DNA from: Rhodopseudomonas pseudopalustris
Lineage (GTDB): Bacteria > Pseudomonadota > Alphaproteobacteria > Rhizobiales > Xanthobacteraceae
DNA length: 64,000 nucleotides
Direction of reading: 5' to 3'
Assembly: GCF_900110435.1 (NCBI RefSeq)
Contig: NZ_FODT01000001.1
Span: 124,001 to 188,000 of the forward strand
The notes under the pieces were generated by a model. It did not search any database. It saw nothing but the letters and a program-made list of their open reading frames with translations, and was not told the origin of the DNA. A program made the translations under genes and the position numbers. This document shows, one piece after another, positions 1-64,000 of the stretch; position 1 is the stretch's first letter, and every line of letters begins with the position of its first letter.

Positions 1-47
1 ACCGCGATGCGCGGTGGGGGATCAAACCGGGCCCGAAAAGGAATCTC

Positions 48-821
48 ATGGCGAAGCCAGCAGTCATCGTCGTAGGCGCAGACAAGGGCGGCGTGGGCAA
101 AACCACGGTCTCGCGAACCTTGCTGGACTATTTCAACGCCAACAACATCCCGACCCGCGCCTTCGACACCGAGTCGCCGCGCGGCACCCTGAAGCGCTTC
201 CATCCCGGCATCACCGAGATCGTCGACATGACGACGACGGCGGACCAGATGAAGATCTTCGATACGCTGAACACGGCGGCGCCGTCGGTGACCGTGATCG
301 ACGTCCGCGCCGGCCTGCTGTCGCCGGCGCTCGCGAGCTTGCGCGACATCGGCTTCCTCGACGCCGCCCGCTCCGGCCAGATCACCTTCGCGGTGTTCCA
401 TATTCTCGGCCCGTCGATCGCCTCGCTCGACGAGATCGCCGAGACCGCCAATTTCATGATCGGCGCGAAGTATTTCCTGGTGAAGAACTTCATCAACAAC
501 ACCAGCTTCTTCGAGTGGGATCAGGCGACCTACAATTCGTACTTCCATCGCATCAAGGACGCGACCGAGCTGACGATCCCCAAGCTCAACGAAATGGCCT
601 ATGAGCAGGTCGAGGTGTCGTCGGTGCCGTTTCTCAAATTCGTCGCCAACAAGGGCGTCCAGGACGAGCCGGCGAACTACTCCTTCGTGCTGCGCGGCTA
701 TGTCCGGCACTGGCTCGCCAATGTGTGGAGCGAGTTCGACCGGATCAAGCTCACCGACCTCGTCGGCAAGGACAAGGGCGGCCGCAGCACCAATGTGGCG
801 GAAGCCGACAGCGAGAAATAA
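48..821 (+). CDS. ParA/MinD-family P-loop ATPase
   Basis: A cytoplasmic P-loop ATPase of 257 residues. The deviant Walker A motif KGGVGKTT is at residues 13-20, the A' aspartate in FDTE at about 40, and a Walker B-like hydrophobic strand ending in Asp at about 85. These mark the SIMIBI class (ParA, MinD and relatives). An AAGGA ribosome site lies just before the ATG. No parB or parS is visible, so a chromosome partition role is not supported; relatives outside par operons position other cargo or have unknown roles. A second, more divergent P-loop protein follows about 190 bases downstream on the same strand, and the two may work together. Family is secure, cargo unknown. Confidence 0.8.
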   Translation: MAKPAVIVVGADKGGVGKTTVSRTLLDYFNANNIPTRAFDTESPRGTLKRFHPGITEIVDMTTTADQMKIFDTLNTAAPSVTVIDVRAGLLSPALASLRDIGFLDAARSGQITFAVFHILGPSIASLDEIAETANFMIGAKYFLVKNFINNTSFFEWDQATYNSYFHRIKDATELTIPKLNEMAYEQVEVSSVPFLKFVANKGVQDEPANYSFVLRGYVRHWLANVWSEFDRIKLTDLVGKDKGGRSTNVAEADSEK

Positions 822-837
822 TCCGCTGCACAGCGGA

Positions 838-955
838 TTTTGGCTATATCGGATCGGAGCATTTTCGGTTCTGATTGAATCGGAATCGAAGCTCTGGTTG
901 GTTTTGACGCGTCTTCTTTACGCTGACCGATACGCCATTCGCTCGAAAACACTTT
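838..955 (+). repeat. Dispersed intergenic repeat, family A, copy 1
   Basis: A short intergenic repeat with a core close to CATTCGCTCGAAAAC and an upstream arm TTTTCGGTTCTGATTGAATC. Related copies are seen near 7921, 24185 (opposite strand) and 50308, always between genes. Such hairpin-forming elements are common in this bacterial family. No coding potential. Confidence 0.6.
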
Positions 956-1008
956 GACATCTTCCGGCCGGGCGAATGGACGCCGGCCGGAAAGCCCGAT
1001 CGACGCCA

Positions 1009-1689
1009 ATGTCCCGCAGTCTGCACCGCACCCCGGTCTACATCATCTGTTCGCCGCGGCCGTTCGTCGGCAAGACCCTGATCGCGCGACTGCTCAGCGA
1101 ATTCCTGCAACTCGCGCGCGGCTCGGTGACGGCCTTCGACGTCAACGTCAAGGAGCCGTCGCTGCTCGACTATCTGCCGCAGCTGACCGAGACCGCGGAG
1201 GTCGACGACACGTTCGGCAAGATGCAGCTGATGGACCGGCTGATCATCGGCGACGGGCTTGCGAAGGTGATCGACCTCGGCTTCCACGCTTTCGACGAAT
1301 TCTTCGGGACGTTCGCCGAGGTCGGCTTCATCAAGGAAGCCGCGCGGCAGCAGGTGGCGCCCGTCGTACTGTTCGTTCCCGACAGCGACCGCAATTCGGC
1401 GCGCGACTACGCCATGTTGCAGGAGATGATCCCGCCGCGGCAACTGATCGTCATCGACAACGAGCACGTGATGCACGGCGAGCTGCCGCGCGTGTTCGCG
1501 CAGGGCCGGGTCATCCGGATTCGCGCGCTACCGCCGTTTTTGAAGACGTATGTCGACCGGCTGAGCTTTTCCTTCACCGGCTATCTGCGCGCCGAGCCCG
1601 ATGCCTCGACCGAGCTGAACCAGTGGATCCGGAAGAACTACACCAGCTTCCGCGATCTCGAACTGGAAATGACGCAAGCAAGGGCGTGA
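1009..1689 (+). CDS. Divergent ParA-like P-loop protein
   Basis: 226 residues from the chosen ATG; an in-frame ATG 33 bases upstream would give 237. The P-loop reads SPRPFVGKTL at about 15-24. It keeps the GK[ST] core but lacks the KGG of classical ParA, so ATP hydrolysis may be altered. FDVN at about 43-46 matches the A' position of the neighbouring ParA-like protein. It is probably co-expressed with that upstream ATPase. I do not recognise a named family beyond the P-loop fold; function unknown. The internal start is preferred because a GGAAAG ribosome site precedes it and because the P-loop then sits close to the N-terminus, as in the family. Confidence 0.65.
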   Translation: MSRSLHRTPVYIICSPRPFVGKTLIARLLSEFLQLARGSVTAFDVNVKEPSLLDYLPQLTETAEVDDTFGKMQLMDRLIIGDGLAKVIDLGFHAFDEFFGTFAEVGFIKEAARQQVAPVVLFVPDSDRNSARDYAMLQEMIPPRQLIVIDNEHVMHGELPRVFAQGRVIRIRALPPFLKTYVDRLSFSFTGYLRAEPDASTELNQWIRKNYTSFRDLELEMTQARA

Positions 1690-1709
1690 CGCGCACGTCG
1701 CTGGAGAGG

Positions 1710-1862
1710 TCACCCTCCCCTGGAGGGGGAGGGTCGCTCGCGTAGCGAGCGGGGTGGGGTGGGGTGGCGAAGAGTTCGACCGCCGTGCCCGCGGCTCACC
1801 CCTCCCCGTCCCGCATCCGCTACGCGGCTGCGTGCCGACCCTCCCCCTCAAGGGGAGGGTGA
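1710..1862. repeat. Dispersed GC-rich repeat, family B, copy 1
   Basis: A roughly 153-base element bounded by inverted ends of the type TCACCCTCCCCT-GGAGGGGGAGGGT. A closely similar copy lies at 13741-13891 in the opposite orientation. It is intergenic, between the ParA-like gene and apt, and its ends can form strong hairpins that may act as a terminator for both converging genes. Confidence 0.7.
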
Positions 1863-1868
1863 AGAGGC

Positions 1869-2416
1869 TCAGTGGCCGCCGAACTCGATCAAAGTGCGGA
1901 CAGGAACGCCCATGGCGCGGATCTTGGCGGCGCCGCCGAGATCCGGCAGATCGACGATGAAGCAGGCGGCGACCACTTCGGCGCCGAGCTGGCGCAACAG
2001 CTTGATCGCGCCTTCGGCGGTGCCGCCGGTGGCGATCAGGTCATCGACCAGGATCACCCGCTCGCCCGGCTTGACCGCATCGACATGGATTTCGATGTGG
2101 TCGGTGCCGTATTCGAGCGCGTATTCCATCGACACGCAGGTGTGCGGCAGCTTGCCCTTCTTGCGGATCGGCACGAAGCCGCTCGACACCTGATGCGCGA
2201 CCGCACACCGCCGATGATGAAGCCGCGCGCCTCGATGCCGGCGACCTTGTCGACCTTCGAGCCGGCCCAGGGCTGCACCAATTCGTCGACTGCGCGGCGG
2301 AAGGCCCGCGGATCGCCCAGCAGCGTGGTGATGTCGCGGAAGACGATGCCGGGCTTGGGATAATCCGGGATCGACCGGACACTGGCCTTGAGGTCGTGGG
2401 CGAGTTCAGGGGTCAT
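1869..2416 (-). pseudogene. apt: Adenine phosphoribosyltransferase with a frameshift
   Basis: The product salvages adenine to AMP using PRPP. The first part (about 70 codons, to the ARGFIIGG motif) and the last 106 codons (including the PRPP loop [13 protein letters not shown]) read in different frames. They join cleanly if two bases are removed from the CACAC run at 2204-2208 (plus strand), which restores the expected GGAVAHQ sequence. Everything else looks like an intact 180-residue Apt. It is therefore either a recent dinucleotide-duplication pseudogene or a sequencing error. Apt is usually dispensable, so real loss is possible. Confidence 0.85.
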
Positions 2417-2556
2417 CGGCGGCGGGTCTCTGTTGCGGGTGGCTCAATTCGTCATCGCAGGGCGGCCGAAGCAATCCGGCAATTCGGATAAGCGTCGCCG
2501 GGGGTGTTAGCAGCCCGCCCCCGGCGGCACACGTGTTTGGATCAATTTCTCGAAGG

Positions 2557-4719
2557 TCAGTTCGGCGGCAGGCCGAGGCGGAAGGCGTTTTCGACGATCC
2601 GCAGGCCCACCTGGCCGCCCAGCGACATCAGCGACTCCGGGTGGAACTGCACGCCGCCCACCGGAAGCGATTTATGCTCGATCGCCATCGCGATGCCGTC
2701 CTCGGTCGAGGCGGTGACCTTGAGCGTGTCGGGCATGTCCTGCATCTCGACGAACAGCGAGTGATAGCGGCCGATCGTGATCTCGTTCGGGAGGCCGTTC
2801 ATCAGCGTGCCGCCGCGCACCTGAATCCGCGACGGCCGGCCATGCGCCGGCTGCGCGAGCTGGCCGAGATGGCCGCCAAAGTACTCACCGATCGCCTGAA
2901 CGCCGAGGCAGACGCCGAAGATCGGCAGCTTCCGCGCCAGCGCGGCGTCGATCGTGGACTTGATCTTGAAGTCCTTCGGCCGGCCGGGGCCAGGCGACAG
3001 CACCAGCAGATCATAGGCATTGTCGGCCAGCATCTTCTGCGCATGGATGTGGCGCACGACGCTGACCTGGGCGCCGACCTGGCGGAAGTAATCCGCCAGC
3101 ATGTGGACGAAGCTGTCGTCATGATCGATCAGCAGCACCTTCTTGCCGGAGCCGGTGGCGTCCGGCGCGACCGCCGACAGCGGCTTCGGCGGATCGCCGC
3201 GCAGCGCCTGGAACAGCGCCGCGGCCTTGACCTGGCATTCCTTGTCCTCGGCGACCGGATCGGAATCGAACAGACAGGTCGCGCCGACACGGACCTCGGC
3301 GAGGCCGTCTTTCATGCGGATGGTGCGGATGGTCAGGCCGGTGTTGATCGAACCGTCGAAGCCGACGACCCCGAATGCGCCGGCGTACCAGCGCCGCGGC
3401 GTCCGCTCGTGATCCTCGACGAACTGCATCGCCCACAATTTCGGCGCGCCGGTCACCGTCACCGCCCAGGCGTGGGTCAGGAAGGCGTCGAGCGAGTCGA
3501 AGCCGGGCCGCAGCATCCCCTCGACGTGATCGACGGTGTGGAACAGTTTCGAGTAGGTCTCGATCTGGCGTCGCGCCAGAACCTTGATCGTGCCCGGTAC
3601 GCAGACCCGCGCCTTGTCGTTGCGGTCGACGTCGGTGCACATGTTCAGCTCGAACTCGTCCTTCTCGGAGTTCAGGAGCTTCTGGATCTGCTCGGCGTCG
3701 GCGATGGCGTCGACACCGCGGGCGATGGTGCCGGAGATCGGGCAGGTCTCGACCCGGCGGCCGTCGGAGCGGACGAACATTTCCGGCGAGGCCGACACCA
3801 GGAATTCGCCGTCGCCGAGATTGAGCAGGCCGCCGTAAGGAGACGGGTTGATCCGGCACAGCCGCTTGAACACTTCGGCCGGAGAACGCTCGCACGGCTC
3901 GCCGAACAACTGCCCGGGCACCGCCTCGAACAGGTCGCCGCGGGCGAAGGATTCGCGCGCCGTCTCGACCACCTTGGCGTATTCGCCCGGCGCATGGTCG
4001 GCGAAGCCCTGCCGGCCGGTCTGGGTGTAAACGCTCTCGGCGGTCGCAGTCGACAGGCCCGAGCTGGACTTGCCTTTCCAGGCGAATTCATAGGCGATAT
4101 TGACGCCGCGGCCGGTGGCGCGGTCGTAGGCCAGCAGGCGATCCGGCACATACAGCACGATGTCGCGCTGGTCGGCCTCGCGCGCACGTTTCTGCTTCAG
4201 ATCCTCGATCTGAAACACCAGATCATAGGCGAAGGCGCCGTACAGCCCGAGCATCGGATCGGCCGGCGAGGCGAACGCCGCGACCAGCGCCCGCACCAGC
4301 GACATCGCGCTGGCGCGGCGGGTGCGCTGGTCCTCGTCCACCGGCGCCTCGCCGCGGACGATGTGGCCCCTGATCTTGGTCGCGCAGGCCTGCTCGACCA
4401 CGACGCAGGGCTCTTCGAGCCGGTCGGACAGGAACGCGATCAGCACCTGGCCGCGTGCGTTCAGCGCCTCGATCGAAAACTGATCGGCGCGGGTAGTCAG
4501 CACCAGCGGCGGATCGGCGAAGCCGAAATCGAAGCTCTCGTAGCGCCCCGGCACCGTGGTGCCGGACGACAGCATCACGCCGCGGCGACGATCCAGCAGG
4601 TCGATCAGGTCATCGAGCGCCTGGCCGCCGGTGAAGGCCTCCACCGTGCGCGACACGCCAAGGCCCGCGGCGGTGGCGTGGTCGCTGTGCTTGGGTAGCG
4701 AGAAAACGGTCCTGTTCAT
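2557..4719 (-). CDS. trpEG: Anthranilate synthase, fused TrpE-TrpG
   Basis: A 720-residue fusion catalysing chorismate plus glutamine to anthranilate, the first step of tryptophan synthesis. Residues 1 to about 510 are the TrpE chorismate-binding part (PISGTIARG, CTDVDRND and TVTGAPK motifs). From about 525 on is the class I glutamine amidotransferase, with nucleophile Cys near 604 in GVCLGVQ and the HPES catalytic His/Glu near 693. The single-chain TrpE(G) form is typical of Rhizobiales. An AAGAGG ribosome site precedes the ATG. A leader peptide with tandem Trp codons and a terminator hairpin lie upstream, so expression is probably controlled by attenuation. A 721-codon open frame on the opposite strand is only its shadow. 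Confidence 0.97.
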   Translation of the reverse strand: MNRTVFSLPKHSDHATAAGLGVSRTVEAFTGGQALDDLIDLLDRRRGVMLSSGTTVPGRYESFDFGFADPPLVLTTRADQFSIEALNARGQVLIAFLSDRLEEPCVVVEQACATKIRGHIVRGEAPVDEDQRTRRASAMSLVRALVAAFASPADPMLGLYGAFAYDLVFQIEDLKQKRAREADQRDIVLYVPDRLLAYDRATGRGVNIAYEFAWKGKSSSGLSTATAESVYTQTGRQGFADHAPGEYAKVVETARESFARGDLFEAVPGQLFGEPCERSPAEVFKRLCRINPSPYGGLLNLGDGEFLVSASPEMFVRSDGRRVETCPISGTIARGVDAIADAEQIQKLLNSEKDEFELNMCTDVDRNDKARVCVPGTIKVLARRQIETYSKLFHTVDHVEGMLRPGFDSLDAFLTHAWAVTVTGAPKLWAMQFVEDHERTPRRWYAGAFGVVGFDGSINTGLTIRTIRMKDGLAEVRVGATCLFDSDPVAEDKECQVKAAALFQALRGDPPKPLSAVAPDATGSGKKVLLIDHDDSFVHMLADYFRQVGAQVSVVRHIHAQKMLADNAYDLLVLSPGPGRPKDFKIKSTIDAALARKLPIFGVCLGVQAIGEYFGGHLGQLAQPAHGRPSRIQVRGGTLMNGLPNEITIGRYHSLFVEMQDMPDTLKVTASTEDGIAMAIEHKSLPVGGVQFHPESLMSLGGQVGLRIVENAFRLGLPPN

Positions 4720-4771
4720 GGCATCCTCTTAACTCAACTTGCCGGAGGAACGCCACACAGGACAAACGAAA

Positions 4772-4791
4772 GGCCGCCTCGCGTGGCGGCC
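4772..4791 (-). terminator. trp attenuator terminator hairpin
   Basis: On the transcribed strand GGCCGCC-ACGCGA-GGCGGCC forms a 7-bp GC stem followed by TTTCGTTTG. The 5' arm GGCCGCC can alternatively pair with GGTGGCC just after the leader stop codon (one G-U pair), giving the antiterminator. It lies between the Trp-rich leader peptide and trpEG. Confidence 0.8.
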
Positions 4792-4831
4792 TCGGGACGA
4801 TTCAGAAAACGGAAAATCGCACGGCCACCTC

Positions 4832-4885
4832 TCAGGAGGTGCGCCACCAAAGACGGATCTGGGTCTGGTAGGATGACGTGCGCAT
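4832..4885 (-). CDS. trpL: trp leader peptide (TrpL)
   Basis: A 17-codon frame, MRTSSYQTQIRLWWRTS, with adjacent Trp codons at positions 13-14 shortly before the stop. A small hairpin (ACCTC-CTGA-GAGGT) overlaps the stop codon, as expected for the 1:2 pause structure. When charged tRNA-Trp is short, ribosomes stall on the WW codons and free the antiterminator, allowing trpEG transcription; otherwise the downstream hairpin terminates. This matches the rhizobial TrpL arrangement, where the leader can also work as a trans-acting RNA. Too short to be found by length-based gene callers. No strong ribosome site is seen, but the layout is convincing. Confidence 0.85.
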   Translation of the reverse strand: MRTSSYQTQIRLWWRTS

Positions 4886-5042
4886 GAGCGCAGAGCAGCA
4901 TCCGGCGGGGGTGGAGTCAAGGGGACGGCTGGCGGGAGTTAGGCAGACTAAAGGAGGAAGCCCTCTCCGCCACGGCCATGTGAGGCTTGCCTGTTTCCGC
5001 TGCCAGTATCCTGACGCAAGCTGGCCTCAAGGAGCGGCGCTG

Positions 5043-5249
5043 ATGCGCTACGCGGTCGTGATCGAAAAAGCCGAGGGCAATTATTCGGCCTATGTGCCGG
5101 ACCTGCCCGGCTGCGTCGCGACCGGCGCCACGGTGGCGGCGGTTGAAGCCGAAATCCGCGAGGCGATCCGGTTTCATATCGACGGGCTGCGGGAAGACGG
5201 TCTGCCGGTGCCGGCGCCGACCAGCCTGGCGGAGTACATCGAGACCTGA
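5043..5249 (+). CDS. hicB: HicB-family antitoxin-like protein, orphan
   Basis: 68 residues with the HicB partial RNase-H fold signature: a YAVVIEK strand, YSAYVPDLPGCVATG, then a helix with EAIRFHIDGLREDG. A good AAGGAG ribosome site precedes the ATG. HicB normally neutralises the small mRNA interferase HicA encoded next to it. No HicA-like frame is visible on either side within about 200 bases, so this is a solo copy. There is no DNA-binding C-terminal extension. Its role is probably regulatory or vestigial. Confidence 0.75.
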   Translation: MRYAVVIEKAEGNYSAYVPDLPGCVATGATVAAVEAEIREAIRFHIDGLREDGLPVPAPTSLAEYIET

Positions 5250-5273
5250 ACAATCTCAGCGCGGCGCAGGCAC

Positions 5274-5927
5274 TCAAGCCGTCTCGGGCCTTCTTGCCAC
5301 GATATACGGCCCGTGGGGGTTGTCGCCGAACACGCGTTCGTCGGCGATCTCGAAGCCGGCGTCACGCAGGGTCTGGAGCAGCGCAGGCCTGGTCAGCGCC
5401 TGCGCGCGCGGGAACAGGCCGATGCTTCGCAGCACGAAGAACAGCGCGCGCAGCTTGAGCGACATGTCGGCGAAGCACCAGGTCTTGCTGATGAGCAGGC
5501 CGCCGGGCTTCAGATGGGCGTGGATCTGCGCCAGCGTGCCGGGCAGATCGCCGACCAGATGCAGCACCTGGAAGGCGCAGATCGCGTCGAACGGTCCGCC
5601 GTCGAAGGCGCTGTCGGCGTCGGCGAGGACGAAGCGCAGATTGCCCGGCGCTGGCTTGGCGCAGGCGATACGCAGCATCTCGGCCGAGAAATCGGTCGCG
5701 ATCCATTCCGCCGCGTGCGGCGCGAGGCGGATCGCGGTCGATCCGGTGCCGCAGCCGATCTCCAGCACCCGGTCGGTCGGGCGCAGTCGGCCGGCGGCGT
5801 CGGCGAGCATCGCGGCGTAGGCGGCCGGGTCCTTGATCGGCCGCGCCGCATAGCGGTCGGCGACCTTGTCCCAGAATTTGACGTGGCGGGGCGCGGCCAT
5901 CGCGGGTCGTTCCAGCCGGGCCGTCAC
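5274..5927 (-). CDS. Class I SAM-dependent methyltransferase
   Basis: 217 residues with SAM-binding motif I VLEIGCGTGS at about 53-62, an acidic motif II region (IATDFSAEML), ADADS for motif III, and a post-motif PGGLLISKTW. The substrate is not evident. The gene starts 4 bases inside the end of the ABC1 kinase-like gene upstream, so the two are translationally coupled. UbiB/ABC1 proteins support ubiquinone synthesis, which also needs methyltransferases; a quinone or lipid substrate is conceivable but unproved. A methionine 9 codons into the frame is an alternative start. Confidence 0.8.
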   Translation of the reverse strand: MTARLERPAMAAPRHVKFWDKVADRYAARPIKDPAAYAAMLADAAGRLRPTDRVLEIGCGTGSTAIRLAPHAAEWIATDFSAEMLRIACAKPAPGNLRFVLADADSAFDGGPFDAICAFQVLHLVGDLPGTLAQIHAHLKPGGLLISKTWCFADMSLKLRALFFVLRSIGLFPRAQALTRPALLQTLRDAGFEIADERVFGDNPHGPYIVARRPETA

Positions 5928-7333
5928 AGATGCGGCTCGACGAGGGCGCGCAGATCGACCCGCGCCCGCATCCGCGTCGCCAGCATGTAGATGCCGCCGA
6001 ACTTGCGCTGCAGAAACAACGTGTCCATCGGCGGAATCCGGAAATGCGCGTGGTCTGCGGCCATCGCCATGCCGGCTTCGCGCATCCGGATCGCGAGGTC
6101 GCTGGCGCCGAAATCGAACGGCCCATCCTGCCGCAGCGGTTGCAGCGACATCTCGAAGATCTCGAGCATCGCCTGTTCAAGCCGGGCAGGCGTGTTGCCG
6201 GCCAGGAAACCGATCTCGAACGCGGCGGCGCGAACGCCCGGACGGTCGCCGGCCAGTCCTGCGCGCAACAGCCGCCGGTAGAGCTCGGCGAAATCAGCCG
6301 GAAAGGCGCGGGTGGCGCCGAAGTCGAGCAGCATCACCTGCCCGGTCGCCGGCACATAACGATAATTGGCGAAGTTCGGATCGGTCTGCATCAGGCGGAA
6401 TTCGAACAGCTCGCGGAAAATCAGGCCGATCATCAGCGTCATCACCCGGTCGCGCTCCGCCTGCGGCGCGTCGGCGAGGCTGTCAATCGGTCCGCCCTCG
6501 ACGTAACTCATCGCCAGCACGTTCGGCGTCGTCAGGTCGGCGTGCAACTCGGGCACGCGGAATTCGGGCCGGTCGGCGAGCAGCGCGCCGAATTGCGACA
6601 GGCAGCGGCCTTCCCGTTCGTAGTCGGCCTCCTCGTGCAACTGCCGCTTGGCCTCGGCGATCATCGGCGCAACGTCGACGCCCCTGGGCACCAGCCCGGC
6701 CATGCGCATCAGCGAGGCGACGTTGTTGACGTCGGAATCGATGCTGCGGCGGACGCCGGGGTATTGCAGCTTGATCGCCAGATCGCGGCCGTCTGTGGTC
6801 CGCACCCGGTGGACCTGGCCGATCGAGGCCGCGGCGACGGGGTGGGCGTCGAACACCTCGAACCGGCGCTGCCAATGCGGCCCCCAGGCCTCGGTCAGCA
6901 CCCGTCGCAACTGCGCGACCGGCATGTGATGCGCTTCCGAGCGCAGACGGCCGAGGATTTCGGCCAGTTCAGGCGGCAGCATGTCGCCGGCATCCATCGA
7001 GATCAGCTGGCCGACCTTCATTGCCGCGCCGCGCATCTGCGCCAGCCTGTCGGCGACCTTGATGGCGTTAGCGGGCGTGAGCAGCAGATCTTCGATCCGC
7101 GGGCGCTGGCCGCGCGCGAGCTGCCCCGCCACCTCGGCGGCGACATTGCCCGCGATCGACGAGGCCAGTCCGCCCAATTTCGCCAGCCGCGACAGCCGCG
7201 AACTCGGCACGGCCAACGCTCTCCTCTCGAAGGCGGTCCTCTCGATCTTCCGATGCGGCACGGGGGCTTCCTTCGCGGCAGGCAGAGTGAAGATGGCGCG
7301 GAACGGAGCCAAAACCAGTCCCCATAACCGCAT
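5924..7333 (-). CDS. ABC1/UbiB-family atypical kinase
   Basis: 469 residues from the chosen ATG (MRLWGLVLAP). A further in-frame ATG would add 35 unlikely Arg/Ser-rich residues. The family's KxGQ motif appears in AAMKVGQLISMD, replacing the usual glycine-rich loop. AAASIGQVH, the AIKLQYPGV lysine segment, QTDPNFANY and the DFG equivalent LLDFGAT follow in order. Members (UbiB, COQ8/ADCK3) are ATP-dependent proteins that help assemble ubiquinone biosynthesis; this branch is annotated AarF/ABC1. It overlaps the downstream methyltransferase by 4 bases. Good family call; substrate unknown. Confidence 0.88.
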   Translation of the reverse strand: MRLWGLVLAPFRAIFTLPAAKEAPVPHRKIERTAFERRALAVPSSRLSRLAKLGGLASSIAGNVAAEVAGQLARGQRPRIEDLLLTPANAIKVADRLAQMRGAAMKVGQLISMDAGDMLPPELAEILGRLRSEAHHMPVAQLRRVLTEAWGPHWQRRFEVFDAHPVAAASIGQVHRVRTTDGRDLAIKLQYPGVRRSIDSDVNNVASLMRMAGLVPRGVDVAPMIAEAKRQLHEEADYEREGRCLSQFGALLADRPEFRVPELHADLTTPNVLAMSYVEGGPIDSLADAPQAERDRVMTLMIGLIFRELFEFRLMQTDPNFANYRYVPATGQVMLLDFGATRAFPADFAELYRRLLRAGLAGDRPGVRAAAFEIGFLAGNTPARLEQAMLEIFEMSLQPLRQDGPFDFGASDLAIRMREAGMAMAADHAHFRIPPMDTLFLQRKFGGIYMLATRMRARVDLRALVEPHL

Positions 7334-7737
7334 ACCCCGTTTCTGCCGACGCGGCCGCGCCGTCTGTGACGATGTCACCCCCGCCGTCACAGAGCGGAAC
7401 GCGCGGGGGCGATAGCTTGGTTGCCACTCACGGGACAAAAGGTGCGGAACGCTCGCGCCGCTGCGGCGTTCAACTTGCGCATGCCGGGTGACAACCGGCC
7501 GTAACAGGGAATTGGCGGACGCAGCTCATTTTGCCGGTTTCTGGCTGCGACATCAACGTATCGGTACGCGCTGACGCCTAACCTGTTCCCGGCATGCATC
7601 CCTGACTTGAGCGACCCCAGCCGGGGGATATCGGTGATACACGTCGCCGATCATCTTGACGCCGAAATCGGACAAAAATTTCGCCTCAATCCCGGAGCCG
7701 GTAGTCGATTGAGACAGACAGCAACCGGGGTTGAGCC
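7334..7737. other. Intergenic stretch, no gene seen
   Basis: About 400 bases between the divergent ABC1-family gene and a possible small gene. It presumably holds the promoters of both. I see no tRNA, long hairpin or convincing coding frame; short frames here have unlikely composition. Confidence 0.4.
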
Positions 7738-7914
7738 GTGGGTAACCGACTGGACTGGCAGATCGAACAGATCGTCGCGGAGAGCGATGGCAGCCTCCAC
7801 GACGCGCTCCGCGCGCTGATGCAGGTGAACGAGCGGCTGGAAGCGGAGCTGGAGCGGCTGCGCTCCGCCGCGGTGTGCGGGCATTCATGCACCGACGGGC
7901 AGTCGCTCCACTAG
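7738..7914 (+). CDS. Possible small coiled-coil protein
   Basis: A 58-codon frame starting at GTG: LDWQIEQIVAE, then DALRALMQVNERLEAELERLRS, ending with a short Cys/His tail. The heptad-like Leu/Glu/Arg spacing in residues about 20-42 and the absence of rare codons suggest a real small helical protein. The GTG start has a weak GGGG ribosome site. The first codons also contain GTAACC-N16-CGAA, resembling the ECF promoter seen near the right end, probably by chance. A family A repeat follows the stop. Not recognised. Confidence 0.45.
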   Translation: MGNRLDWQIEQIVAESDGSLHDALRALMQVNERLEAELERLRSAAVCGHSCTDGQSLH

Positions 7915-7920
7915 ATGTTC

Positions 7921-7970
7921 TGACGCGTTGTCGTCACGCGAACCGTTTTCCACTTCGCTCGAAAACGCTC
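7921..7970 (+). repeat. Dispersed intergenic repeat, family A, copy 2
   Basis: Contains ACGCGAACCG and the core CCACTTCGCTCGAAAACGCT shared with the copy near 50308 and, inverted, near 24185. It is shorter than copy 1, lacking the upstream GGTTCTGATTG arm. Confidence 0.6.
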
Positions 7971-8043
7971 CAATTCTCTTCCGCTGCATTCATCGACTGA
8001 TACAACTTCGAAGCGAGCCACGATCCGGTCCGCCCGGAGACGC

Positions 8044-8262
8044 TCAGGACTTCTTCAGAAATTCCGTCCGCAGCACCAGGCCCTTGATCTTGTCGGTGCG
8101 GCCTTCGATCTCGTCCTCGTTGTCGGTGAGGCGGATGCCGCGGATGACCGTGCCGCGCTTCAGCACGGTGGACGACCCCTTCAGCTTCAGATCCTTGATG
8201 AGGGTGACGTTGTCGCCGTCGGCGAGCAGCGCGCCGTTGCTGTCCCTGACCTTGATATCCAT
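8044..8262 (-). CDS. phnA: PhnA-like protein (YjdM family)
   Basis: 72 residues, comprising only the C-terminal SH3-like domain of the PhnA family: VRDSNGALLADGDNVTLIKDLKLKG, then VLKRGTVIRGI and the end FLKKS. The N-terminal zinc ribbon of longer PhnA proteins is absent, as in most alphaproteobacterial copies. Despite its name the family is not a proven phosphonate enzyme; the role is unknown. A single gene, transcribed toward the ABC1 kinase gene and separated from it by two repeats. Confidence 0.85.
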   Translation of the reverse strand: MDIKVRDSNGALLADGDNVTLIKDLKLKGSSTVLKRGTVIRGIRLTDNEDEIEGRTDKIKGLVLRTEFLKKS

Positions 8263-8354
8263 GCGGTGCCTCTTCGAGCAGACTGCGCGATGCGCGGTTG
8301 CGCCATCAAGCAGGGATGCGGTGCGGTAGCAATGATCAGGCTCAGTGCCGGACC

Positions 8355-8385
8355 AAAAAAAGCGGCGCGGATCGCTCCGCGCCGC
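8355..8385 (-). terminator. Rho-independent terminator of the OmpW-like gene
   Basis: On the minus strand GCGGCGCGGA-GCGA-TCCGCGCCGC is a perfect 10-bp stem followed immediately by seven T. It sits about 15 bases after the stop codon of the OmpW-like gene. Confidence 0.92.
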
Positions 8386-8399
8386 GTCGATTCCGAGGA

Positions 8400-9089
8400 T
8401 CAGAACTTGTAGGTGATGCCGGTGCCGATCAGCCACGGATCGAGATTGACCTTGCCGGTCACCGGCACGTTGCCGGCCAGCGTGCCGTTCCACTCCGGAC
8501 GCAACCAGATCTTCTTGACGTCGACGTTCCAGCCCCAATGCTTGTCGAACATGTAGTCGAAGCCGATCTGCGCCACCGGGGCGAAGCTGTCCTTGAGGTG
8601 GCTGTCGGTGACGACGCCGCCCGCCGCGCTCTGGCTGAAGAAGAACGTGTAGTTCACGCCGGCGCCGATATAGGGCTTGAACGCGCCGAACTCGGTGAAG
8701 TGATATTGCAGCGTCAGCGTCGGCGGCAGCAGCCACGACTTGCCGACGTCGATCCCGGTGAGCGTGCCCGCGCCCGACACGCTGTGCCGGGTGACGCCGA
8801 GGATCAGTTCGGCGGCGATGTTCCTGTTGAAGAAGTACGAAATGTCGAGTTCGGGCACCAGCGCGTCCGAGGTCTTCAGCGACGAGCCGGCGATCTGGTC
8901 GACGTAACCGGAATCCCGCGGGACCACGCCAAGCACGCGCAGGCGGATCATCCACGGATTCCATTCATCCACCACCGGCGCCTTGTACACCGGGCGGGCG
9001 GCGAGATCGGCGGCGACGGCGTTGGCCGGCAGGCCGTTCAATGCCGCCGCCATCCCCAGCGCCGACACGACAGTCAGAAACTTGGTCAT
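8400..9089 (-). CDS. ompW: OmpW-family outer-membrane protein
   Basis: 229 residues with a Sec signal peptide (cleavage after about ANAVAA, residue 27). An eight-stranded barrel pattern of alternating hydrophobic and aromatic residues follows, ending in the terminal GITYKF with C-terminal Phe required for barrel insertion. Family motifs such as PTLTLQYHF and KPYIGAGVNYTFFF are present. OmpW forms a small hydrophobic channel in the outer membrane. An AAAGGGG ribosome site precedes the ATG. It is a stand-alone gene with its own terminator. Substrate unknown. Confidence 0.9.
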   Translation of the reverse strand: MTKFLTVVSALGMAAALNGLPANAVAADLAARPVYKAPVVDEWNPWMIRLRVLGVVPRDSGYVDQIAGSSLKTSDALVPELDISYFFNRNIAAELILGVTRHSVSGAGTLTGIDVGKSWLLPPTLTLQYHFTEFGAFKPYIGAGVNYTFFFSQSAAGGVVTDSHLKDSFAPVAQIGFDYMFDKHWGWNVDVKKIWLRPEWNGTLAGNVPVTGKVNLDPWLIGTGITYKF

Positions 9090-9309
9090 AGTGCCCCTTT
9101 GAATGTCAGTCGCGTGAGCACCCGCACACGCTTGCGGTGCACCAATGCCGCCGAGGGTCGGCAACGTTTGATCCAAATCAAACGGCGGCGCGGCCCGCGG
9201 CAGGCTGTCGCGGAGCGTGACCCGCAAGACACAAATTCTCAGGGAGTTCGCAACTGACCCCGTCGTCTGACGGACAGGAATGAGCCGGGTCGCGCGCCAC
9301 GACCCTGCT

Positions 9310-9555
9310 CTAGGGCCGGCTCGGGTTGCTCATCATGTACTCGCCGAGATTGCGCTGGGCGCGATTGTCGCGGGTGACGGCGTTGGAGCGCTGGACATCG
9401 CGATCCCTGCGGCAGGCGACGTAGCCCGGCGAACCGGCCGCGACGCCGGTCGCACGGCAGAACGCATCGTCGTCGGCGAGATCCGCCGGCGCCTCGCTGC
9501 GATGACTGCAGGCGGCGAGCGTGAGGGCGACAAGGGTCAGCGCGAGAAGCTTCAT
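9310..9555 (-). CDS. Small predicted lipoprotein
   Basis: 81 residues. Residues 1-15 are a lipoprotein signal with lipobox LAAC, so Cys 16 is the likely acylation site. The mature part has two more cysteines (DAFCRATG and YVACRRD) that could form a disulfide, and ends in a charged segment. I do not recognise the family. The start MKLLALTLV is preferred to upstream in-frame methionines because it places the signal peptide at the N-terminus. Confidence 0.65.
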   Translation of the reverse strand: MKLLALTLVALTLAACSHRSEAPADLADDDAFCRATGVAAGSPGYVACRRDRDVQRSNAVTRDNRAQRNLGEYMMSNPSRP

Positions 9556-9588
9556 TGTGAACGGCGGCATCGATATTCCCGATATCGT

Positions 9589-9689
9589 CATTCCGGGATG
9601 CGCCCCTTGGGACGCAGGCCCGGAATCCATCTCCCCTGGCGGTGGTTATCGATTCCGGTACGCCGCCGCGCGGCGCCCCGGAATGACCA
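9589..9689. repeat. Dispersed intergenic repeat (CATTCCGGG type)
   Basis: Contains TCATTCCGGGATGCGCC, AGGCCCGGAATCCAT and an inverted GCCCCGGAATGA end. Elements of this kind are frequent between genes in this family. No second copy is seen in the window, so the call rests on its hairpin-like structure and general familiarity. Confidence 0.4.
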
Positions 9690-9713
9690 TGGCAAGGGTC
9701 GAAGCCTGTTTAG

Positions 9714-9749
9714 CCCGGATTGCGGACTTTGTAAGTCCGCAATCCCGGG
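9714..9749 (-). terminator. Long hairpin after the acyl-CoA synthetase gene
   Basis: CCCGGATTGCGGACTT-TGT-AAGTCCGCAATCCCGGG forms a 16-bp stem with one bulged C. It begins 14 bases past the stop codon. There is no U-tract, so it may be an mRNA-stabilising 3' structure instead of a classical terminator. Confidence 0.5.
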
Positions 9750-9762
9750 TCCGGGACCAGCG

Positions 9763-11673
9763 TCAGCTATGGTTCTTCAGCGCGGTGCTGATGTCGTCGA
9801 GCGCGGTCGGGTCCTCGATCGTGGCGGGCATCGCCCATTCGTCGCCGTCGGCGATCTTCTTGATGGTGCCGCGCAGGATCTTGCCGGAGCGGGTCTTGGG
9901 CAGCCGCGGCACGGTGATCGCCAGCTTGAAGGCCGCGACCGGGCCGAGCTTGTCGCGCACCAGCTTGACGATCTCCTTCTCGATCTCGGCGTGATCGCGG
10001 GTGACACCGCTCTTCAGCACGATCAGACCGCAGGGCACCTCGCCCTTGATCGTATCGTTGATGCCGAGCACGGCGCATTCGGCGACGTCCGGATGCGAGG
10101 CCAGGATCTCCTCCATGCCGCCGGTCGAGAGCCGGTGGCCGGCGACGTTGATGATGTCGTCGGTGCGGCCCATCACGAAGACGTAGCCGTCCTCGTCCAT
10201 GTAGCCGGCGTCGGAGGTCTTGTAGAAGCCGGGATAGTCGGCGAAGTAGCTTTCGCGGCAGCGCTCGTCCTGCTGCCACAGCGTCGGCAGACAGCCGGGC
10301 GGCAGCGGCAGCTTGATCACGATCGAGCCCATCGTTCCGGCGGGCAACGGCCGTGCGCCCTCGTCGACCACCTGAACGTCGTAGCCCGGCATCGGCACCG
10401 TCGGCGAGCCGTGCTTGACCGGCAGCAGGCCGAGGCCGACCGGGTTGCCGGCGATGCACCAGCCGGTTTCGGTCTGCCACCAGTGATCGATCACCGGCAC
10501 CTTGAGCTGCTGCTCGGCCCATTCCACCGTCGGCGGGTCGGCACGTTCGCCGGCCAGGAACAGCGTACGCAGCTTCGACAGATCGTATTTGCGGATGAAG
10601 CTGCCTTCGGGATCGTCCTTGCGGATGGCGCGGAACGCGGTCGGCGCCGTGAACAGCGCCACCGCGCCGTGCTCGGAAATCACCCGCCAGAACGCGCCGG
10701 CGTCGGGGGTGCCGACCGGCTTGCCTTCATACATGATCGAGGTCGCGCCGTGGAGCAGCGGGCCGTAGATGATGTAGCTGTGGCCGACCACCCAGCCGAT
10801 GTCGGACGCGCACCACCACACCTCGCCGGGTTTGACGCCGTAGAGGTTCTCCATCGTCCATTTCAGCGCGACGAGATGACCGCCATTGTCGCGCACCACG
10901 CCCTTCGGCTTGCCGGTGGTGCCCGAGGTGTAGAGGATGTACAGCGGATCGGTGGCGTCGACCGCGACGCAATCGGCCTTCTTGTCGGCCGCCAGCGCCT
11001 CGGAGCGCAGTTTGGCCCAATCGTGATCGCGGCCTTCGATCAGCTCGCACTCCTGCTGCGGCCGCGCCAGGATGATGCAGGCGTCGGGCTTGGCGGTGGA
11101 TAGTTTGATCGCTTCGTCGAGCAGCGGCTTGTACTTGACGATGCGGCCGGGCTCGATGCCGCAGCTCGCCGACAGGATCAGCTTCGGCTTGGCGTCGTCG
11201 ATGCGGGTGGCGAGTTCCTTGGCCGCGAAGCCGCCGAACACCACCGAATGCACCGCGCCGATGCGGGCGCAAGCCAGCATCGCCACCATCGATTCCGGCA
11301 CCATCGGCATATAGAGGATGACGCGGTCGCCCTTGGCGACGCCGAAATCCTGCATCACCGCGGCCAGCGCCTGCACTTCGCGCAGCATCTCCGCATAAGT
11401 GAACTGGCTGATGCTACCGGTCAGCGGCGAATCGTGGATCAGCGCGACCTGGTCGGCCCGGCCGTTGGCGACATGGCGGTCGAGCGCATTGTAGCAGGTG
11501 TTGACCTTGGCGCCGGCAAACCAGCGGCCGTACAGCCCCTGCGAGCGATCGAACACCTTCGTGGCGGGCTCGATCCAGTCGATCTCGCGCGCGGCCTCGG
11601 CCCAGAAGCCCTCGGGATCGGCGAGCGAACGGGCATGAACCTCGTGGTAACGGCTCTTGTCATGGCTATTCAT
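9763..11673 (-). CDS. prpE: Propionyl-CoA synthetase type acyl-CoA ligase
   Basis: 636 residues of the acetyl/propionyl-CoA synthetase branch of the ANL superfamily, converting a short-chain acid, ATP and CoA to acyl-CoA. The P-loop YTSGTTGKPKGVV, the WWQTETGW motif (adenylate and acyl pocket), the hinge GRTDDIINVAGHRLS, and the catalytic lysine in PKTRSGKILRG are all intact. That lysine is a known acetylation target in this family. The early WFAGAKVNTCYNALDRHV resembles PrpE more than Acs. Cytoplasmic single gene; no prp operon alongside. Acetate against propionate preference cannot be read from sequence alone. Confidence 0.88.
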   Translation of the reverse strand: MNSHDKSRYHEVHARSLADPEGFWAEAAREIDWIEPATKVFDRSQGLYGRWFAGAKVNTCYNALDRHVANGRADQVALIHDSPLTGSISQFTYAEMLREVQALAAVMQDFGVAKGDRVILYMPMVPESMVAMLACARIGAVHSVVFGGFAAKELATRIDDAKPKLILSASCGIEPGRIVKYKPLLDEAIKLSTAKPDACIILARPQQECELIEGRDHDWAKLRSEALAADKKADCVAVDATDPLYILYTSGTTGKPKGVVRDNGGHLVALKWTMENLYGVKPGEVWWCASDIGWVVGHSYIIYGPLLHGATSIMYEGKPVGTPDAGAFWRVISEHGAVALFTAPTAFRAIRKDDPEGSFIRKYDLSKLRTLFLAGERADPPTVEWAEQQLKVPVIDHWWQTETGWCIAGNPVGLGLLPVKHGSPTVPMPGYDVQVVDEGARPLPAGTMGSIVIKLPLPPGCLPTLWQQDERCRESYFADYPGFYKTSDAGYMDEDGYVFVMGRTDDIINVAGHRLSTGGMEEILASHPDVAECAVLGINDTIKGEVPCGLIVLKSGVTRDHAEIEKEIVKLVRDKLGPVAAFKLAITVPRLPKTRSGKILRGTIKKIADGDEWAMPATIEDPTALDDISTALKNHS

Positions 11674-11846
11674 GGCGTCACGCTCCCATCGGTCTCAGGC
11701 GGTTTGCCCGCCATGTCGAGCTTTTAGCCGGGGCTGGCAACCCCGCCTTTGTTCCTAATCAACAGCGGCGGCGCGCCCGGCCTTGGCCGGACGGCATTCT
11801 GGCCCGACGCGCCCGGGTTTCAAGGCCAAACCGGACGGTTTCGGCG

Positions 11847-12611
11847 TCAGTACCCATCGATACCTGTCAGTTGTCGCCGCCGCGCCTTCATCGCCGCGCG
11901 CAGGTCGTAGCCGGGCCGACCGAACGACGCGTTGCGGGCGGCGATGAATTGCTCATGCGCGCGGGTCAGCGCCCGCAGTTCGGCGGGCTTCGCCGTCGCA
12001 TTGTCCTGCAGCACGCGGATGTAGATCGCGTTGATCTCGCGGTCGAGATTGGCGAGTTCGCGATCCCCGCAGATCGCTTTTTCCACCGCTCGGCGGGCGC
12101 GGCGGCAATCGAAGCTCGGTTTGCCGTCGACCGCCTTCTGCGCGCCGAGCCGTTCCAGCTCCATGGCCAGCGCCTTGTGGTTGGCGCGGGCGGCGGCGTG
12201 ATCCGGCTGTAGCTTCAAGGCCGCGGCGAAATCCGCCAGGGCCTTGGGGCGGTCGCCCTTGCCGAGCCACAGCTCGCCGCGGGCATTGAGACCATCCGGC
12301 AGCTTCGGTTCGAGCCGTAGCGCGTCGTCATAGTCGCCGATCGCGCGATCGACCTGCTGCTTGCGGGCCAGCGCGCCGGCGCGCGCGATCAGCGCCTTGA
12401 TGCGATCGTCCCGCTCGGTCTTGCGGCTGGCGATCAGCCGGCCGCACAACGCGATCGCGCGATCGTCGTCATCCAGCTTCGCCGCAGCGGCAAGGCACGG
12501 AGCCGGGTCGACGGTTGGATCGTCGAGGGCGTCGGGCGTGGTGGCGAAGGCCGGCGCGGCGGCAAGCAGCGCAACAGCAAGCAGAAGGCTGGTTGCGGGC
12601 AAGCCGCTCAT
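11847..12611 (-). CDS. Exported TPR plus LprI-like protein
   Basis: 254 residues. A Sec signal peptide occupies about residues 1-24 (ending APAFA). TPR-like helices follow (IGDYDDALRLEPKLPDGLNARGE and ALADFAAALKLQPDHAAARAN). A C-terminal segment has the spacing of the LprI/DUF1311 domain (FDCRRARRAVEKAICGDRELANLDREINAIY). LprI-type domains inhibit lysozyme or sit in the cell envelope, so a periplasmic protein-interaction role is likely. The start MSGLPATSLL is chosen to put the signal peptide at the N-terminus; 21 more codons are possible upstream. Confidence 0.7.
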   Translation of the reverse strand: MSGLPATSLLLAVALLAAAPAFATTPDALDDPTVDPAPCLAAAAKLDDDDRAIALCGRLIASRKTERDDRIKALIARAGALARKQQVDRAIGDYDDALRLEPKLPDGLNARGELWLGKGDRPKALADFAAALKLQPDHAAARANHKALAMELERLGAQKAVDGKPSFDCRRARRAVEKAICGDRELANLDREINAIYIRVLQDNATAKPAELRALTRAHEQFIAARNASFGRPGYDLRAAMKARRRQLTGIDGY

Positions 12612-12639
12612 GGATCGAGTAGTCCTGAATTCCGACATG

Positions 12640-12785
12640 CGACTCGTCATCCAGAGATGCGCACGCACTTGCATGCGCCTCGAAGGACGAGCCGTATCAA
12701 CCCGCTTCCATCCTTCGAGGCTCGCTGCGCTTGCACATCGAGATGACGCTTCGAGGCTTGCTGCACTCGCAACTCAGGATGGCGG
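12640..12785. repeat. Degenerate dispersed repeat region
   Basis: CATCCTTCGAGGCTCGCTGCGCTTGCACATCGAGATGACG is followed by a partial direct repeat, CTTCGAGGCTTGCTGCACTCGCAACTCAGGATGGCG. This resembles common intergenic repeats of the family. No gene is seen in it. Confidence 0.45.
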
Positions 12786-12800
12786 CCGACGCCGATCATC

Positions 12801-13604
12801 TCAATTCACCTTGAGGGTCAGGCCGCCGTCGACCACCAGTTCGAGACCGGTGACGTATTTCGACTCGTCGCCGGCGAGAAACAGCGCGGCGTTGGCGACG
12901 TCCCAGGCTTCACCCATGTGCCCCATCGGCACCTGCTCGTCGCGCGCGCGCCACATCGCCTCGACGTCGCCGCCGGCGTAGCTCGCAGCGAGGCCCGCGG
13001 AATGCGCGACCATCGGCGTCTTCATCAGGCCGGGCAGGATGCAATTCACCCGGATGTGGTCGCGGGCATACTCCACCGCGGTCGTACGGGTCACTGCGTT
13101 CATCGCCGCCTTCGAAGCCGCATAGCTGACATACGAGATGCCGAGATGCCGGATCGAAGCGATCGACGAGATGTTGATGATCGAGCCGCCGCCCTGGCGC
13201 TGCATGATCGGGATCACATGCTTCATCGCCAGGAAGGCGCTCTTGAGATTGACCGCGAACACCCGGTCCCACTCCGCCTCGGAAATCTCGACCACGCCGC
13301 CGGTTTCGGCGATGCCGACATTGTTGTCGAGCACGTCGATCCGGCCGTAAGCCGCCATACAGGCATGGATCATCGCCTCGACGTCGACGGCACGCGACAC
13401 ATCGGCGGCGAACGCCGTGGCGCGGCCGCCGGTGCCGGTGATCAGGCTGGCGGTTTCCTCCGCCGCTTCGGCGTTGCGGTCGACGCAGAACACCTGCGCG
13501 CCCTCGCGCGCAAAGGTCACCGCGGTCGCCTTGCCGTTGCCCCAGCCCGGTCCGATCGAGCCGGCGCCGACCACCAGTGCGGTCTTGCCTTGCAGTCGTG
13601 GCAT
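12801..13604 (-). CDS. Short-chain dehydrogenase/reductase
   Basis: 267 residues, classical SDR. The cofactor loop is GAGSIGPGWGNGKA near 13, NNVG replaces the usual NNAG, the catalytic Ser lies in INISSIAS, and the catalytic pair is Tyr/Lys in YVSYAASK. The C-terminal LVVDGGLTL is typical. The aspartate after strand 2 (FCVDRN) favours NAD(H). Such enzymes oxidise or reduce alcohols, 3-oxoacyl groups or sugars; the substrate is unknown. A single gene with repeats on both sides. Confidence 0.88.
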   Translation of the reverse strand: MPRLQGKTALVVGAGSIGPGWGNGKATAVTFAREGAQVFCVDRNAEAAEETASLITGTGGRATAFAADVSRAVDVEAMIHACMAAYGRIDVLDNNVGIAETGGVVEISEAEWDRVFAVNLKSAFLAMKHVIPIMQRQGGGSIINISSIASIRHLGISYVSYAASKAAMNAVTRTTAVEYARDHIRVNCILPGLMKTPMVAHSAGLAASYAGGDVEAMWRARDEQVPMGHMGEAWDVANAALFLAGDESKYVTGLELVVDGGLTLKVN

Positions 13605-13637
13605 TGCGTGTTCTCTCTCGTGTTTGCTTCAAGGGCA

Positions 13638-13672
13638 GCGTTGTAGCTCGGATGGAGCGAAGCGCAATCCAT
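13638..13672 (+). repeat. Short dispersed repeat (GTAGCTCGGATGGAGCGAAGC type)
   Basis: GTAGCTCGGATGGAGCGAAGCGCAATCCATG matches a short element I recall as widespread between genes in this family. It lies just before a family B repeat, so the roughly 310-base gap to the next gene is mostly repeats. Confidence 0.45.
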
Positions 13673-13740
13673 GTGCTCTCTCTCCGCCTGAGGCAGGGCG
13701 ATCGCACATTAGATAAATGCGCACAGCACCGGTGCTTTCT

Positions 13741-13891
13741 TCACCCTCCCCTGGAGGGGGAGGGTCGGCACGCAGCCCGCGCCAGCGGGATGCGGGGCGG
13801 GGTGGGGTGAGCCGCGGGCACGGCGGATGAACTCTTCGCCACCCCACCCCGCTCGCTGCGCGAGCGACCCTCCCCCTCCAGGGGAGGGTGA
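13741..13891. repeat. Dispersed GC-rich repeat, family B, copy 2
   Basis: 151 bases, the inverse complement of the element at 1710-1862 with roughly nine in ten positions alike by eye. Both ends read CCCTCCCCTGGAGGGGGAGGG or its complement. It occupies the gap between the SDR gene and the DUF1850 gene. Confidence 0.75.
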
Positions 13892-13917
13892 CTCCGGCTC
13901 CATCAGCGATCAACCAA

Positions 13918-14292
13918 CTACTCGCTGCACGCGCTCATCGTGGTCGGGTGCGGGCCGATGTCGTGCCCGATGATCTCCGACAGCGTGCGGCACGCGTCGG
14001 CGCTGCACAGCCGCCATTCGCCGGCGAGGCCGGAATTGCCGAGCACCACTTCGCGCAACCGGTTTCGCGGCGGCGACCATTGAAACCAGCCGCCCACGAG
14101 GCGCGCCTCCGGCGGCGGCTCCATGCCGGCGCCGGCGCCCTTGACGCGCGCCTGCACCAGTTCGAGCCCCTGCTTGGTGACGCGCCAGTCTTCCTGCCAC
14201 GCGGTCTGCTCGATCGAATGCGTCCAGGCCAGCGTGAAGCTCGCGAGCGCCAGCGTCTTCACAACGCCCGCGGACGCGAGGCAGAGACTCAC
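13918..14292 (-). CDS. DUF1850 protein of a TRAP transporter operon
   Basis: 124 residues from a GTG that overlaps the stop of the TRAP permease gene (GTGA), the usual coupling in such operons. A longer frame starting 14 codons earlier overlaps the permease more. An N-terminal hydrophobic segment (about 10-22) is followed by THSIEQTAWQEDWRV, ARVKGAGAGMEPP and the conserved end with CSADACRTLSEIIG. DUF1850 genes regularly accompany TAXI-type TRAP permeases, so this is probably an accessory envelope protein of the transporter. Exact role unknown. Confidence 0.8.
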   Translation of the reverse strand: MSLCLASAGVVKTLALASFTLAWTHSIEQTAWQEDWRVTKQGLELVQARVKGAGAGMEPPPEARLVGGWFQWSPPRNRLREVVLGNSGLAGEWRLCSADACRTLSEIIGHDIGPHPTTMSACSE

Positions 14293-16409
14293 GCCGCGGC
14301 GACCGCGTTGCGCGGCCGCTGCCGCCATTGCCACACCACGACCAGCGCCGCGACGATGAAGCCGAAATAGTCGCTATAGGGAAACTCGCCGAGCAGGCAG
14401 ATGCTGGCGGCGAAGGCGACGACGCGCTCGATCACCGTCATCCGCGTGTACAGGAAGCCGATCGCGACCATGCCGAACAGCGCGATCGCGACCAGCGCCT
14501 TCACGGTGGCATAGACCACTGCGCCGTAGAAGCCGAGTTCGGCCGCCATCGGATCGCCGGGCTGCAGCATCAGCGCCGGCGAATACACCGCGATGAACGG
14601 GATGACGTAGCCGGCGAGCGCGATCCGCATCGCCTCCCAGCCGATCTTGTCGGGATTCTCGCGGGCGATCGGCGCCGCCGCCAGCGCCGCCAGGGCGACC
14701 GGCGGCGACAGGTCCGCCATGATGCCGTAGTAGAACGCGAACATGTGGCTGACGATCAGCGGCACGCCGAGCTTCGCCAGCGCCGGCGCGGCCAGCGCCG
14801 CGGTGATGATGTAGGTCGGGATCGTCGGGATGCCGGTGCCGAGCAAGATCGACAGCAGCATCGTCATGATCAGCGCCAGGAACAGGCTCTTCTCGCCGAG
14901 CCCGATCACCCAGCCGCCGAAAATGGTGCCGACGCCGGTCTGGGTCATCATGCCGATGATGGTGCCGACGATGGCGCAGGCCATGCCGACGGTGAGCGCC
15001 GATTTGGCGCTGTCGGCGAGCGAATCGCGGCACGCCGCCAGGGTGGCGCGGCCGCCACGCGTGACCGCCGTGATCGCAATCAGCGCCGCGACGATCAGGA
15101 CGATCCGCATGATGTCGAGCCCATTATGCGACACTGCGCCGACCACAAGCGCCAGCCCGATCCAGAACACGTAGCGCAGCACCTGGCTGGAGAAGCCGTG
15201 CACGATGCTGGCGCCGAGGATCAGCGTCACCGTCAGCGCCAGGCCCATCGAGCCGGCATAGAGCGGCGTGAAGCCCTCGAACAGCATGAACACCAGCGCG
15301 GCCAGCGGCAGGACAAGGTACCAGCGATTGACCACCGCCCGCCAGGCGCTCGGGATTTCCGACTTCTTCATCCCGACCAGCCCGTGCTTGCCGGCCTCGA
15401 GATGCACCATCCAGAACGCCGAGGCGAAGTACAGGAATGCCGGGATCACCGCGGCCTTGACGATCACCGAATAGTCGACGCCGAGCGTCTCGGCCATGAT
15501 GAAGGCGACCGCGCCCATCACCGGCGGCATGATCTGCCCACCCATCGAGGCGGTGGCCTCGACGCCGGCGGCGAAGGCGCGGCGATAGCCGAACTTGATC
15601 ATCAGCGGAATGGTGAACTGGCCGACGGTGACGACATTCGCCACGCCGGAGCCGGAGATCGTGCCCATCATGCCCGAGGCGAACACCGCGACCTTGGCCG
15701 GGCCGCCGCGGCTGCGACCGAACAGGCCGAGCGACACGTCGGTGAACAACTGGATCATGCCGGCGCGCTCGAGGAACGAGCCGAACAGGATGAACAGGAA
15801 AATATAGGTCGCCGACACGTAGATCGGCACACCATAGAAGCCCTCGGTGCCGAACGACAGATGGGTGACGACCTGGTCGAAATCATAGCCGCGGTGGTTC
15901 AATGGCGCCGGCAGATACTGGCCGAAGAACCAGTACACCAGACAGACGCCGCACATGATCGGCAGCGCCGAGCCCATCAGCCGCCGCGTGCCCTCGAAAA
16001 TCAGCACTGCGAGCAGCGTCCCGACGACGAGATCAAGCTGGGTGGGATCGCCGTCGCGCGCGATCAGGTCGGCGTAGAAGAACCATTGATACAGCCCGCA
16101 CAGGAAGCCGAGCGCGCCGACCAGCCAGGCGAAAACGCGGCCCAAATCAGTACGCGCGGTGAAATTGCCGAGCAGGCCGAAGGTGAGCAGGATCAGGAAG
16201 CCGACATGCACGCCGCGCACGACCTGGCTCGGCAGCACGTTCCACGCCGCGATCACCAGTTGGAAGGTCGCGAACGCGATCGCCACCATGTACGCCAGAT
16301 GGCTCCAGCCGCGCGGGCCGAACCCCGCCGGAAAGCCGTGCTCGAAATTGTCGAACTCGACCTTGACCGGTGCCGGCCCGTGTTCGACCGTGGCTTCTGG
16401 CTGCAACAT
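14289..16409 (-). CDS. TRAP transporter permease, fused small and large subunits
   Basis: 706 residues and some 16 or more membrane segments. The first part (about 30-165) is DctQ-like and the rest is the DctM-like permease, with signatures such as GSGVANVVTVGQFTIP, ASMGGQIMPPVMGAVAFIMAE and GTGIPTIPTYII. The fused form is typical of TAXI-TRAP systems, which use an ion gradient and a periplasmic binding protein to import organic acids. The binding protein gene lies upstream on the same strand about 150 bases away, and the DUF1850 gene follows with overlap. Substrate unknown; dicarboxylates or glutamate are usual for the class. Confidence 0.93.
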   Translation of the reverse strand: MLQPEATVEHGPAPVKVEFDNFEHGFPAGFGPRGWSHLAYMVAIAFATFQLVIAAWNVLPSQVVRGVHVGFLILLTFGLLGNFTARTDLGRVFAWLVGALGFLCGLYQWFFYADLIARDGDPTQLDLVVGTLLAVLIFEGTRRLMGSALPIMCGVCLVYWFFGQYLPAPLNHRGYDFDQVVTHLSFGTEGFYGVPIYVSATYIFLFILFGSFLERAGMIQLFTDVSLGLFGRSRGGPAKVAVFASGMMGTISGSGVANVVTVGQFTIPLMIKFGYRRAFAAGVEATASMGGQIMPPVMGAVAFIMAETLGVDYSVIVKAAVIPAFLYFASAFWMVHLEAGKHGLVGMKKSEIPSAWRAVVNRWYLVLPLAALVFMLFEGFTPLYAGSMGLALTVTLILGASIVHGFSSQVLRYVFWIGLALVVGAVSHNGLDIMRIVLIVAALIAITAVTRGGRATLAACRDSLADSAKSALTVGMACAIVGTIIGMMTQTGVGTIFGGWVIGLGEKSLFLALIMTMLLSILLGTGIPTIPTYIITAALAAPALAKLGVPLIVSHMFAFYYGIMADLSPPVALAALAAAPIARENPDKIGWEAMRIALAGYVIPFIAVYSPALMLQPGDPMAAELGFYGAVVYATVKALVAIALFGMVAIGFLYTRMTVIERVVAFAASICLLGEFPYSDYFGFIVAALVVVWQWRQRPRNAVAAA

Positions 16410-16461
16410 CGATGACCGTCCCGCCGCGTGGTCTGTTATGTGGTTCGTTCCCGAACGTCAT

Positions 16462-16534
16462 GCACGGGCTGGACCCGCGCATCCATCGCCTTTCGAAATA
16501 AGATGGATGGCCGGGTCAAGCCCGGCCATGACAC
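16462..16534. repeat. Dispersed intergenic repeat (ATGGCCGGGTCAAGCCCGGCCATGACA type)
   Basis: GTCATGCACGGGCTGGACCCGCGCATCCATC and ATGGATGGCCGGGTCAAGCCCGGCCATGAC are near-inverted halves of one element. The second half is a strong hairpin, followed after six bases by eight T on the plus strand, but no plus-strand gene ends here. It lies within the TAXI/TRAP operon gap. Confidence 0.55.
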
Positions 16535-16555
16535 CGTTTTTTTTGCGAGCTTGGC

Positions 16556-17509
16556 CTACTTCAGCACGCCCTTTTCCTTGAAGTACTTGATGGCGCCGGG
16601 GTGCAACGGAACCGGGCTGTCGGTGGCGGCGGTCTCGAGCTTGATGCCCTTGCCGGCGGAGTGAGCGCTGGCGAGTTCCGGGAGCGCGTCATAGACCAGC
16701 TTGGTCATCTGATAAGCGAGGTCGTCGGACACCGCGCTGCTGGTGACGAGATAGTTCACCACCGCTGCGGTCGGGACGTCCTTGTCCTGGCCCTTATAGG
16801 TGCCGGCCGGGATCGTCTCGGCGATGAACGGCGGGCCGATCTTGTCGACGATCTCCTTCGGCACCGACACCACATTGACTTCGGACGAATTGCTGAGATC
16901 CTTCAGCGAAGCGACGCCGAGGCCGGCCGACTGCAGCGTGGCGGCGAGTTGGCGATTTTTCATCAGGTCGACGGATTCGGCAAACGGCAGATACTCGACC
17001 TTGCCGAGATCCTTGTACTCCATTCCGGCGGCCTTCAGGATCGCGCGCGAATTCAGCTCGGTGCCGGACTTCGGCGCGCCGACCGACAGGCTCTTGCCCT
17101 TGAGATCGGCAAGCGTCTTGATCCCGGACTCCGCGGTCGAAACGATCTGGATGTAGTTCGGATAGATCGCGCCGATCACCCGCAGCTTGTCGAGCTTGGC
17201 CTTGAAGCCGGCTTCGGCGTCACCGTCCCATGCGGCCTTGAGCGAGTCGCCGAGGGTGAAGGCGATCTCGCCGCGGCCCTGCTGCAGCAGATTCAAATTC
17301 TCGACCGACGCCTTGGTGGCCTGGACCTGAGATTTCACATTGGGGATCTTCTCGCCGTAAATTTTCGCGATCGCGACGCCGAGCGGGTAATACACGCCCG
17401 AGGTTCCGCCGGTCAGCACGTTGACGAATTGCTGGGCGTGGGCCAACGGCGCCGACACCGACAGGACCGCGGCCGACGCCACGGCAATGCCCAAAAATCT
17501 GGCCTTCAT
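16556..17509 (-). CDS. TAXI-family TRAP solute-binding protein
   Basis: 317 residues with a Sec signal (cleavage after about AHA, residue 25). The family's start of the mature chain, FVNVLTGGTSGVYYPLGVAIAKI, is followed by QATKASVENLNLLQQGRGEIAF and the hinge SVGAPKSGTELNSRAILKAAG. It binds the substrate in the periplasm for the TRAP permease encoded next to it. TAXI proteins are known for glutamate, glutamine or uncharacterised ligands; this one cannot be assigned. First gene of the three-gene uptake operon. Confidence 0.92.
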   Translation of the reverse strand: MKARFLGIAVASAAVLSVSAPLAHAQQFVNVLTGGTSGVYYPLGVAIAKIYGEKIPNVKSQVQATKASVENLNLLQQGRGEIAFTLGDSLKAAWDGDAEAGFKAKLDKLRVIGAIYPNYIQIVSTAESGIKTLADLKGKSLSVGAPKSGTELNSRAILKAAGMEYKDLGKVEYLPFAESVDLMKNRQLAATLQSAGLGVASLKDLSNSSEVNVVSVPKEIVDKIGPPFIAETIPAGTYKGQDKDVPTAAVVNYLVTSSAVSDDLAYQMTKLVYDALPELASAHSAGKGIKLETAATDSPVPLHPGAIKYFKEKGVLK

Positions 17510-17643
17510 GAGCGAGTTTCTCCCCTTGGTTGTTTGTCGAGGAAACTGAACGGGCGAGACGCCGCGGTCAACCCGTCAAATCGGCGGCGACGCGACAGCG
17601 CCGGAACAACCGCCCTGCCTGAAGGTTTGCTGGCGTATTCTCC

Positions 17644-18942
17644 TTGTTCCCGCCCGAGGTTCGCTTGCCCCTGCAGCAGACGCCCGGCCAGCAACGGTCG
17701 CTCGACGCCCTGAACTTCTTCCTGGCCGACGTCCGCGACGGGCTCGGGCCCTATCTGGCGATCTATCTGCTGTCGGTTCAGCACTGGAATGAGGCCTCGA
17801 TCGGACTGGTGATGACGGTTGCCGCGATGGCTGGGATCGCCGCTCAGACGCCGGCCGGGGCGCTGATCGACCGCTCTACGGCCAAGCGCGGCCTGCTGAT
17901 CGCCGCCGCGATCGCGGTGACGCTGGCGTCGGTAACGCTGCCGCTGTTGCAGAGCTTCGAAGCCGTCGCGGCGACCCAGGCACTTGCAGGCGCCGCCGGC
18001 GCGATCTTCGCGCCCGCGGTCGCGGCGGTGACACTCGGGATCGTCGGGCCCCGCGCCTTCGCCCGCCGCACCGGGCGCAACGAGGCGTTCAATCACGCAG
18101 GCAATGCGGTGGCGGCGACGCTGGCGGGGGTATCTGCCTATTTTTTCGGTCCGGTGGTGGTGTTCTGGCTGATGTCGGCGATGGCCGTCGCCAGCATTTT
18201 CGCGACGCTGTCGATCCCGGCGAAAGCGATCGACGATCAGGTCGCGCGCGGTCTCGCCTCGATCGGCGGACTGGACGCAGGCCCGCCAGTTCCCGACCAG
18301 CGCCACGACCAGCCCTCGGGTTTCAAAGTGCTGATCACCTGCCGTCCGCTGCTGATCTTCGCGGCGGCGACCGTGCTGTTTCACTTCGCCAATGCCGCGA
18401 TGCTGCCGCTGGTCGGGCAGAAGCTCACGCTGGTGAACAGGGAGATCGGCACCACCCTGATGTCGGTGTGCATCGTCGCGGCGCAGATCGTGATGGTGCC
18501 GGTGGCGATGCTGGTCGGGCACAAGGCCGATGTCTGGGGCCGCAAGCCGATCTTTGCGGTGGCGCTGGGCGTGCTGGCGCTGCGCGGCGCGCTGTATCCG
18601 TTGTCCGACAATCCGTTCTGGCTGGTCGGGGTGCAGATGCTCGACGGCGTCGGGGCCGGCATCTTCGGTGCGCTGTTTCCGCTGGTGGTGGCCGACCTCA
18701 CCCGCGGCACCGGTCATTTCAATATCAGCCAGGGCGCGATCGCCACCGCTACCGGGATCGGCGGCGCGCTGTCGACCGGCGTCGCGGGGCTGATCGTGGT
18801 CACGGCCGGCTACAGCGCTGCATTCCTCACCCTCGCTGCGATCGCGGCGCTCGGGCTGGTGCTATTCGTCGTCCTGATGCCCGAGACCCGCCAGACCGGG
18901 CTGCCTGCGATCGGACTGGCCCCGGGCATGCCGGCTGAGTAG
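17644..18942 (+). CDS. MFS transporter
   Basis: 432 residues with 12 predicted membrane segments. The motif after the second helix (AGALIDRSTAKRG) and GHKADVWGRKPIF between helices 8 and 9 fit the major facilitator A-motif. The early segment FFLADVRDGLGPYLAIYLL is typical of a subgroup of small-molecule exporters found in Rhizobiales. The start is a TTG; no in-frame ATG precedes the first helix, so TTG or the nearby TTG seven codons on is likely. Transcribed away from the TAXI gene across a shared promoter region. Substrate unknown. Confidence 0.8.
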   Translation: MFPPEVRLPLQQTPGQQRSLDALNFFLADVRDGLGPYLAIYLLSVQHWNEASIGLVMTVAAMAGIAAQTPAGALIDRSTAKRGLLIAAAIAVTLASVTLPLLQSFEAVAATQALAGAAGAIFAPAVAAVTLGIVGPRAFARRTGRNEAFNHAGNAVAATLAGVSAYFFGPVVVFWLMSAMAVASIFATLSIPAKAIDDQVARGLASIGGLDAGPPVPDQRHDQPSGFKVLITCRPLLIFAAATVLFHFANAAMLPLVGQKLTLVNREIGTTLMSVCIVAAQIVMVPVAMLVGHKADVWGRKPIFAVALGVLALRGALYPLSDNPFWLVGVQMLDGVGAGIFGALFPLVVADLTRGTGHFNISQGAIATATGIGGALSTGVAGLIVVTAGYSAAFLTLAAIAALGLVLFVVLMPETRQTGLPAIGLAPGMPAE

Positions 18943-19040
18943 GTTGTCGCCGCGGGTTCACGTGGCTACGCTAGCTTGCCGCTCCTCAAATCCGCCAATG
19001 CGTTTCATCGGCGGGCAACTGTTTTCCGATCGGTCTGTCG

Positions 19041-20648
19041 ATGTCCCGTCAACCACTGCGCTCCGGCCTGTCGCTCGACCGTCGCACGCTGCTGCGCGGC
19101 GCGATCGGCGCCGGCCTGGCAGGCACGCTGCCATCCATCAGCGGCGCGGCGGCGCGGACGTCGTTCAAGTCCGACCCGTTCACGCTTGGAATAGCTTCGG
19201 GCGATCCGGCGCCGGACGGCTTCGTGCTGTGGACCCGGCTCGCACCGGAACCGCTTGAAGCGCGCGGCGGCATGACCGCGCACCCGGTCGAAGTGACGGT
19301 CGAGATCGCCCACGACCCTGCGATGTCCAGGATTCTTCGCACCGATAAGGCGATCGCGCATCTCGAACTGGCTCATTCGGTGCACGTCGAGGTCGAAGGG
19401 CTGTCGCCCGCGCGCGATTACTTCTACCGTTTTCGTGCCGGCGACGCCGAGAGCCCGATCGGCCGCGCCCGCACCCTGCCGCCGCCGGACGCCACACCGG
19501 CGCAGCTCCGCTTCGTGGCGGCGGGCTGCCAGCGATGGGAAGGCGGCTACTACACCGCCTGGCGCGCGATCGCCGACGATCAGCTCGACTTCGTGTTCCA
19601 CTATGGCGACTACATCTACGAATACGCCTTCGCCGCGCGTGACAAGGACGACAGGCCGAATCCGCGCACGATGCCGCCGGACTTCCCGGCCTGCTTCACC
19701 TTGACCGACTATCGGCGCCGTTACGCGCTTTACAAGGGCGACCCGGATCTGCAGGCGGCGCACGCCTCCTGTCCGTTCCTGTCGAGCTTCGACGACCACG
19801 AGATCGCCAACAACTGGGCGAGCGACAGCGACCCGAAACAGACGCCGGCCGCGGCCTTCCTGTTTCGCCGCGCGATGGCACTGCAGGCCTGGTACGAACA
19901 CATGCCGGTGCGCCGCGCACTGATCCCGCGCGGCCCGGACGTGCTCGCCTATCGCGGCTTCCGGATCGGCACGCTCGCCGATATCGCCGTGCTCGACACC
20001 AGGCAATATCGCTCGCGCCAGCCCTGCGGCGATGGCTTCCGTGCCCATTGCGACGACGTCGATGCAGCCGATCGCACCATGCTCGGCGCCGCGCAGGAGC
20101 GATGGCTGGCGGAGCGGCTGAAGCGGAGCAAGACGGTGTGGCAGGTACTGGCGCAGCAGGTACTGTTCGCGCAGTTCGACTGGCGCGGCTTCCCGTGGGC
20201 GAAGCAGACCGACGGGCCGCTGCTCGACATGGACACCTGGAACGGCGCCGATGCGGCGCGCGACCGGGTGATGGCGATGCTCGCGGAGGCCAATCCGTCC
20301 AACCCGGTGGTGCTGACCGGCGACCTGCACCGCGCGCTCGCGTTCGAGCTGCGGCGCGACTGGCGCGATCCGAACTCGCCGCGCATCGGCGTCGAGTTCG
20401 TGTCGAGTTCGATCTCGTCGCCCGGCGACGGCCCGGCGACTGGGGACAATCTGGCGACGATGTACAAGAACAACCCGAACCTGAAATTCTTCAGCGACCA
20501 GCGTGGCTACACCCGCCACGAGGTGACCCGAAGCCGATGGCAGGCCGATGTCCGGGTCGTCGACGACATCACCGCCAGGGGTCAGCCGGTCAGAACCGCA
20601 CGAACCCTGCTGGTCGAAGCCGGGCGGCCCGGGCTGCTCGGCAACTGA
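19041..20648 (+). CDS. phoD: PhoD-family alkaline phosphatase
   Basis: 535 residues. A Tat signal with twin arginines (LDRRTLLRGA, about 12-21) precedes an N-terminal PhoD_N domain (GIASGDPAPDGFVLWTRL). The metallophosphatase domain follows with FHYGDYIYEY, SSFDDHEIANNW, DTRQYRS and LTGDLHRALAFE supplying metal ligands. PhoD enzymes hydrolyse phosphate mono- and diesters in the periplasm with Fe/Ca cofactors after folded export through Tat. Usually under PhoB control, but no pho box was identified. Stand-alone gene. Confidence 0.92.
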   Translation: MSRQPLRSGLSLDRRTLLRGAIGAGLAGTLPSISGAAARTSFKSDPFTLGIASGDPAPDGFVLWTRLAPEPLEARGGMTAHPVEVTVEIAHDPAMSRILRTDKAIAHLELAHSVHVEVEGLSPARDYFYRFRAGDAESPIGRARTLPPPDATPAQLRFVAAGCQRWEGGYYTAWRAIADDQLDFVFHYGDYIYEYAFAARDKDDRPNPRTMPPDFPACFTLTDYRRRYALYKGDPDLQAAHASCPFLSSFDDHEIANNWASDSDPKQTPAAAFLFRRAMALQAWYEHMPVRRALIPRGPDVLAYRGFRIGTLADIAVLDTRQYRSRQPCGDGFRAHCDDVDAADRTMLGAAQERWLAERLKRSKTVWQVLAQQVLFAQFDWRGFPWAKQTDGPLLDMDTWNGADAARDRVMAMLAEANPSNPVVLTGDLHRALAFELRRDWRDPNSPRIGVEFVSSSISSPGDGPATGDNLATMYKNNPNLKFFSDQRGYTRHEVTRSRWQADVRVVDDITARGQPVRTARTLLVEAGRPGLLGN

Positions 20649-21018
20649 CGCCGCCCCCGGGAAGGCCGGCGCCGCGACCGTAGCGCACTGGCCACGCAGC
20701 AACCGAGCGCGTAGTCTGGCGCCCGCACTGGCCCGCAAGAGGCTGGTCGGACCGGGAGACCGCCAGACATGACCGCTCGACAGCGCGCAGCGCTTGCGTA
20801 CGCCGCAGCCGACGGCAGACACCCGCCCGCCGACGATTTCATCCCGAACTGCTCGCCCCCGAGCGCTCCTGGCGCGATCGCGACCATGGGCCTCGCGCTG
20901 CCGCGCCGCCCCGCCCCGGCACAGACCTGCCGCTATTGCTTGCACGTATCCAGCGCCGGCGCGTTTGCACGCCGGCGTGTCGTCGTCGTCCGAACTCTTT
21001 CAACCAAAGGAAGCTTGC
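20649..21018. other. Intergenic stretch, no gene seen
   Basis: About 370 bases between phoD and the Bug-type binding protein gene. The frames that cross it are Ala/Arg/Pro-rich and run out of frame into the next gene, so they look spurious. Presumably it contains the promoter of the downstream gene; no hairpin terminator stands out. Confidence 0.4.
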
Positions 21019-22026
21019 ATGCCGTCCTCGACCCGTTCGCCGTTCCGCCCGAGCCGTCGCAGCGTGCTGCGCGCAGCCGCCGCGCTCGGAGCCCTGCCGC
21101 TGCTGCCGCGCCTCGCACAGGCTGATACCTGGCCGAGCCGGCCGGTCAAGTTCGTCGTGCCGTTCGCGGCCGGCGGCACCACCGACATTCTCGCGCGGCT
21201 GGTGGCGCAGACGCTGTCCGAGGAATACGGCCAGCAATTCGTGGTGGAGAACAAGGCCGGCGCCGGCGGCAACATCGCCGCCGATTTCGTCGCCAAGGCG
21301 GAGCCCGACGGCTACACCTTCATCGTCGGCACGCCGGGCACCCACGCGATCAATCAGTTCGTGTTCAAGTCGCTGAGCTACGATCAGGTCAAGGATATCA
21401 CGCCGGTCATCATCATCGCCAAAGTGCCGAACCTGTGCTCGGTGACCAATTCGCTGCCGGTCAAAAGCGTCGCCGAGTTGATCGCCTACGCCAAGGAGAA
21501 ACCGGGCGAACTGTTCTACGGCACGCCGGGGCTCGGCTCGACCGCGCACGTCTCGACCGAACTATTCAAATCGTTGACCGGCGTGCAGATGACCCACGTG
21601 CCGTATAAGGGCTCGGCGCCGATGCTGACCGATCTGATCGCCGGGCGCGTGCATCTCACGATCGACAATCTGCCGGCCTCGCAGCCGCACGCCGACGCCG
21701 GCTCGATCCGTCCGCTCGCGGTCTCCACCGCGACGCGCTGGCCGCTGCTGCCGGATCTGCCGACCATCGCCGAAGCCGGCGTGCCGGGCTACGACGCCGC
21801 CTCCTGGTTCACGATCGGCGCGCCGGCGAAGACCTCTCCGGCGATCATCGCGAAGCTCAACGCCAGCGTCGACAAATTCATCAAGACCGAGGGTGGGACC
21901 ACGCGGATGCGCAAGCTCGGCGCCGATCCGGTGGGCGGCTCGCCGGAGGACATGCAGCGCTACGTGCTCGCCGAAATCGAGAAATGGGGCAAGGTCGCGA
22001 AGTTCGCCAAGATCGACCCGCAATAG
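21019..22026 (+). CDS. Tripartite tricarboxylate (Bug/TctC) binding protein
   Basis: 335 residues with an export signal containing paired arginines (PSRRSVLRAAAALG, possibly Tat), then the Bug-family opening WPSRPVKFVVPFAAGGTTDILAR. ENKAGAGGNIAADFVAKAEPDGYT and HVPYKGSAPMLTDLIAGRV are family signatures. It binds a carboxylated metabolite in the periplasm. No TctAB membrane genes are beside it, so it is an orphan binding protein, as many Bug genes are. An AAAGGA ribosome site lies 8 bases before the ATG. Confidence 0.92.
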   Translation: MPSSTRSPFRPSRRSVLRAAAALGALPLLPRLAQADTWPSRPVKFVVPFAAGGTTDILARLVAQTLSEEYGQQFVVENKAGAGGNIAADFVAKAEPDGYTFIVGTPGTHAINQFVFKSLSYDQVKDITPVIIIAKVPNLCSVTNSLPVKSVAELIAYAKEKPGELFYGTPGLGSTAHVSTELFKSLTGVQMTHVPYKGSAPMLTDLIAGRVHLTIDNLPASQPHADAGSIRPLAVSTATRWPLLPDLPTIAEAGVPGYDAASWFTIGAPAKTSPAIIAKLNASVDKFIKTEGGTTRMRKLGADPVGGSPEDMQRYVLAEIEKWGKVAKFAKIDPQ

Positions 22027-22297
22027 CCTGCCGCGAGACCCACCGCGCCGACGCGGCCGGACCACGGCCGCGGAGGCAAACTGCGCCGCTATTCGAGAAC
22101 GTTGCAGCGTTGCGGCGTTGCGGCGGGCTCGTGCCGAACACACTCGGTACTCACTGCCGCGTGTTCCAGATCATCGCAATTTAAATAACTATCGCGGGTT
22201 TAACCCTACCCGGGACTTCATGTGGGTTGCAGAACAATTCCACAATTCGAACGCGTTCCAACACCTAAAACTGAGCGGGTAACGGGGGGACGTGACG

Positions 22298-23515
22298 ATG
22301 ACGATGACCACAATCGATAGACAGGAGCGCGCGGCGCCGGGGGCCTTCGGCCGCCGGAAAGTGTCGCCGCGCGCCTGTATCATCGATGGCAAGCCGCATT
22401 TGCGCGCCTTTCTCGCCGATGCGCTGGACGAGCTGCGGTTCGTCACCAGCGAATGCAGCGGTGTCGATGAACTGGCGGCGGTCGTCGGCGAGCAACAGCC
22501 GGACATCTTGGTGATCGGCTCCTCGATCGGCGGCGTCGAGGCGGCGCGTATTCTCGACGTGGCGTGCGACGCCGGTTTCGACGGCAGCGTGATGTTGATC
22601 TCCGCCCGCGAAACGATCGCGCTCCGCGCCATTCTGCACCACGGACTCGAGCGTCACCTGACGATGCTGCCGCCGCTGGCGACGCCGTTCAGCGCGCAGA
22701 TGCTGCGCGAAAGCATCGCGCCGCTGCTGCCGCAGGAACCGGCGCCGAAGCCCGAGGTCGATGTCGCCGAGGCGCTGAAGACCGGCTGGCTGGAGCTGTG
22801 GTATCAACGCAAGCTGGACGCGCGCTCGCTGACGCCATGCGGCGCCGAGGCGCTGGTGCGGCTGCGGCACCCGAACTGGGGCGTGGTGGTGCCGTCGGCG
22901 TTCCTGCCCGACCACAACGACCCGCATTTCCGGGCACTGTCGGAATTCGTGGTCGAGCGCGCGGTCGCCGACTGGCGCTATCTGCTGGCGCATCATGGCC
23001 CGGTCGATCTGTCGATCAACCTGCCGGCCAGATTTCTGCTCGACGCGCAGGCGGTCGACGATTTATGCGCATGGGTCCCGACGCATCCGGCGTTCGGCGG
23101 ACTGATCGTCGAGATCGACGCGCATGAGATCGCCGCGCATCTCGACGCGATGGTCGACGTCGCGCGGCGGCTGCGGTTGCGCAACATCGCGATCGCGGTC
23201 GACAAGGTCGGCGCCGACTGGCCGGAACTGATGCATCGCGACACGTTTCCGTTCGTCGAGCTCAAGGTCGACCGCACTTATGTAACAGGATGCGCCGACG
23301 ATCGGCTGAAGCGCGCGGTGTGCAGGCGAATCGTCGACCTCGCCGGAGACTACGGCGCGCGCTGCACCGCGACCGGGATCGAGAGCCGCGCCGATTACAT
23401 CGCCGCGCACGAGCTCGGCTTCGACCTGGTGCAGGGCTATCTGTTCGGCAAGCCGATGGGGCTGAAGAAATTCGCCCGGGCCGCCATCGGGAAACCCTTG
23501 AGCACGCTGGCTTGA
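22298..23515 (+). CDS. EAL-domain protein, probably catalytically dead
   Basis: 405 residues. An N-terminal receiver-like half (CIIDGKPHLRAFLADAL ... PDILVIGSSIGG) precedes an EAL-like domain from about 155. The E of GAEALVRLRHP is kept, but the usual DDFGTG is replaced by DKVGAD and the catalytic loop motifs are eroded (KVDRTYV for KxDxxF; ATGIES kept). Loss of metal ligands suggests it binds, but does not cut, cyclic di-GMP, or acts through protein contact. A GGGGGA ribosome site favours the second of three near starts (GTG, ATG, ATG). Confidence 0.8.
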   Translation: MTMTTIDRQERAAPGAFGRRKVSPRACIIDGKPHLRAFLADALDELRFVTSECSGVDELAAVVGEQQPDILVIGSSIGGVEAARILDVACDAGFDGSVMLISARETIALRAILHHGLERHLTMLPPLATPFSAQMLRESIAPLLPQEPAPKPEVDVAEALKTGWLELWYQRKLDARSLTPCGAEALVRLRHPNWGVVVPSAFLPDHNDPHFRALSEFVVERAVADWRYLLAHHGPVDLSINLPARFLLDAQAVDDLCAWVPTHPAFGGLIVEIDAHEIAAHLDAMVDVARRLRLRNIAIAVDKVGADWPELMHRDTFPFVELKVDRTYVTGCADDRLKRAVCRRIVDLAGDYGARCTATGIESRADYIAAHELGFDLVQGYLFGKPMGLKKFARAAIGKPLSTLA

Positions 23516-23649
23516 CCCGGCGCATATCGACGGGACCAGAACGATGACGCGGCCGGATCGTTCGAGCGATGCCGGTGTTGGGGCGCGTCAACGCAGGGCT
23601 TCACGATCGCGACTCAGAGCTTCGGCTCTGATGTCATCACACCCGGGAT

Positions 23650-24147
23650 CTAATCGAACGTCATATCGAGGCATTTCGACACGTCGCTGCCGAACCCCGA
23701 TGCGATGATGATGCAGCCGCGCACTTTGCGGCTGGCTGAGTCGCTCGCCCAGACCGCGTAGCCGCCCGGGCCGAAAAACGAATTGGTGTTCGGCGGCTCG
23801 GTCTCGGCGGCGTCGAACTCGTATGCGCCGTCGGTGTCGAAGATCCGCGGCCGCTTGGAGCAGCTGCCGTCAGCCTGGATGTTGATCACTTCCTTGTTGT
23901 CGCGCGTCATCGCCAAACTGACCGCGCAGCGGAAATACTCCGACGTCTTGACGTTGAACAGATAGGCGTAGGAACGACAAGTCGCCGTGGTGAGCTTGCC
24001 CGGGCTGAGGCCACGGCTGCAGGCGATCCGCTGGTTATTGCTGAGCTTGAAGTCATCGGCCCGCGCCGCGGAGCCGAACGCTGCCAGTATCACCGCGCCG
24101 GACAGCGCCGCGCCCTTCGCCCATGCCTGCCACCAACCTGCGCGCAT
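23650..24147 (-). CDS. Exported protein of unknown function
   Basis: 165 residues with an N-terminal signal peptide (about residues 1-31, ending SAARA). Six cysteines follow in the mature part (IACSRGL, TATCRSY, FRCAVS, GSCSKRP, GCIIIA, SKCLD), compatible with disulfides in the periplasm. A GGGAG ribosome site precedes the chosen ATG; an upstream in-frame start gives 25 Arg-rich residues that would bury the signal. I do not recognise the family. The next small exported gene is divergent. Confidence 0.6.
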   Translation of the reverse strand: MRAGWWQAWAKGAALSGAVILAAFGSAARADDFKLSNNQRIACSRGLSPGKLTTATCRSYAYLFNVKTSEYFRCAVSLAMTRDNKEVINIQADGSCSKRPRIFDTDGAYEFDAAETEPPNTNSFFGPGGYAVWASDSASRKVRGCIIIASGFGSDVSKCLDMTFD

Positions 24148-24469
24148 CGTCTCCCACTCCCGTCTTGTTCGTTTGTCGCTGCCAGAGCGTCGTCGAGCGA
24201 AGTGGAGACCCGTTCGCGTCAAGAAAACGTGACCACAAAATCCTCAGCTTCAGTTTCGATCCTATCAGATTCGAACCCCTCGTCTGCAATCGGCAGCCGT
24301 GACGGGGAGCCGCTTGGCGCGCTGGCGCAACCGCGCAACAGAACCGACATGTCGTGGAGCTGTGGGCGGCGCACGGCTTGACGCAGAAACATCGTTCGTG
24401 ATTTGTTCAAAACATGCGATCCCGCGCCGCGCGCGAGGCTCGCATCGGAAGTCGGAGGAGACCGCAGCC
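24148..24469. other. Intergenic stretch holding a family A repeat
   Basis: About 320 bases between two divergent exported-protein genes. The first hundred or so bases carry the inverted family A repeat; the rest shows no gene, tRNA or terminator and probably contains both promoters. Confidence 0.4.
24185..24280 (-). repeat. Dispersed intergenic repeat, family A, copy 3
   Basis: On the minus strand it reads ATCGAAACTGAAGCTGAG, TTTTCTTGACGCGAACGGG and CCACTTCGCTCGACGACGCT, matching copies 1, 2 and 4 in reverse orientation. Confidence 0.6.
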
Positions 24470-24775
24470 ATGATCGCCCCATCCCTCAAGACGCTGCTGG
24501 CGGCGGCGGTTGTCGGCTCACTTGCGCTACCCGTCACAGCCAGCGCCGAGGAGCCGGCGCCGTGGGTACTGACGCCGGACATGGGCTATGGCTACACCCG
24601 CGACGGCAAGACGTTCTCGTACAAGATGGGCACCAGCAACGCCAAGGAGCTGTTCAAGGGCGCCAAGAAGGTGCCGAAGGAGACGCTGTTCTTCATCGGC
24701 GCCAACGGCCAGCTCTATATGCGCAGCGGACGATTCCTGGAGGACGACGGCAGCTTCAAGTTCGGGTCGCACTGA
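24470..24775 (+). CDS. Small exported protein of unknown function
   Basis: 101 residues with a clean Sec signal (cleavage after about TASA, residue 26). The mature part is WVLTPDMGYGYTRDGKTFSYKMG then KVPKETLFFIGANGQLYMRSG. A GGAGG ribosome site lies about 11 bases before the ATG. Charged and aromatic, without cysteines, it resembles small periplasmic proteins conserved among Bradyrhizobium relatives, but I cannot name a family. Its upstream neighbour is divergent. Confidence 0.65.
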   Translation: MIAPSLKTLLAAAVVGSLALPVTASAEEPAPWVLTPDMGYGYTRDGKTFSYKMGTSNAKELFKGAKKVPKETLFFIGANGQLYMRSGRFLEDDGSFKFGSH

Positions 24776-24801
24776 GCGGGCTTGCTCCCGGACTTGCGCA
24801 A

Positions 24802-26022
24802 TCAGAACGCCGCGGCGAGTTCGCGCGCACCGGGATTGTTGCTGTTGGCGTCCATCCGCGCGTCGGTAACCGCGAGCAGCTTCGCCACGGTGTTGTGGCG
24901 GATCGCAACCGGGTTGCGTTCATAGCCCGAGCGCTGGAAGAAATTCGAGGTCGGCACCACCTCGCGCATCGCCTGCGGCATCGTCACCATGTCGAGCCCG
25001 GTGCCATCGCCGGTGAGATTCATCATCTCCAGCTCGGCGGCCGTCAGCGGCGCCATATAGCCCTTCTGCCGCGCGAAGATCACCGAGGTGAGCAGCTTGT
25101 GGGTCTGCAGCAGCGGGCCGACATCGATATCGAGCACCAGCGCATGGACGCCCCAGCCCTGCGGCGTGCGACCGAGCTTCTCGTGCTCGCTCCAATTGCC
25201 CGGGATCGACCGCGCGAACGCCACCATCCGCTTGACCACCGCGATCTTGCGTTCCAGCGCCGCGCGCTGTGGGCCGGACAGCGTCGCCGCCCGGTCGTTC
25301 AGCGCCTTGACGATGTGATGGCCCTTCTCGGCCAGCAGCACCAAGGTGTTGGTGGTGAGCAGCTGATTGTAGCCGATCGCGGTCGAGATCGCGCGCGAGC
25401 CCGGCCGCGACTTGCTGAGGCCGGATTGCATGTCGTGGTCGCCATTGCCGCCGGTCTCGAACGCATAGACCCGCACCGCCTGCTCGCGGGTCAGCCCCAT
25501 GGCGCGGGCGACGCGGGCGTAGGCGCGCTTGAAATCGACCTCGGCCGCCGGCCGCTGCGGCGCAAACTGATAGTAATCCGCGGCCGCTTTCAGGAAGTCG
25601 GCAACCACCGGGATCGTCTTGCGTTCGCTGGGCGGCTGCTTCGGCTCCGGATCGACCGGCCGCTTCGGGCCCGTATAGACCGGCGGCTGCGCCAGCACGT
25701 AGTCCTCGACCGAAACCTGGTCGCCCGCGCGGCGCTTGGCGTTCCGAATCCGGCGCCTCTCGGCGATCGCGTTCCAATAGGCTTCGGCGTCACGATCGAA
25801 CTCGGCGCGCGCGGCCTGATATTGCTGCAGCCGGTAGCGATACTCCGCAATCGCCTCCGGCGAGACGGCCTGCGCCAGCGCATCGGCGACCCGTGGCGGC
25901 AGCGGCGCGGCGGTTTCGGCGCGCGCCAATGGGGCCAGCGCCATCAGCGCGAGCGAGGTGGCGCAAAGCCGGCGAGCAAACGACGCGCGTGAGTGAGGTT
26001 TCCGAATCAAGGCGATCAGCAT
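24802..26022 (-). CDS. Exported protein with lysozyme-like signature
   Basis: 406 residues with a signal peptide (about 1-35, ending LARA). A charged helical segment follows (YRLQQYQAARAEFDRDAEAYWNAIAERRR) and then a domain of about 240 residues. That domain contains VYAFETGGNGDHD and, about 35 residues later, AIGYNQLL. A Glu followed by such a Gly/Tyr/Gln motif is reminiscent of the catalytic Glu and 'GxxQ' of lytic transglycosylases, so a peptidoglycan role is possible. This is inference; no named domain is recognised. The Nudix gene lies upstream, about 90 bases away. Confidence 0.6.
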   Translation of the reverse strand: MLIALIRKPHSRASFARRLCATSLALMALAPLARAETAAPLPPRVADALAQAVSPEAIAEYRYRLQQYQAARAEFDRDAEAYWNAIAERRRIRNAKRRAGDQVSVEDYVLAQPPVYTGPKRPVDPEPKQPPSERKTIPVVADFLKAAADYYQFAPQRPAAEVDFKRAYARVARAMGLTREQAVRVYAFETGGNGDHDMQSGLSKSRPGSRAISTAIGYNQLLTTNTLVLLAEKGHHIVKALNDRAATLSGPQRAALERKIAVVKRMVAFARSIPGNWSEHEKLGRTPQGWGVHALVLDIDVGPLLQTHKLLTSVIFARQKGYMAPLTAAELEMMNLTGDGTGLDMVTMPQAMREVVPTSNFFQRSGYERNPVAIRHNTVAKLLAVTDARMDANSNNPGARELAAAF

Positions 26023-26111
26023 ACGGCGAAGTATATCGCATTGACTGGTGAATGAATCGCTGCACCAAAGCTTGCCGCCTGCGGCAAATCGCGAACCGTC
26101 TCCGCTGGAGG

Positions 26112-26738
26112 CTATTTCCAGGCGAACACCGGTTGTTCCAGGTCGGCGACGCGCGTGACGCGGCCGGCCAGCACCTCGCGGAACTGATAGATCAGCGCCG
26201 CGGTCGGCGCGTGGATGTAATCGCCGGCGTGGCGGAACCGGATGACGCTGCGCTCGCTTTCCGGAATCGAGGTGAAGTCGAACGCGTCGTGATGCGCGAT
26301 ATCCGCGAGCGCGATGTGATGCACCGATGCGACCTCGTCGGGATTGGGCGCGAGCGGTCCCGCTGCGGCCGCCCACGCCACAACCGGCGTGATCAGATAG
26401 CCGGACCGTGTCGGATAATCGTCGAGCATTCCGAGCACATCCTCGGCCTGCAGTTCCAGCCCGAGTTCTTCGTGCAGTTCGCGCAGCGCGGTCTCCGGCG
26501 CGGTCTCGCCGGCGTCGCAGCGGCCGCCCGGCAGCGCCCATTGATTGCTGTGGGCGCGCAGGCTCGCGGCGCGGAACGTGAGCAGGAGCGCGGCGCCGCC
26601 ATCGGCCCCGGCGACCAGCGCGACCGCGACTGCGGCGCGCTTCAGTCCGGATGGCGTCAGGCCGTCGTCGTGGCGCGGAAAGGCGCGGCAGCGCGCGGCG
26701 ATCTCGGCCCGCAGGGCGTCGTTGTGCAGATGGCTCAT
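26112..26738 (-). CDS. Nudix hydrolase, CoA pyrophosphatase type
   Basis: 208 residues. The Nudix box runs GGRCDAGETAPETALREL and HEELGL, matching Gx5Ex7REUxEExGU. Ahead of it is LRAHSNQWALPGG, typical of the CoA-diphosphatase (NudL/PCD1-like) subgroup. Such enzymes split CoA or its derivatives, or other nucleoside diphosphate compounds, using Mg2+ in the cytoplasm. It is divergent from the thioesterase gene, which might suggest acyl-CoA metabolism, but this is only a contextual hint. Confidence 0.85.
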   Translation of the reverse strand: MSHLHNDALRAEIAARCRAFPRHDDGLTPSGLKRAAVAVALVAGADGGAALLLTFRAASLRAHSNQWALPGGRCDAGETAPETALRELHEELGLELQAEDVLGMLDDYPTRSGYLITPVVAWAAAAGPLAPNPDEVASVHHIALADIAHHDAFDFTSIPESERSVIRFRHAGDYIHAPTAALIYQFREVLAGRVTRVADLEQPVFAWK

Positions 26739-26813
26739 CCGGCTTGACTACACCGGCGGCGTGCCCGAGGAAACCGTCGCCGCGATGTTCCCGCGGCGAC
26801 GGGGACGCCACGT

Positions 26814-27233
26814 ATGACCGAGACCGCCCGCAGCCTGAAAGCCGATGGCTGGACCGTGATCCACGACGACGGCTTCATCGATCTGGTCGGGCCGCTGTGG
26901 CATCGCATCGACGACGGCATCAGCGAATACGCGATCGCGACCGCGGCCAAGCACCGCAACAAGCGGGGCCTGGTGCAGGGCGGTCTGATGATGACGATGG
27001 CCGATCGCACCTCCGGGATCGCCGCGCGCGAGCAATCCGGCGCGCCGCATCTCGCGACGGTCCAGATGGACACGCATTTCGTCGATGCGGCCGAGATCGG
27101 CGACCTGCTGATCTCGCGGCCGCGCGTGGTCCGCTCGACGCGAAGCCTGATCTTCACATCGACCGAGATCAGCGTCGATCGCCGCTGCATCATCCTCGCA
27201 CACGGCGTCTTCAAGATCGTGCGGCCGCGCTGA
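26814..27233 (+). CDS. PaaI-family hotdog thioesterase
   Basis: 139 residues with the hotdog fold pattern: FIDLVGPLWHRIDDG, then NKRGLVQGGLMMTMADRTSGIAA, in which the conserved Gly-rich helix and the acidic residue of the active site are visible. TVQMDTHFVDAAEIGD and the final HGVFKIVRP follow. Members hydrolyse aryl- or medium-chain acyl-CoAs. The usual HG of the motif is RG here, so activity may differ. Single gene, divergent from the Nudix hydrolase and converging with the GT87 gene. Confidence 0.82.
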   Translation: MTETARSLKADGWTVIHDDGFIDLVGPLWHRIDDGISEYAIATAAKHRNKRGLVQGGLMMTMADRTSGIAAREQSGAPHLATVQMDTHFVDAAEIGDLLISRPRVVRSTRSLIFTSTEISVDRRCIILAHGVFKIVRPR

Positions 27234-27246
27234 GCGGCGCGGGCTG

Positions 27247-28512
27247 TCAGACGATCGGCTGCGGCGTGGACGACGACGCGGAGCGCGCGCCGGATTCCTG
27301 CGCAGCGCGCTTGATGATCAGCACGAACACCAGGAGCATCGACGGCACGCCGAGCGGGATCAGCGTCTGCTCGGCCAGGCCGCGCGCCACCAGCGGCATC
27401 AGCCACAGCAGCGCCAGCGCGGTCTTCTCCCACGGCGCGAAACCTCGGGCGAGCCCATGGGCGGCGAGGAAGGCGATCGCCGGCGCGAGCGCGACGAAGT
27501 CGTAGTCGAGGCTGTAGGGCGTCGCCAGAATCGACGCGACGATCAGCGCCGCGGCCTTCAGGGGATACGCCGCGCGGCTGCGCCACAGCCAGACCAATGC
27601 GGCCGCCAGCGTCACCATGACAGCGCCCTGGATCGCATAAGCGAGCTGCACGCCGCCGCCCCACATCCGCACCCAGGCGAACACCGACTGGATCTTATGC
27701 CAACCGGTGCCGCCTTGCTCCAGCACCACTTTCTGGGTGAACGGCATTGCTTCGAAGAAGGCGCGCCAAACCTCGAAGCCGAAAGCAAACGTGGTGGCGA
27801 GCGCCAGCGCGAGCACGGTCAGCGCGGCAGAGACGAAGACGCGCCAGCGCCAGGTCGCGATCAGCACCAGCGGAATCATCACGCCGAATTGCGGTTTGTA
27901 GGATAGCAGCCCGATCAGGACGCCCGCGACGATCGGACGCCGATCGAGCAGCGCGAGCGCCGCCCCGATCAACGCCGCGGTCAGAAATCCATTGTGACCA
28001 TGGGAGATGTTGACGAAGGCAGCCGGCGAAGCGAGCGCGAGCAACAGCCATAATTTCTGCTGCGGAGGGTCGACGCCCTGTCCGCGCGACGCCAGGCGCA
28101 GCACCAGCGCCAGCATTCCGAGATACATCAGCAGCGTCGCGATCTGCCACACCGCAAGCGCCGGCAAATAAGGGAGCATCGCCAGCGGCGCGGCGACGAA
28201 CATCAGGAACGGCGGATAGTGCCAGCCGTAAAACGGCGTATCGGCACCGAAGATCGTCTGCTCGCGGGCGTGTTGGGTTTCGGGGTCGAACGCCAGCGCC
28301 GCCTGCCCCTCGAGCGCGTAGGTGCCGCCGGCATAGATGTCGGAGAAATCTGTGCCGAGCGGCCGGCCCTTGAAGTCGTTCAGCCCGTTCGCGGTCGCGA
28401 CCAGATACAGCAACCCGCCCAGCGAGGCGGCGAGCACCGCGAGCGCCCACAGCCGGATCCGCGGGCGCGTTACCCAGTCCCCGCTGCGCAGCGCGTCGAT
28501 CAATCTGCTCAT
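27247..28512 (-). CDS. GT87 (DUF2029) polyprenol-linked glycosyltransferase-like protein
   Basis: 421 residues and about 10 membrane helices. The luminal/periplasmic loop after the first helix has GTDFSDIYAGGTYALEG, the conserved acidic motif of the family, followed by FYGWHYPPFLMF. Later ISHGHNGFLTAALIG and LSYKPQFGVMIP are hallmark segments. The GT-C fold enzymes use lipid-linked sugars to glycosylate envelope glycolipids; the acceptor here is unknown. The 3' end converges with the thioesterase gene 13 bases away. Confidence 0.88.
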   Translation of the reverse strand: MSRLIDALRSGDWVTRPRIRLWALAVLAASLGGLLYLVATANGLNDFKGRPLGTDFSDIYAGGTYALEGQAALAFDPETQHAREQTIFGADTPFYGWHYPPFLMFVAAPLAMLPYLPALAVWQIATLLMYLGMLALVLRLASRGQGVDPPQQKLWLLLALASPAAFVNISHGHNGFLTAALIGAALALLDRRPIVAGVLIGLLSYKPQFGVMIPLVLIATWRWRVFVSAALTVLALALATTFAFGFEVWRAFFEAMPFTQKVVLEQGGTGWHKIQSVFAWVRMWGGGVQLAYAIQGAVMVTLAAALVWLWRSRAAYPLKAAALIVASILATPYSLDYDFVALAPAIAFLAAHGLARGFAPWEKTALALLWLMPLVARGLAEQTLIPLGVPSMLLVFVLIIKRAAQESGARSASSSTPQPIV

Positions 28513-28596
28513 CCGACAAGGCCCGGCGACGATCCCATCGCCAAGGCCTAGCGAAAAAGCCTTACGAAGCGCTAAAGTCGGCGGGCGCGAGCGCGC

Positions 28597-29343
28597 TCAG
28601 GCGGCTTCGAGCCAGCGCCCGAGCGCGTCGAGCGTCACCAGCCTGTCGCCGGCCCCGGCGCCGGCGAGATGCCGGTACGGCGCGTCAGGCTCGCCGAGAT
28701 CGCTCAGCACAGCCAGCGCGCCCGCGAAATCGTCGCCCTCAGTATACATCCCCTGCGTCACGATGGTGGCAAGGCCGGCGCCGCGCGCCGCGCGGACGCC
28801 GTTGGTGGAATCCTCGAAGGCAACGCAAGCCGACGCCGGCAGCGCCAGCCGCTCGAGCACATATTGATAGATGTCCGGAGCAGGCTTCTTGGCCGGCACG
28901 ACGTCGCCGGCGCCGATCACTTCGAACAGCGCGATCGCTTCGCGCCCGAGTGAGGCGCCGAGCAGCGCCTCGACATTCGGCAGGCTGGTGGTGGTGGCGA
29001 TCGCCAGCCGCACGCCGGCCGCCTTCGCCTCGCGGATCAGCCGCTCCACGCCGGGACGCAGCGCCGCGCCGGCTGCGATCAGCGCACTGTAGCGCGCAGT
29101 CTTGGCGGCATGTAGTTCGGCGATCCGGCCCACCGCGCGGTCTGCGCCTTCGGGCTGCGCCGCCAGGAAATGTGCGATCCGCTCCTTGCCGCCGGCGACG
29201 TCGAGCAGCCGCCGATAGTCGGCTGCGTCCCAATGCCATGGCAGTTTCTCAGCGGCGAAGATTTCGTTGAAGGCCTGCCGATGAAGCTCTTCCGTCTCCG
29301 AAAGCGTCCCATCGACGTCGAAGATCATAGCTGATGGTAACAT
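28597..29343 (-). CDS. HAD-superfamily hydrolase (CbbY-like)
   Basis: 248 residues. Motif I is FDVDGTLSETE, with nucleophile Asp near 9; motif II Thr lies in AIATTTSLP; motif III Lys in PAKKPAPDIY; motif IV acids in VAFEDSTNGVRAARGAG. The cap insertion lies between motifs I and II. It resembles CbbY/beta-phosphoglucomutase-like phosphatases. Start MLPSAMIF is chosen for its GGAG ribosome site. No Calvin-cycle genes are adjacent, so the cbb role is not implied. Confidence 0.88.
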   Translation of the reverse strand: MLPSAMIFDVDGTLSETEELHRQAFNEIFAAEKLPWHWDAADYRRLLDVAGGKERIAHFLAAQPEGADRAVGRIAELHAAKTARYSALIAAGAALRPGVERLIREAKAAGVRLAIATTTSLPNVEALLGASLGREAIALFEVIGAGDVVPAKKPAPDIYQYVLERLALPASACVAFEDSTNGVRAARGAGLATIVTQGMYTEGDDFAGALAVLSDLGEPDAPYRHLAGAGAGDRLVTLDALGRWLEAA

Positions 29344-29421
29344 AGAACTCCCTTGCCCAAAAAGTCGCAAGCTGCATCACACCCTGAACGCAAATGATGC
29401 CTGACAGAGACTTGCAAGCTC

Positions 29422-29439
29422 TGTAAAGTGAACTTTACA
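29422..29439. promoter_or_regulatory. 18-bp perfect palindrome, likely operator
   Basis: TGTAAAGTG-AACTTTACA is a near-perfect inverted repeat (eight-base arms TGTAAAGT/ACTTTACA around GA) between the divergent HAD and zinc-ribbon genes. It fits a dimeric regulator. TTGCAA lies 4 bases upstream on the plus strand and TACATC follows with an 18-base spacer, so a MerR-like promoter is possible. The regulator is unknown. Confidence 0.6.
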
Positions 29440-29468
29440 TCAACGATCATCAAGTTGACCCTCCCGGC

Positions 29469-29621
29469 ATGACCCACACCTCGGACTCGCGCTTGCGAAC
29501 ATGCGAGCATTGCGGCGGCGAAATGAAGCTGCTCGGCCGCCTACCCCGGCGCACGCATCAGCCGTCCAAGACGGTCTTCCGCTGCTCCCAATGCGATAAC
29601 GTCGTGCAGGAGCAGGTGTAG
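29469..29621 (+). CDS. Small zinc-ribbon protein
   Basis: 50 residues: CEHCGGEMKLLGRLP in the first half and FRCSQCDNVVQEQV at the end. The CxxC-N24-CxxC spacing indicates a zinc ribbon. The frame ends cleanly and codon use matches neighbours. It lies downstream of a perfect palindrome. It could bind nucleic acid or protein. Missed easily because of its size. No clear Shine-Dalgarno; 'CCTCCCGGC' precedes the ATG. Confidence 0.65.
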   Translation: MTHTSDSRLRTCEHCGGEMKLLGRLPRRTHQPSKTVFRCSQCDNVVQEQV

Positions 29622-29754
29622 CTCTTTCTCACTTCCCGTCGCTACCAGTCACAGCCGTTCCGCTTCACGCGGACTCGCGCGCGACGCGGCGCAACGACGC
29701 ACACAATTTTTCCACGTCGTATTTCGGCAGGAAGTAAGTGGCGCGGGAACGGGT

Positions 29755-31014
29755 TCACCCGATCCCGTCCGCGATCTCGCCGATGGCGTCGTAGACCAGA
29801 TCGAGATCGGCTTCACTGCTGCAATAGGGCGGCATCAGGTAGATCGTATTCCCGAGCGGTCGGACGAGCAGGCCACGCTCACGGAAACTCTGGTGAAGAG
29901 AGGGACCAATATTCGCCATGTAGCCGGCGTCGCCCGCAACGACGTCGAGCGCAGCGATGGTGCCGATCTGGCGAACATTCTTGAATCGCCGGTCGTCCCG
30001 GAAGCGGTCGAGCCTTGTCGCGTGCCAAGAGGCCAACCGCGTGATGCGCTCCATGACCGGCTCGGTGTCCCAGATCTCCAGATTGGCCAGAGCCGCCGCG
30101 CAGGCGATCGGATTCGCGGTGTACGAACTCGAGTGGAAGAAGGTCCTGGTTCGATCGGTCGAGTAGTGCGCGTCGAAAATATCGGCGCGACAGAGGGTGA
30201 CGGCCAGCGGCAGTGAGCCTCCGGTCAGCCCTTTCGAGTAGCAGGCGATATCGGGCGTGATACCGGCCTGCTCACAAGCAAACAGGGTGCCTGTCCGGCC
30301 CCATCCCGTCATCACTTCATCGGCGATGAAGAGAACGCCGTGGGCTTGGCAGATCCGCTTCATCTCCGCGAGGACCCAGGGTGGATAGATCAGCATGCCG
30401 CCGGCGCCGAGGATCAGCGGCTCGGCGATCAGCGCGGCGACGCCGCCATTGCGGCAGGCGGTCTGCAACGCATCGAGCGTGGCCTGCTCGTGATCGGCCG
30501 AGGGAAACGGCAGGCGGTCGACCTGAAACAGAAGCGGATCATACGGCGCATTGAACACGCCACGTTCGCCGACCGACATGCCGCCGATCGTGTCGCCGTG
30601 ATAGGCGTCCTGCAGCGCCAGAATGCGGCTGCGGTTCTCGCCGCGATGCCGCCAGAAGCCGAGCGCCATCTTCAGCGCGACTTCGACCGAGGTCGATCCG
30701 CTGTCGGAGAAGAACACGTAGTCCAGCTCCGGCGGCGTGATTGCGACAAGTCGCCGCGCAAGCTGCTCCGCCGGCGCGTGGGTGAAGCCGGCGAAGATCA
30801 CCTGATCGAGACGATCCGCCTGATCCTTGATCGCCCGCACGATATGCGGATGGCGATGACCATGGGTCACGACCCACCAGGACGAAATCGCGTCGAAGAT
30901 CCGGCGGCCGTCGGCGGTCTCCAGCCATGCGCCCTCGCCCCTGGCGATCAAGGTCGCTTCGGGCTGCACGGCGTGCTGCGTGAACGGATGCCAGACCGGT
31001 GACGTCGATTTCAT
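29755..31014 (-). CDS. bioA: Adenosylmethionine-8-amino-7-oxononanoate aminotransferase
   Basis: 419 residues, PLP class III aminotransferase that converts KAPA to DAPA in biotin synthesis using SAM as amino donor. WHPFTQ near the start, SSWWVVTHGH, the DSGSTSVEVALKMA phosphate-binding segment, IADEVMTGWGRTG (cofactor Asp) and the PLP lysine in YSKGLTGG are all present. The start overlaps the bioD stop (TGATG), showing translational coupling. Last gene of bioF-bioD-bioA. Confidence 0.96.
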   Translation of the reverse strand: MKSTSPVWHPFTQHAVQPEATLIARGEGAWLETADGRRIFDAISSWWVVTHGHRHPHIVRAIKDQADRLDQVIFAGFTHAPAEQLARRLVAITPPELDYVFFSDSGSTSVEVALKMALGFWRHRGENRSRILALQDAYHGDTIGGMSVGERGVFNAPYDPLLFQVDRLPFPSADHEQATLDALQTACRNGGVAALIAEPLILGAGGMLIYPPWVLAEMKRICQAHGVLFIADEVMTGWGRTGTLFACEQAGITPDIACYSKGLTGGSLPLAVTLCRADIFDAHYSTDRTRTFFHSSSYTANPIACAAALANLEIWDTEPVMERITRLASWHATRLDRFRDDRRFKNVRQIGTIAALDVVAGDAGYMANIGPSLHQSFRERGLLVRPLGNTIYLMPPYCSSEADLDLVYDAIGEIADGIG

Positions 31015-31652
31015 CAGGCGGTTTCTTTCAGGAAGTCTGCGGTGTTGAAGTTGCGCGCAAAGGCCGCAAGCAGCGCCTCGCTGGTCAATTGCGCGAGATG
31101 CGGCAGGCGACCCAGCCGCCGCGCACGCCCGAGCTCGACGATGATACGCTCGGACTCGGCGTTTTCGTCGCCGATAAAGGCAATGCCGAGCAGCGGAATC
31201 GCGCGCGCGCGCAGCGCCTCGATCGACAGCAGCGTGTGATTGATAGTGCCGAGTGTGGTGCGCGCGCAAAGCACCACCGGCGCACGCCACGTCGCAAACA
31301 CATCGATGTAAGTGACATGGCGGGTCAGCGGCACCAGCAACCCGCCGGCCCCCTCCACCACCAGCGGCCCATCCGTGTCCGGCAGGACCAGCGCCTCCGG
31401 GTCGATCGCAACGCCGTCGATCTCGGCCGCCAGATGCGGCGAGGCCGGCGTGGTGAGCCGATACGCCTCTGCTAACAAGCGCGTTTCAGGTAGGCCGGAC
31501 AGACGAAGCACCGCCAGCCTGTCGGTCTCCTCGTCGAGACCGGCCTGAACCGGCTTCCAATAGGTCGCCTCGAGCGCCCCGGCGAGCGCGGCCGAAAACA
31601 CCGTCTTGCCGACGCCGGTGTCGGTCCCGGTCACAATGATGGGTGTCGTCAT
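31014..31652 (-). CDS. bioD: Dethiobiotin synthetase
   Basis: 212 residues closing the ureido ring of dethiobiotin from DAPA, CO2 and ATP. The P-loop [15 protein letters not shown] is at about 9-23. KPVQAG and [11 protein letters not shown] are the substrate and metal motifs, and [10 protein letters not shown] matches the nucleotide-binding end. It overlaps bioF by 4 bases at its start and bioA by 1 at its end. No membrane segments; cytoplasmic dimer in the family. Confidence 0.96.
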
Positions 31653-32779
31653 GCGGCTTTCCGGATGTCTTCAGCGAGCGCTTCGAACAAATCTGCGACG
31701 TTGGTTTCGTCGACATTCGTGGTCAGCGCAATGCGCAAGCGCGCGGTGCCTTCGGGCACGGTCGGCGGGCGGATCGCGCGGACATCGAAGCCCTTGCGTT
31801 GCAACGAGGCAGCGACCGCAACGGCTGCCTGGTCGGCGCCGATGATCACCGGCAGAATATGCGAACCCGAGGGTTCGATGGCGCAACGACGGCGAAGCTC
31901 GCCGCCCGCGAACTGAACCAGACGCGCCAATCGGTCGCGGCGCTCGGGATTGCTCCGCGACAATTCGAGCGACGCGCGCGTGATCGCGGCGATCAGCGGC
32001 GACGGCGCGGTCGCGAAGATGAACGGGCGAGCCCGGTTGACGAGAAAATCCCGGATCGTTCGGGGCGCGAGGATGAAGCCGCCGACCGTCCCGAGCGCTT
32101 TGCCGCAGGTGTGCAGTGTGACGACATTGTCGCGGCCTTCGAAACTTGCGGCGAGCCCCCGGCCCTGCGGCCCGAGCACGCCGGTCGCATGCGCCTCGTC
32201 GATCACCATCATCGCCTCATGGCGCTCCGCGACGGCGAACAGCGCAGCGAGGTCGGGGCTGTCGCCGTCCATGCTGTAGATGCTCTCGACCGCAATCCAC
32301 GGCCGGCCCTTGCCGCCGGCCGCGCGCCAGCGGCTGATCGCCGCGTCGAAGGCGTCGACATCATTATGCGCCGCCGCCACGCATTCGGCGCGGCACCGGC
32401 GCAGCCCCTCGTGAGCGCTGGCATGGATCAATGCGTCGTGGACGACCAGATCCCCGCGCTGCGGCAGCGTCGAGAAGATCGCCAGATTGGCGACGTAACC
32501 GCCGCCGAAATACAGCGCGGTCTCGGCGCCGAAATAGGCCGCGGCCTCGGCTTCGAGGGCCTCATGCTCCGGATGATTGCCGCGCAACAGCCGCGATCCC
32601 CCCGACCCCACCGGCACGCCACGCGCCACCGCGTCGGCGGCGGCGCCTCGCAATTCGTCGGATTCAGCGAGGCCGAGATAGTCGTTCGACGTGAAATCCA
32701 GTCCCGCGCGGTCGCGCAGCCCGCGCAGCCGGCCTCGCCCTGCGAGCCCGCGCAGATCGGTCTCGAACGCCTCGTGCAT
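31649..32779 (-). CDS. bioF: 8-amino-7-oxononanoate synthase
   Basis: 376 residues from MHEAFETDL; an upstream ATG would add 12. It joins pimeloyl-ACP (or -CoA) with alanine, using [57 protein letters not shown] and the PLP lysine in [12 protein letters not shown] are all present. First gene of the three-gene bio operon; bioB must be elsewhere. No biotin-repressor palindrome was recognised upstream. Confidence 0.95.
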
Positions 32780-33038
32780 GATCCTCGTCTTTCCACTCGC
32801 GCGGGGCACGCCCATCCGCCAGGAGAGCGGTGGAAGCTCCGTCGCAACAAATCCGTCGCCGACGGATTCGCCTCATTCACGCGTGACCGTCAACCCGCGT
32901 CCGGCGTTAGGCTGATCTTCCGTCGCTGATTGGCGCATGCTTGTCCATCGCAGGCACAAGACGACGCCCAATCCATGAAATTGACCGCCGGAAGCCGCTA
33001 TGGCACCCGTCGAAACGATCAGACCAGGAGCGCACAAG

Positions 33039-33572
33039 ATGTTCAGACCGGAAGAGATCGTGATCCTGACAGGGACACCTGGTTCAGGCAAAACGACCGC
33101 CGCGAACAGCATCACGCAACTGCCGGGCAGCCCGAAGGTCCACCTGCATTCGGACGATTTCTGGCACTTCATCAAAGCAGGCTCGATTCCACCGTGGCAA
33201 CCCGAAGCCCACGGCCAGAATGCGACCGTGATCGACGTCTTGGTCGGAGCTGCGGCCGGCTATGCCAAGGGCGGCTACTTCGTCCTGGTCGACGGCATCA
33301 TTGGCCCCTGGTTTCTGGACGGGTTCCGACAACTCGAAGCTGCGCCGCATTACATCGTGCTTCGTCCGGATCTTGACGAGGCGATCCGACGATGTCGCGA
33401 ACGAGGGGGTGACACACTTTCGGATCCCGCCCCAATTTCTGCGCTGTATCAGCAGTTCGGGAATTTGGGCGCTTTTGAAGGCCATGCGCTGTCTGTTGCA
33501 GGTCTCAGCGTCGACGACACCTGCAATGCAATCGGCGAGGCGGTCGAGAGCGGGCGCTTCCGGCTGAAATAG
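33039..33572 (+). CDS. Small P-loop kinase-like NTPase
   Basis: 177 residues. Walker A GTPGSGKTT is near residue 12 and HLHSDDFWHF follows, the pattern of gluconate/shikimate-like or Zeta-toxin-like kinases. VDGIIGPWFLDGF and VLRPDLDEAIRRCRERGG provide the LID-type Arg pair. It probably phosphorylates a small molecule; substrate unknown. The internal ATG is chosen over one 13 codons upstream because AGGAG lies 8 bases before it. Confidence 0.75.
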   Translation: MFRPEEIVILTGTPGSGKTTAANSITQLPGSPKVHLHSDDFWHFIKAGSIPPWQPEAHGQNATVIDVLVGAAAGYAKGGYFVLVDGIIGPWFLDGFRQLEAAPHYIVLRPDLDEAIRRCRERGGDTLSDPAPISALYQQFGNLGAFEGHALSVAGLSVDDTCNAIGEAVESGRFRLK

Positions 33573-33622
33573 ACCCGAGACTGTTCGGGCGAGAGTGTCC
33601 GCTCAGGATTTCGAAGCGGTCA

Positions 33623-35014
33623 TCAGACGGGTTCAGTCAGTTTTTGGGCCCTGCCCCTCGCCACCTCGGCTCCGCTATCCAGCGCGCGCAGTTTGATCTC
33701 GGCCTGAAAGCCACGCCGGTCGTGGCGATTGCCGATCTGCAGGTCGGCGCCGGTGCGGTCCAGCGCCAGCGACGTGATCGCGAGGCCGAGGCCGCTGCCG
33801 ATCGCGGACTTGTTGCGGCCTCGGAAGAAGCGCTGGCCGATCTTCGGCAACTCGTCTTCCGGCACGCCGGGACCGGTGTCCTCGATGACGATCGATCGCG
33901 GAGACGCGCCCGCTCGCCACCGCACCTCGCCGGCGCCCTGCATGTGCTGGATCGCGTTCTCGTGCAGATTGCGGATCGCGAGTTCGAGACATTCGCGATT
34001 GCCGCTCCAGGTCACCCCGGTGAGATCGTCGTCGATCACGACGGCGACGCCGTCGGGACGCGGCGTCATCCGCACGACGTCGTTGATCACCGCCCGCATC
34101 GGGAGGCGGCCATGATCGTCGGTCTCGGCACGGGCATCGAGGCGGGCGAGGGTCAGCAACTGGCGCACCAGCCTCGTCGCGCGATCGACCGCCACAAGGA
34201 TCTGCTGCAGCGCGGCTCTCGCGACAGCCGGATCGGTTGTCGCCAGCGCGACCTGCGCCTGGGTCTTCAGTCCGGTGAGCGGACTACGCAGTTCGTGCGC
34301 CGCGAAGGCGGTGATCTCGCGCTCGTGACGCCGCGCCAGCGCGACCTTGTCGAACAGCGCGTTCAACGCGGTGGCGAGCGGCATCACCTCCGACGGCGTG
34401 CGGCTGGCGTCGACCGGGCGCATGTCGTCGGCGTCGCGGCCGACCAGATCGGAGGCGATCGCCTGCAGCGGACGCAGACCCCGGCCGACGCTGATCCAGA
34501 TCAGCAGGCCCAGCAAAGGCGCAATCAGCAACGCCGGCCACAGCAACCCTTTGATCAGATCGGCGACGAGTCGCTCGCGCAGTCCGAGCCGATCGCCGAC
34601 CAGCACGCGAAAGCCCTTGGCGGCGTCCTCCGTGGCATAGACCCGCCAGGTTTCGCCGTCGATCTGCCGCTCGGAAAATCCTGCGTTCTGATCGCTGAGC
34701 CTCTGTTCCGGCGCGCCGCTCGAGCGCCCGATCATCCGGCCCTGGATCGACCACACCTGGCACGACAGCTGCCGCTCGTAATTGCCGGTCACCGCGGGCG
34801 CGGACGAAAGCTCGGGGAGCGTCTCCGGGACGTGCCCCTCGATGCTGCCGACCAGCGACACCACCATGCGGGCGGCCTCCTGCAGCCGTGTATCGAGGAC
34901 GTTCTCCAGCTCGCGCTGACTGCTCGCGTAGATCCAGATCACCGCCGCGATCCAGACGATGCCGGTGGCGCCGAGCAGCACGAAGAACAGCCGAACACGC
35001 AGCGATCCGATCAT
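33623..35014 (-). CDS. Two-component sensor histidine kinase (QseC/PmrB-like)
   Basis: 463 residues. Membrane helices at about 9-28 and 157-175 enclose a periplasmic sensing region of some 125 residues; a HAMP-like segment follows. The phosphoacceptor His is in FAAHELRSPL. The ATP-binding part has an N box NLHENAIQHM, the G1 box DTGPGV, the F box RFFRG and G2 GSGLGLAI. It overlaps the upstream response-regulator gene by ATGA, so the two are co-translated. The signal is unknown; close relatives sense metals or antimicrobial peptides, which is suggestive only. Confidence 0.9.
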   Translation of the reverse strand: MIGSLRVRLFFVLLGATGIVWIAAVIWIYASSQRELENVLDTRLQEAARMVVSLVGSIEGHVPETLPELSSAPAVTGNYERQLSCQVWSIQGRMIGRSSGAPEQRLSDQNAGFSERQIDGETWRVYATEDAAKGFRVLVGDRLGLRERLVADLIKGLLWPALLIAPLLGLLIWISVGRGLRPLQAIASDLVGRDADDMRPVDASRTPSEVMPLATALNALFDKVALARRHEREITAFAAHELRSPLTGLKTQAQVALATTDPAVARAALQQILVAVDRATRLVRQLLTLARLDARAETDDHGRLPMRAVINDVVRMTPRPDGVAVVIDDDLTGVTWSGNRECLELAIRNLHENAIQHMQGAGEVRWRAGASPRSIVIEDTGPGVPEDELPKIGQRFFRGRNKSAIGSGLGLAITSLALDRTGADLQIGNRHDRRGFQAEIKLRALDSGAEVARGRAQKLTEPV

Positions 35015-35670
35015 AGCGGTTTCATCCGATAGCCGATGCCGCGGATGGTCTCGATCGCGGCGCGTCCGAGCTTGGCGCGGAGATTGTGAATGTGGACTTC
35101 CACGGCGTTGCTTTCGATCTCGTCGCCCCAGCCGTACAGCCGCTCCTCGAGTTCGCCGCGCGAGCGCACCACTCCGGGCCGCTCCATCAGCGCGTGCAGC
35201 ACCGCGAATTCGCGGCGCGACAGCGGCACCGGCGCGCCTTCCAGCGTGGCGTTGCGATCGGCGGGAAACAGACGGATCGCGCCGTGCTCGAGGCAGGTCG
35301 CTGCCCGGCCGTCGCGGCGGCGAATGATCGCGCGCAGCCGCGCGCCGAGTTCGTCGAGATCGAACGGCTTGCCGAGATAATCGTCCGCGCCGGAATCGAG
35401 CCCCGCGATCCGGTCGCCGACCTCGTCGAGCGCGGTCAACAGCAGCACCGGGGTCGTGTCACCGCCGGCGCGCAGCTTGCGCAGCAGATCGATGCCGCTG
35501 CCGTCGGGCAACATGATGTCGAGCACGACGGCGGAAAAACTGTTTGCGGAGAGCGCCGTGACGGCATCCTCGCAGGTCGCGACGCAATCGATGCTCGCGC
35601 CGGCGAGCGCCAGGCCGGCGCGAATGCCATCCGCGATCATCGCGTCGTCTTCGACCACCAGGATTCTCAT
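35011..35670 (-). CDS. OmpR-family response regulator (QseB/PmrA-like)
   Basis: 219 residues. The receiver has the acidic pair VVEDD, phosphoacceptor Asp in LDIMLPDG, Thr in LLLTALD and Lys in YLGKPFD. The C-terminal winged helix includes LSRREFAVLHALMERPG and the recognition part VEVHIHNLRAKLG, ending RGIGYRM. It likely binds the CTTAAG-N5-CTTAAG direct repeat in the divergent intergenic region upstream of its own gene and dsbD. It precedes the sensor gene with an overlapping stop. Confidence 0.92.
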   Translation of the reverse strand: MRILVVEDDAMIADGIRAGLALAGASIDCVATCEDAVTALSANSFSAVVLDIMLPDGSGIDLLRKLRAGGDTTPVLLLTALDEVGDRIAGLDSGADDYLGKPFDLDELGARLRAIIRRRDGRAATCLEHGAIRLFPADRNATLEGAPVPLSRREFAVLHALMERPGVVRSRGELEERLYGWGDEIESNAVEVHIHNLRAKLGRAAIETIRGIGYRMKPL

Positions 35671-35710
35671 CGCAAGGTCCTCGTCATGGGCACCGCTCTC
35701 GGCTGCGAGT

Positions 35711-35727
35711 CTTAAGGCTGACTTAAG
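35711..35727. promoter_or_regulatory. CTTAAG-N5-CTTAAG direct repeat, response-regulator box
   Basis: Two CTTAAG half-sites 11 bp apart (same helix face) lie between the divergent response-regulator and dsbD genes. The spacing and sequence match the PmrA/QseB box known in gamma-proteobacteria. It could control both the two-component genes and the dsbD-dsbA-ldt operon. Confidence 0.75.
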
Positions 35728-35773
35728 GTGGGCCACGACAGTGCCGACCTTCCAGTCAGGCACCGGGGAACTC

Positions 35774-37576
35774 ATGGCCGACCGCATTGTCCGCATTGTT
35801 ATCCTGCTCGTCGCGATCGCGGCAGGCGTCGAGGCAGCGTATGCCGCCAACGCCGCGCCGTTCCAGCTCAGCGCCCAGCCCGGCGCCAACGGCCTCGATC
35901 TGACCTGGCGCATCGCCTCCGGCGATTATCTCTACCGCGACAAGATCGTCGTCACCACCGCCGATGGCGCCCGCGTTGCGGTCCAGACCCCGCCTGGCGA
36001 GCTCAAGGACGATCCGAATTTCGGCATGACCGAGATCTATCACCGCAGCGTGACCGCGACGGTCCCTGCTGACGCGGTGAAGAGCGCGAGCCGCTTGATG
36101 GTGACGTATCAGGGCTGCGCCGAGCGCGGCATCTGCTATCCGCCGATGACCGCAAGCGTCGATCCCGGCACCTATCAGGTCTCAGCCGCGGATGGAGAAA
36201 CGCCGGGCGAAGGCCCGGCCCGGCCATCGGACCTGCCCATTATTCCACAACTCGCCGAGCCGGCGGGCGCGCCGGCATCGGTCGCCGCATCGGTGCTGCC
36301 GTCGATGACGCAGGGCTGGTTGCCGCTGCTGCTCGCCTTCGCCGGGTTCGGTCTGCTGCTGGCGTTGACCCCCTGCGTGCTGCCGATGATCCCGATCGTC
36401 GCCGGCATGTTGACCCGGTCCGGCCCCGGCATCTCGCCGGCGCGCGGCTTCGCGCTGGCCGCGATCTACACCCTGGCGATGGCGTCGGCCTACGCCGCGT
36501 TGGGCGTCGCGGCGGCATGGTCCGGGCAGAATCTGCAAGGCGCGTTGCAGGCGCCGCTGGCGCTGGCCGTGATGGCGTCGATCTACGTCGCGCTGGCGCT
36601 GTCGAGCTTCGGCTTGTTCGAGCTGCCATTGCCGGCCGGGTTCGGCGGCAACCTCGCCGGCCGGCTGAACGGCCGCGCCGGGCCGTTGCTCGGCGCTGCG
36701 GCGCTCGGCTTCACCTCGGCGCTGATCGTCGGACCATGCGTCACTCCGCCGCTCGCTGCGGCGCTGCTCTATGTCGCGCAGACCGGCGATGCGCCGCGCG
36801 GCGCCGCGGCGCTGTTCGCGCTCGGCCTCGGCATGGGATTCCCTTTGATCCTGGTCGGCCTGTTCGGCGCCGGCGTGCTGCCGCGGTCCGGCCCCTGGCT
36901 GGTGACGATCCGCAAGCTGTTCGGCTTCGTGTTTCTCGGCCTCGCGGTCGCGTTGATCTCGCGGGTGTTGCCCGGCGTGGTGGCGCTGCTGTTGTGGGCC
37001 GGCATCGCGTTCGGTCTCGCCGCGTTTCTCGGCGCATTCGACCAGCTCGACCGGCTCGGCGGCACGCTCAGACGTGCAGGCAAGGCGGCGGGTCTCGCCG
37101 TCTTCGTTTACGGCGCGACGCTGATCGTCGGCGCCGCCGGCGGCAGCGACGATCCGTTGCGGCCGCTCGCGGTGTTCGGCGCCGACCCGACGCCGGCGAC
37201 CGCGATCGTCGCCCGGACGGTGACCTCGATGCCCGCGCTGGACCAGGCGATCAGCGATGCACGGGCGCGCGGCAAGCCGATCATGATCGATTTCACCGCG
37301 GAGTGGTGCACCTCGTGCAAGACCATGGATCGCAACGTGTTCGGCGATCCCGCCGTCCGGCAACGCCTGAAGGACGTCGCGCTGATCCGCGCCGACGTCA
37401 CCAAAACCAACGCCGACACCGCGGCGCTGATGAAGCGCTTCGACGTCGTCGGCCCGCCGACCGTGGTGTTTCTCGATCAGCGCGACGGCAGCGAAATCCC
37501 CTCCGCCCGCACCATTGGCGAAGTCTCCGCCGACGCGTTCTTCCAGACGCTCCAGCGCGTCGGTTCGTCGTCCTAA
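35774..37576 (+). CDS. dsbD: Thiol:disulfide interchange protein DsbD
   Basis: 600 residues, three parts. The signal peptide is about 1-25. The N-terminal periplasmic domain contains the redox pair in GCAERGICYPP. The central part has eight or so helices with TPCVLPMIPI and GPCVTPPL, the transmembrane cysteine pair. The C-terminal thioredoxin domain has CTSCK. It carries electrons from cytoplasmic thioredoxin to the periplasm. It starts an operon with a DsbA-like and an L,D-transpeptidase gene, and a CTTAAG direct repeat lies about 45 bases upstream of the start. Confidence 0.95.
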   Translation: MADRIVRIVILLVAIAAGVEAAYAANAAPFQLSAQPGANGLDLTWRIASGDYLYRDKIVVTTADGARVAVQTPPGELKDDPNFGMTEIYHRSVTATVPADAVKSASRLMVTYQGCAERGICYPPMTASVDPGTYQVSAADGETPGEGPARPSDLPIIPQLAEPAGAPASVAASVLPSMTQGWLPLLLAFAGFGLLLALTPCVLPMIPIVAGMLTRSGPGISPARGFALAAIYTLAMASAYAALGVAAAWSGQNLQGALQAPLALAVMASIYVALALSSFGLFELPLPAGFGGNLAGRLNGRAGPLLGAAALGFTSALIVGPCVTPPLAAALLYVAQTGDAPRGAAALFALGLGMGFPLILVGLFGAGVLPRSGPWLVTIRKLFGFVFLGLAVALISRVLPGVVALLLWAGIAFGLAAFLGAFDQLDRLGGTLRRAGKAAGLAVFVYGATLIVGAAGGSDDPLRPLAVFGADPTPATAIVARTVTSMPALDQAISDARARGKPIMIDFTAEWCTSCKTMDRNVFGDPAVRQRLKDVALIRADVTKTNADTAALMKRFDVVGPPTVVFLDQRDGSEIPSARTIGEVSADAFFQTLQRVGSSS

Positions 37577-37602
37577 CCACCTCTCTTCTCACAGGAGCAA
37601 CC

Positions 37603-38235
37603 ATGAACCGCAGACAGTCCCTGATGATCCTTGGCGGCATCGCGACCTTGCCACTTGCGAAATTCTTCAGCACCCCCCCGGCCTGGGCCGAAGGCATCAA
37701 CCCCAACGCGATCCTGAAAGACCCCGATGCGCCGGAGTCCGGCAACCCAAAGGGCAACCTCACGATCGTGAACTATTTCGACTACAACTGCCCGTACTGC
37801 AAACAGTCCGAGCCCGACCTCGAACAGGTGGTGCGCAACGACGGCAACATTCGCCTGATCTACAAGGATTGGCCGATTCTGACCGAGGCGTCGGTGTATG
37901 GCGCACAGATCGCGCTGGGCTCGAAATATCAAGGCAAGTATCACGCTGCGCATACGGCGCTGATGACCATCCCCGGACGCGGGATCTCCAAGGATCAGAT
38001 GCGCGACGCCGTGGCCGCCGCGGGCGTCGACATGACGCGGCTGCAGGGTGATCTCGATACACATGGCGACGCCATTACGGCGCTGCTTCGCCGTACGCTG
38101 ACGCAGGCCAACGCGCTGGGGCTGCAGGGAACGCCGGTGTATCTGATTGGGCCGTTCAAGGTCGCCGCCGCGCTCGACGCCGCCGCCTTCAAGAAGGTGG
38201 TCGATCAGGCGCGTGCGCGCCCGCCCGCAAAGTGA
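37603..38235 (+). CDS. DsbA-like thiol oxidoreductase
   Basis: 210 residues with a signal peptide carrying NRR and a hydrophobic stretch (about 1-28, possibly Tat). The thioredoxin fold begins at TIVNYFDYNCPYCKQ, with the CPYC active site at 63-66, and the cis-proline appears in LQGTPVYLI. It oxidises or isomerises periplasmic disulfides, and DsbD may reduce it, making it more DsbG- or BdbD-like in role. A GGAG ribosome site precedes it; the next gene starts inside its stop. Confidence 0.9.
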   Translation: MNRRQSLMILGGIATLPLAKFFSTPPAWAEGINPNAILKDPDAPESGNPKGNLTIVNYFDYNCPYCKQSEPDLEQVVRNDGNIRLIYKDWPILTEASVYGAQIALGSKYQGKYHAAHTALMTIPGRGISKDQMRDAVAAAGVDMTRLQGDLDTHGDAITALLRRTLTQANALGLQGTPVYLIGPFKVAAALDAAAFKKVVDQARARPPAK

Positions 38236-38915
38236 GCCGCATGACGATTGCTGTTTCGTTATCGATGCCGCTCCGGTTGTTTGCGCTCGCCGGCATTGCC
38301 GTCGCGCTCGGCGGCTGCGTCACGCGGTCCGAAGCCGAGCTGGGCCTTGCTCCATTGACCAGCACCGTCGCCCCGGCGGTCGCTGCGCGCTACGCCGCGA
38401 TCGACACCGACAAATACCCGATCCCCGGCGTCGACCCGAGCGAGTTGCAGCCGGCCTATGTCCGGCAACTGGTCGCGTACAAGACCAACGAGCCGCCGGG
38501 GACCGTCGTGGTCGATCCGCGCCAGCGCTTTCTCTATCTCGTGATGGAGGGCGGCGAGGCGCTGCGCTATGGCGTCGGCGTCGGCAAGGCCGGGCTGGAA
38601 TTCACCGGCACCGCTAATGTCGGACGCAAAGCCGCGTGGCCGAATTGGACGCCGACGCAGGGCATGATCGCGCGCGAACCGCAGCGCTACGGCAAATGGG
38701 CAAAAGGCATGAGCGGCGGCGCCAACAATCCGCTCGGCCCGCGGGCGCTGTATCTGTTCAAGGACGGCAAGGATACGCTGTACCGGATTCACGGCACCAC
38801 GGAGCCCGAGACGATCGGCACGGCGGTCTCGTCCGGCTGCATCCGGATGCTGAATCAGGATATCATCGACCTCTACAGTCGGGTGCCGAAGGGCTCGAAA
38901 GTCGTCGTCAAATAG
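38232..38915 (+). CDS. L,D-transpeptidase lipoprotein (ErfK/YbiS family)
   Basis: 227 residues from a GTG overlapping the previous stop (GTGA); an ATG three codons later is equally possible. An N-terminal signal ends with the lipobox LGGC, so it is likely anchored to a membrane by lipid. The YkuD domain covers about 90-225: VDPRQRFLYLV, YRIHGTTEP (catalytic-site His) and SSGCIRM with nucleophilic Cys. It forms 3-3 peptidoglycan cross-links or attaches proteins to the wall. The DsbD/DsbA neighbours may keep its catalytic Cys reduced. Confidence 0.92.
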   Translation: MSRMTIAVSLSMPLRLFALAGIAVALGGCVTRSEAELGLAPLTSTVAPAVAARYAAIDTDKYPIPGVDPSELQPAYVRQLVAYKTNEPPGTVVVDPRQRFLYLVMEGGEALRYGVGVGKAGLEFTGTANVGRKAAWPNWTPTQGMIAREPQRYGKWAKGMSGGANNPLGPRALYLFKDGKDTLYRIHGTTEPETIGTAVSSGCIRMLNQDIIDLYSRVPKGSKVVVK

Positions 38916-38930
38916 CGCCGCGCCGTTCGA

Positions 38931-40202
38931 TCAGCCGAAAATATCCGTCGTCATGCCGGCGTACCAGCCGGCCGCTTCGCGCGCCTGCTTGGCGCGGAGC
39001 TGCGGAGTTTCGTCGAGCTGCGAGGTGTACGGATCGGACGCCACGATCTTGCCGTCCTGCGGCGCGTAGCGCGCGCCGTTCTTGACCGCGTCGTCGGGCG
39101 CAATGCCGCTCCAGCAATGGTTGGTGAAGCGCACCGGCATCCGCCGCTCGCCGAGCAGTTCGGCGCGCAGGATCATCGCCGCGGCCTTGGCCTCGTTATT
39201 GGCAGCGAAGCCGGATTTCGGAAACTCGCCGCCGACCGCGGAGTCGCCGATCACCTGGATCAGCGGATCGATCCGCGACGTCATGGTCTCGGCGTAGACA
39301 GGGCAGAAGCCGCTGTCGTCGGCGAGGCCGGCGTCGCGGCCGAGCCGTCCGGCGATCTGCGGGGGAATGACGTTGACCAGCGACGCCTTGTGGGTCTCGA
39401 AATCAGTGGTCACCGTCATCGCCTTTGGATCGACCGCCTTGATGCCGCCGTGGATGGTCGGGTCCTGCCACTCGATCATGCCGGTGTAGTGGCGCTCCCA
39501 GCCGTCGATGAACAGCGTCTGCATCGCGAAGTGATCCTTGGCGTCGAGGATTACGATGCGGGCGTTCTTCACGCCACGGCTCTTCAGCGCATAGGCCATC
39601 ATCGAGGCGCGTTCATACGGCGCCGGCGGGCAGCGATACGGGTTCGGCGGCGCGATGATCACGATCAGAGCGCCGTCCGACAGCGCATCGAGGCGGCTCT
39701 TCAGCAGCTTGAATTGGGCGCCGCCGCGATAAGCGTGCGGCATCAGCTCGGCCGCAGCTTCGGAATAGCCGGGGACCGCATCCCAGCGGAAATCGATGCC
39801 GGGCGACAACACCAGCCGGTCGTAGGCCAGCCGCGCGCCGCCTGCGGTGCGCACCTGTCTGGCGTCGCGGTCGATTGCGGTGACGCTGTCGAACACCATG
39901 CCGACGCCGCGCGCGGCGATCGCCTCATAGCCGAAACTCAACGTCTCGAACGATTTCAGCCCGCCGAGAAACAGGTTCGACGTGAACGGCGTCACATAAA
40001 CGCGGTTGGCTTCGACCAGCGTGACCTCGACGGCATCGTCGCCGTGGCGCAGATACTTCGCCGCGGTCGCGCCGCCGGCGCCGCCGCCGACCACGACGAC
40101 GCGCGGCTTCGCCTTGGCGATCGCCGGACAAGCGAGCAGCGCGGTGGTCGCCGCGGCCGCGCGGATCAGGCCGCGACGGCTGATCAGGTTTGGTTTCGGC
40201 AC
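38931..40202 (-). CDS. FCSD-type flavoprotein lacking the covalent-FAD cysteine
   Basis: 423 residues from a GTG with GGAG upstream. The export signal contains SRRGLIRAAA (Tat-like, about 8-17). The FAD-binding Rossmann motif VVVGGGAGG is at about 36-44. Redox cysteines lie in NPYRCPPAPYE and SGFCPVY, and the C-terminal end is WYAGMTTDIF, typical of flavocytochrome c sulfide dehydrogenase. The segment aligned with the flavin-linking Cys reads VTPFTSN (Pro in place of Cys), whereas its neighbour keeps Cys. It may bind FAD noncovalently and has no cytochrome directly beside it. Confidence 0.85.
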   Translation of the reverse strand: MPKPNLISRRGLIRAAAATTALLACPAIAKAKPRVVVVGGGAGGATAAKYLRHGDDAVEVTLVEANRVYVTPFTSNLFLGGLKSFETLSFGYEAIAARGVGMVFDSVTAIDRDARQVRTAGGARLAYDRLVLSPGIDFRWDAVPGYSEAAAELMPHAYRGGAQFKLLKSRLDALSDGALIVIIAPPNPYRCPPAPYERASMMAYALKSRGVKNARIVILDAKDHFAMQTLFIDGWERHYTGMIEWQDPTIHGGIKAVDPKAMTVTTDFETHKASLVNVIPPQIAGRLGRDAGLADDSGFCPVYAETMTSRIDPLIQVIGDSAVGGEFPKSGFAANNEAKAAAMILRAELLGERRMPVRFTNHCWSGIAPDDAVKNGARYAPQDGKIVASDPYTSQLDETPQLRAKQAREAAGWYAGMTTDIFG

Positions 40203-40257
40203 GTCATGTCTCCGAACGGGAAACGCAAGCCGGCGCGGCGCGCCGACTTGCGTGGTC

Positions 40258-41520
40258 TCAGGTGAAGATGTCGGCGGTGATGCCGGCATACCAGCCCATG
40301 TTCTCTTCCGCCGTCTGGAAGCGAACGCCTGCATCCTCGCCGGTCTTGGAGACGAAGCCTTCGACTTCGACAATGGCGCCGTCCTTCGGCTCGTAGCGGC
40401 CGCCGACCTTGACGGTGTCGTCCTTCGCCAGCACCGACCAGCAGGTGTTGGCATAGCGCGTCGGGAAGGTGCGGGTGCCGGTGAGTTCGCCGCGCACCGC
40501 ATTCGCAACCACCTTGGCGTGGCTGTTGGCGGAGAACGCCGACTTCGGCATCGCGCCTGCGATCGCAGCATCTCCGAGCACGTAGATGTTGGGATCGATC
40601 GTCGACTTCATGTTGGTTGCATCGATCGGGCAATATCCGGTTTGATTGGCGAGGCCGGCATCGCGGGCGATCTTGCCGGCCATCTGCGCCGGGATGACAT
40701 TGATCATCGCCGCCTTGACGGTCTCGAAGTCCGTCGTCACCGTCATCGCCGATGGATCGACCGACTTGACGCCGCCGTGCATCTTCGGGTCCATCCACTC
40801 GACCATGCCGGGATAGTGCTTCTGCCAGCCTTCCTGGAACAGCGCCATCTTGGAGAACTTGTCCTTCGGATCGATCACGATGATCTTCGACCTGGTGTGG
40901 CCCTTGGCCTTCAGCACCTTCGCCATCATCGACACCCGTTCGTACGGGCCGGGCGGGCATCGATACGGATTCGGCGGCGCCAGCATGACGATGGTTGAGC
41001 CATCTTCGAGCGCGTCGAGCTGCTTCTTGACGAGCAGGGTCTGCGCGCCGGGCTTCCAGCCGTGCGGCATGATTTCGGCGGCAGCCTCCGAATAGCCGGG
41101 AACGGAGTCGAACTTGATGTCGATCCCGGGCGCGACCACCAGCCGGTCGTAGTCGAGCACACTGCCGTCGGCGAGCCGAACCTGCTTCTTGTCGCGATCG
41201 ATCGTGGCCGCCATCTGGCGGACGTGCTTCACGCCGTAGCCGCCGAGCTTGTAGGGCTGGGTGATCGACTCCATGCTGCGCATGCCGCCGATCACCAGAT
41301 TGGAATGGAAGCAGGTGATGAATTTCTCCAGCGGCTCGACCATGGTGACGTCGATCGCGCCCTGTGAATCGCGGGCAACGTATTTCGCCACGGTGGCGCC
41401 GCCCGGCCCACCGCCGATCACGACGACGCGCGGCTTCACCTGTGCGCGCAGCACCCCCGGCATGGCGATGAAACTTGCGGCCAATAGGCCGGTCGAGAAC
41501 TGGCGTCTGCTGATGGTCAT
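40258..41520 (-). CDS. fccB: Sulfide dehydrogenase flavoprotein (FccB/SoxF-like)
   Basis: 420 residues. The Tat signal is SRRQFSTGLL (about 4-13). The Rossmann motif VVVIGGGPGG is at 32-41. FITCFHSNLVIGG places Cys70 at the position used for 8-alpha-cysteinyl FAD in the family. Cysteines of the redox disulfide are in NPYRCPPGPYE and GYCPID. The C-terminus is WYAGITADIF. It oxidises sulfide in the periplasm and hands electrons to the c-type cytochrome encoded just upstream, whose stop overlaps this start (ATGA). The paralogue downstream lacks the flavin-linking Cys. Confidence 0.9.
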   Translation of the reverse strand: MTISRRQFSTGLLAASFIAMPGVLRAQVKPRVVVIGGGPGGATVAKYVARDSQGAIDVTMVEPLEKFITCFHSNLVIGGMRSMESITQPYKLGGYGVKHVRQMAATIDRDKKQVRLADGSVLDYDRLVVAPGIDIKFDSVPGYSEAAAEIMPHGWKPGAQTLLVKKQLDALEDGSTIVMLAPPNPYRCPPGPYERVSMMAKVLKAKGHTRSKIIVIDPKDKFSKMALFQEGWQKHYPGMVEWMDPKMHGGVKSVDPSAMTVTTDFETVKAAMINVIPAQMAGKIARDAGLANQTGYCPIDATNMKSTIDPNIYVLGDAAIAGAMPKSAFSANSHAKVVANAVRGELTGTRTFPTRYANTCWSVLAKDDTVKVGGRYEPKDGAIVEVEGFVSKTGEDAGVRFQTAEENMGWYAGITADIFT

Positions 41521-41963
41521 TTGGTTCCCTCCATGGACGGTGTCAGTTCCCGGGCATTCTCGGCCCGGGCTGTGCTGCGCTCTGATTGTTCTTGTTCGAG
41601 GCTGCCGAAGTAGCTCGCGAGCGCGGCGATCTCCTCGTCATTGAATTTGGCGGCGATGGCGCGCATCACCTGATTGTCGCGAACCTTGTCGCGATACTCG
41701 CTGAGCGCGCTGATCAGCTCGGGTTCGGCCCGGCCGACGATCGACGGAATGCCGTCGAAGCGACCGCTGAGCTGATGGCAGGTGACGCATTCGCTCGACA
41801 GATACTCGCCGAGCTCGCGGTCGCCGGCCGCGGCATGGCCGGCAACGACGCACAGCGCGGCGACAGCGCCGATGGCGCGCAGCCCCGTGCGAATGCCGCG
41901 GATCGGACGCTTCGCTTGTGTCGTCCGCACGGCGCACGGCCACATCTGGCCATTTTCGGCCAT
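41517..41963 (-). CDS. fccA: Monoheme c-type cytochrome, sulfide dehydrogenase partner
   Basis: 148 residues. A long N-terminal segment leads to a hydrophobic signal (about 33-46, ending GHAAA), then CVTCHQ for heme c, with Met in VMRAIAAKF as possible sixth ligand and a folding pattern ending EEIAALASYFG. It accepts electrons from the FccB flavoprotein encoded in overlapping coupling. FccA of Allochromatium is diheme; this has one CxxCH, as in some SoxE-less systems. A GAGGAAA site supports the ATG used; an ATG six codons later is an alternative. Confidence 0.85.
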   Translation of the reverse strand: MAENGQMWPCAVRTTQAKRPIRGIRTGLRAIGAVAALCVVAGHAAAGDRELGEYLSSECVTCHQLSGRFDGIPSIVGRAEPELISALSEYRDKVRDNQVMRAIAAKFNDEEIAALASYFGSLEQEQSERSTARAENARELTPSMEGTK

Positions 41964-42007
41964 TCGGTTTCCTCTCGAGTCGTTTCCTACCTGACTTCTA
42001 TGCCGAC

Positions 42008-43099
42008 TTAGTTGCCGGTCTGTTTTGGCGACAGCGCAGGCGCAGGCGCCGCAGCTTTCGCATCGATCAGAGTATGTGTGGCCAGGGCGCCGAGCCACAT
42101 CGTCGCCAGGGCGAGCCAGGCCGTCACCGCGAAAATCGAGCCACCAGTCACGCCGGCGCCGACAGCGCAGCCTCCCGCCAGCATCCCGCCGAAACCCATC
42201 AGGAAAGCGCCGGCGGCGTAGCGCCCCATGCTAAGCCCATCATGGAAGCCCTGAAGCTTCCATTCCCGACCGATCACCGCGGCGATCAACGAGCCCGCGA
42301 ACACGCCCGGCACAAGCCCGATATCGAAGCCGAGCGGAACCGACGGCGAATTGATCAGGCCCATCAACGTATCGGCCGACGGACCGGTGAAACTCACGCT
42401 CTTGACCGTGGTCGGCTCGAACACGTGCAGCGACAGCGTGTAGGTCACCAGCCAGCCCGCAGTGACCGCGAGGCCGACGCCGAGCGCTGCGAGCCCGGTG
42501 ACGATGCCGATGCGGTTGCGCCACGCCAGCCACAACGCCAGGCCGAGCCCGAACACGCCGAGCGACGCGCCGGCGAGCGGCCCGACATGGGCGACAGTCA
42601 GCAGATTGCGCGAAGCGCCGCCCGGCAACGTCCACAATTGTGAGAGCGTCTCGCGCGCCGGCGACAGCACGCCGCGCAGCGACGCCTGCGCCACGATCGT
42701 CAGGATCAGTCCGGTGACCAACGCCCGCAGATTTCCGGTTCCCGACAACACCAGCAAGCGGCTGGCGCAGCCTCGCGACAGGATCATGCCGGCGCCGAAC
42801 ATCAAGCCGCCGATGACGGCGCCGGACAGGCTGCCGGTCGATGCGAGCTGCCGTGCCTCGGAGACGTCGAGGATGCCGGTGGAAATCGCCGCCTGCGTCG
42901 CGGCCACCGCCGCGGAGAACGTCAACAACCAAACCGCGAGCTTGGGGCCGAACGACGCTTCGGAAAACTCGATCACCGCCGCACGCAGACAAAACCTGCT
43001 CCGCTGGGCGCATGCTCCAAACGCAAGGCCCACCAGCAAACCGCCAGCGGTCAGCGCGTAGATTTCGCCGAAGCGTTCGATGACCTGATCGATGGACAA
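42008..43099 (-). CDS. YeeE/YedE-family transporter 1 of the sox locus
   Basis: 363 residues with about 10 membrane helices arranged as two repeated halves. Each half has the thiosulfate/sulfur-transport family pattern: FGACAQRSRFCLRAA, then FGAGMILSRGCASR, and later LMGFGGMLAGGCAVGAGVTGG. The conserved Cys residues relay sulfur species in characterised YeeE. In the sox locus such proteins are called SoxT and may import thiosulfate or sulfur. It sits between the cytochrome/fccB genes and soxD. A second copy is at the far end of the locus. Confidence 0.88.
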   Translation of the reverse strand: MSIDQVIERFGEIYALTAGGLLVGLAFGACAQRSRFCLRAAVIEFSEASFGPKLAVWLLTFSAAVAATQAAISTGILDVSEARQLASTGSLSGAVIGGLMFGAGMILSRGCASRLLVLSGTGNLRALVTGLILTIVAQASLRGVLSPARETLSQLWTLPGGASRNLLTVAHVGPLAGASLGVFGLGLALWLAWRNRIGIVTGLAALGVGLAVTAGWLVTYTLSLHVFEPTTVKSVSFTGPSADTLMGLINSPSVPLGFDIGLVPGVFAGSLIAAVIGREWKLQGFHDGLSMGRYAAGAFLMGFGGMLAGGCAVGAGVTGGSIFAVTAWLALATMWLGALATHTLIDAKAAAPAPALSPKQTGN

Positions 43100-43282
43100 G
43101 GATGTTTTCCTCAGCGCCGCGCGTCACGCGGGCAAGCCTATCGCGGAATTATCAGATTGTGTTTCGATGCTCCGATCCGGCATTGATCTGGCGCAACCGG
43201 TCAGCGTTGCGCGGCGAGATTTCGTGACTGTTACTGAACTAAACGCGACGCGCTGACGCCGGATGTACTCATCATCAGTTCG

Positions 43283-44011
43283 TCAATCCACTTTCGGCCC
43301 GGCCTTTTCGTCCGGCGTGACGTCGACCGCGATTGCGCGGCCGATCACCTTCGGCGCCGGGCCGCAGTCCTTCATGCACGGCGCTTTGTTCCAGAACTGT
43401 TTCTCGGAAGTGTCACGGTCGTCGCCGTAGAAGCCGGCCGCATTCGGCATCTTGACCTTGGCGAGCGTGTTCTGGTTGAGCTCGAAATCCGGATCCTTGA
43501 TCACGTCGTTCATGTTGAGCAGGTAGGCGGTGAGCGCATAGGCTTCGTCGGCGGTGAGCGAGCGCGCATTACCGAACGGCATCGCACGGCGGATGTAATC
43601 GTAGACCGTGGTCGCATCTGGCCAATAGGAGCCGATGGTCTTGTCGGGCCGGTCGGCCTTCAGCGTGCCGAGCCCGCCGGACAACACCGGATAGCGGCCG
43701 ACGCCTTCGCCGAATTCGCCGTGGCAGGTCGAGCAGCGCTCCTGAAACAGCGCATCGCCTTCCTTCGCGGTTCCCTTGCCGGGCGGCAGACCGAGACCGT
43801 CGGGACGCACATCGGTGTCCCACGCATGAATTTCCTCCGGCAGCGCCGGACGACCGAGACCCAACTTCACCGGCATTGGCGGCGGCGCCGTTGGGGTGGC
43901 GACGGCTTTCGTTGCTTTCGGCGCGGCCTTCTCGGCGATCGCCTGGCTCAGCGGCAGTGCCACCGAGGCGGCGACGGCGAGATACGCGACGAGACTAAGC
44001 GATCTCGACAT
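43283..44011 (-). CDS. soxD: SoxD, single-heme cytochrome subunit of SoxCD
   Basis: 242 residues with a signal peptide (about 1-26) and a Pro/Ala-rich linker. One heme motif CSTCHG is at 93-98. The RAMPFGNA segment supplies the Met axial ligand, and CMKDCGPAPK closes the domain. Paracoccus SoxD is longer and diheme; here the second cytochrome domain is missing. Together with SoxC it oxidises the carrier-bound sulfane sulfur on SoxY. Its start overlaps soxC's end by 17 bases. Good assignment from context and motif. Confidence 0.9.
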   Translation of the reverse strand: MSRSLSLVAYLAVAASVALPLSQAIAEKAAPKATKAVATPTAPPPMPVKLGLGRPALPEEIHAWDTDVRPDGLGLPPGKGTAKEGDALFQERCSTCHGEFGEGVGRYPVLSGGLGTLKADRPDKTIGSYWPDATTVYDYIRRAMPFGNARSLTADEAYALTAYLLNMNDVIKDPDFELNQNTLAKVKMPNAAGFYGDDRDTSEKQFWNKAPCMKDCGPAPKVIGRAIAVDVTPDEKAGPKVD

Positions 44012-45272
44012 TTTCAGTCACTCCGTCCGGATGCACGAGCCAAGTCTGGATGCCGTTGTTGTGATAGATCGAGTTGACGCCGCGGACCTTGCGCAGCTCG
44101 GCCTTGGTCGGCTGTACGTAGCCGGTCTCGTCGATGGCGCGCGACTGCAGCATCAGTTCCTGACCGTTCCAGTCGAAATCGACGTAGAAACGCACCAACG
44201 ACTTGTCCAGCACCGGTCCGTCGATCCGCGCCTCACGCCAGTTCCGACCGCCGTCCATCGTGACGTCGACGCGCTTGACGGTGCCGCGGCCCGACCAGGC
44301 GACGCCGCTCAGCACGTTGCGGCCCTTGAACTTCAGCGGCGCTTGCGGCGACGGGTTGGTGATCACCGACTTCGCATCCATCACGAAGGTGTATTTGCGG
44401 GCGCGGCCGTCGGGCATCAGATCGGTGTATTTCGAGGTTTCCTCGCGGGCCTGCCAGGGCTGGTCGCCGGCTTCGATCCGGCGCAGCCATTTCACCCAGA
44501 GATTACCCTGCCAGCCGGGGATCACCGCGCGCAGCGGATAGCCGTTCTCCGGGCGCAGCGCCTCGCCATTCATCGCGAACGCGATCAGCACGTCGTCGAG
44601 CGCCTTCGCAACCGGCAGCGAGCGATTCATGCCGGCGCTGTCCGCGCCCTCCAGCATCAGCCATTTCGCGTTCGGCTTCAGCCCGGCCTGTTCGAGCAGC
44701 ACCTTCAGGGGCACGCCGGTGTACATCACGTTGTGGATCATGCCATGGGTGAACTGGCAGCCGTTGAGCTGCGCGCCGCGCCACTCCATGCCGGAGTTCG
44801 CCGCGCATTCCAGGAAGTACACCTTGTTGACCCGCGGCATCCGCTTGATGTCGTCCATGGTGAACACCATCGGGGTGTCGACCAGGCCATTGATCATCAG
44901 CCGGTGCTCCGCCGGGTTGATCTCGGCGACGCCGCCGTGGTGGCGCTCGAAACACACGCCGGACGGCGTGATGATGCCGTCGATCGCATGCAGCGGCGTG
45001 AAATTGACCGAGGATTCCGGCGAGGCGGTGAGCCACGACACGTCGCGGCGGATCACATCCTTTTCGAACTTGGACGGAACGCCATAGGGCTTCTTGTCGA
45101 CGCCGTCGCCGAGATAGCGATTCCAGTCCTGCACCTCGGTGATCGCCGGGTCCGGCTTCGCCGCCTCGCCCGCCTTCGCCGCGAGGGGTAGCAATACGCC
45201 GGCGCCCGCAAGGCCTGCTGCGCCGAGAAACCGGCGGCGATCGAGGATGTCGGAGGGAGGCTTCTGACTCAT
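43995..45272 (-). CDS. soxC: SoxC, molybdenum subunit of sulfane dehydrogenase
   Basis: 425 residues of the sulfite oxidase fold. The Tat signal LDRRRFLGAAG exports it folded with cofactor. The molybdopterin ligand Cys is in YFLECAANSG, and HHGGVAEI and WRGAQLNG are family motifs. The C-terminal immunoglobulin-like dimerisation domain begins about 300. With SoxD it removes six electrons per sulfane sulfur on SoxY. It follows soxB in the operon and overlaps soxD. Confidence 0.96.
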   Translation of the reverse strand: MSQKPPSDILDRRRFLGAAGLAGAGVLLPLAAKAGEAAKPDPAITEVQDWNRYLGDGVDKKPYGVPSKFEKDVIRRDVSWLTASPESSVNFTPLHAIDGIITPSGVCFERHHGGVAEINPAEHRLMINGLVDTPMVFTMDDIKRMPRVNKVYFLECAANSGMEWRGAQLNGCQFTHGMIHNVMYTGVPLKVLLEQAGLKPNAKWLMLEGADSAGMNRSLPVAKALDDVLIAFAMNGEALRPENGYPLRAVIPGWQGNLWVKWLRRIEAGDQPWQAREETSKYTDLMPDGRARKYTFVMDAKSVITNPSPQAPLKFKGRNVLSGVAWSGRGTVKRVDVTMDGGRNWREARIDGPVLDKSLVRFYVDFDWNGQELMLQSRAIDETGYVQPTKAELRKVRGVNSIYHNNGIQTWLVHPDGVTENVEIA

Positions 45273-45328
45273 GCCGGATTGCCTTTTGCTACCATATTTC
45301 GTGAACGTGTCGGTCGCGCGCGGTCATC

Positions 45329-47026
45329 TCAGGCTCCTGAAACCTTGACCGCGCTGCTGGGATCGATCTTCACCGGACCAGCCTGCGCGACGTGCTTGGA
45401 CAGCACCTCCCAGATCGGCGGGCCCTCGGTGTTTTCGTTGATGCTGGCCCAGCCGGAGACCGTGTACTTCTTCGACGCCTCGATCGGCTTGCCGGTCTTG
45501 AGATGCGTCATGTTGGAGATCCGCGAGCCGATCTCCTTGCCGACGTCGATCGCATAGCCCATGCCGCCGGTGCGCACCATGTCGCCGCCGCCCTGGAAAT
45601 AGGGATCGGGATGGAAGATGTTGTCGGCAATGTCCTCGAGCACGATCTTGAGCTGCTCGCCGGTCATCTCGGTGCGGTAGCAGTTCGGATAGGTGATCGC
45701 AGTGGCGTTGGTGATCGCTTCCCAGGTGATGTCATCGTTCGGCAGCAGCGTTCCGCCCCAGCGGAAACCGGGCGACAGGGCGATCTCGGTGTCGCGCTGC
45801 TTCAACATCGCTTCGCAGATCAGATCGTCGAACGTGCCGTTGAAATTGCCGCGGCGATACAGCAGCGAGTCGGTCTTGCCGACGACGCGGGCGAGATCCT
45901 TGGCAAAAGGCGCGCGCAGCTTCTCGACCAGTTGCGCCATCGCCGGATCCGGCTTGATGGCGTCGGCGAACACCGGCATCAGCTTGAAGCGGATATCGGA
46001 GACCTTCTTGTCCTTCACCGCGATATCGAGCCGCGACACGAATTTGCCGTGCGAGCCCGACGCCACCAGAACGGTGTCGCCGACCTTGACCAGGCCCGGC
46101 ATCGCGTCGTGGGTGTGACCGGTGAGGATGACGTCGAGGCCCTTCACGCGCCCGGCGAGCTTGCGGTCGACATCGAAGCCATTGTGCGACAGCAGAACCA
46201 CGACCTCGGCGCCTTCGGCGCGCGCGTCGTCGACCTGCTTCTGCATGTCCTCTTCGCGGATGCCGAACTCCCATTTTGGGAACATCCAGCGCGGATTGGC
46301 GATCGCGGTGCGCGGCAGCGCCTGTCCGATCACTGCGACCTTCACGCCGCCGCGCTCATACATCTTGCGCGCCTCGAACACCGGTTCCTGCCATTCGTTG
46401 TCGCGGACGTTCTGCGCGAGAAAGGCGAATGACGCCTGTTCGGCGACCTGCTTGACGCGATCGGCGCCGTAGGTGAACTCCCAATGGCCGGTCATCGCGT
46501 CGATCTTGAGCGCGCTCAGGACGTCGATCATGTCCTGGCCCTTGGTCTGCAGCGAAGTCCAGCTTCCCTGCCATGCGTCGCCGCCGTCGAGCAGTAGCAC
46601 CTTGTCGTCGCCGCGCTCGGCGCGGATCGCGCCGACCAGCGTCGCGATCCGGTCCATGCCGCCCATCCGGCCATAGTTACGGGCGAGCGCGACGAAATCA
46701 TCGGCGGTCAGCGCGAGAGCGTCCGGAGAGCCGGTAGCGATGTGGAAGTAGTTGCGGAATTCCGCGTCGGTGAGATGCGGCGGCTTGCCCTTGACCTCGC
46801 CGACTCCGAGATTGACCGACGGCTCGCGGAAATGCAGCGGCATCAGTTGGGCGTGGAGGTCGGTGATGTGTAGCAGCGTCACCGTGCCGAGCGGATCGAA
46901 TTTCAGGATGTCGGCCTGCGTCAGCCGCTGCTGTGCCGCAACGCGCCCAACCGGACCGAGGCCGCCGGCGAGCGTCAGCGCCGACGCAGCCGCAGTCACC
47001 TGCAGAAATTCCCGCCTTGAGATCAT
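45329..47026 (-). CDS. soxB: SoxB, thiosulfohydrolase
   Basis: 565 residues. A Tat signal (ISRREFLQVTA) is followed by a dimanganese metallophosphatase-type domain: LLHITDLHAQL, LLDGGDAWQGS, GHWEFTYG, and GHTHDAM supply metal ligands. A 5'-nucleotidase-like C-terminal domain makes up the rest. It hydrolyses sulfate from the thiosulfonate attached to SoxY's C-terminal Cys. An upstream in-frame start adds 26 residues that would displace the signal. Between soxZ and soxC. Confidence 0.97.
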   Translation of the reverse strand: MISRREFLQVTAAASALTLAGGLGPVGRVAAQQRLTQADILKFDPLGTVTLLHITDLHAQLMPLHFREPSVNLGVGEVKGKPPHLTDAEFRNYFHIATGSPDALALTADDFVALARNYGRMGGMDRIATLVGAIRAERGDDKVLLLDGGDAWQGSWTSLQTKGQDMIDVLSALKIDAMTGHWEFTYGADRVKQVAEQASFAFLAQNVRDNEWQEPVFEARKMYERGGVKVAVIGQALPRTAIANPRWMFPKWEFGIREEDMQKQVDDARAEGAEVVVLLSHNGFDVDRKLAGRVKGLDVILTGHTHDAMPGLVKVGDTVLVASGSHGKFVSRLDIAVKDKKVSDIRFKLMPVFADAIKPDPAMAQLVEKLRAPFAKDLARVVGKTDSLLYRRGNFNGTFDDLICEAMLKQRDTEIALSPGFRWGGTLLPNDDITWEAITNATAITYPNCYRTEMTGEQLKIVLEDIADNIFHPDPYFQGGGDMVRTGGMGYAIDVGKEIGSRISNMTHLKTGKPIEASKKYTVSGWASINENTEGPPIWEVLSKHVAQAGPVKIDPSSAVKVSGA

Positions 47027-47170
47027 CGTTTCATTCCCTTGTCCTCGCGCATCCGCCGGGCTGCTCGCCGCTAGACCGATCCGCTCGACCTCAATTCCCG
47101 GCACAGCTCCGCGATCCGAGGGCGTATCGCCCCCGGGCTTGCATCGATGTGGTCCGGTGGACTGCCGTCG

Positions 47171-47500
47171 TTAGCCGACGGTCAGCTTGTGCTTGGACGT
47201 GTAGTTGGAGCCGTCGTCGTCCTTCCAGGTGAAGGTGAACTCGCCGGACTCGGCCGCCTTGTAGAAGAACGACTGATATGGATTGGCCGAGATCGCCGGA
47301 TTCCACTCGGCTTCAAATACCATCTTGCCGTTGAACTCGGCCACGAAGGTGTTGATGATCCTGCGCGGCACGATCTTGCCCGACGCGTCCTTACGCTGGC
47401 CGGACTCCATTTCGTGCGAAATCAGCGTCTTGATCTCGATGAGTTCGCCGGGCTTGGCCTGGGTCGGCACGCGAACGCGGGGTGTCGGAGTGATCGCCAT
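47171..47500 (-). CDS. soxZ: SoxZ, sulfur carrier partner of SoxY
   Basis: 109 residues, single immunoglobulin-like domain. PRVRVPTQAKPGELIEIKTLISHEMESG opens the chain, and the end EFTFTWKDDDGSNYT is family-typical. It has no signal peptide, since it travels through Tat with SoxY as a complex. It forms the SoxYZ carrier to which thiosulfate sulfur is attached. Downstream of soxY by 41 bases and upstream of soxB. Confidence 0.97.
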   Translation of the reverse strand: MAITPTPRVRVPTQAKPGELIEIKTLISHEMESGQRKDASGKIVPRRIINTFVAEFNGKMVFEAEWNPAISANPYQSFFYKAAESGEFTFTWKDDDGSNYTSKHKLTVG

Positions 47501-47541
47501 CTGATTATCCTCGCCTGTCTGTTTCTTGATAACGGCCAGGC

Positions 47542-48006
47542 CTAACCGCCGCAGCCGCCGATGGTGACCTTGACGCTGGCCTTGCTCGAATACAGGCTGC
47601 CATTGGACATCTCGGCGATGCAGATGATGTTCTGGGTCTGCGCGAGCCGCATCCGCGTCGACGCTGCGGCCTTGCCGCAGGCGGGCGTGAACTTGTAGCT
47701 GACGATACCAGGCAGCGGATTGCCGTCGGCGAAGACATGAACCGCCTTGACGTAGTCCGCGCCGGTCATCGGGCTTTCGACTTCGACGTTGATCGGCACA
47801 ACGAGACCGTTCTCCGCGATCTCAGGCACGTCGAGCTTGATCTTGCCGCTCTCGAACTTCTTGTCGCCGTAGAGCTTCTTGATCTCGGCGTCGACTGCAG
47901 CGACATCGGCGAACGACATCCGCGGCGCCAGCAGCGCAGCGAGGCCCGCGATTCCTGCGAGAGCCAGCATTTCGCGGCGACTCGTCTCAACCTTCGTGAA
48001 AACCAT
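47542..48006 (-). CDS. soxY: SoxY, sulfur carrier
   Basis: 154 residues. The Tat signal is TSRREMLALAG. The mature domain resembles SoxZ in fold. The final GGCGG (Cys152) is the flexible arm to which thiosulfate is conjugated by SoxAX and which is then processed by SoxB and SoxCD. First gene of the minus-strand operon soxYZBCD and divergent from soxA; the shared intergenic region of about 175 bases carries an A/T-rich patch that may hold SoxR sites. Confidence 0.97.
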   Translation of the reverse strand: MVFTKVETSRREMLALAGIAGLAALLAPRMSFADVAAVDAEIKKLYGDKKFESGKIKLDVPEIAENGLVVPINVEVESPMTGADYVKAVHVFADGNPLPGIVSYKFTPACGKAAASTRMRLAQTQNIICIAEMSNGSLYSSKASVKVTIGGCGG

Positions 48007-48074
48007 TGGGCATCTCCTCGGGGAGTCTTTCGCGTCCCTTGCCTACAGTACCGCTTGACGTTTCCAAGCTCGAT

Positions 48075-48132
48075 CGGTCATGATCCGCAAACATCATTAT
48101 ATTGTTTTTCTTGAATGTAAAGATATCCGACA
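48075..48132. promoter_or_regulatory. A/T-rich region of the soxY/soxA divergon, putative SoxR sites
   Basis: Between divergent soxY and soxA, CAAACATCATTATATTG and TTCTTGAATGTAAAG form an unusually A/T-rich block with an imperfect ACATCATT / AATGT inverted repeat. The related soxV/soxS divergon also starts with AACAAACAT. ArsR-type SoxR is known to bind such intergenic regions elsewhere. The exact site is inferred. Confidence 0.4.
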
Positions 48133-48182
48133 GTTCGGCGGATGTTTTTAGACCGCAAAAGACGGTCAACGGAGGAAGCGAG

Positions 48183-49001
48183 ATGAGACCCATCGGATTA
48201 GCGGCGCTGCTAACGCTTGTGCTCTGCACAATGGCGTTCAAGGCTCAGGCCCAGGACGCGAGCGAAAAGGAAATCGAGCGTTATCGCGCGATGATCTCCG
48301 ATCCGATGTCCAATCCCGGCTTCCTTGCAGTCGACCGCGGCGAGCAGCTCTGGGCCGAGAAGCGCGGCGCCAAGAACGTCTCGCTCGAAGGTTGCGACCT
48401 CGGTCTCGGCGCCGGAAAGCTCGAAGGCGTTTATGCGCAGCTGCCACGCTACTTCAAAGACGCCGACAGGGTCATGGACCTCGAGCAACGCCTGTTGTGG
48501 TGTATGCAGAATGTCCAGGGCCTCGACACCAAGGACGTCGTGACCCGCCGCTTTTCCGGTCCTGGCCGGGTCTCCGATATGGAGGACCTGGTCGCCTACA
48601 TCGCTAACAAGTCGAGCGGCATGAAGATCGCGCCGCAGCTGGGCCATCCCAAGGAGCAGGAGATGCTCGCGGTCGGCGAGGAGATGTTCTATCGCCGCGC
48701 CGGCGTGATGGATTTCGCTTGCGCGACCTGTCACGGCAGCGAGGGCAAGCGGATTCGGCTGCAGGCGCTGCCGGACCTCGCCAAGCCCGGCAAGGAGCCG
48801 CAGGACACGATGGGGTCGTGGCCGACCTATCGGGTTTCGCAGGGCGCGCTGCGCACGATGCAGCACCGGCTATGGGACTGCTTCCGCCAGCAGCGCTGGC
48901 CCGCGCCCGAATACGGCTCCGACGGCATCACCGCGCTGACCATGTATCTCAACACGATGGCATCGGGCGGCGAGATCACCGTCCCCTCGATCAAGCGCTG
49001 A
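48183..49001 (+). CDS. soxA: SoxA, thiosulfate-oxidising cytochrome subunit
   Basis: 272 residues with signal peptide (cleavage near residue 23). A single heme motif CATCH at 180-184 and the axial Cys233 in LWDCF (the persulfide ligand) form the active site. Cys71 and Cys107 ([13 protein letters not shown]) replace the first heme of diheme relatives and likely form a disulfide. With SoxX it conjugates thiosulfate to SoxY. GAGGAAG provides its ribosome site. First gene of the plus-strand operon. Confidence 0.97.
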
Positions 49002-49014
49002 GGGAGGGCTGATC

Positions 49015-49770
49015 ATGATCACGAAATCAAAATTGTCGGTGTTGACGCTGGCGCTCGGCGGCGCCCTCGCCTGCGGCTCGTTCGTTGCAAGCCTGGCCGC
49101 GGACAAGCCCGTCCCGCCGAAAAACGCCGAGGCCGCCAACCCTGAAGCCGCGAAGGCGGAAGCTGCGAAAGCCGAGCCTGCGAAGGCGGCGGAGCCGGCC
49201 AAGACGGCCCACGCCGCGCCGGTGCACAAGGTCTCTCCCGAACTCGTCGACGCCTATATCAAGGCGACCTTCGGCAAGGCGCCGCCAGAATGGCAGGAGC
49301 GCATCGTCCCGGACGAGACGATGAAGGACTGCAACGCCTATCGCGGCGATGTGCCGGTCGGCGTCGCCGACACGATCATCGAGCGCGAACTGAAGCGCGT
49401 GACCTTTCCGGCCGACGGCAAGTTTCTCGGCAACTGGAAGGAAGGCGCCAAGATCGCCAATAATGGCCGCGGCGGGCAGTTTTCCGACGACGAGAAGACG
49501 GTGAACGGCGGCAACTGCTACGCCTGCCACCAGATGGAAAAAGCCGAAGTGTCGTTTGGTACGCTCGGCCCCAGCCTCACCCACTTCGGCAAGGACCGCA
49601 AATACGCGGACGCCGAGATCAAGCAGGCCTACATCAAGATCTACAACTCCCAGGCGGTGATCGCCTGCTCCAACATGCCGCGGTTCGGCACCAACAAATT
49701 CCTGACCGAACAGCAGATCAAGGACGTGCTCGCGTTCCTGTTCGATCCGGAATCGCCGGTCAACAAGTAA
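49015..49770 (+). CDS. soxX: SoxX, cytochrome subunit with Ala/Glu/Lys linker
   Basis: 251 residues, longer than usual SoxX. The signal peptide is about 1-29. Residues 38-68 form a low-complexity Ala/Lys/Glu/Pro repeat. The cytochrome domain has CYACHQ for heme c and Met in SNMPRFG as axial ligand. It pairs with SoxA to link thiosulfate to SoxY. It follows soxA by 13 bases. Confidence 0.96.
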   Translation: MITKSKLSVLTLALGGALACGSFVASLAADKPVPPKNAEAANPEAAKAEAAKAEPAKAAEPAKTAHAAPVHKVSPELVDAYIKATFGKAPPEWQERIVPDETMKDCNAYRGDVPVGVADTIIERELKRVTFPADGKFLGNWKEGAKIANNGRGGQFSDDEKTVNGGNCYACHQMEKAEVSFGTLGPSLTHFGKDRKYADAEIKQAYIKIYNSQAVIACSNMPRFGTNKFLTEQQIKDVLAFLFDPESPVNK

Positions 49771-49797
49771 CAGCCGCTCGGCTGAAGGATTGGTTCA

Positions 49798-50304
49798 ATG
49801 AACAGAAAATGGATACCGGCGATCGCGATGACCTTCGGCGCGGCGATCGGCACGATTCCGGCCGGCGCGCAGGACGCGCTGGTCGTCACCAAATCGCTGA
49901 ACCCGGAGCTGGCGCTCGAATGCGCCAGGGCCGCGATCGCCGAGTGCCGCAAGCAGGGCTTTCAGGTCGCGGTCGCGGTGGTCGATCGCACCGGACTGCC
50001 GCAGGTGATGTTGCGCGACCGCTTCGCCGGCGCGCATACGCCGACCACCGCGACCGGCAAGGCCTGGACCGCGGTGTCGTTCAGGACGCCCACGACCGAA
50101 CTGCAGAACATCACCAAGCCCGGGATGCCGCAGTCCGGATTGCGCGATCTGCCGAATGTGGTGATGCTGGGCGGCGGCATGATGATCGAGGCCGGAGGCT
50201 CTGTGGTCGGCGGCATCGGCGTGTCGGGCGCCCCCGGCGGCGATGCCGATGACGCCTGCGCCAAGGCCGGCATCGACGCCATCCGCGACAAGCTGGATTT
50301 CTGA
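49798..50304 (+). CDS. GlcG/HbpS-family exported protein in the sox operon
   Basis: 168 residues with a signal peptide (about 1-24). Family signatures are LALECARAAIAECRKQGFQVAVAVVDRTG, RDRFAGAHTPTTATGKAWTA and VVGGIGVSGAPGGDADDACAKAGIDAI. HbpS relatives bind heme or cobalamin. It lies directly after soxX and before a hairpin repeat, so it is probably co-transcribed. A role in heme supply, or as a stress sensor, is possible but unproven. Confidence 0.85.
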   Translation: MNRKWIPAIAMTFGAAIGTIPAGAQDALVVTKSLNPELALECARAAIAECRKQGFQVAVAVVDRTGLPQVMLRDRFAGAHTPTTATGKAWTAVSFRTPTTELQNITKPGMPQSGLRDLPNVVMLGGGMMIEAGGSVVGGIGVSGAPGGDADDACAKAGIDAIRDKLDF

Positions 50305-50307
50305 GAC

Positions 50308-50386
50308 CGCGCTTTTTCGAGCTTCGGTTCTGATTGATCAGAACCGAAGCGCGCACCGACATCCACTTCGCTCGAAAACGCTACGT
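50308..50386 (+). repeat. Dispersed intergenic repeat, family A, copy 4, with long hairpin
   Basis: GCTTCGGTTCTGAT-TG-ATCAGAACCGAAGC is a perfect 14-bp inverted repeat, followed by CCACTTCGCTCGAAAACGCT, the core shared with the other copies. It begins just after the GlcG-like gene and may serve as its transcript end. Confidence 0.75.
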
Positions 50387-50442
50387 CGTGATTTCATGGC
50401 GCGCGTAACACACGCGCCATCGAATCGAACCGCGAAGATCCG

Positions 50443-51033
50443 CTACACCGGCTTCTTCAGCCACTCGGTGAAGGGCATCGACAGATAGCCCTTCTCCCTG
50501 ACGTAGCGGAACATCGCGAGAAATTCCGGTGGCTCCAGCAGGCCGGGCATCCGCACGACTTCCCGCTCCTGCGGTTTCTTCGCGGCCAGACCGTCGATCC
50601 GTTCCGGAAAGAACTGCACGGTCGGCGTGAAGCGAACGCCGTAGGCCTGAGCAAACGCCTTCTCGCCGAACTTGCTACCGTCGAAATCGGTGATCTCGCG
50701 GTCGCCGATGTGATTGAGGTGCACGATCTCGAAATTGTCCCGGATGTAGCTCTCGATGGCCGGGTCCATCATGTGGACCTCGTGCATCTTCTTGCAGGAC
50801 GGGCAGCCTTTCAGCCCCCACATGATGGCGAAGCGCTTCCCCTTTGCGGTCGCGCCCTCGAGATCCTCTTTCAGATCGAGGAAGCTCTGGAGATACCAGT
50901 CGAGCTGGTACAGCCCGTCGTCGCCGAGCACCGGCCGGGCGCGTGCGGGCATCGCGCGCAGACCGAGCGCGCCGGCGCTGATCACTCCGAACGCTGCGAG
51001 CGCCTGACGGCGCGATATTGGACGATCGATCAT
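50443..51033 (-). CDS. soxW: SoxW-like periplasmic thioredoxin
   Basis: 196 residues. A Tat-like signal (ISRRQALAAFG) is followed by a thioredoxin fold with active site GCPSCKK, cysteines at 77 and 80. FTPTVQFFPERI has the cis-proline. It receives electrons from CcdA/SoxV encoded just upstream on the same strand and probably keeps SoxY's carrier cysteine reduced. The start is chosen at MIDRPISRR because the preceding frame is only the shadow of ccdA. Confidence 0.88.
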   Translation of the reverse strand: MIDRPISRRQALAAFGVISAGALGLRAMPARARPVLGDDGLYQLDWYLQSFLDLKEDLEGATAKGKRFAIMWGLKGCPSCKKMHEVHMMDPAIESYIRDNFEIVHLNHIGDREITDFDGSKFGEKAFAQAYGVRFTPTVQFFPERIDGLAAKKPQEREVVRMPGLLEPPEFLAMFRYVREKGYLSMPFTEWLKKPV

Positions 51034-51056
51034 CGGCCCCCTCCTGGTTGTGCGCT

Positions 51057-51800
51057 CTACCCGATCGTTCCGAACGCCGGAAAGGTCTGCAGCAACCATC
51101 CGGAGATCTTCGGCATCGCGCCAGTCAAAAACAGAACGCCAGTCAGAACAAGCGCGGAGCCCATCACCTTCTCGATGGTTTCCATATGCGCGCGCATCCG
51201 CGCCATCAGCCTGATGAACGCGCCGGAGAACAGCGCGGCCAGCAGGAATGGAAGCCCGATCCCGAGCGAGTAAGCGCCGAGCAGCAGCGCGCCCCGCGTT
51301 GCCGAGCCTTCCACGCCGGCGACGAGCAGGATCGTCGCCAGCACCGGGCCGACGCACGGCGTCCAGCCGAACGCAAAGGCGAGCCCGACCACATAGGCGC
51401 CGAAAAACCCGACGCCCCGGCTGACATTCTGGAAGCGCGCCTCGCGAAACAACAGTCCGATCCGGAACACGCCGAGGAAGTGCAGTCCCAGGATGATGAT
51501 CACGATGCCGGCGACGATCCCCAGCGTGTCGAAATGATCGGTGATGACCTGGCCGAGTGCAGAGGCCGAAGCGCCGAGCGCGACGAACACGGTCGAGAAC
51601 CCGAGCACGAAGGCCGCGGACGCGCCGACAACACGCCAATTGATCGCCCTGGTCGGCTGATCAGACCCACGGACGAGCTGGTCGAGACTGATTCCGGCGA
51701 GAAAACAAAGATAAGGAGGAACCAGAGGAAGCACGCAGGGCGACAGGAACGACAGCACCCCAGCCCCGAAGGCGCCGAACAGCGAGATATTGGAGACCAC
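51057..51800 (-). CDS. soxV: CcdA/SoxV cytochrome-type electron transporter
   Basis: 247 residues and six membrane helices. Cysteines in SFLSPCVLPLVPPY and FAFGWTPCVGPVLA carry electrons across the inner membrane. This is the CcdA/DsbD-beta family, which in sox loci (SoxV) feeds the thioredoxin SoxW in the periplasm. It ends 23 bases before soxW starts, so they share an operon. Divergent from soxS; the ~50-base gap must hold both promoters. Confidence 0.94.
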   Translation of the reverse strand: MVSNISLFGAFGAGVLSFLSPCVLPLVPPYLCFLAGISLDQLVRGSDQPTRAINWRVVGASAAFVLGFSTVFVALGASASALGQVITDHFDTLGIVAGIVIIILGLHFLGVFRIGLLFREARFQNVSRGVGFFGAYVVGLAFAFGWTPCVGPVLATILLVAGVEGSATRGALLLGAYSLGIGLPFLLAALFSGAFIRLMARMRAHMETIEKVMGSALVLTGVLFLTGAMPKISGWLLQTFPAFGTIG

Positions 51801-51852
51801 GACGCGACCGCCCCTGGAACAAACATGCGAATTCGTCTATATGTATCATAGC

Positions 51853-52272
51853 ATGGCCCGAAAGCTCCTGAAATCGATGCTGCTCTGCGGAATCCTGTCG
51901 GCGGCGGCGTTTGCGCCTGCGGCCGCACGGGCTGCGGAATTATTGATGTTCGAACGCGACGGCTGCGTCTGGTGCGCCCGCTGGGACCGCGAGATCGGCC
52001 CGATCTACCCCAAGACCGACGAAGCCAGATTGCTGCCGCTGCGACGCATCAACATCGACCGCGACAAAGCTGCGGATCTTGGGTTAGCTTCGCCGGTGCG
52101 ATTTACGCCGACCTTCGTGGTGATCGACAAAGGCCGCGAGGTCGGCCGCATCACCGGTTACATCAACGACGACGCGTTCTGGGGTCTGCTCGGCATCTTG
52201 GTCGCAAAGATCGCGCCGTCGCCTCACCCCAACCACACTGAACGCGGATTAGCGCAACGCAAGGCCAGTTGA
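51853..52272 (+). CDS. soxS: SoxS, small periplasmic thioredoxin-like protein
   Basis: 139 residues. The signal peptide is about 1-27, and the active site CVWC lies at 38-41. FTPTFVVI supplies the cis-proline. SoxS in Paracoccus reductively reactivates SoxY. It overlaps soxR's start region (stop TGA in TTGATCTCCATG), so the two are an operon. An ATG four codons upstream is possible. Confidence 0.9.
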   Translation: MARKLLKSMLLCGILSAAAFAPAAARAAELLMFERDGCVWCARWDREIGPIYPKTDEARLLPLRRINIDRDKAADLGLASPVRFTPTFVVIDKGREVGRITGYINDDAFWGLLGILVAKIAPSPHPNHTERGLAQRKAS

Positions 52273-52277
52273 TCTCC

Positions 52278-52655
52278 ATGACATCGATCCTCGACCCGAA
52301 CATCGAGACCGAATTCCGCGACGGCGCGGAATACTCGCCCGAACTCGATATGCTGATGCGCCGGGCGCGCAAGGCGAGCAACTTCCTCAAGGCGGTGTCG
52401 CACGAAAACCGGCTGTTGCTGTTGTGCCTGCTTGCCGAACGCGAGCGCTCGGTGACCGAGCTGGAAAACATCCTGTCGCTCCGGCAATCGGCGGTGTCGC
52501 AGCAACTCGCGCGCCTGCGCTACGACGGCATGGTCGACACCCGGCGGGACGGCAAGACGATCTACTATAGTCTCGCCAATGACGACGTGCGTCGTGTGAT
52601 CTCGGTGATCTATGATATCTTCTGCGCCTCAGCGCGAGGCGGCGACCAGAAGTAG
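52278..52655 (+). CDS. soxR: SoxR, ArsR-family repressor
   Basis: 125 residues with a winged helix: LKAVSHENRLLLLCLLAERERSV, recognition helix LSLRQSAVSQQLARLRYDG, and wing DTRRDGKTIYYSL. The Cys residues, LCLL in the DNA-binding domain and IFCAS at the C-terminus, might respond to sulfane sulfur. In known sox systems SoxR represses until sulfur compounds appear. The likely targets are the soxY/soxA and soxV/soxS divergons. A TTG three codons upstream is another start. Confidence 0.92.
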   Translation: MTSILDPNIETEFRDGAEYSPELDMLMRRARKASNFLKAVSHENRLLLLCLLAERERSVTELENILSLRQSAVSQQLARLRYDGMVDTRRDGKTIYYSLANDDVRRVISVIYDIFCASARGGDQK

Positions 52656-52724
52656 TCCGACCCTCGCCGCAGCGCACAAGGCCACGCGATCGACGCGACC
52701 GCCTGGCGGCGTCGAGGGAACCCG

Positions 52725-53927
52725 ATGCAGAATATGTCCGCCTTGCTGCTCGCGCTGACCGGCCTCTGCATCGGAACGGCGGCCGGCTTTTTCGTGCGTC
52801 TGGCGCGACTGTGCTCGTTCGGCGCGGTCGAGGACGCGCTGATGGGCGGCGACACGCGGCGGCTGCGGATCTTCGGATTGGCGCTCGGCATTGCGCTGAT
52901 GGGGACGCAGGCGCTGGTGATCGGCGGCGTGCTCGACCCCGAACTCACCAACTACACCGGCGCCGCATTGCCGCTGGCATCGATCATGATCGGCAGCGTG
53001 CTGTTCGGCATCGGCATGGCGATGGTCGGCACCTGTGGCTTCGGTTCGCTGGTGCGGCTCGGCGCCGGGGATTTGCGCAGCTTCGTGGTGCTTTTGGTGC
53101 TCGGCGGCGCGGCCTATGCAACGCTGCGCGGCGTGTTGTCGGGATTCCGCATCACCGTGCTGGAACGATTGTCGGTGACGATGCCGGAGGGCGTCAGCAC
53201 CGACCTTGCATCGCTGACCCGTTTTGCGTTCGGCCTCGACTTGCGCGCTGCGATCGCGGCGATCGGCGGCGGCGTGCTTTGCTTGCTGGCGTTTGGCGAC
53301 AAGCGGCTGCGGCGAACGCCGCGGCTGCTGGCGGCCGGCGTCGCGCTCGGCATACTCACTGTCGCCGGCTGGCTGGCGACGACGAAGCTGCCCGACGATT
53401 TCGCCGGGCCGGTGCATCCGCAGAGCCTGACTTTCGTCTCGACGATCGGCAAGGCGGTCTATGCGGGCCTGCTGAACGCCGCCAACTTCGCCGATTTCGG
53501 CGTCGGCACGGTGTTTGGCGTAGTGCTGGGGTCGTTTCTCGCCGCCTGGCGCGCCGATGAGTTGCGTTGGGAAGCATTCGACGACGACCACGAGATGCGC
53601 CGTCACATCGGCGGTGCGGCGCTGATGGGACTGGGCGGCATTCTAACCGGCGGCTGCACCATCGGCCAAGGCATCACGGCAGGCTCGCTGCTCGCAATCT
53701 CCTGGCCGATCGCCATCGGCGGCATGATGCTCGGCGCCCGCATGGGGATCGCCGTGCTGGTCGACGGCTCCCCGGCAGACCTGATCCGCCGCCGCTGGGG
53801 CAGCCTGCGTGGCCGTCTGCAGCCGCGCAAGCCGGCCTCGATCAAGGCTTCAGATAACTCCAGCCGTCTTCCTGCAATTCCATCAGACGCACCGCGCCGG
53901 ACGGCACCAGGGTCGCCTGCGGAATGA
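52725..53927 (+). CDS. YeeE/YedE-family transporter 2 of the sox locus
   Basis: 400 residues, about 10 membrane helices. Family motifs repeat: FFVRLARLCSFGAVEDAL, GMAMVGTCGFGSLVR and GLGGILTGGCTIGQGITAGS with conserved Cys. It may import thiosulfate or another sulfur species (SoxT-like), as its counterpart across the locus may. Its C-terminal tail (about 365-400, SSRLPAIPSDAPRRTAPGSP) is Pro/Ser-rich and overlaps the 3' end of the DsrE-like gene, suggesting an extended or unstructured tail. Confidence 0.85.
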   Translation: MQNMSALLLALTGLCIGTAAGFFVRLARLCSFGAVEDALMGGDTRRLRIFGLALGIALMGTQALVIGGVLDPELTNYTGAALPLASIMIGSVLFGIGMAMVGTCGFGSLVRLGAGDLRSFVVLLVLGGAAYATLRGVLSGFRITVLERLSVTMPEGVSTDLASLTRFAFGLDLRAAIAAIGGGVLCLLAFGDKRLRRTPRLLAAGVALGILTVAGWLATTKLPDDFAGPVHPQSLTFVSTIGKAVYAGLLNAANFADFGVGTVFGVVLGSFLAAWRADELRWEAFDDDHEMRRHIGGAALMGLGGILTGGCTIGQGITAGSLLAISWPIAIGGMMLGARMGIAVLVDGSPADLIRRRWGSLRGRLQPRKPASIKASDNSSRLPAIPSDAPRRTAPGSPAE

Positions 53928-54294
53928 CATTGAAGGCGCGCCCCTCGCGCGTCTCCATGCCCTGCTTGGTGTTGTCGCAAGCGGTGAATTTGATGCTCGA
54001 TGGAAAGCTCGCATCGGCGATCTGCTTGATGCGGTCCTTCACCGGCGAGCTGTCATCGCGCAGCATATGCAGGCCCGGGCCGTAGGTGACGATCTCGACC
54101 TGAACGTCCTCGCCCTTCACCTTGTACGCCTCGATGATGTTCGTGGCGTTGTTCAGCGCGAGATTCATCACCACCGGATCGTTCTGATTGACCTGGATGG
54201 CGACCCGGTGCGATTTGGCGTCGGCCGCAGCGCCCATTGTGACGCCGAGCGCCAGAATCGCGACTGCCGCAATTGCACTGAACAGCGACTTCAT
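53842..54294 (-). CDS. Exported DsrE-like sulfur-related protein
   Basis: 150 residues with a signal peptide (about 1-24). The DsrE/DsrF fold is indicated by VAIQVNQNDPVVMNLALNNATNIIEAY, VEIVTYGPGLHMLR and FTACDNTKQGM, in which a Cys is near the family's sulfur-binding position. It may handle sulfane sulfur in the periplasm. It converges with the YeeE-type gene, their 3' ends overlapping by 86 bases, so the final codons of each are complementary. Confidence 0.82.
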   Translation of the reverse strand: MKSLFSAIAAVAILALGVTMGAAADAKSHRVAIQVNQNDPVVMNLALNNATNIIEAYKVKGEDVQVEIVTYGPGLHMLRDDSSPVKDRIKQIADASFPSSIKFTACDNTKQGMETREGRAFNVIPQATLVPSGAVRLMELQEDGWSYLKP

Positions 54295-54685
54295 TTGCTC
54301 TCTCCCCGATCTGTGTTTGTTGGCTGCAAACTACCGTCGCGATCTTCGGCTGTCATCCGCGGCACGCGATCGTGATCCGGAGGCGTGATCGATCACTTGC
54401 CACGCGGGTACGGGATGATGATCGTCGTGGTCGTCGGAGCGTTCAAAGTTGCCCCCTCGATTTCCGTCAGCGTCTTCTTCTCGCGCCTTGAAGTCTGCAC
54501 CCCTATAGGGTACCTTTTGGACTCGACGAGTAGCGTCAGACCGATCGGCACAACGGGATCCGGCATTCACGGCGGTTGTCGGAAGGGCCAAGCGATCTGA
54601 TGCATGTACGTTCCCGTTCGGCATATCTTACTTCGCGGAAGTCGGCCCGCTGATCGACTCGAAAGCCAGGTGTTTATTTCTCGAT
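54295..54685. other. Intergenic stretch with a metal-operator candidate
   Basis: About 390 bases between the DsrE-like gene and the copper operon, divergent promoters expected. Small frames here have unlikely composition. The chief feature is the GCACCCCTATAGGGTACC palindrome about 180 bases before the first copper gene. Confidence 0.5.
54498..54514. promoter_or_regulatory. CsoR-type copper operator candidate
   Basis: CACCCCTATAGGGTACC contains the palindrome CCCTATAGGG with flanking C/G runs, the pattern of CsoR operators (TACCC-N4-GGGTA type). It is upstream of the copper operon and on the expected side. No CsoR gene is seen in the window. Moderate support. Confidence 0.5.
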
Positions 54686-55186
54686 ATGCTCTTCAGCCTC
54701 ACCAGGAACCAGCGGATCAAGGCAGGGTGGATCGTCGCCCTGGTCTATCTGCTATGCATCCTGGTGCCGACGCTGTCCCACGCCCTGCCCGGGGAACACG
54801 CTGTCGCGCATTGCATGCCCCCGGAAGGCGGCATGTCGGGCTCGGCACACGTGCATGACGAGGCCGTTCAACCGATCCACGCCCATCTCGACGGCCAGAC
54901 GCACGATCACTCGCCGGCCCCGCCAAAGGCGACGTCCGGCAATCACGGCCAGTCGTCGACAGCGACGCCCCAGGCCGATGACGAAGGGTCTTCCAGCAAA
55001 GGTCCACACACCGCCAACGGTCAGTGCTGCGCGCTGATGTGCGTCTCCGCAATGCCGGCGTCGCATTTCGACATCGCGATGCCCCCGATGTCGAACGCCC
55101 TCCGCATCGCGACCAGCTACCGTGCGTTGGCGGACAACGGCCCCGCCGTCCGAGACCGCCCTCCATCACCTGATCTGATCGCCTAG
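54686..55186 (+). CDS. His-rich exported protein at head of the copper operon
   Basis: 166 residues. The N-terminal signal or anchor helix is IKAGWIVALVYLLCILVPTLSHA (about 11-33). The mature region has His-rich runs (HVHDEAVQPIHAHLDGQTHDHSPAP) and paired cysteines (CCALMC) with Met. These are suitable for binding copper in the periplasm. I do not recognise a named family. It begins the operon that continues with the small lipoprotein, TolC-like protein and multicopper oxidase. Confidence 0.7.
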   Translation: MLFSLTRNQRIKAGWIVALVYLLCILVPTLSHALPGEHAVAHCMPPEGGMSGSAHVHDEAVQPIHAHLDGQTHDHSPAPPKATSGNHGQSSTATPQADDEGSSSKGPHTANGQCCALMCVSAMPASHFDIAMPPMSNALRIATSYRALADNGPAVRDRPPSPDLIA

Positions 55187-55250
55187 ACGCGGTGCGTCAC
55201 CCGAACAGGGTGAGCGCGCCTGTGGTCCATCGTCAGTTCAGGAAAAACCC

Positions 55251-55544
55251 ATGTTTGCGCAGTTTGGGGCGAAGATCGCCGCCGTTGGTTCGGTGGCCGC
55301 GAGACTATTCGACAGACGACCAGCGATGTTTGCCGCCGTATCCGCCGGCGCCCTCACCCTCGGGGGCTGCCTGCCGATGCCGGCGCCGTTGGCGGGGGCA
55401 GACCCGGCAGACCCATCTGCGAGGGTCGCGGGCGTCGCCTACCGCTCGACCGTCGCTCCCTATACGAGCCTGCGCCCGGTCGCTCCCTCGGCATGGCGTG
55501 AGCGGAACGACCGCGCCGCTCCTGCTCCTAAATCCGGCCGTTAG
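55251..55544 (+). CDS. Small predicted lipoprotein of the copper operon
   Basis: 97 residues. A signal segment ends at the lipobox LGGC (Cys 40 or so). The N-terminal part before it is long, and a methionine (about 26, MFAAVSAG) could be the true start. The mature chain is Pro/Ala-rich with VAGVAYRSTVAPYTSLRPV. It follows the His-rich gene and precedes the outer membrane factor by a few bases. Unknown role. Confidence 0.6.
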   Translation: MFAQFGAKIAAVGSVAARLFDRRPAMFAAVSAGALTLGGCLPMPAPLAGADPADPSARVAGVAYRSTVAPYTSLRPVAPSAWRERNDRAAPAPKSGR

Positions 55545-55552
55545 GAGCGGAC

Positions 55553-57019
55553 ATGCCCAGCACGCTTCCCATCTCCAATCCTCCGTCCGTTCGTCGCGGC
55601 TCCCGGCCCGCAGCGGCCCTGGTCCTGCTTTCGTCGCTCGTCCTGTCCGGATGCGCCAGCTTCTCGCCTGATGCAGGCATGGGTGTCGTCGCCGGCGTCG
55701 CCGGCGAAACGATCAAGAAGGACGTCATCTCGATCAGGACCCAAGACGACGCGCTGCGTGCCGATAGCGCCGTGAAGGACCTGCTTCGCCGCACGTTGAC
55801 GGTGGAGAGCGCCGTCCAGGTCGCGCTGCTGAGCAACCGCGGTCTGCAGGCGACCTACAATGAACTGGCGCTCGCCGAAACCGATCTCGTCGGCGACAGC
55901 CTTCCGCCCAACCCGACTTTCTCGATCTCCCGCATCGCCGGCAACGGCGGGCTCGAGATCGAGCGGCGGGTCGTCGGCGACATTCTCGCCCTCGCGACGC
56001 TACCCTTCCGTTCGGAGTTGGCCCGCCAACGCTTCGAGAAGGCGCAGTTGCGTGCCGCCGAAGACACGCTGCGGCTCGCCGCGGACGTCCGCCGCATCTA
56101 CTACAGGACGGTGGCCGCCAACGAACTGGTCGGGCTTCTCACCGACGCCAAGTCGACCGCCGAATCCACCGCCCAGCTTGCGGCGAAGCTCGGCGAGACG
56201 GGGTCGCTCAACAAGCTCGACCAGGCCCGCGAACAGGCGTTCTACGCGGAAACGACAGCCGATCTGGCGACCATGCGACAGGAGGCGGCGAGCTCCCGCG
56301 AGCGACTGATCCGGCTGCTCGGGCTGTGGGGCAGCGACATCGGCATCAAGCTGCCACAGCTTCTGCCCGTTCTTCCCCGTCGGCCGCTATCGCTGCCGCG
56401 AATCGAAGTCGATGCAGTGACCCACCGGATTGATCTGCAGATCGCACGGATCGAACTGGCGGTGTTGGCGAAGTCGCTGAACCTCACGCAAGCCAGCCGT
56501 TTCGTGACGCTGCTCGACGTCGCCGGCATCGAGAGCAAGACCCGCGATCCGGAGGGGCCGCCGTTCCGCGAGCGCGGCTTCGACCTCCAATTCCAGATTC
56601 CGATCTACGACGGCGGCGAGGTCCGCGTTCGACAGGCCGCTGAAACCTACAATCAGTCGTTCAATCTCTTGACCGAGAAGGCCATCAACGTCCGCTCCGA
56701 AGCGCGCAATGCGTTCCGTGTCTATCGTTCGACCTACGACATCGCGGGTCACTACCAGCGCGAAGTCCTGCCGCTGCGCAAGATCATCTCCGAAGAGATG
56801 CAACTACGCTTCGGCAGTATGCAGGTCGACGTCTTCGCGCTCCTCACGGAGGCGCGCCAGCGCATCGCCGCGCTTCGCGCGGCCATCGAGGCCAAGCGAG
56901 ACTTCTGGCTCGCGCAATCCGAACTGCAGACCGCGGTCAACGGCGGCGGTCGCGGCGAATCCCAAACCGAAACCAGAACGTCGGCCACCGCCCAGGCGTC
57001 CGGCGGCGGCGCGCATTGA
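55553..57019 (+). CDS. TolC-family outer-membrane efflux lipoprotein
   Basis: 488 residues. A lipoprotein signal ends LSGC (about 35). Long helices, including LARQRFEKAQLRAAEDTLRLAADVRR and SLNKLDQAREQAFYAETTADLATMRQEA, plus repeated halves match outer membrane efflux proteins (CusC/TolC). No RND pump or fusion protein follows, an unusual arrangement; the next gene is a multicopper oxidase. It probably forms a channel for copper or its complexes with partners elsewhere. Confidence 0.88.
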   Translation: MPSTLPISNPPSVRRGSRPAAALVLLSSLVLSGCASFSPDAGMGVVAGVAGETIKKDVISIRTQDDALRADSAVKDLLRRTLTVESAVQVALLSNRGLQATYNELALAETDLVGDSLPPNPTFSISRIAGNGGLEIERRVVGDILALATLPFRSELARQRFEKAQLRAAEDTLRLAADVRRIYYRTVAANELVGLLTDAKSTAESTAQLAAKLGETGSLNKLDQAREQAFYAETTADLATMRQEAASSRERLIRLLGLWGSDIGIKLPQLLPVLPRRPLSLPRIEVDAVTHRIDLQIARIELAVLAKSLNLTQASRFVTLLDVAGIESKTRDPEGPPFRERGFDLQFQIPIYDGGEVRVRQAAETYNQSFNLLTEKAINVRSEARNAFRVYRSTYDIAGHYQREVLPLRKIISEEMQLRFGSMQVDVFALLTEARQRIAALRAAIEAKRDFWLAQSELQTAVNGGGRGESQTETRTSATAQASGGGAH

Positions 57020-57032
57020 AATGGAGAACCCC

Positions 57033-58412
57033 ATGCTGTCCCGAAGAAACTTCCTCGGCTCCGCAACGGCGCTCGCCAGCGTTGCTGCCGTCACCGGCCG
57101 CGCCCAGGCCGCGACCATTCCGGAGGCCGCGACGATGGAAAAGACGACGATGCAGCCGCCGCTGCATCCGACCAGCGGGCCCGACTACAATCCGGTCGTC
57201 ACACTCAATGGCTGGACGCTGCCCTGGAGGATGAACGGAGATTGGAAGGAATTCCACCTTGTCGCCGAGCCGGTCGAGCGCGAGTTCGCCGAAGGCATGA
57301 CGGCGCATCTCTGGGGCTACAACGGCCAGTCGCCGGGGCCGACCATCGAAACGGTGGAGGGCGACAAGGTCCGCATCTTCGTCACCAACAAATTGCCCGA
57401 GCACACCACCGTGCACTGGCACGGCGTACTCCTGCCGGCCGGGATGGACGGCGTGGGCGGACTAAATCAGCCGCACATCCCGCCGGGCAAGACGTTCGTC
57501 TACGAATTCGAGATGAAGCACAGCGGCACGTTCATGTACCACCCCCATTCGGACGAGATGGTCCAGATGGCGATGGGCATGATGGGGATGATGGTCGTAC
57601 ATCCGCGCGACAAATCCTTCCGGCCAGTCGATCGCGACTTCGTCTTCATCATGAGTTCCTATCTCATCGACCCCGGCACCTATCTGCCGAAGGTCACCGA
57701 GATGACCGACTTCAATATGTGGGCCTGGAACAGCCGGGTATTTCCCGGCATCGATCCACTTCCGGTGCGCCTCGGCGACCGTGTCCGGGTTCGCGTCGGC
57801 AACCTCACCATGACCAACCATCCGATCCATTTGCATGGACACAATTTCGCTGTCAGTTGCACGGACGGCGGCTGGGTGCCGGAGAGCGCGCAGTGGCCTG
57901 AAGTAACGACGGACATTCCCGTCGGCTCAATCCGCGCATTCGACTTCACCGCGGACAACCCCGGCGATTGGGCGTTCCACTGCCACAAGTCGCATCACAC
58001 CATGAATGCCATGGGCCACGACATCCGCAACCTGATCGGGGTGTCGAAGAAGGATCTGGCGAAGGCGGTCGGCAAACTTGCTCCGGACGCGATGGTGATG
58101 GGAACCACCGGCGGCGCCATGGGGGACATGGAGATGCCGCTTCCCGACAACACGCTCCCCATGATGACCGGATCAGGGCAGTTCGGCCCGATCGAGATGG
58201 GCGGAATGTTCACCGTAATGAAGATCCGCGAAGGCCTCGCCCGCGACGACTACAAGGACCCTGGTCCCTACGATTTCCCGAAAGGCACCGTCGCATACGA
58301 GGTCGACGCGCCGCAAAGCGCCGCCCCGCGCCAGGCCAACGACAAGACGAAAGCCAAGGCGGCCGATCCGAAGCCCGTGAAGATGAACATCAAAGGGATG
58401 AAGGGAATGTAG
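57033..58412 (+). CDS. Multicopper oxidase, periplasmic copper resistance
   Basis: 459 residues with a Tat signal (LSRRNFLGSATA). Copper ligands HWHG (in TTVHWHGVL), HPHSD (MYHPHSDE), HLHGH (PIHLHGHNF) and HCHKSHH, with type 1 Met in the last, indicate a laccase-like oxidase. A Met-rich segment near the end (MGDMEMPLPDNTLPMMTGSG) and a Lys-rich tail may bind Cu(I). It likely oxidises Cu(I) to less toxic Cu(II). The start with GGAG 7 bases upstream is chosen over one 4 codons before. Confidence 0.93.
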   Translation: MLSRRNFLGSATALASVAAVTGRAQAATIPEAATMEKTTMQPPLHPTSGPDYNPVVTLNGWTLPWRMNGDWKEFHLVAEPVEREFAEGMTAHLWGYNGQSPGPTIETVEGDKVRIFVTNKLPEHTTVHWHGVLLPAGMDGVGGLNQPHIPPGKTFVYEFEMKHSGTFMYHPHSDEMVQMAMGMMGMMVVHPRDKSFRPVDRDFVFIMSSYLIDPGTYLPKVTEMTDFNMWAWNSRVFPGIDPLPVRLGDRVRVRVGNLTMTNHPIHLHGHNFAVSCTDGGWVPESAQWPEVTTDIPVGSIRAFDFTADNPGDWAFHCHKSHHTMNAMGHDIRNLIGVSKKDLAKAVGKLAPDAMVMGTTGGAMGDMEMPLPDNTLPMMTGSGQFGPIEMGGMFTVMKIREGLARDDYKDPGPYDFPKGTVAYEVDAPQSAAPRQANDKTKAKAADPKPVKMNIKGMKGM

Positions 58413-58463
58413 GCGTTCCCGAGAACCGATCACCTTCCAAACCACATTCCAGAGGAGATCAAG

Positions 58464-58949
58464 ATGAAGACCAAACTGATGGCGGCCGCAGCGGCCTTGG
58501 TCGTGTCGTTTGCGCCCGCCCCACTCCTGGCGGGAGCCGATCACGGCCGCCACACGCACAGCGCGGCGTTCTCGGCCGGCGAGCCGGGCGACGCGAGCAA
58601 GCCTTCACGGATCGTGCAGGTCACCATGACCGAAGCCGACGGGAAAATGCTGTTCACTCCCAGCAGGGTCGAAATCAGGAGTGACGAGCAGATCAAGTTC
58701 GTGCTGCGCAACAGCGGTGAACTCGATCACGAGTTTGTCCTTGCCACCACCGAAGACAACCTCAGACACGCCAGTTCGATGAAGAATGATTCCAACATGG
58801 AGCACGACGATCCCAACGCCAAGTGGCTGGCTCCGCAGAAGACCGGCCATCTCGTCTGGAAGTTCACCAAGGCGGGGGAATTCGAATACGCCTGCCTGAT
58901 ACCCGGTCACCGCGAAGCGGGAATGATCGGCACCGTCATCGTCAAGTAG
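58464..58949 (+). CDS. Cupredoxin-like periplasmic copper protein
   Basis: 161 residues with a signal peptide (about 1-23, ending LLAGA). A plastocyanin/azurin-like fold is marked by His in LDHEFVL and the loop CLIPGHREAGM with Cys, His and Met ligands. A His-rich start of the mature chain (DHGRHTHSA) may bind more copper. It follows the multicopper oxidase and may donate or accept electrons or deliver copper. Confidence 0.9.
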   Translation: MKTKLMAAAAALVVSFAPAPLLAGADHGRHTHSAAFSAGEPGDASKPSRIVQVTMTEADGKMLFTPSRVEIRSDEQIKFVLRNSGELDHEFVLATTEDNLRHASSMKNDSNMEHDDPNAKWLAPQKTGHLVWKFTKAGEFEYACLIPGHREAGMIGTVIVK

Positions 58950-58972
58950 TCCACCCCCCCGAAAGGAACGAA

Positions 58973-59272
58973 ATGACCAACAACAAACTCGCCGCAGCCA
59001 CGCTCGCGTTCGCGCTTCTCTCCTCGTCCGCAGTCCTTGCGCAGGACGCGATGGTCAAGGGCGAAGTGAAAAAGGTCGACGAGGCCGCCAAGAAGATCAC
59101 GCTCAAGCACGACCCGATCAAGAGCCTCGGGATGGATGAGGGCATGACGATGGTCTTCAGAGTTCAAGACCCCGCAATGCTGAAGCAGGTGAAAGCCGGC
59201 GACAAGGTCCAATTCACCGCCGAGCGCGGCAGCGACGGCATCGCCATCACCAAGATCCAAAAGAGTAAGTAG
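58973..59272 (+). CDS. CusF-like copper-binding protein
   Basis: 99 residues with a signal peptide (about 1-23). The small OB fold of CusF is shown by VKGEVKKVDEAAKKITLKHDPI, LGMDEGMTMVFRV and VQFTAERGSDGIAI. The Met and His (LKHDP, GMTMVF) plus neighbours are the Cu(I)/Ag(I) site. It is a periplasmic copper chaperone. An AAAGGA ribosome site precedes it. CusF genes often lie near CusCBA; here only a TolC-like partner is present. Confidence 0.92.
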   Translation: MTNNKLAAATLAFALLSSSAVLAQDAMVKGEVKKVDEAAKKITLKHDPIKSLGMDEGMTMVFRVQDPAMLKQVKAGDKVQFTAERGSDGIAITKIQKSK

Positions 59273-59398
59273 ATCCGGTGATAGCCTCCGCCGTCATCGA
59301 ATAGCCTGACGGCGGAGGCGGGATCGTCTGCACGGCGTCAACGAATGGCGTCGCCACCTTTCCTCACGCCAAAATCCGCACAATCCAGGGGAAGATCA

Positions 59399-59767
59399 AT
59401 GGCCATGAAGACTTCTTTGACGGCCTTCGCGCTGATCGCAGCAACCCTCGGCGCCGGCGTCGCCTACGCCCATCCCGAATTGCAGTCGACCGAGCCCGCT
59501 GCCGGAAAGGCGTCGGCTCCGCCGAAGGAGATCCGCATTCTGTTCAACGAGAACATCATTCCGCGATTTTGCGGGATCGAACTGAAGGGCCAGGCCGGAA
59601 AGGCGATCGCGACCGGAAAGGCAACGGCTGATCCCAGCAACAAGAAGCTGATGATCGTGCCTCTCAAGGATCAGCTCTCGCCCGGCGACTACAAGGTCGA
59701 ATGGCACGCGGTGTCTGACGATACGCACAAGGTCAAGGGCAGCTACTCCTTCAGCGTGGCGCGCTGA
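59399..59767 (+). CDS. copC: CopC, periplasmic copper-binding protein
   Basis: 122 residues. After the signal (about 1-25, cleavage before HPELQ) the mature chain starts with His, the expected first ligand of the Cu(II) site; ASP and DDTHKVKG supply later ligands. RILFNENIIPRF and DYKVEWHAVSDDTH are family motifs. It binds copper for CopD. The stop overlaps copD's ATG (TGATG). Confidence 0.94.
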   Translation: MAMKTSLTAFALIAATLGAGVAYAHPELQSTEPAAGKASAPPKEIRILFNENIIPRFCGIELKGQAGKAIATGKATADPSNKKLMIVPLKDQLSPGDYKVEWHAVSDDTHKVKGSYSFSVAR

Positions 59768-60699
59768 TGATCGATCTCGGGCTCGTCACCGCCCGTTTCA
59801 TCCACTACGCGGCATCCACTGCGCTCGCCGGAATCGCGTTCTTTCCGATCTATGCTTGTGCCGGAGGCGAGCCCCCGGAGCTCGCCCGCTGGAGAAACAA
59901 GCTGATGGTCTGGTCGGCGATCCTCGCTCTGATCAGCGGCCTCGGCTGGTTCGCCTTCGCTGCAGCCAATATGAGCGGCGGGCTGGCGGACGTCGCGGAT
60001 TTGGAAGTCATCGCGTCAGTCATTCGCGACACCGGCTTCGGCGGCGTCTGGGCGGCGCGCATGGTCGTCGCGACTGTACTGGTCGCCACGCTCCTCCGGC
60101 GCTCGTCGCGGGCGGGCGCCGACCGGGATAAGGTGACGTTCTTACTCGCCGCCGGACTCCTCGCCTCCCTCGCGGGCGCCGGTCACAGCCAGATGGCGGA
60201 GGGCTGGGCGAGCGCGCTGCATGTCACCGCGGACGCGGCGCATCTTCTCGCGGCGGGAGCCTGGCTCGGTGGACTTGCTCCGCTCGGTTTCATCCTGCGG
60301 CGCGGCGCGGCGACGCCGGCGAGACCAACCTGCGTCGATATCGATAGCGTGCTGATACGTTTTTCCGGAATGGGATACGTCGCCGTGGCGACGCTGATCG
60401 GAACCGGACTTGTGAACAGCTGGTTCCTCGTCGGATCGATCTCCAGCCTGCTTCACAGCACCTACGGGCAAATCCTCATAGCGAAGCTGGCGCTGTTCGC
60501 AAGTATGCTCGCGCTCGCTGCGGCGAACAAATTCTGGTTGATGCCGGCGCTGGAAGCGTCGCGAAGGCGCGATTTGGACGGATCCGACCTCTGGCGACGC
60601 AGACTTCGAACCCATGTGCTGGGCGAGCAAAGTCTGGGCCTGCTGGTCCTGCTGAGCGTGAGCGTTCTGGGAACGATACGACCCGCGATCGGACAATGA
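59767..60699 (+). CDS. copD: CopD, inner-membrane copper transport protein
   Basis: 310 residues and about eight membrane helices. Conserved His residues sit in ARFIHYAAS, AGAGHSQM and ALHVTADAAHLLAAGAWLGGL, the family core. It likely moves copper across the inner membrane in cooperation with CopC, with which it is translationally coupled. Last gene of the copper operon, ending at a bidirectional hairpin. Confidence 0.93.
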   Translation: MIDLGLVTARFIHYAASTALAGIAFFPIYACAGGEPPELARWRNKLMVWSAILALISGLGWFAFAAANMSGGLADVADLEVIASVIRDTGFGGVWAARMVVATVLVATLLRRSSRAGADRDKVTFLLAAGLLASLAGAGHSQMAEGWASALHVTADAAHLLAAGAWLGGLAPLGFILRRGAATPARPTCVDIDSVLIRFSGMGYVAVATLIGTGLVNSWFLVGSISSLLHSTYGQILIAKLALFASMLALAAANKFWLMPALEASRRRDLDGSDLWRRRLRTHVLGEQSLGLLVLLSVSVLGTIRPAIGQ

Positions 60700-60702
60700 C
60701 CA

Positions 60703-60737
60703 CGCGGGAGGCAGCCGCTCGACGGCCGCCTCCCGCG
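60703..60737. terminator. Bidirectional hairpin between copD and the His-rich gene
   Basis: CGCGGGAGGCAGCCG-CTCGA-CGGCCGCCTCCCGCG has 15-base arms with one mismatch. It lies in the 47-base gap between convergent genes and probably ends both transcripts. Confidence 0.75.
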
Positions 60738-60746
60738 CTCGGCTGA

Positions 60747-60989
60747 TTACTTCTTTTCACCCATATGATGGTTTTCGGACTTCGGCCCACCGCTGTAATG
60801 ATGGCCACCGTCCTGACCGGTCTTCTTTGCCACCCCCGTGTCCGGGTTTTTGGTCGCGTGCGGCGTCCCCGTCTTCGGACCACCTTGATAGCGATGCGCG
60901 TTGGGTTCGGTCGAGGAGGTCTGAGCCAGGGCCGGCGCAACCGAAAAGGCGAGAGCCGCGGCGATAGCGATCAGTCTTCGATTGGTCAT
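60747..60989 (-). CDS. Small exported His-rich protein with repeated motif
   Basis: 80 residues. The signal peptide covers about 1-26, ending APALA. The mature part repeats H(R/H)Y-x-GGPK twice (HRYQGGPKTG and HHYSGGPKSE) and ends HHMGEKK, with five histidines near the C-terminus. It suggests binding of metal ions. A GGAG ribosome site favours MTNRRLIA over a start five codons earlier. About 190 bases upstream lies a promoter-like element identical to that of the ECF sigma gene. Confidence 0.75.
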   Translation of the reverse strand: MTNRRLIAIAAALAFSVAPALAQTSSTEPNAHRYQGGPKTGTPHATKNPDTGVAKKTGQDGGHHYSGGPKSENHHMGEKK

Positions 60990-61177
60990 AGCAATCTCCG
61001 TCAAGTCATGGTGGACGATGGTTCGTGGATGGAGCGCGGTCCGCCAAACAACACCGGCGCCAAAACGGTCGCAGTTAAGCGATCCCCCGCGAAAGCTCGG
61101 CCTGTGCAGACATGTTACACTTCCTCGCGGCTCACTCGGGAAGCGCCACGGCGCCCCCCGTCAGGTGCTCAAAAGTG

Positions 61178-61206
61178 AATTCGTGAAGGAGAGCAGTTCG
61201 GTTACA
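61178..61206 (-). promoter_or_regulatory. ECF-type promoter 2, TGTAACC-N16-CGAATT
   Basis: On the minus strand TGTAACC then 16 bases and CGAATT. The same 13 defined bases and spacing precede the ECF sigma gene. It would give a transcript with a leader of about 180 bases before the His-rich gene. Resembles the GTAACC/CGAA promoter of Caulobacter SigF, from memory. Confidence 0.75.
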
Positions 61207-61249
61207 GCCGTTCGAAAGAATATCCCGGCGATTGCCGATATCGTTGCGC

Positions 61250-61882
61250 TCACCAGCGCAGCAGCCGGGGGCCGAGCAATGCGCCGGCCAGCGTGCACAG
61301 CACCACCGTCCCGCCGTACCAGACGGAAATGAATGCAACGCTCTCGGCGGCGCAGTGGAGTGCATAGCCCATAGCGCTGACGCAGCCTGCGACCAGACCG
61401 GACACTGCGCCCGCCCTCACCAGATCTGTCGGGGCCATCCGGCGCACCGCCCAGATGATGGTGGCGAACGGAACAATCGCGATGACCGGGATCGACACCA
61501 GGCATTCAATCCATTCGTCGCCGACGATCTCGGTCCTCCAGTGCGACATCGGCGTCAGGGAAAGCGCGCCGATCGCGAGCCCCATCACCGCGAGCAACGG
61601 AAGCGATAGCAGCGCCAGTGACACCCGACGCTCACCACCCGGTCGCGCCAGCCGACTTAGGACAATCGATGCCGGGATGAGGATGGGGAGCATCAGCCCG
61701 ATCTTCAGCAACAGATACGGCAGTGAGCGGTCGAGGTCCGGGCGCAGCCCCATCACCGCCAGCACAAGGCAGGCGGCGAGCAGGACGCCCCCAGCAATGA
61801 CGAGCACCAGCGTTCGGCCGGCCGGCCGGCGAACGGGCTCGACATTGGTTCCGAGCATGGCGATGAGATCGTCGGTCTTCAT
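61250..61882 (-). CDS. nrsF: NrsF-like (DUF1109) membrane anti-sigma factor
   Basis: 210 residues and six membrane helices. Family DUF1109 is indicated by MKTDDLIAMLGTNVEPVRR at the N-terminus, conserved Cys in WIECLVS and ALHCAAES, and GGTVVLCT. In Caulobacter NrsF inhibits SigF until heavy-metal exposure alters paired cysteines. The 3' end of the sigma gene overlaps its start by 4 bases, so the two are coupled. Confidence 0.9.
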   Translation of the reverse strand: MKTDDLIAMLGTNVEPVRRPAGRTLVLVIAGGVLLAACLVLAVMGLRPDLDRSLPYLLLKIGLMLPILIPASIVLSRLARPGGERRVSLALLSLPLLAVMGLAIGALSLTPMSHWRTEIVGDEWIECLVSIPVIAIVPFATIIWAVRRMAPTDLVRAGAVSGLVAGCVSAMGYALHCAAESVAFISVWYGGTVVLCTLAGALLGPRLLRW

Positions 61883-62430
61883 GACAGTTTCTCCCGTCCG
61901 ATCATCGCGGCCAACGCCTTCAAACCGCGATGGACGCTTACTTTGACTGAAGACTCGCTCATCTTGAATTTAGTCGCCGTCTCGGCGACGCTCAGACCGT
62001 CCAGCTTGACGGCCTGCACAGCCGTCCGCATCTTCTCCGGAAGTCCCGCCATCAGCCTGCTGAGATCGATGGAACTCTCGACGCCGGCGGCGGCGTCCTC
62101 CTCCACCAACGGATCGATGCCGTCGATTCGGACGTCAGACATCGACCCCCGGGTATGCCGCAGGTGGTCGATCAGCTTGTAGCGCGCAATCGCGCGCACC
62201 CAGGGCGTCAGCAACTGCGCCGGGTCATAGGTGTGGCGCCTCATGTGAATGGCCATCAAGGCTTCTTGAACAAGGTCCTCGGCCTCTGTCGCGCTGCGGC
62301 CGATTCTGGCGAGCTTGCCCCGGTAATAGACGCGCAGATTGCCGCTCAGCCGCGACAGCAGTTCGCGGTGCGCAGCGGCCTCGCCGCGCAGGCTTGCCAG
62401 CATCAGCGGCTTCAGCTCGTCCTCGACCAT
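61879..62430 (-). CDS. sigF: ECF sigma factor (SigF-like)
   Basis: 183 residues. Region 2 includes RVYYRGKLARIGRSATEAEDLVQEALMAIHMRRHTYD and WVRAIARYKLIDHLR, and region 4 ends VAETATKFKMSESSVKVSVHRGLK. The DUF1109 membrane protein is encoded directly downstream and should hold it inactive. A TGTAACC-N16-CGAATT promoter lies about 25 bases upstream of the ATG, consistent with autoregulation. Metal stress is the inferred signal. Confidence 0.92.
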   Translation of the reverse strand: MVEDELKPLMLASLRGEAAAHRELLSRLSGNLRVYYRGKLARIGRSATEAEDLVQEALMAIHMRRHTYDPAQLLTPWVRAIARYKLIDHLRHTRGSMSDVRIDGIDPLVEEDAAAGVESSIDLSRLMAGLPEKMRTAVQAVKLDGLSVAETATKFKMSESSVKVSVHRGLKALAAMIGREKLS

Positions 62431-62891
62431 CTCAGCGCCCTAACAACCTCAATTCGGGCGGAACCGCAGCTTGGTTACATCTCACGCAGGAAAATCGGGC
62501 CGACGCCTCGGCGTTTTCCATGCGCAATGTGCGGTCGCGTCCTGGAGGGCCTCAACGAGGTCAAAGGGCCGACTACCCCCGCCGGTAGCGGGCCCGATCC
62601 GGTTGACGGTTCTGCGGAGGTCGGCGGTGAAGCGAGAGGTTCTTTTCCCTCGCCGATCGGCGGACGCGGAATGTCAGAGCAAACGGCTATGCTCGAAGAA
62701 GCGTCGGCAATGCGAGAGGGATGAAACGGGCCATCCAGCGGAGCGGAAGCCCTCAGCGGACCGAAGCATTTCGACAGGGCCCGGCAGGTGTCTGATTCGT
62801 AGAGCGCCCCGGTCGCCTCGATGCCGCAATCGCATCAGGGGCGTCACCGCGAGAGAACCGAACGACCAACCGTTCGCAATCTGTTTCGGAA
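62431..62891. other. Intergenic stretch, only the sigF promoter seen
   Basis: About 460 bases between sigF and the tRNA gene. The first 50 carry the ECF-type promoter. No coding frame of convincing composition, no terminator. The longest frames overlap the tRNA and carry its translated sequence, so they are artefacts. Confidence 0.5.
62453..62479 (-). promoter_or_regulatory. ECF-type promoter 1, TGTAACC-N16-CGAATT
   Basis: Minus strand TGTAACC at the -35 position, 16 bases, CGAATT at -10, about 20 bases before the sigF start. Identical in all 13 bases and in spacing to the element at 61178-61206. Confidence 0.8.
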
Positions 62892-62967
62892 TGGTGCCCA
62901 GGGGCGGGATCGAACCACCGACACTGCGATTTTCAGTCGCATGCTCTACCAACTGAGCTACCTGGGC
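62892..62967 (-). tRNA. tRNA-Phe (GAA)
   Basis: 76 bases including encoded CCA. The acceptor stem GCCCAGG pairs with CCTGGGC, the D arm is GCTCAGTTGGTAGAGC, the anticodon loop CTGAAAA gives GAA, and the T arm GGTTCGATCC is standard. It charges phenylalanine. Single tRNA, minus strand. Confidence 0.98.
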
Positions 62968-63202
62968 GTTCCGTCCGGCGCGAAGGCCGGGGGAGCGCCG
63001 GTTTATAGTCAGCCGCGGCGGCGCTGTCCACCCGTCCCGACACTCCTTTGCCCGGGAAAAATCGCCGGGAATTCAGAAGGGCCTGCCGGGTCGCAGACAA
63101 CCCGCAAGCGGGGGCGAAGTCGTCGGGGAAATCTCGGCGGCGTCGGACAACGCTTGCCCGCGGGCCGGGATCGGCCAATGACCGACCAGCGGCCCGCTTT
63201 GC

Positions 63203-63445
63203 TCAATCTTCGTCGTTTTCCGATGGCGCGGCGGAAATCACATAAGCGCCCGACAGCCAGCGGTTGAGATCGACGTCGCGGCAGCGCTCGCTGCAGAACG
63301 GCCGGGATTGCTCGGTCGCCGGCTTGCCGCAAACCGGGCAGCGCTTGGCCTTCGTGGCCTTCGCAGCCCCAGACTTTGCGGCGGGTGTCTTGGCGCCAGA
63401 AGCCTTGCCGGCAGAAGGCTTGGCGGCGGGAGCGTCAGGAGGCAT
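63203..63445 (-). CDS. yacG: DNA gyrase inhibitor YacG
   Basis: 80 residues. Zinc-binding CPVCGKP and [16 protein letters not shown] are the family's hallmark. YacG binds GyrB and blocks DNA binding in E. coli. The N-terminal Ala/Lys-rich extension (about 1-34) is longer than usual. The start overlaps the maf stop by 11 bases, so the two are probably coupled. Start at MPPDAPAAK; the preceding frame is a maf shadow. Confidence 0.93.
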
Positions 63446-64000
63446 TGAGCCAGCCGAACCGGATCGGGAAACCTTCGCCGCCGAGCAGCGACACCGTCTC
63501 GTACAACGGCAGGCCGACGATATTGGTGTAGGAGCCGACGATCTTGACCACGAAGCTGCCGGCGATGCCCTGCACGGCGTAACCACCGGCCTTGCCGCGC
63601 CATTCGCCGGAACCGACATAGCCGTCGATATCTTCCTCCGACAGCCGCTTGAACCGGACCTTGGTCTCGATCAGACGCTGGCGGAAGCTGCCCTTCGGCG
63701 TCACCAGGCAGACCGCGGTGTAGACCCGGTGGTTGCGACCGCTGAGCAGCCGCAGGCATTGCGACGCCTCGTCGACCAGCTCGGCCTTGGGCAGGATGCG
63801 GCGGCCGACCGCCACCACGGTATCGGCGGCGAGCAGATAGGCGCCGCGCAGATCGTCGTCGAGCTGGATCGATTGCAGCGCCGCCTCGGCCTTGGCGCGG
63901 GCCAGGCGATTGGCGCAGGAGCGCGGCAATTCGCCCTTGGTCGGCGTCTCGTCGACATCGGCCGGACGCAGCGCGTCGGGCTCGATCCCAGCCTGATTGA
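63435..64000 (-). CDS. maf: Maf-family nucleoside triphosphate pyrophosphatase, 5' end outside the window
   Basis: About 188 residues visible; the N-terminal residues lie beyond the right edge, where the frame stays open (reading [20 protein letters not shown]). Catalytic-region motifs [18 protein letters not shown] and the [11 protein letters not shown]-like loop are present. Maf enzymes hydrolyse dTTP, UTP or modified nucleotides, preventing their incorporation. The 3' end overlaps yacG. An ATG within the visible part is unlikely to be the true start. Confidence 0.93.

Follow-up and report, generated by a model that had tools for sequence, protein, structure and literature searches.

ECF16 sigma factors are known as switches for metal and oxidant stress, and their outputs are poorly understood. 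The promoter motif of the group has been published as tGTAACc-N16-CGAA (PMC3420878). Work on Caulobacter mapped SigF promoters by 5' RACE for two operons, described the SigF promoter as GTAACC-N16-CGAA, named the anti-sigma factor NrsF and reported that its cysteines are needed (PMC3511200); the sigma-F genes of this bacterium are reported not to respond to ROS. Copper has been described as inducing the Caulobacter SigF regulon under every condition tested, and a sigF mutant as copper-sensitive (PMC8224329).

The sigF-nrsF pair and its promoters

We analyzed a stretch of 64,000 nucleotides from Rhodopseudomonas pseudopalustris (hereafter the window), in which a preliminary description had proposed a sigma/anti-sigma pair of the Caulobacter SigF/NrsF kind and had pointed to a similar promoter in that bacterium. 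Both points are borne out (Table 1). The sigma factor carries ECF domains 2 and 4 (Pfam) and scores 313 bits against NCBIfam NF009191 (cut-off 171). An NrsF/DUF1109 anti-sigma gene adjoins it, and the two frames overlap by four bases; this gene is over the Pfam cut-off and under that of the NCBIfam equivalog NF042994 (4.4e-28, 98 of 300 bits). Cys127 and Cys177 of NrsF, each conserved in 59 of 60 aligned relatives, are counterparts of the two key Caulobacter cysteines. The published ECF16 promoter is present before sigF, and the window motif agrees with the GTAACC-N16-CGAA published for Caulobacter (PMC3511200, PMC3420878). Domains, motif and cysteines thus support a predicted ECF16/SigF-NrsF class for the window unit, the likeness to Caulobacter being drawn from published descriptions.

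Table 1. Features of the sigF, peptide and copper genes in the window
Feature	Position	Strand	Evidence or remark
ECF16/SigF-type promoter of sigF-nrsF (putative), TGTAACC-N16-CGAATT	62451..62479	-	motif scan of window and genome; TGTAACCAAGCTGCGGTTCCGCCCGAATT
sigF, ECF sigma factor, 183 aa	61879..62430	-	Pfam Sigma70_r2 3.6e-10, r4_2 6.8e-12; NCBIfam NF009191 4.2e-94
nrsF, membrane anti-sigma factor, 210 aa	61250..61882	-	Pfam PF06532 6.2e-55, over cut-off
ECF16/SigF-type promoter of peptide unit (putative)	61178..61206	-	motif scan; TGTAACCGAACTGCTCTCCTTCACGAATT; sole other exact genome copy is that of sigF
pepA remnant, 12-codon ORF MSAQAELSRGIA, within pepB leader	61075..61113	-	alignment with two AAP120 copies and R. 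palustris MAG
pepB, His-rich exported peptide (predicted), 80 aa	60747..60989	-	two [HH/HR]-Y-x-GGPK units; GGAG ribosome site shortly before the ATG
Copper cluster, convergent with pepB	55553..60699	+	Pfam; NCBIfam CopC/CopD over cut-off
Outer membrane efflux protein	55553..57019	+	Pfam
Multicopper oxidase	57021..58412	+	Pfam
Cupredoxin	58464..58949	+	Pfam
CusF	58970..59272	+	Pfam
CopC	59345..59767	+	Pfam; NCBIfam over cut-off
CopD	59767..60699	+	Pfam; NCBIfam over cut-off

Two identical TGTAACC-N16-CGAATT elements had been claimed on the minus strand. Our scan found all 13 defined bases and the 16-base spacing at both, while the sequences of the spacers differ; the position given earlier for the peptide element was exact, and that of the sigF element started two bases off (62453 instead of 62451). 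Allowing up to 2 mismatches, the window holds three matches, the third at 1393-1421 with 2 mismatches, compared to an average of 0.41 and a maximum of 2 in 100 shuffled windows. In the whole genome (5,270,741 bases, 28 contigs), the exact motif occurs twice, at these two promoters, when about 0.03 copies are expected from the base composition of the window and the reversed control pattern gives 0 exact matches, in agreement with the earlier judgment that a chance match was unlikely. The shorter GTAACC-N16-CGAA has 8 exact genome sites and, with up to 1 mismatch, 191 against 234 for its reversed control. Hence the long motif alone carries information, weaker SigF sites being inseparable from chance, and a wider SigF regulon sought with looser motifs was rejected. 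The regulon that can be read from the motif is two transcription units, as small as had been proposed. The sigF ATG (62430) lies 20 nt from the -10 box of its promoter, and the pepB ATG (60989) 188 nt from its own, leaving a long leader. Both sites would act as ECF16/SigF-type promoters.

The same genome encodes a second sigma/NrsF pair (G000:C9:211918-212526; L065); where the sigma frame of this pair begins, GTAACA-N15-CGAATT resembles a promoter. This element fits the EcfF class, whose published motif is GTAAC(g,a)-N14-15, and no EcfF-type site with 0-1 mismatch was found in the window. Two ECF16-type systems that differ in their promoters thus seem to be present in the genome, and cross-talk between them is possible. 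Among 16 genomes of the genus, 12 encode NrsF, and three of these (the window genome, AAP120 and a R. palustris MAG) encode two copies. TGTAACC-N16-CGAA sites and pepB were found in the same three genomes only, so that 3 of 16 combine the site and pepB with a second or island NrsF. Both NrsF genes of AAP120 lie in an island, and the core copy was not seen there. This genome has seven sites within 17.4 kb, preceding a sigF, two pepA-type units, another pepB and, by eye, an outer membrane efflux component, an ATP-synthase-like operon and an OpgC-like protein.

Peptide genes behind SigF-type promoters

The preliminary description had named as target a His-rich peptide beside a copper operon, and the gene that we call pepB matches it: a small ORF adjoining the copper cluster, with a start that resembles a signal peptide (by eye and by a crude rule), two H-x-Y-x-GG units in the alignment, and 6 His and no Cys among its last 57 residues. 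No Pfam or NCBIfam family matched it at E 0.001. The frame is intact and 81% identical to a copy in AAP120 that follows the same promoter. Between promoter and pepB, the leader aligns with the start of another peptide gene, pepA, of which a frame of 12 codons is left here while the greater part has been lost; no intact pepA was found in the window genome. As pepA has decayed, pepB is the first intact gene behind the peptide promoter. No exact SigF site was found at the copper cluster in the window scan. The MNIO gene (PF05114) gave 0 matches in the genome, in a search that detects it in Caulobacter.

The sigF, peptide and copper genes lie in a block of about 30 kb (32800-62890) which also holds sulfur-oxidation genes (a SoxA/TsdA-type cytochrome, a 5'-nucleotidase C-terminal/SoxB-like protein, a Mo oxidoreductase, two FCSD-type proteins and DsbD). 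It is absent from two relatives, in which the core block ending at about 32.8 kb sits within about 0.5 kb of the tRNA-Phe gene (62892-62967); in a third relative, about 7 kb of different DNA stand in its place. No integrase was identified, and the window has no second copy of the tRNA end.

TGTAACC-N16-CGAAYT is present in 59 of 296 genomes of the family. We analyzed 40 stretches, 37 of them chosen for their sites, and considered small ORFs lying no more than 330 nt behind a site, with a crude signal-peptide rule. A YxGGP[KR] motif was found in 27 of 40 predicted exported small ORFs behind a site compared to 3 of 48 elsewhere in the same loci (Fisher p 7.5e-10). These 27 ORFs comprise 24 of pepA type and 3 pepB. 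After the signal peptide, 15 of the 24 pepA-type peptides carry TITDKSYWPNEAR, and in 21 the motif lies within the last 15 residues. It is flanked by Cys in 9, while 15 lack a Cys pair; many of the pepA peptides have no metal ligands, so that YxGGPK may in itself be unrelated to metal. An ideal equivalence between the Cys pairs of pepA and the His pairs of pepB was rejected: the positions (C -2/+11 and H -2/+10) are close, not identical, and the Cys pair is missing from those 15 peptides. Other SigF-site targets are, by eye, of metal type (CusF-like, Met-rich). Six pepA-type peptides gave no Pfam match except one at E 0.082, and five of them together with pepB gave none in NCBIfam.

The place directly behind nrsF is often occupied by a SigF-type site, in 20 of 28, 8 of 12 and 5 of 5 SigF genes in three sets. 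In the 28-gene set, 26 have a site before sigF, a count biased by the choice of this set by site. The 12 loci are plasmid loci chosen by SigF protein (12 of the best 15 among 210 matching plasmid records; H6, H9 and H12 were left out), and some are the same replicons as our genomic regions (OM5, BAL398). An exact site stands within 120 nt before sigF in 9 of them, and a site-driven YxGGP[KR] ORF was found in 5; in BTAi1, a sixth such ORF follows a one-mismatch site (TGTAACT). The peptide is absent at the two Methylobacterium-type loci and those of Microvirga, Sphingomonas and Pseudomonas K-62. At each of the 11 annotated plasmid loci (the twelfth has no annotation), metal genes are found no more than 7 kb away, and 9 of the 12 plasmids are typed conjugative. 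The SigF system looks like an exchangeable metal-resistance module.

Some other sites deserve mention. At the Methylobacterium-type loci L249 and L255, TGTAACG-N16-CGAA precedes ORFs with TSGGPAL or TSGGPAF at their ends, which may be remote variants of the GGP peptides. On plasmid pMR68 of Pseudomonas sp. K-62 (L245), an exact SigF-type site before a merT-family gene suggests SigF-controlled mercury transport. Among the matches listed, SigF-type sites at L207, L208, L209, L211 and L231 precede small membrane ORFs sharing LPCLAMCALHLCS, an unnamed candidate target.

The pepB family and its FixK/FNR boxes

Of the 296 family genomes, 20 encode pepB, and the 77 named loci that carry it are all from Bradyrhizobium, Afipia, Rhodopseudomonas or related Xanthobacteraceae or alphaproteobacterial bins. 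All 67 extracted peptides have two Y-x-GG units. Over the 134 units, His is present at -2 in 97%, at -1 in 99% and at +10 in 92%, and Pro at +4 in 99%. Searches with 16 members against Pfam (E up to 1) gave weak matches only, the best at 0.0044 (DUF3761, 2 members), and solved structures gave one chance-level match (E 0.5). In the open literature, where such sequences often sit in figures, we found no paper describing YxGGPK peptides.

At 73 of the 77 named loci, pepB is far from any sigF-nrsF. SigF, NrsF and an exact site come together at only 4, and a general control of pepB by SigF was therefore rejected; at two of the 4 (BTAi1 plasmid and B. japonicum in8p8), sigF or pepA rather than pepB is the gene served by the sites. 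A SigF promoter stands before only 3 pepB genes and one disrupted copy. No EcfF-type site was found before pepB elsewhere (0 of 71). Upstream of most members we found TTGA-N6-TCAA, the FixK-type consensus (PMC5582078). It is present in 53 of 67 non-redundant regions of 200 nt (L067-L143), or 53 of 65 without two AAP120 pepA genes read as pepB, a few misplaced starts remaining in the set; shuffles gave 0.43 on average and 3 at most, and every other spacing from 2 to 11 gave 0 or 1 region. The window pepB has no such box within 400 nt, nor the looser TTG-N8-CAA, and the box is also absent from both intact SigF-linked copies of AAP120 and from its disrupted copy. Conversely, the MAG pepB beside a SigF-driven pepA, the second MAG copy and the third AAP120 copy have an FNR box and no SigF site. 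On pepB, SigF site and FixK/FNR box are thus mutually exclusive in the data examined, other copies having neither strict box.

In a tree of 70 peptides (85 columns, midpoint-rooted, most forks weak), the SigF-linked copies fall among the FNR-boxed ones. This is consistent with SigF control arising within an FNR-boxed family, and the tree is too weak to prove the direction. The distribution of sites and boxes suggests a switch of pepB from low-oxygen to metal-stress control, whose direction we infer. Copper-type genes were found at 19 of 67 pepB loci (at least 14 kb) and at 0 of 20 arbitrary stretches drawn from 5 genomes, two of which (G304 and G063) have no pepB match (p 0.005). The link between pepB and copper is real, but for a minority of loci.

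Proposed mechanism and known systems

We consider it likely that the unit is an ECF16-type switch in which stress makes NrsF release SigF to transcribe sigF-nrsF and pepB, that PepB is exported and binds metal, and that pepB took over the slot of pepA. NrsF would hold SigF at the membrane until stress acts on its two conserved cysteines; by analogy with Caulobacter SigF (PMC8224329, PMC3511200), from which we read both a metal or redox trigger and a role of copper, this could be a soft metal such as copper, or an oxidant. Freed SigF would then transcribe from the two identical promoters, its own, giving more SigF and NrsF, and that of pepB. The HH-Y-x-GGPK-T-x-x-P-HH(M) units of exported PepB are probable periplasmic ligands of copper or a similar ion, and the peptide would buffer copper there, beside the Cop/Cus proteins. 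Another YxGGP[KR] peptide predicted to be exported, pepA, normally occupies the slot behind nrsF; in the window this gene has decayed, and pepB would have taken its promoter. The signal may also be an oxidant instead of a metal, as published inducers differ between relatives: EcfF responds to H2O2, Caulobacter SigF does not respond to ROS, and RpoE7 responds to none of H2O2, cadmium and chromate.

The peptides could instead be signaling or feedback partners that report the state of the envelope or help NrsF to rebind SigF, the His of pepB being incidental. The slot with its own SigF site directly behind nrsF in many loci would fit such a role, as would a motif conserved without metal-type residues (the Cys-flanked minority of pepA-type peptides). 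Against it, pepB is mostly remote from any sigF-nrsF, its His pairs are near-invariant, and other SigF-site targets are of metal type by eye, so that we find this reading unlikely. It is very improbable that the site of the peptide unit repeats the promoter of sigF by chance or as a dead copy, before a decaying pepB transcribed from elsewhere or never: the adjoining pepA has decayed and one AAP120 pepB is disrupted, yet the window frame is intact with a ribosome site and close to the AAP120 copy behind the same promoter, and the 13 motif bases are all kept while the spacers differ.

That the unit answers to the second, EcfF/OsrA-type ECF16 pair or to both pairs, with oxidants rather than copper as signal, appears quite unlikely to us. 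Such a pair exists in the genome, and B. japonicum EcfF is H2O2-induced, with cross-talk between paralogues suggested there (PMC3420878). The second pair, however, has a promoter type of its own, of which the window has no site at 0-1 mismatch, and a single NrsF is found in 9 of 16 genus genomes, none of which has a TGTAACC-N16-CGAA site. A SigF-driven PepB that probably binds metal is our preferred reading.

Promoter, regulon and Caulobacter parallel bear out the preliminary description; new are the peptide family, the conserved order promoter-sigF-nrsF-promoter-peptide, the decay of pepA and the proposed exchange of FixK for SigF control. The chances seem even to us that YxGGP[KR] peptides form an unnamed ECF16 output class of Nitrobacteraceae-type bacteria, in the place that bufferins take elsewhere, and that pepB moved from FixK/FNR to SigF by promoter capture. 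The R. palustris MAG, in which pepA stands behind the SigF site and the adjoining pepB still has its FNR box, would be intermediate-like. Such recurrent, tiny exported peptides, defined by their promoter, are concrete candidates for a part in feedback or in the handling of metals in the periplasm that would, unlike that of bufferins, dispense with the MNIO enzyme. A family FixK/FNR-boxed in most members and SigF-controlled in few would make a small and experimentally accessible example of regulatory rewiring; both arrangements of pepB are found within one genus and, in AAP120, within one genome.

Bufferins, the MNIO-modified copper-binding peptides, are likewise small, exported, part of SigF/NrsF-type regulons and linked to copper, but they need the MNIO enzyme and Cys residues (PMC12452194). 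PepB has no Cys and does not belong to the Cys-containing precursors (DUF2282 or Buf2), with no Pfam family at E 0.001, and the genome has no PF05114; its membership in the bufferins was rejected. Sinorhizobium meliloti RpoE7-EcfR7 is also an ECF16 system, with mapped promoters TGTAACA-N..-CGAAT and a small plasmid-borne regulon, but it governs a DUF692/DUF2063 operon, and none of H2O2, Cd and chromate induced its fusions in the published study (PMC6180224). Bradyrhizobium japonicum EcfF-OsrA shares with the window unit the ECF16 group, the anti-sigma family, autoregulation and two cysteines, whereas its promoter is GTAAC(g,a)-N14-15-(c,t)CG(t,a), its described inducer is H2O2 and its described targets are MetSO reductases and hypotheticals (PMC3420878); by promoter, it is the other pair of the genome that resembles it. 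The outputs of Caulobacter crescentus SigF are two DUF2282/DUF692/DUF2063 operons and MsrPQ (PMC3511200, PMC8224329), while the window unit has one His-rich YxGGPK peptide without cysteine, in a genome without an MNIO gene, where operons of the Caulobacter DUF2282/DUF692 type are therefore impossible in full. The window unit nevertheless resembles the published SigF-NrsF system in its sigma factor, in a six-TM NrsF with two key cysteines, in GTAACC-N16-CGAA, in its small regulon and, as we predict, in a response to metal (PMC3511200, PMC8224329).
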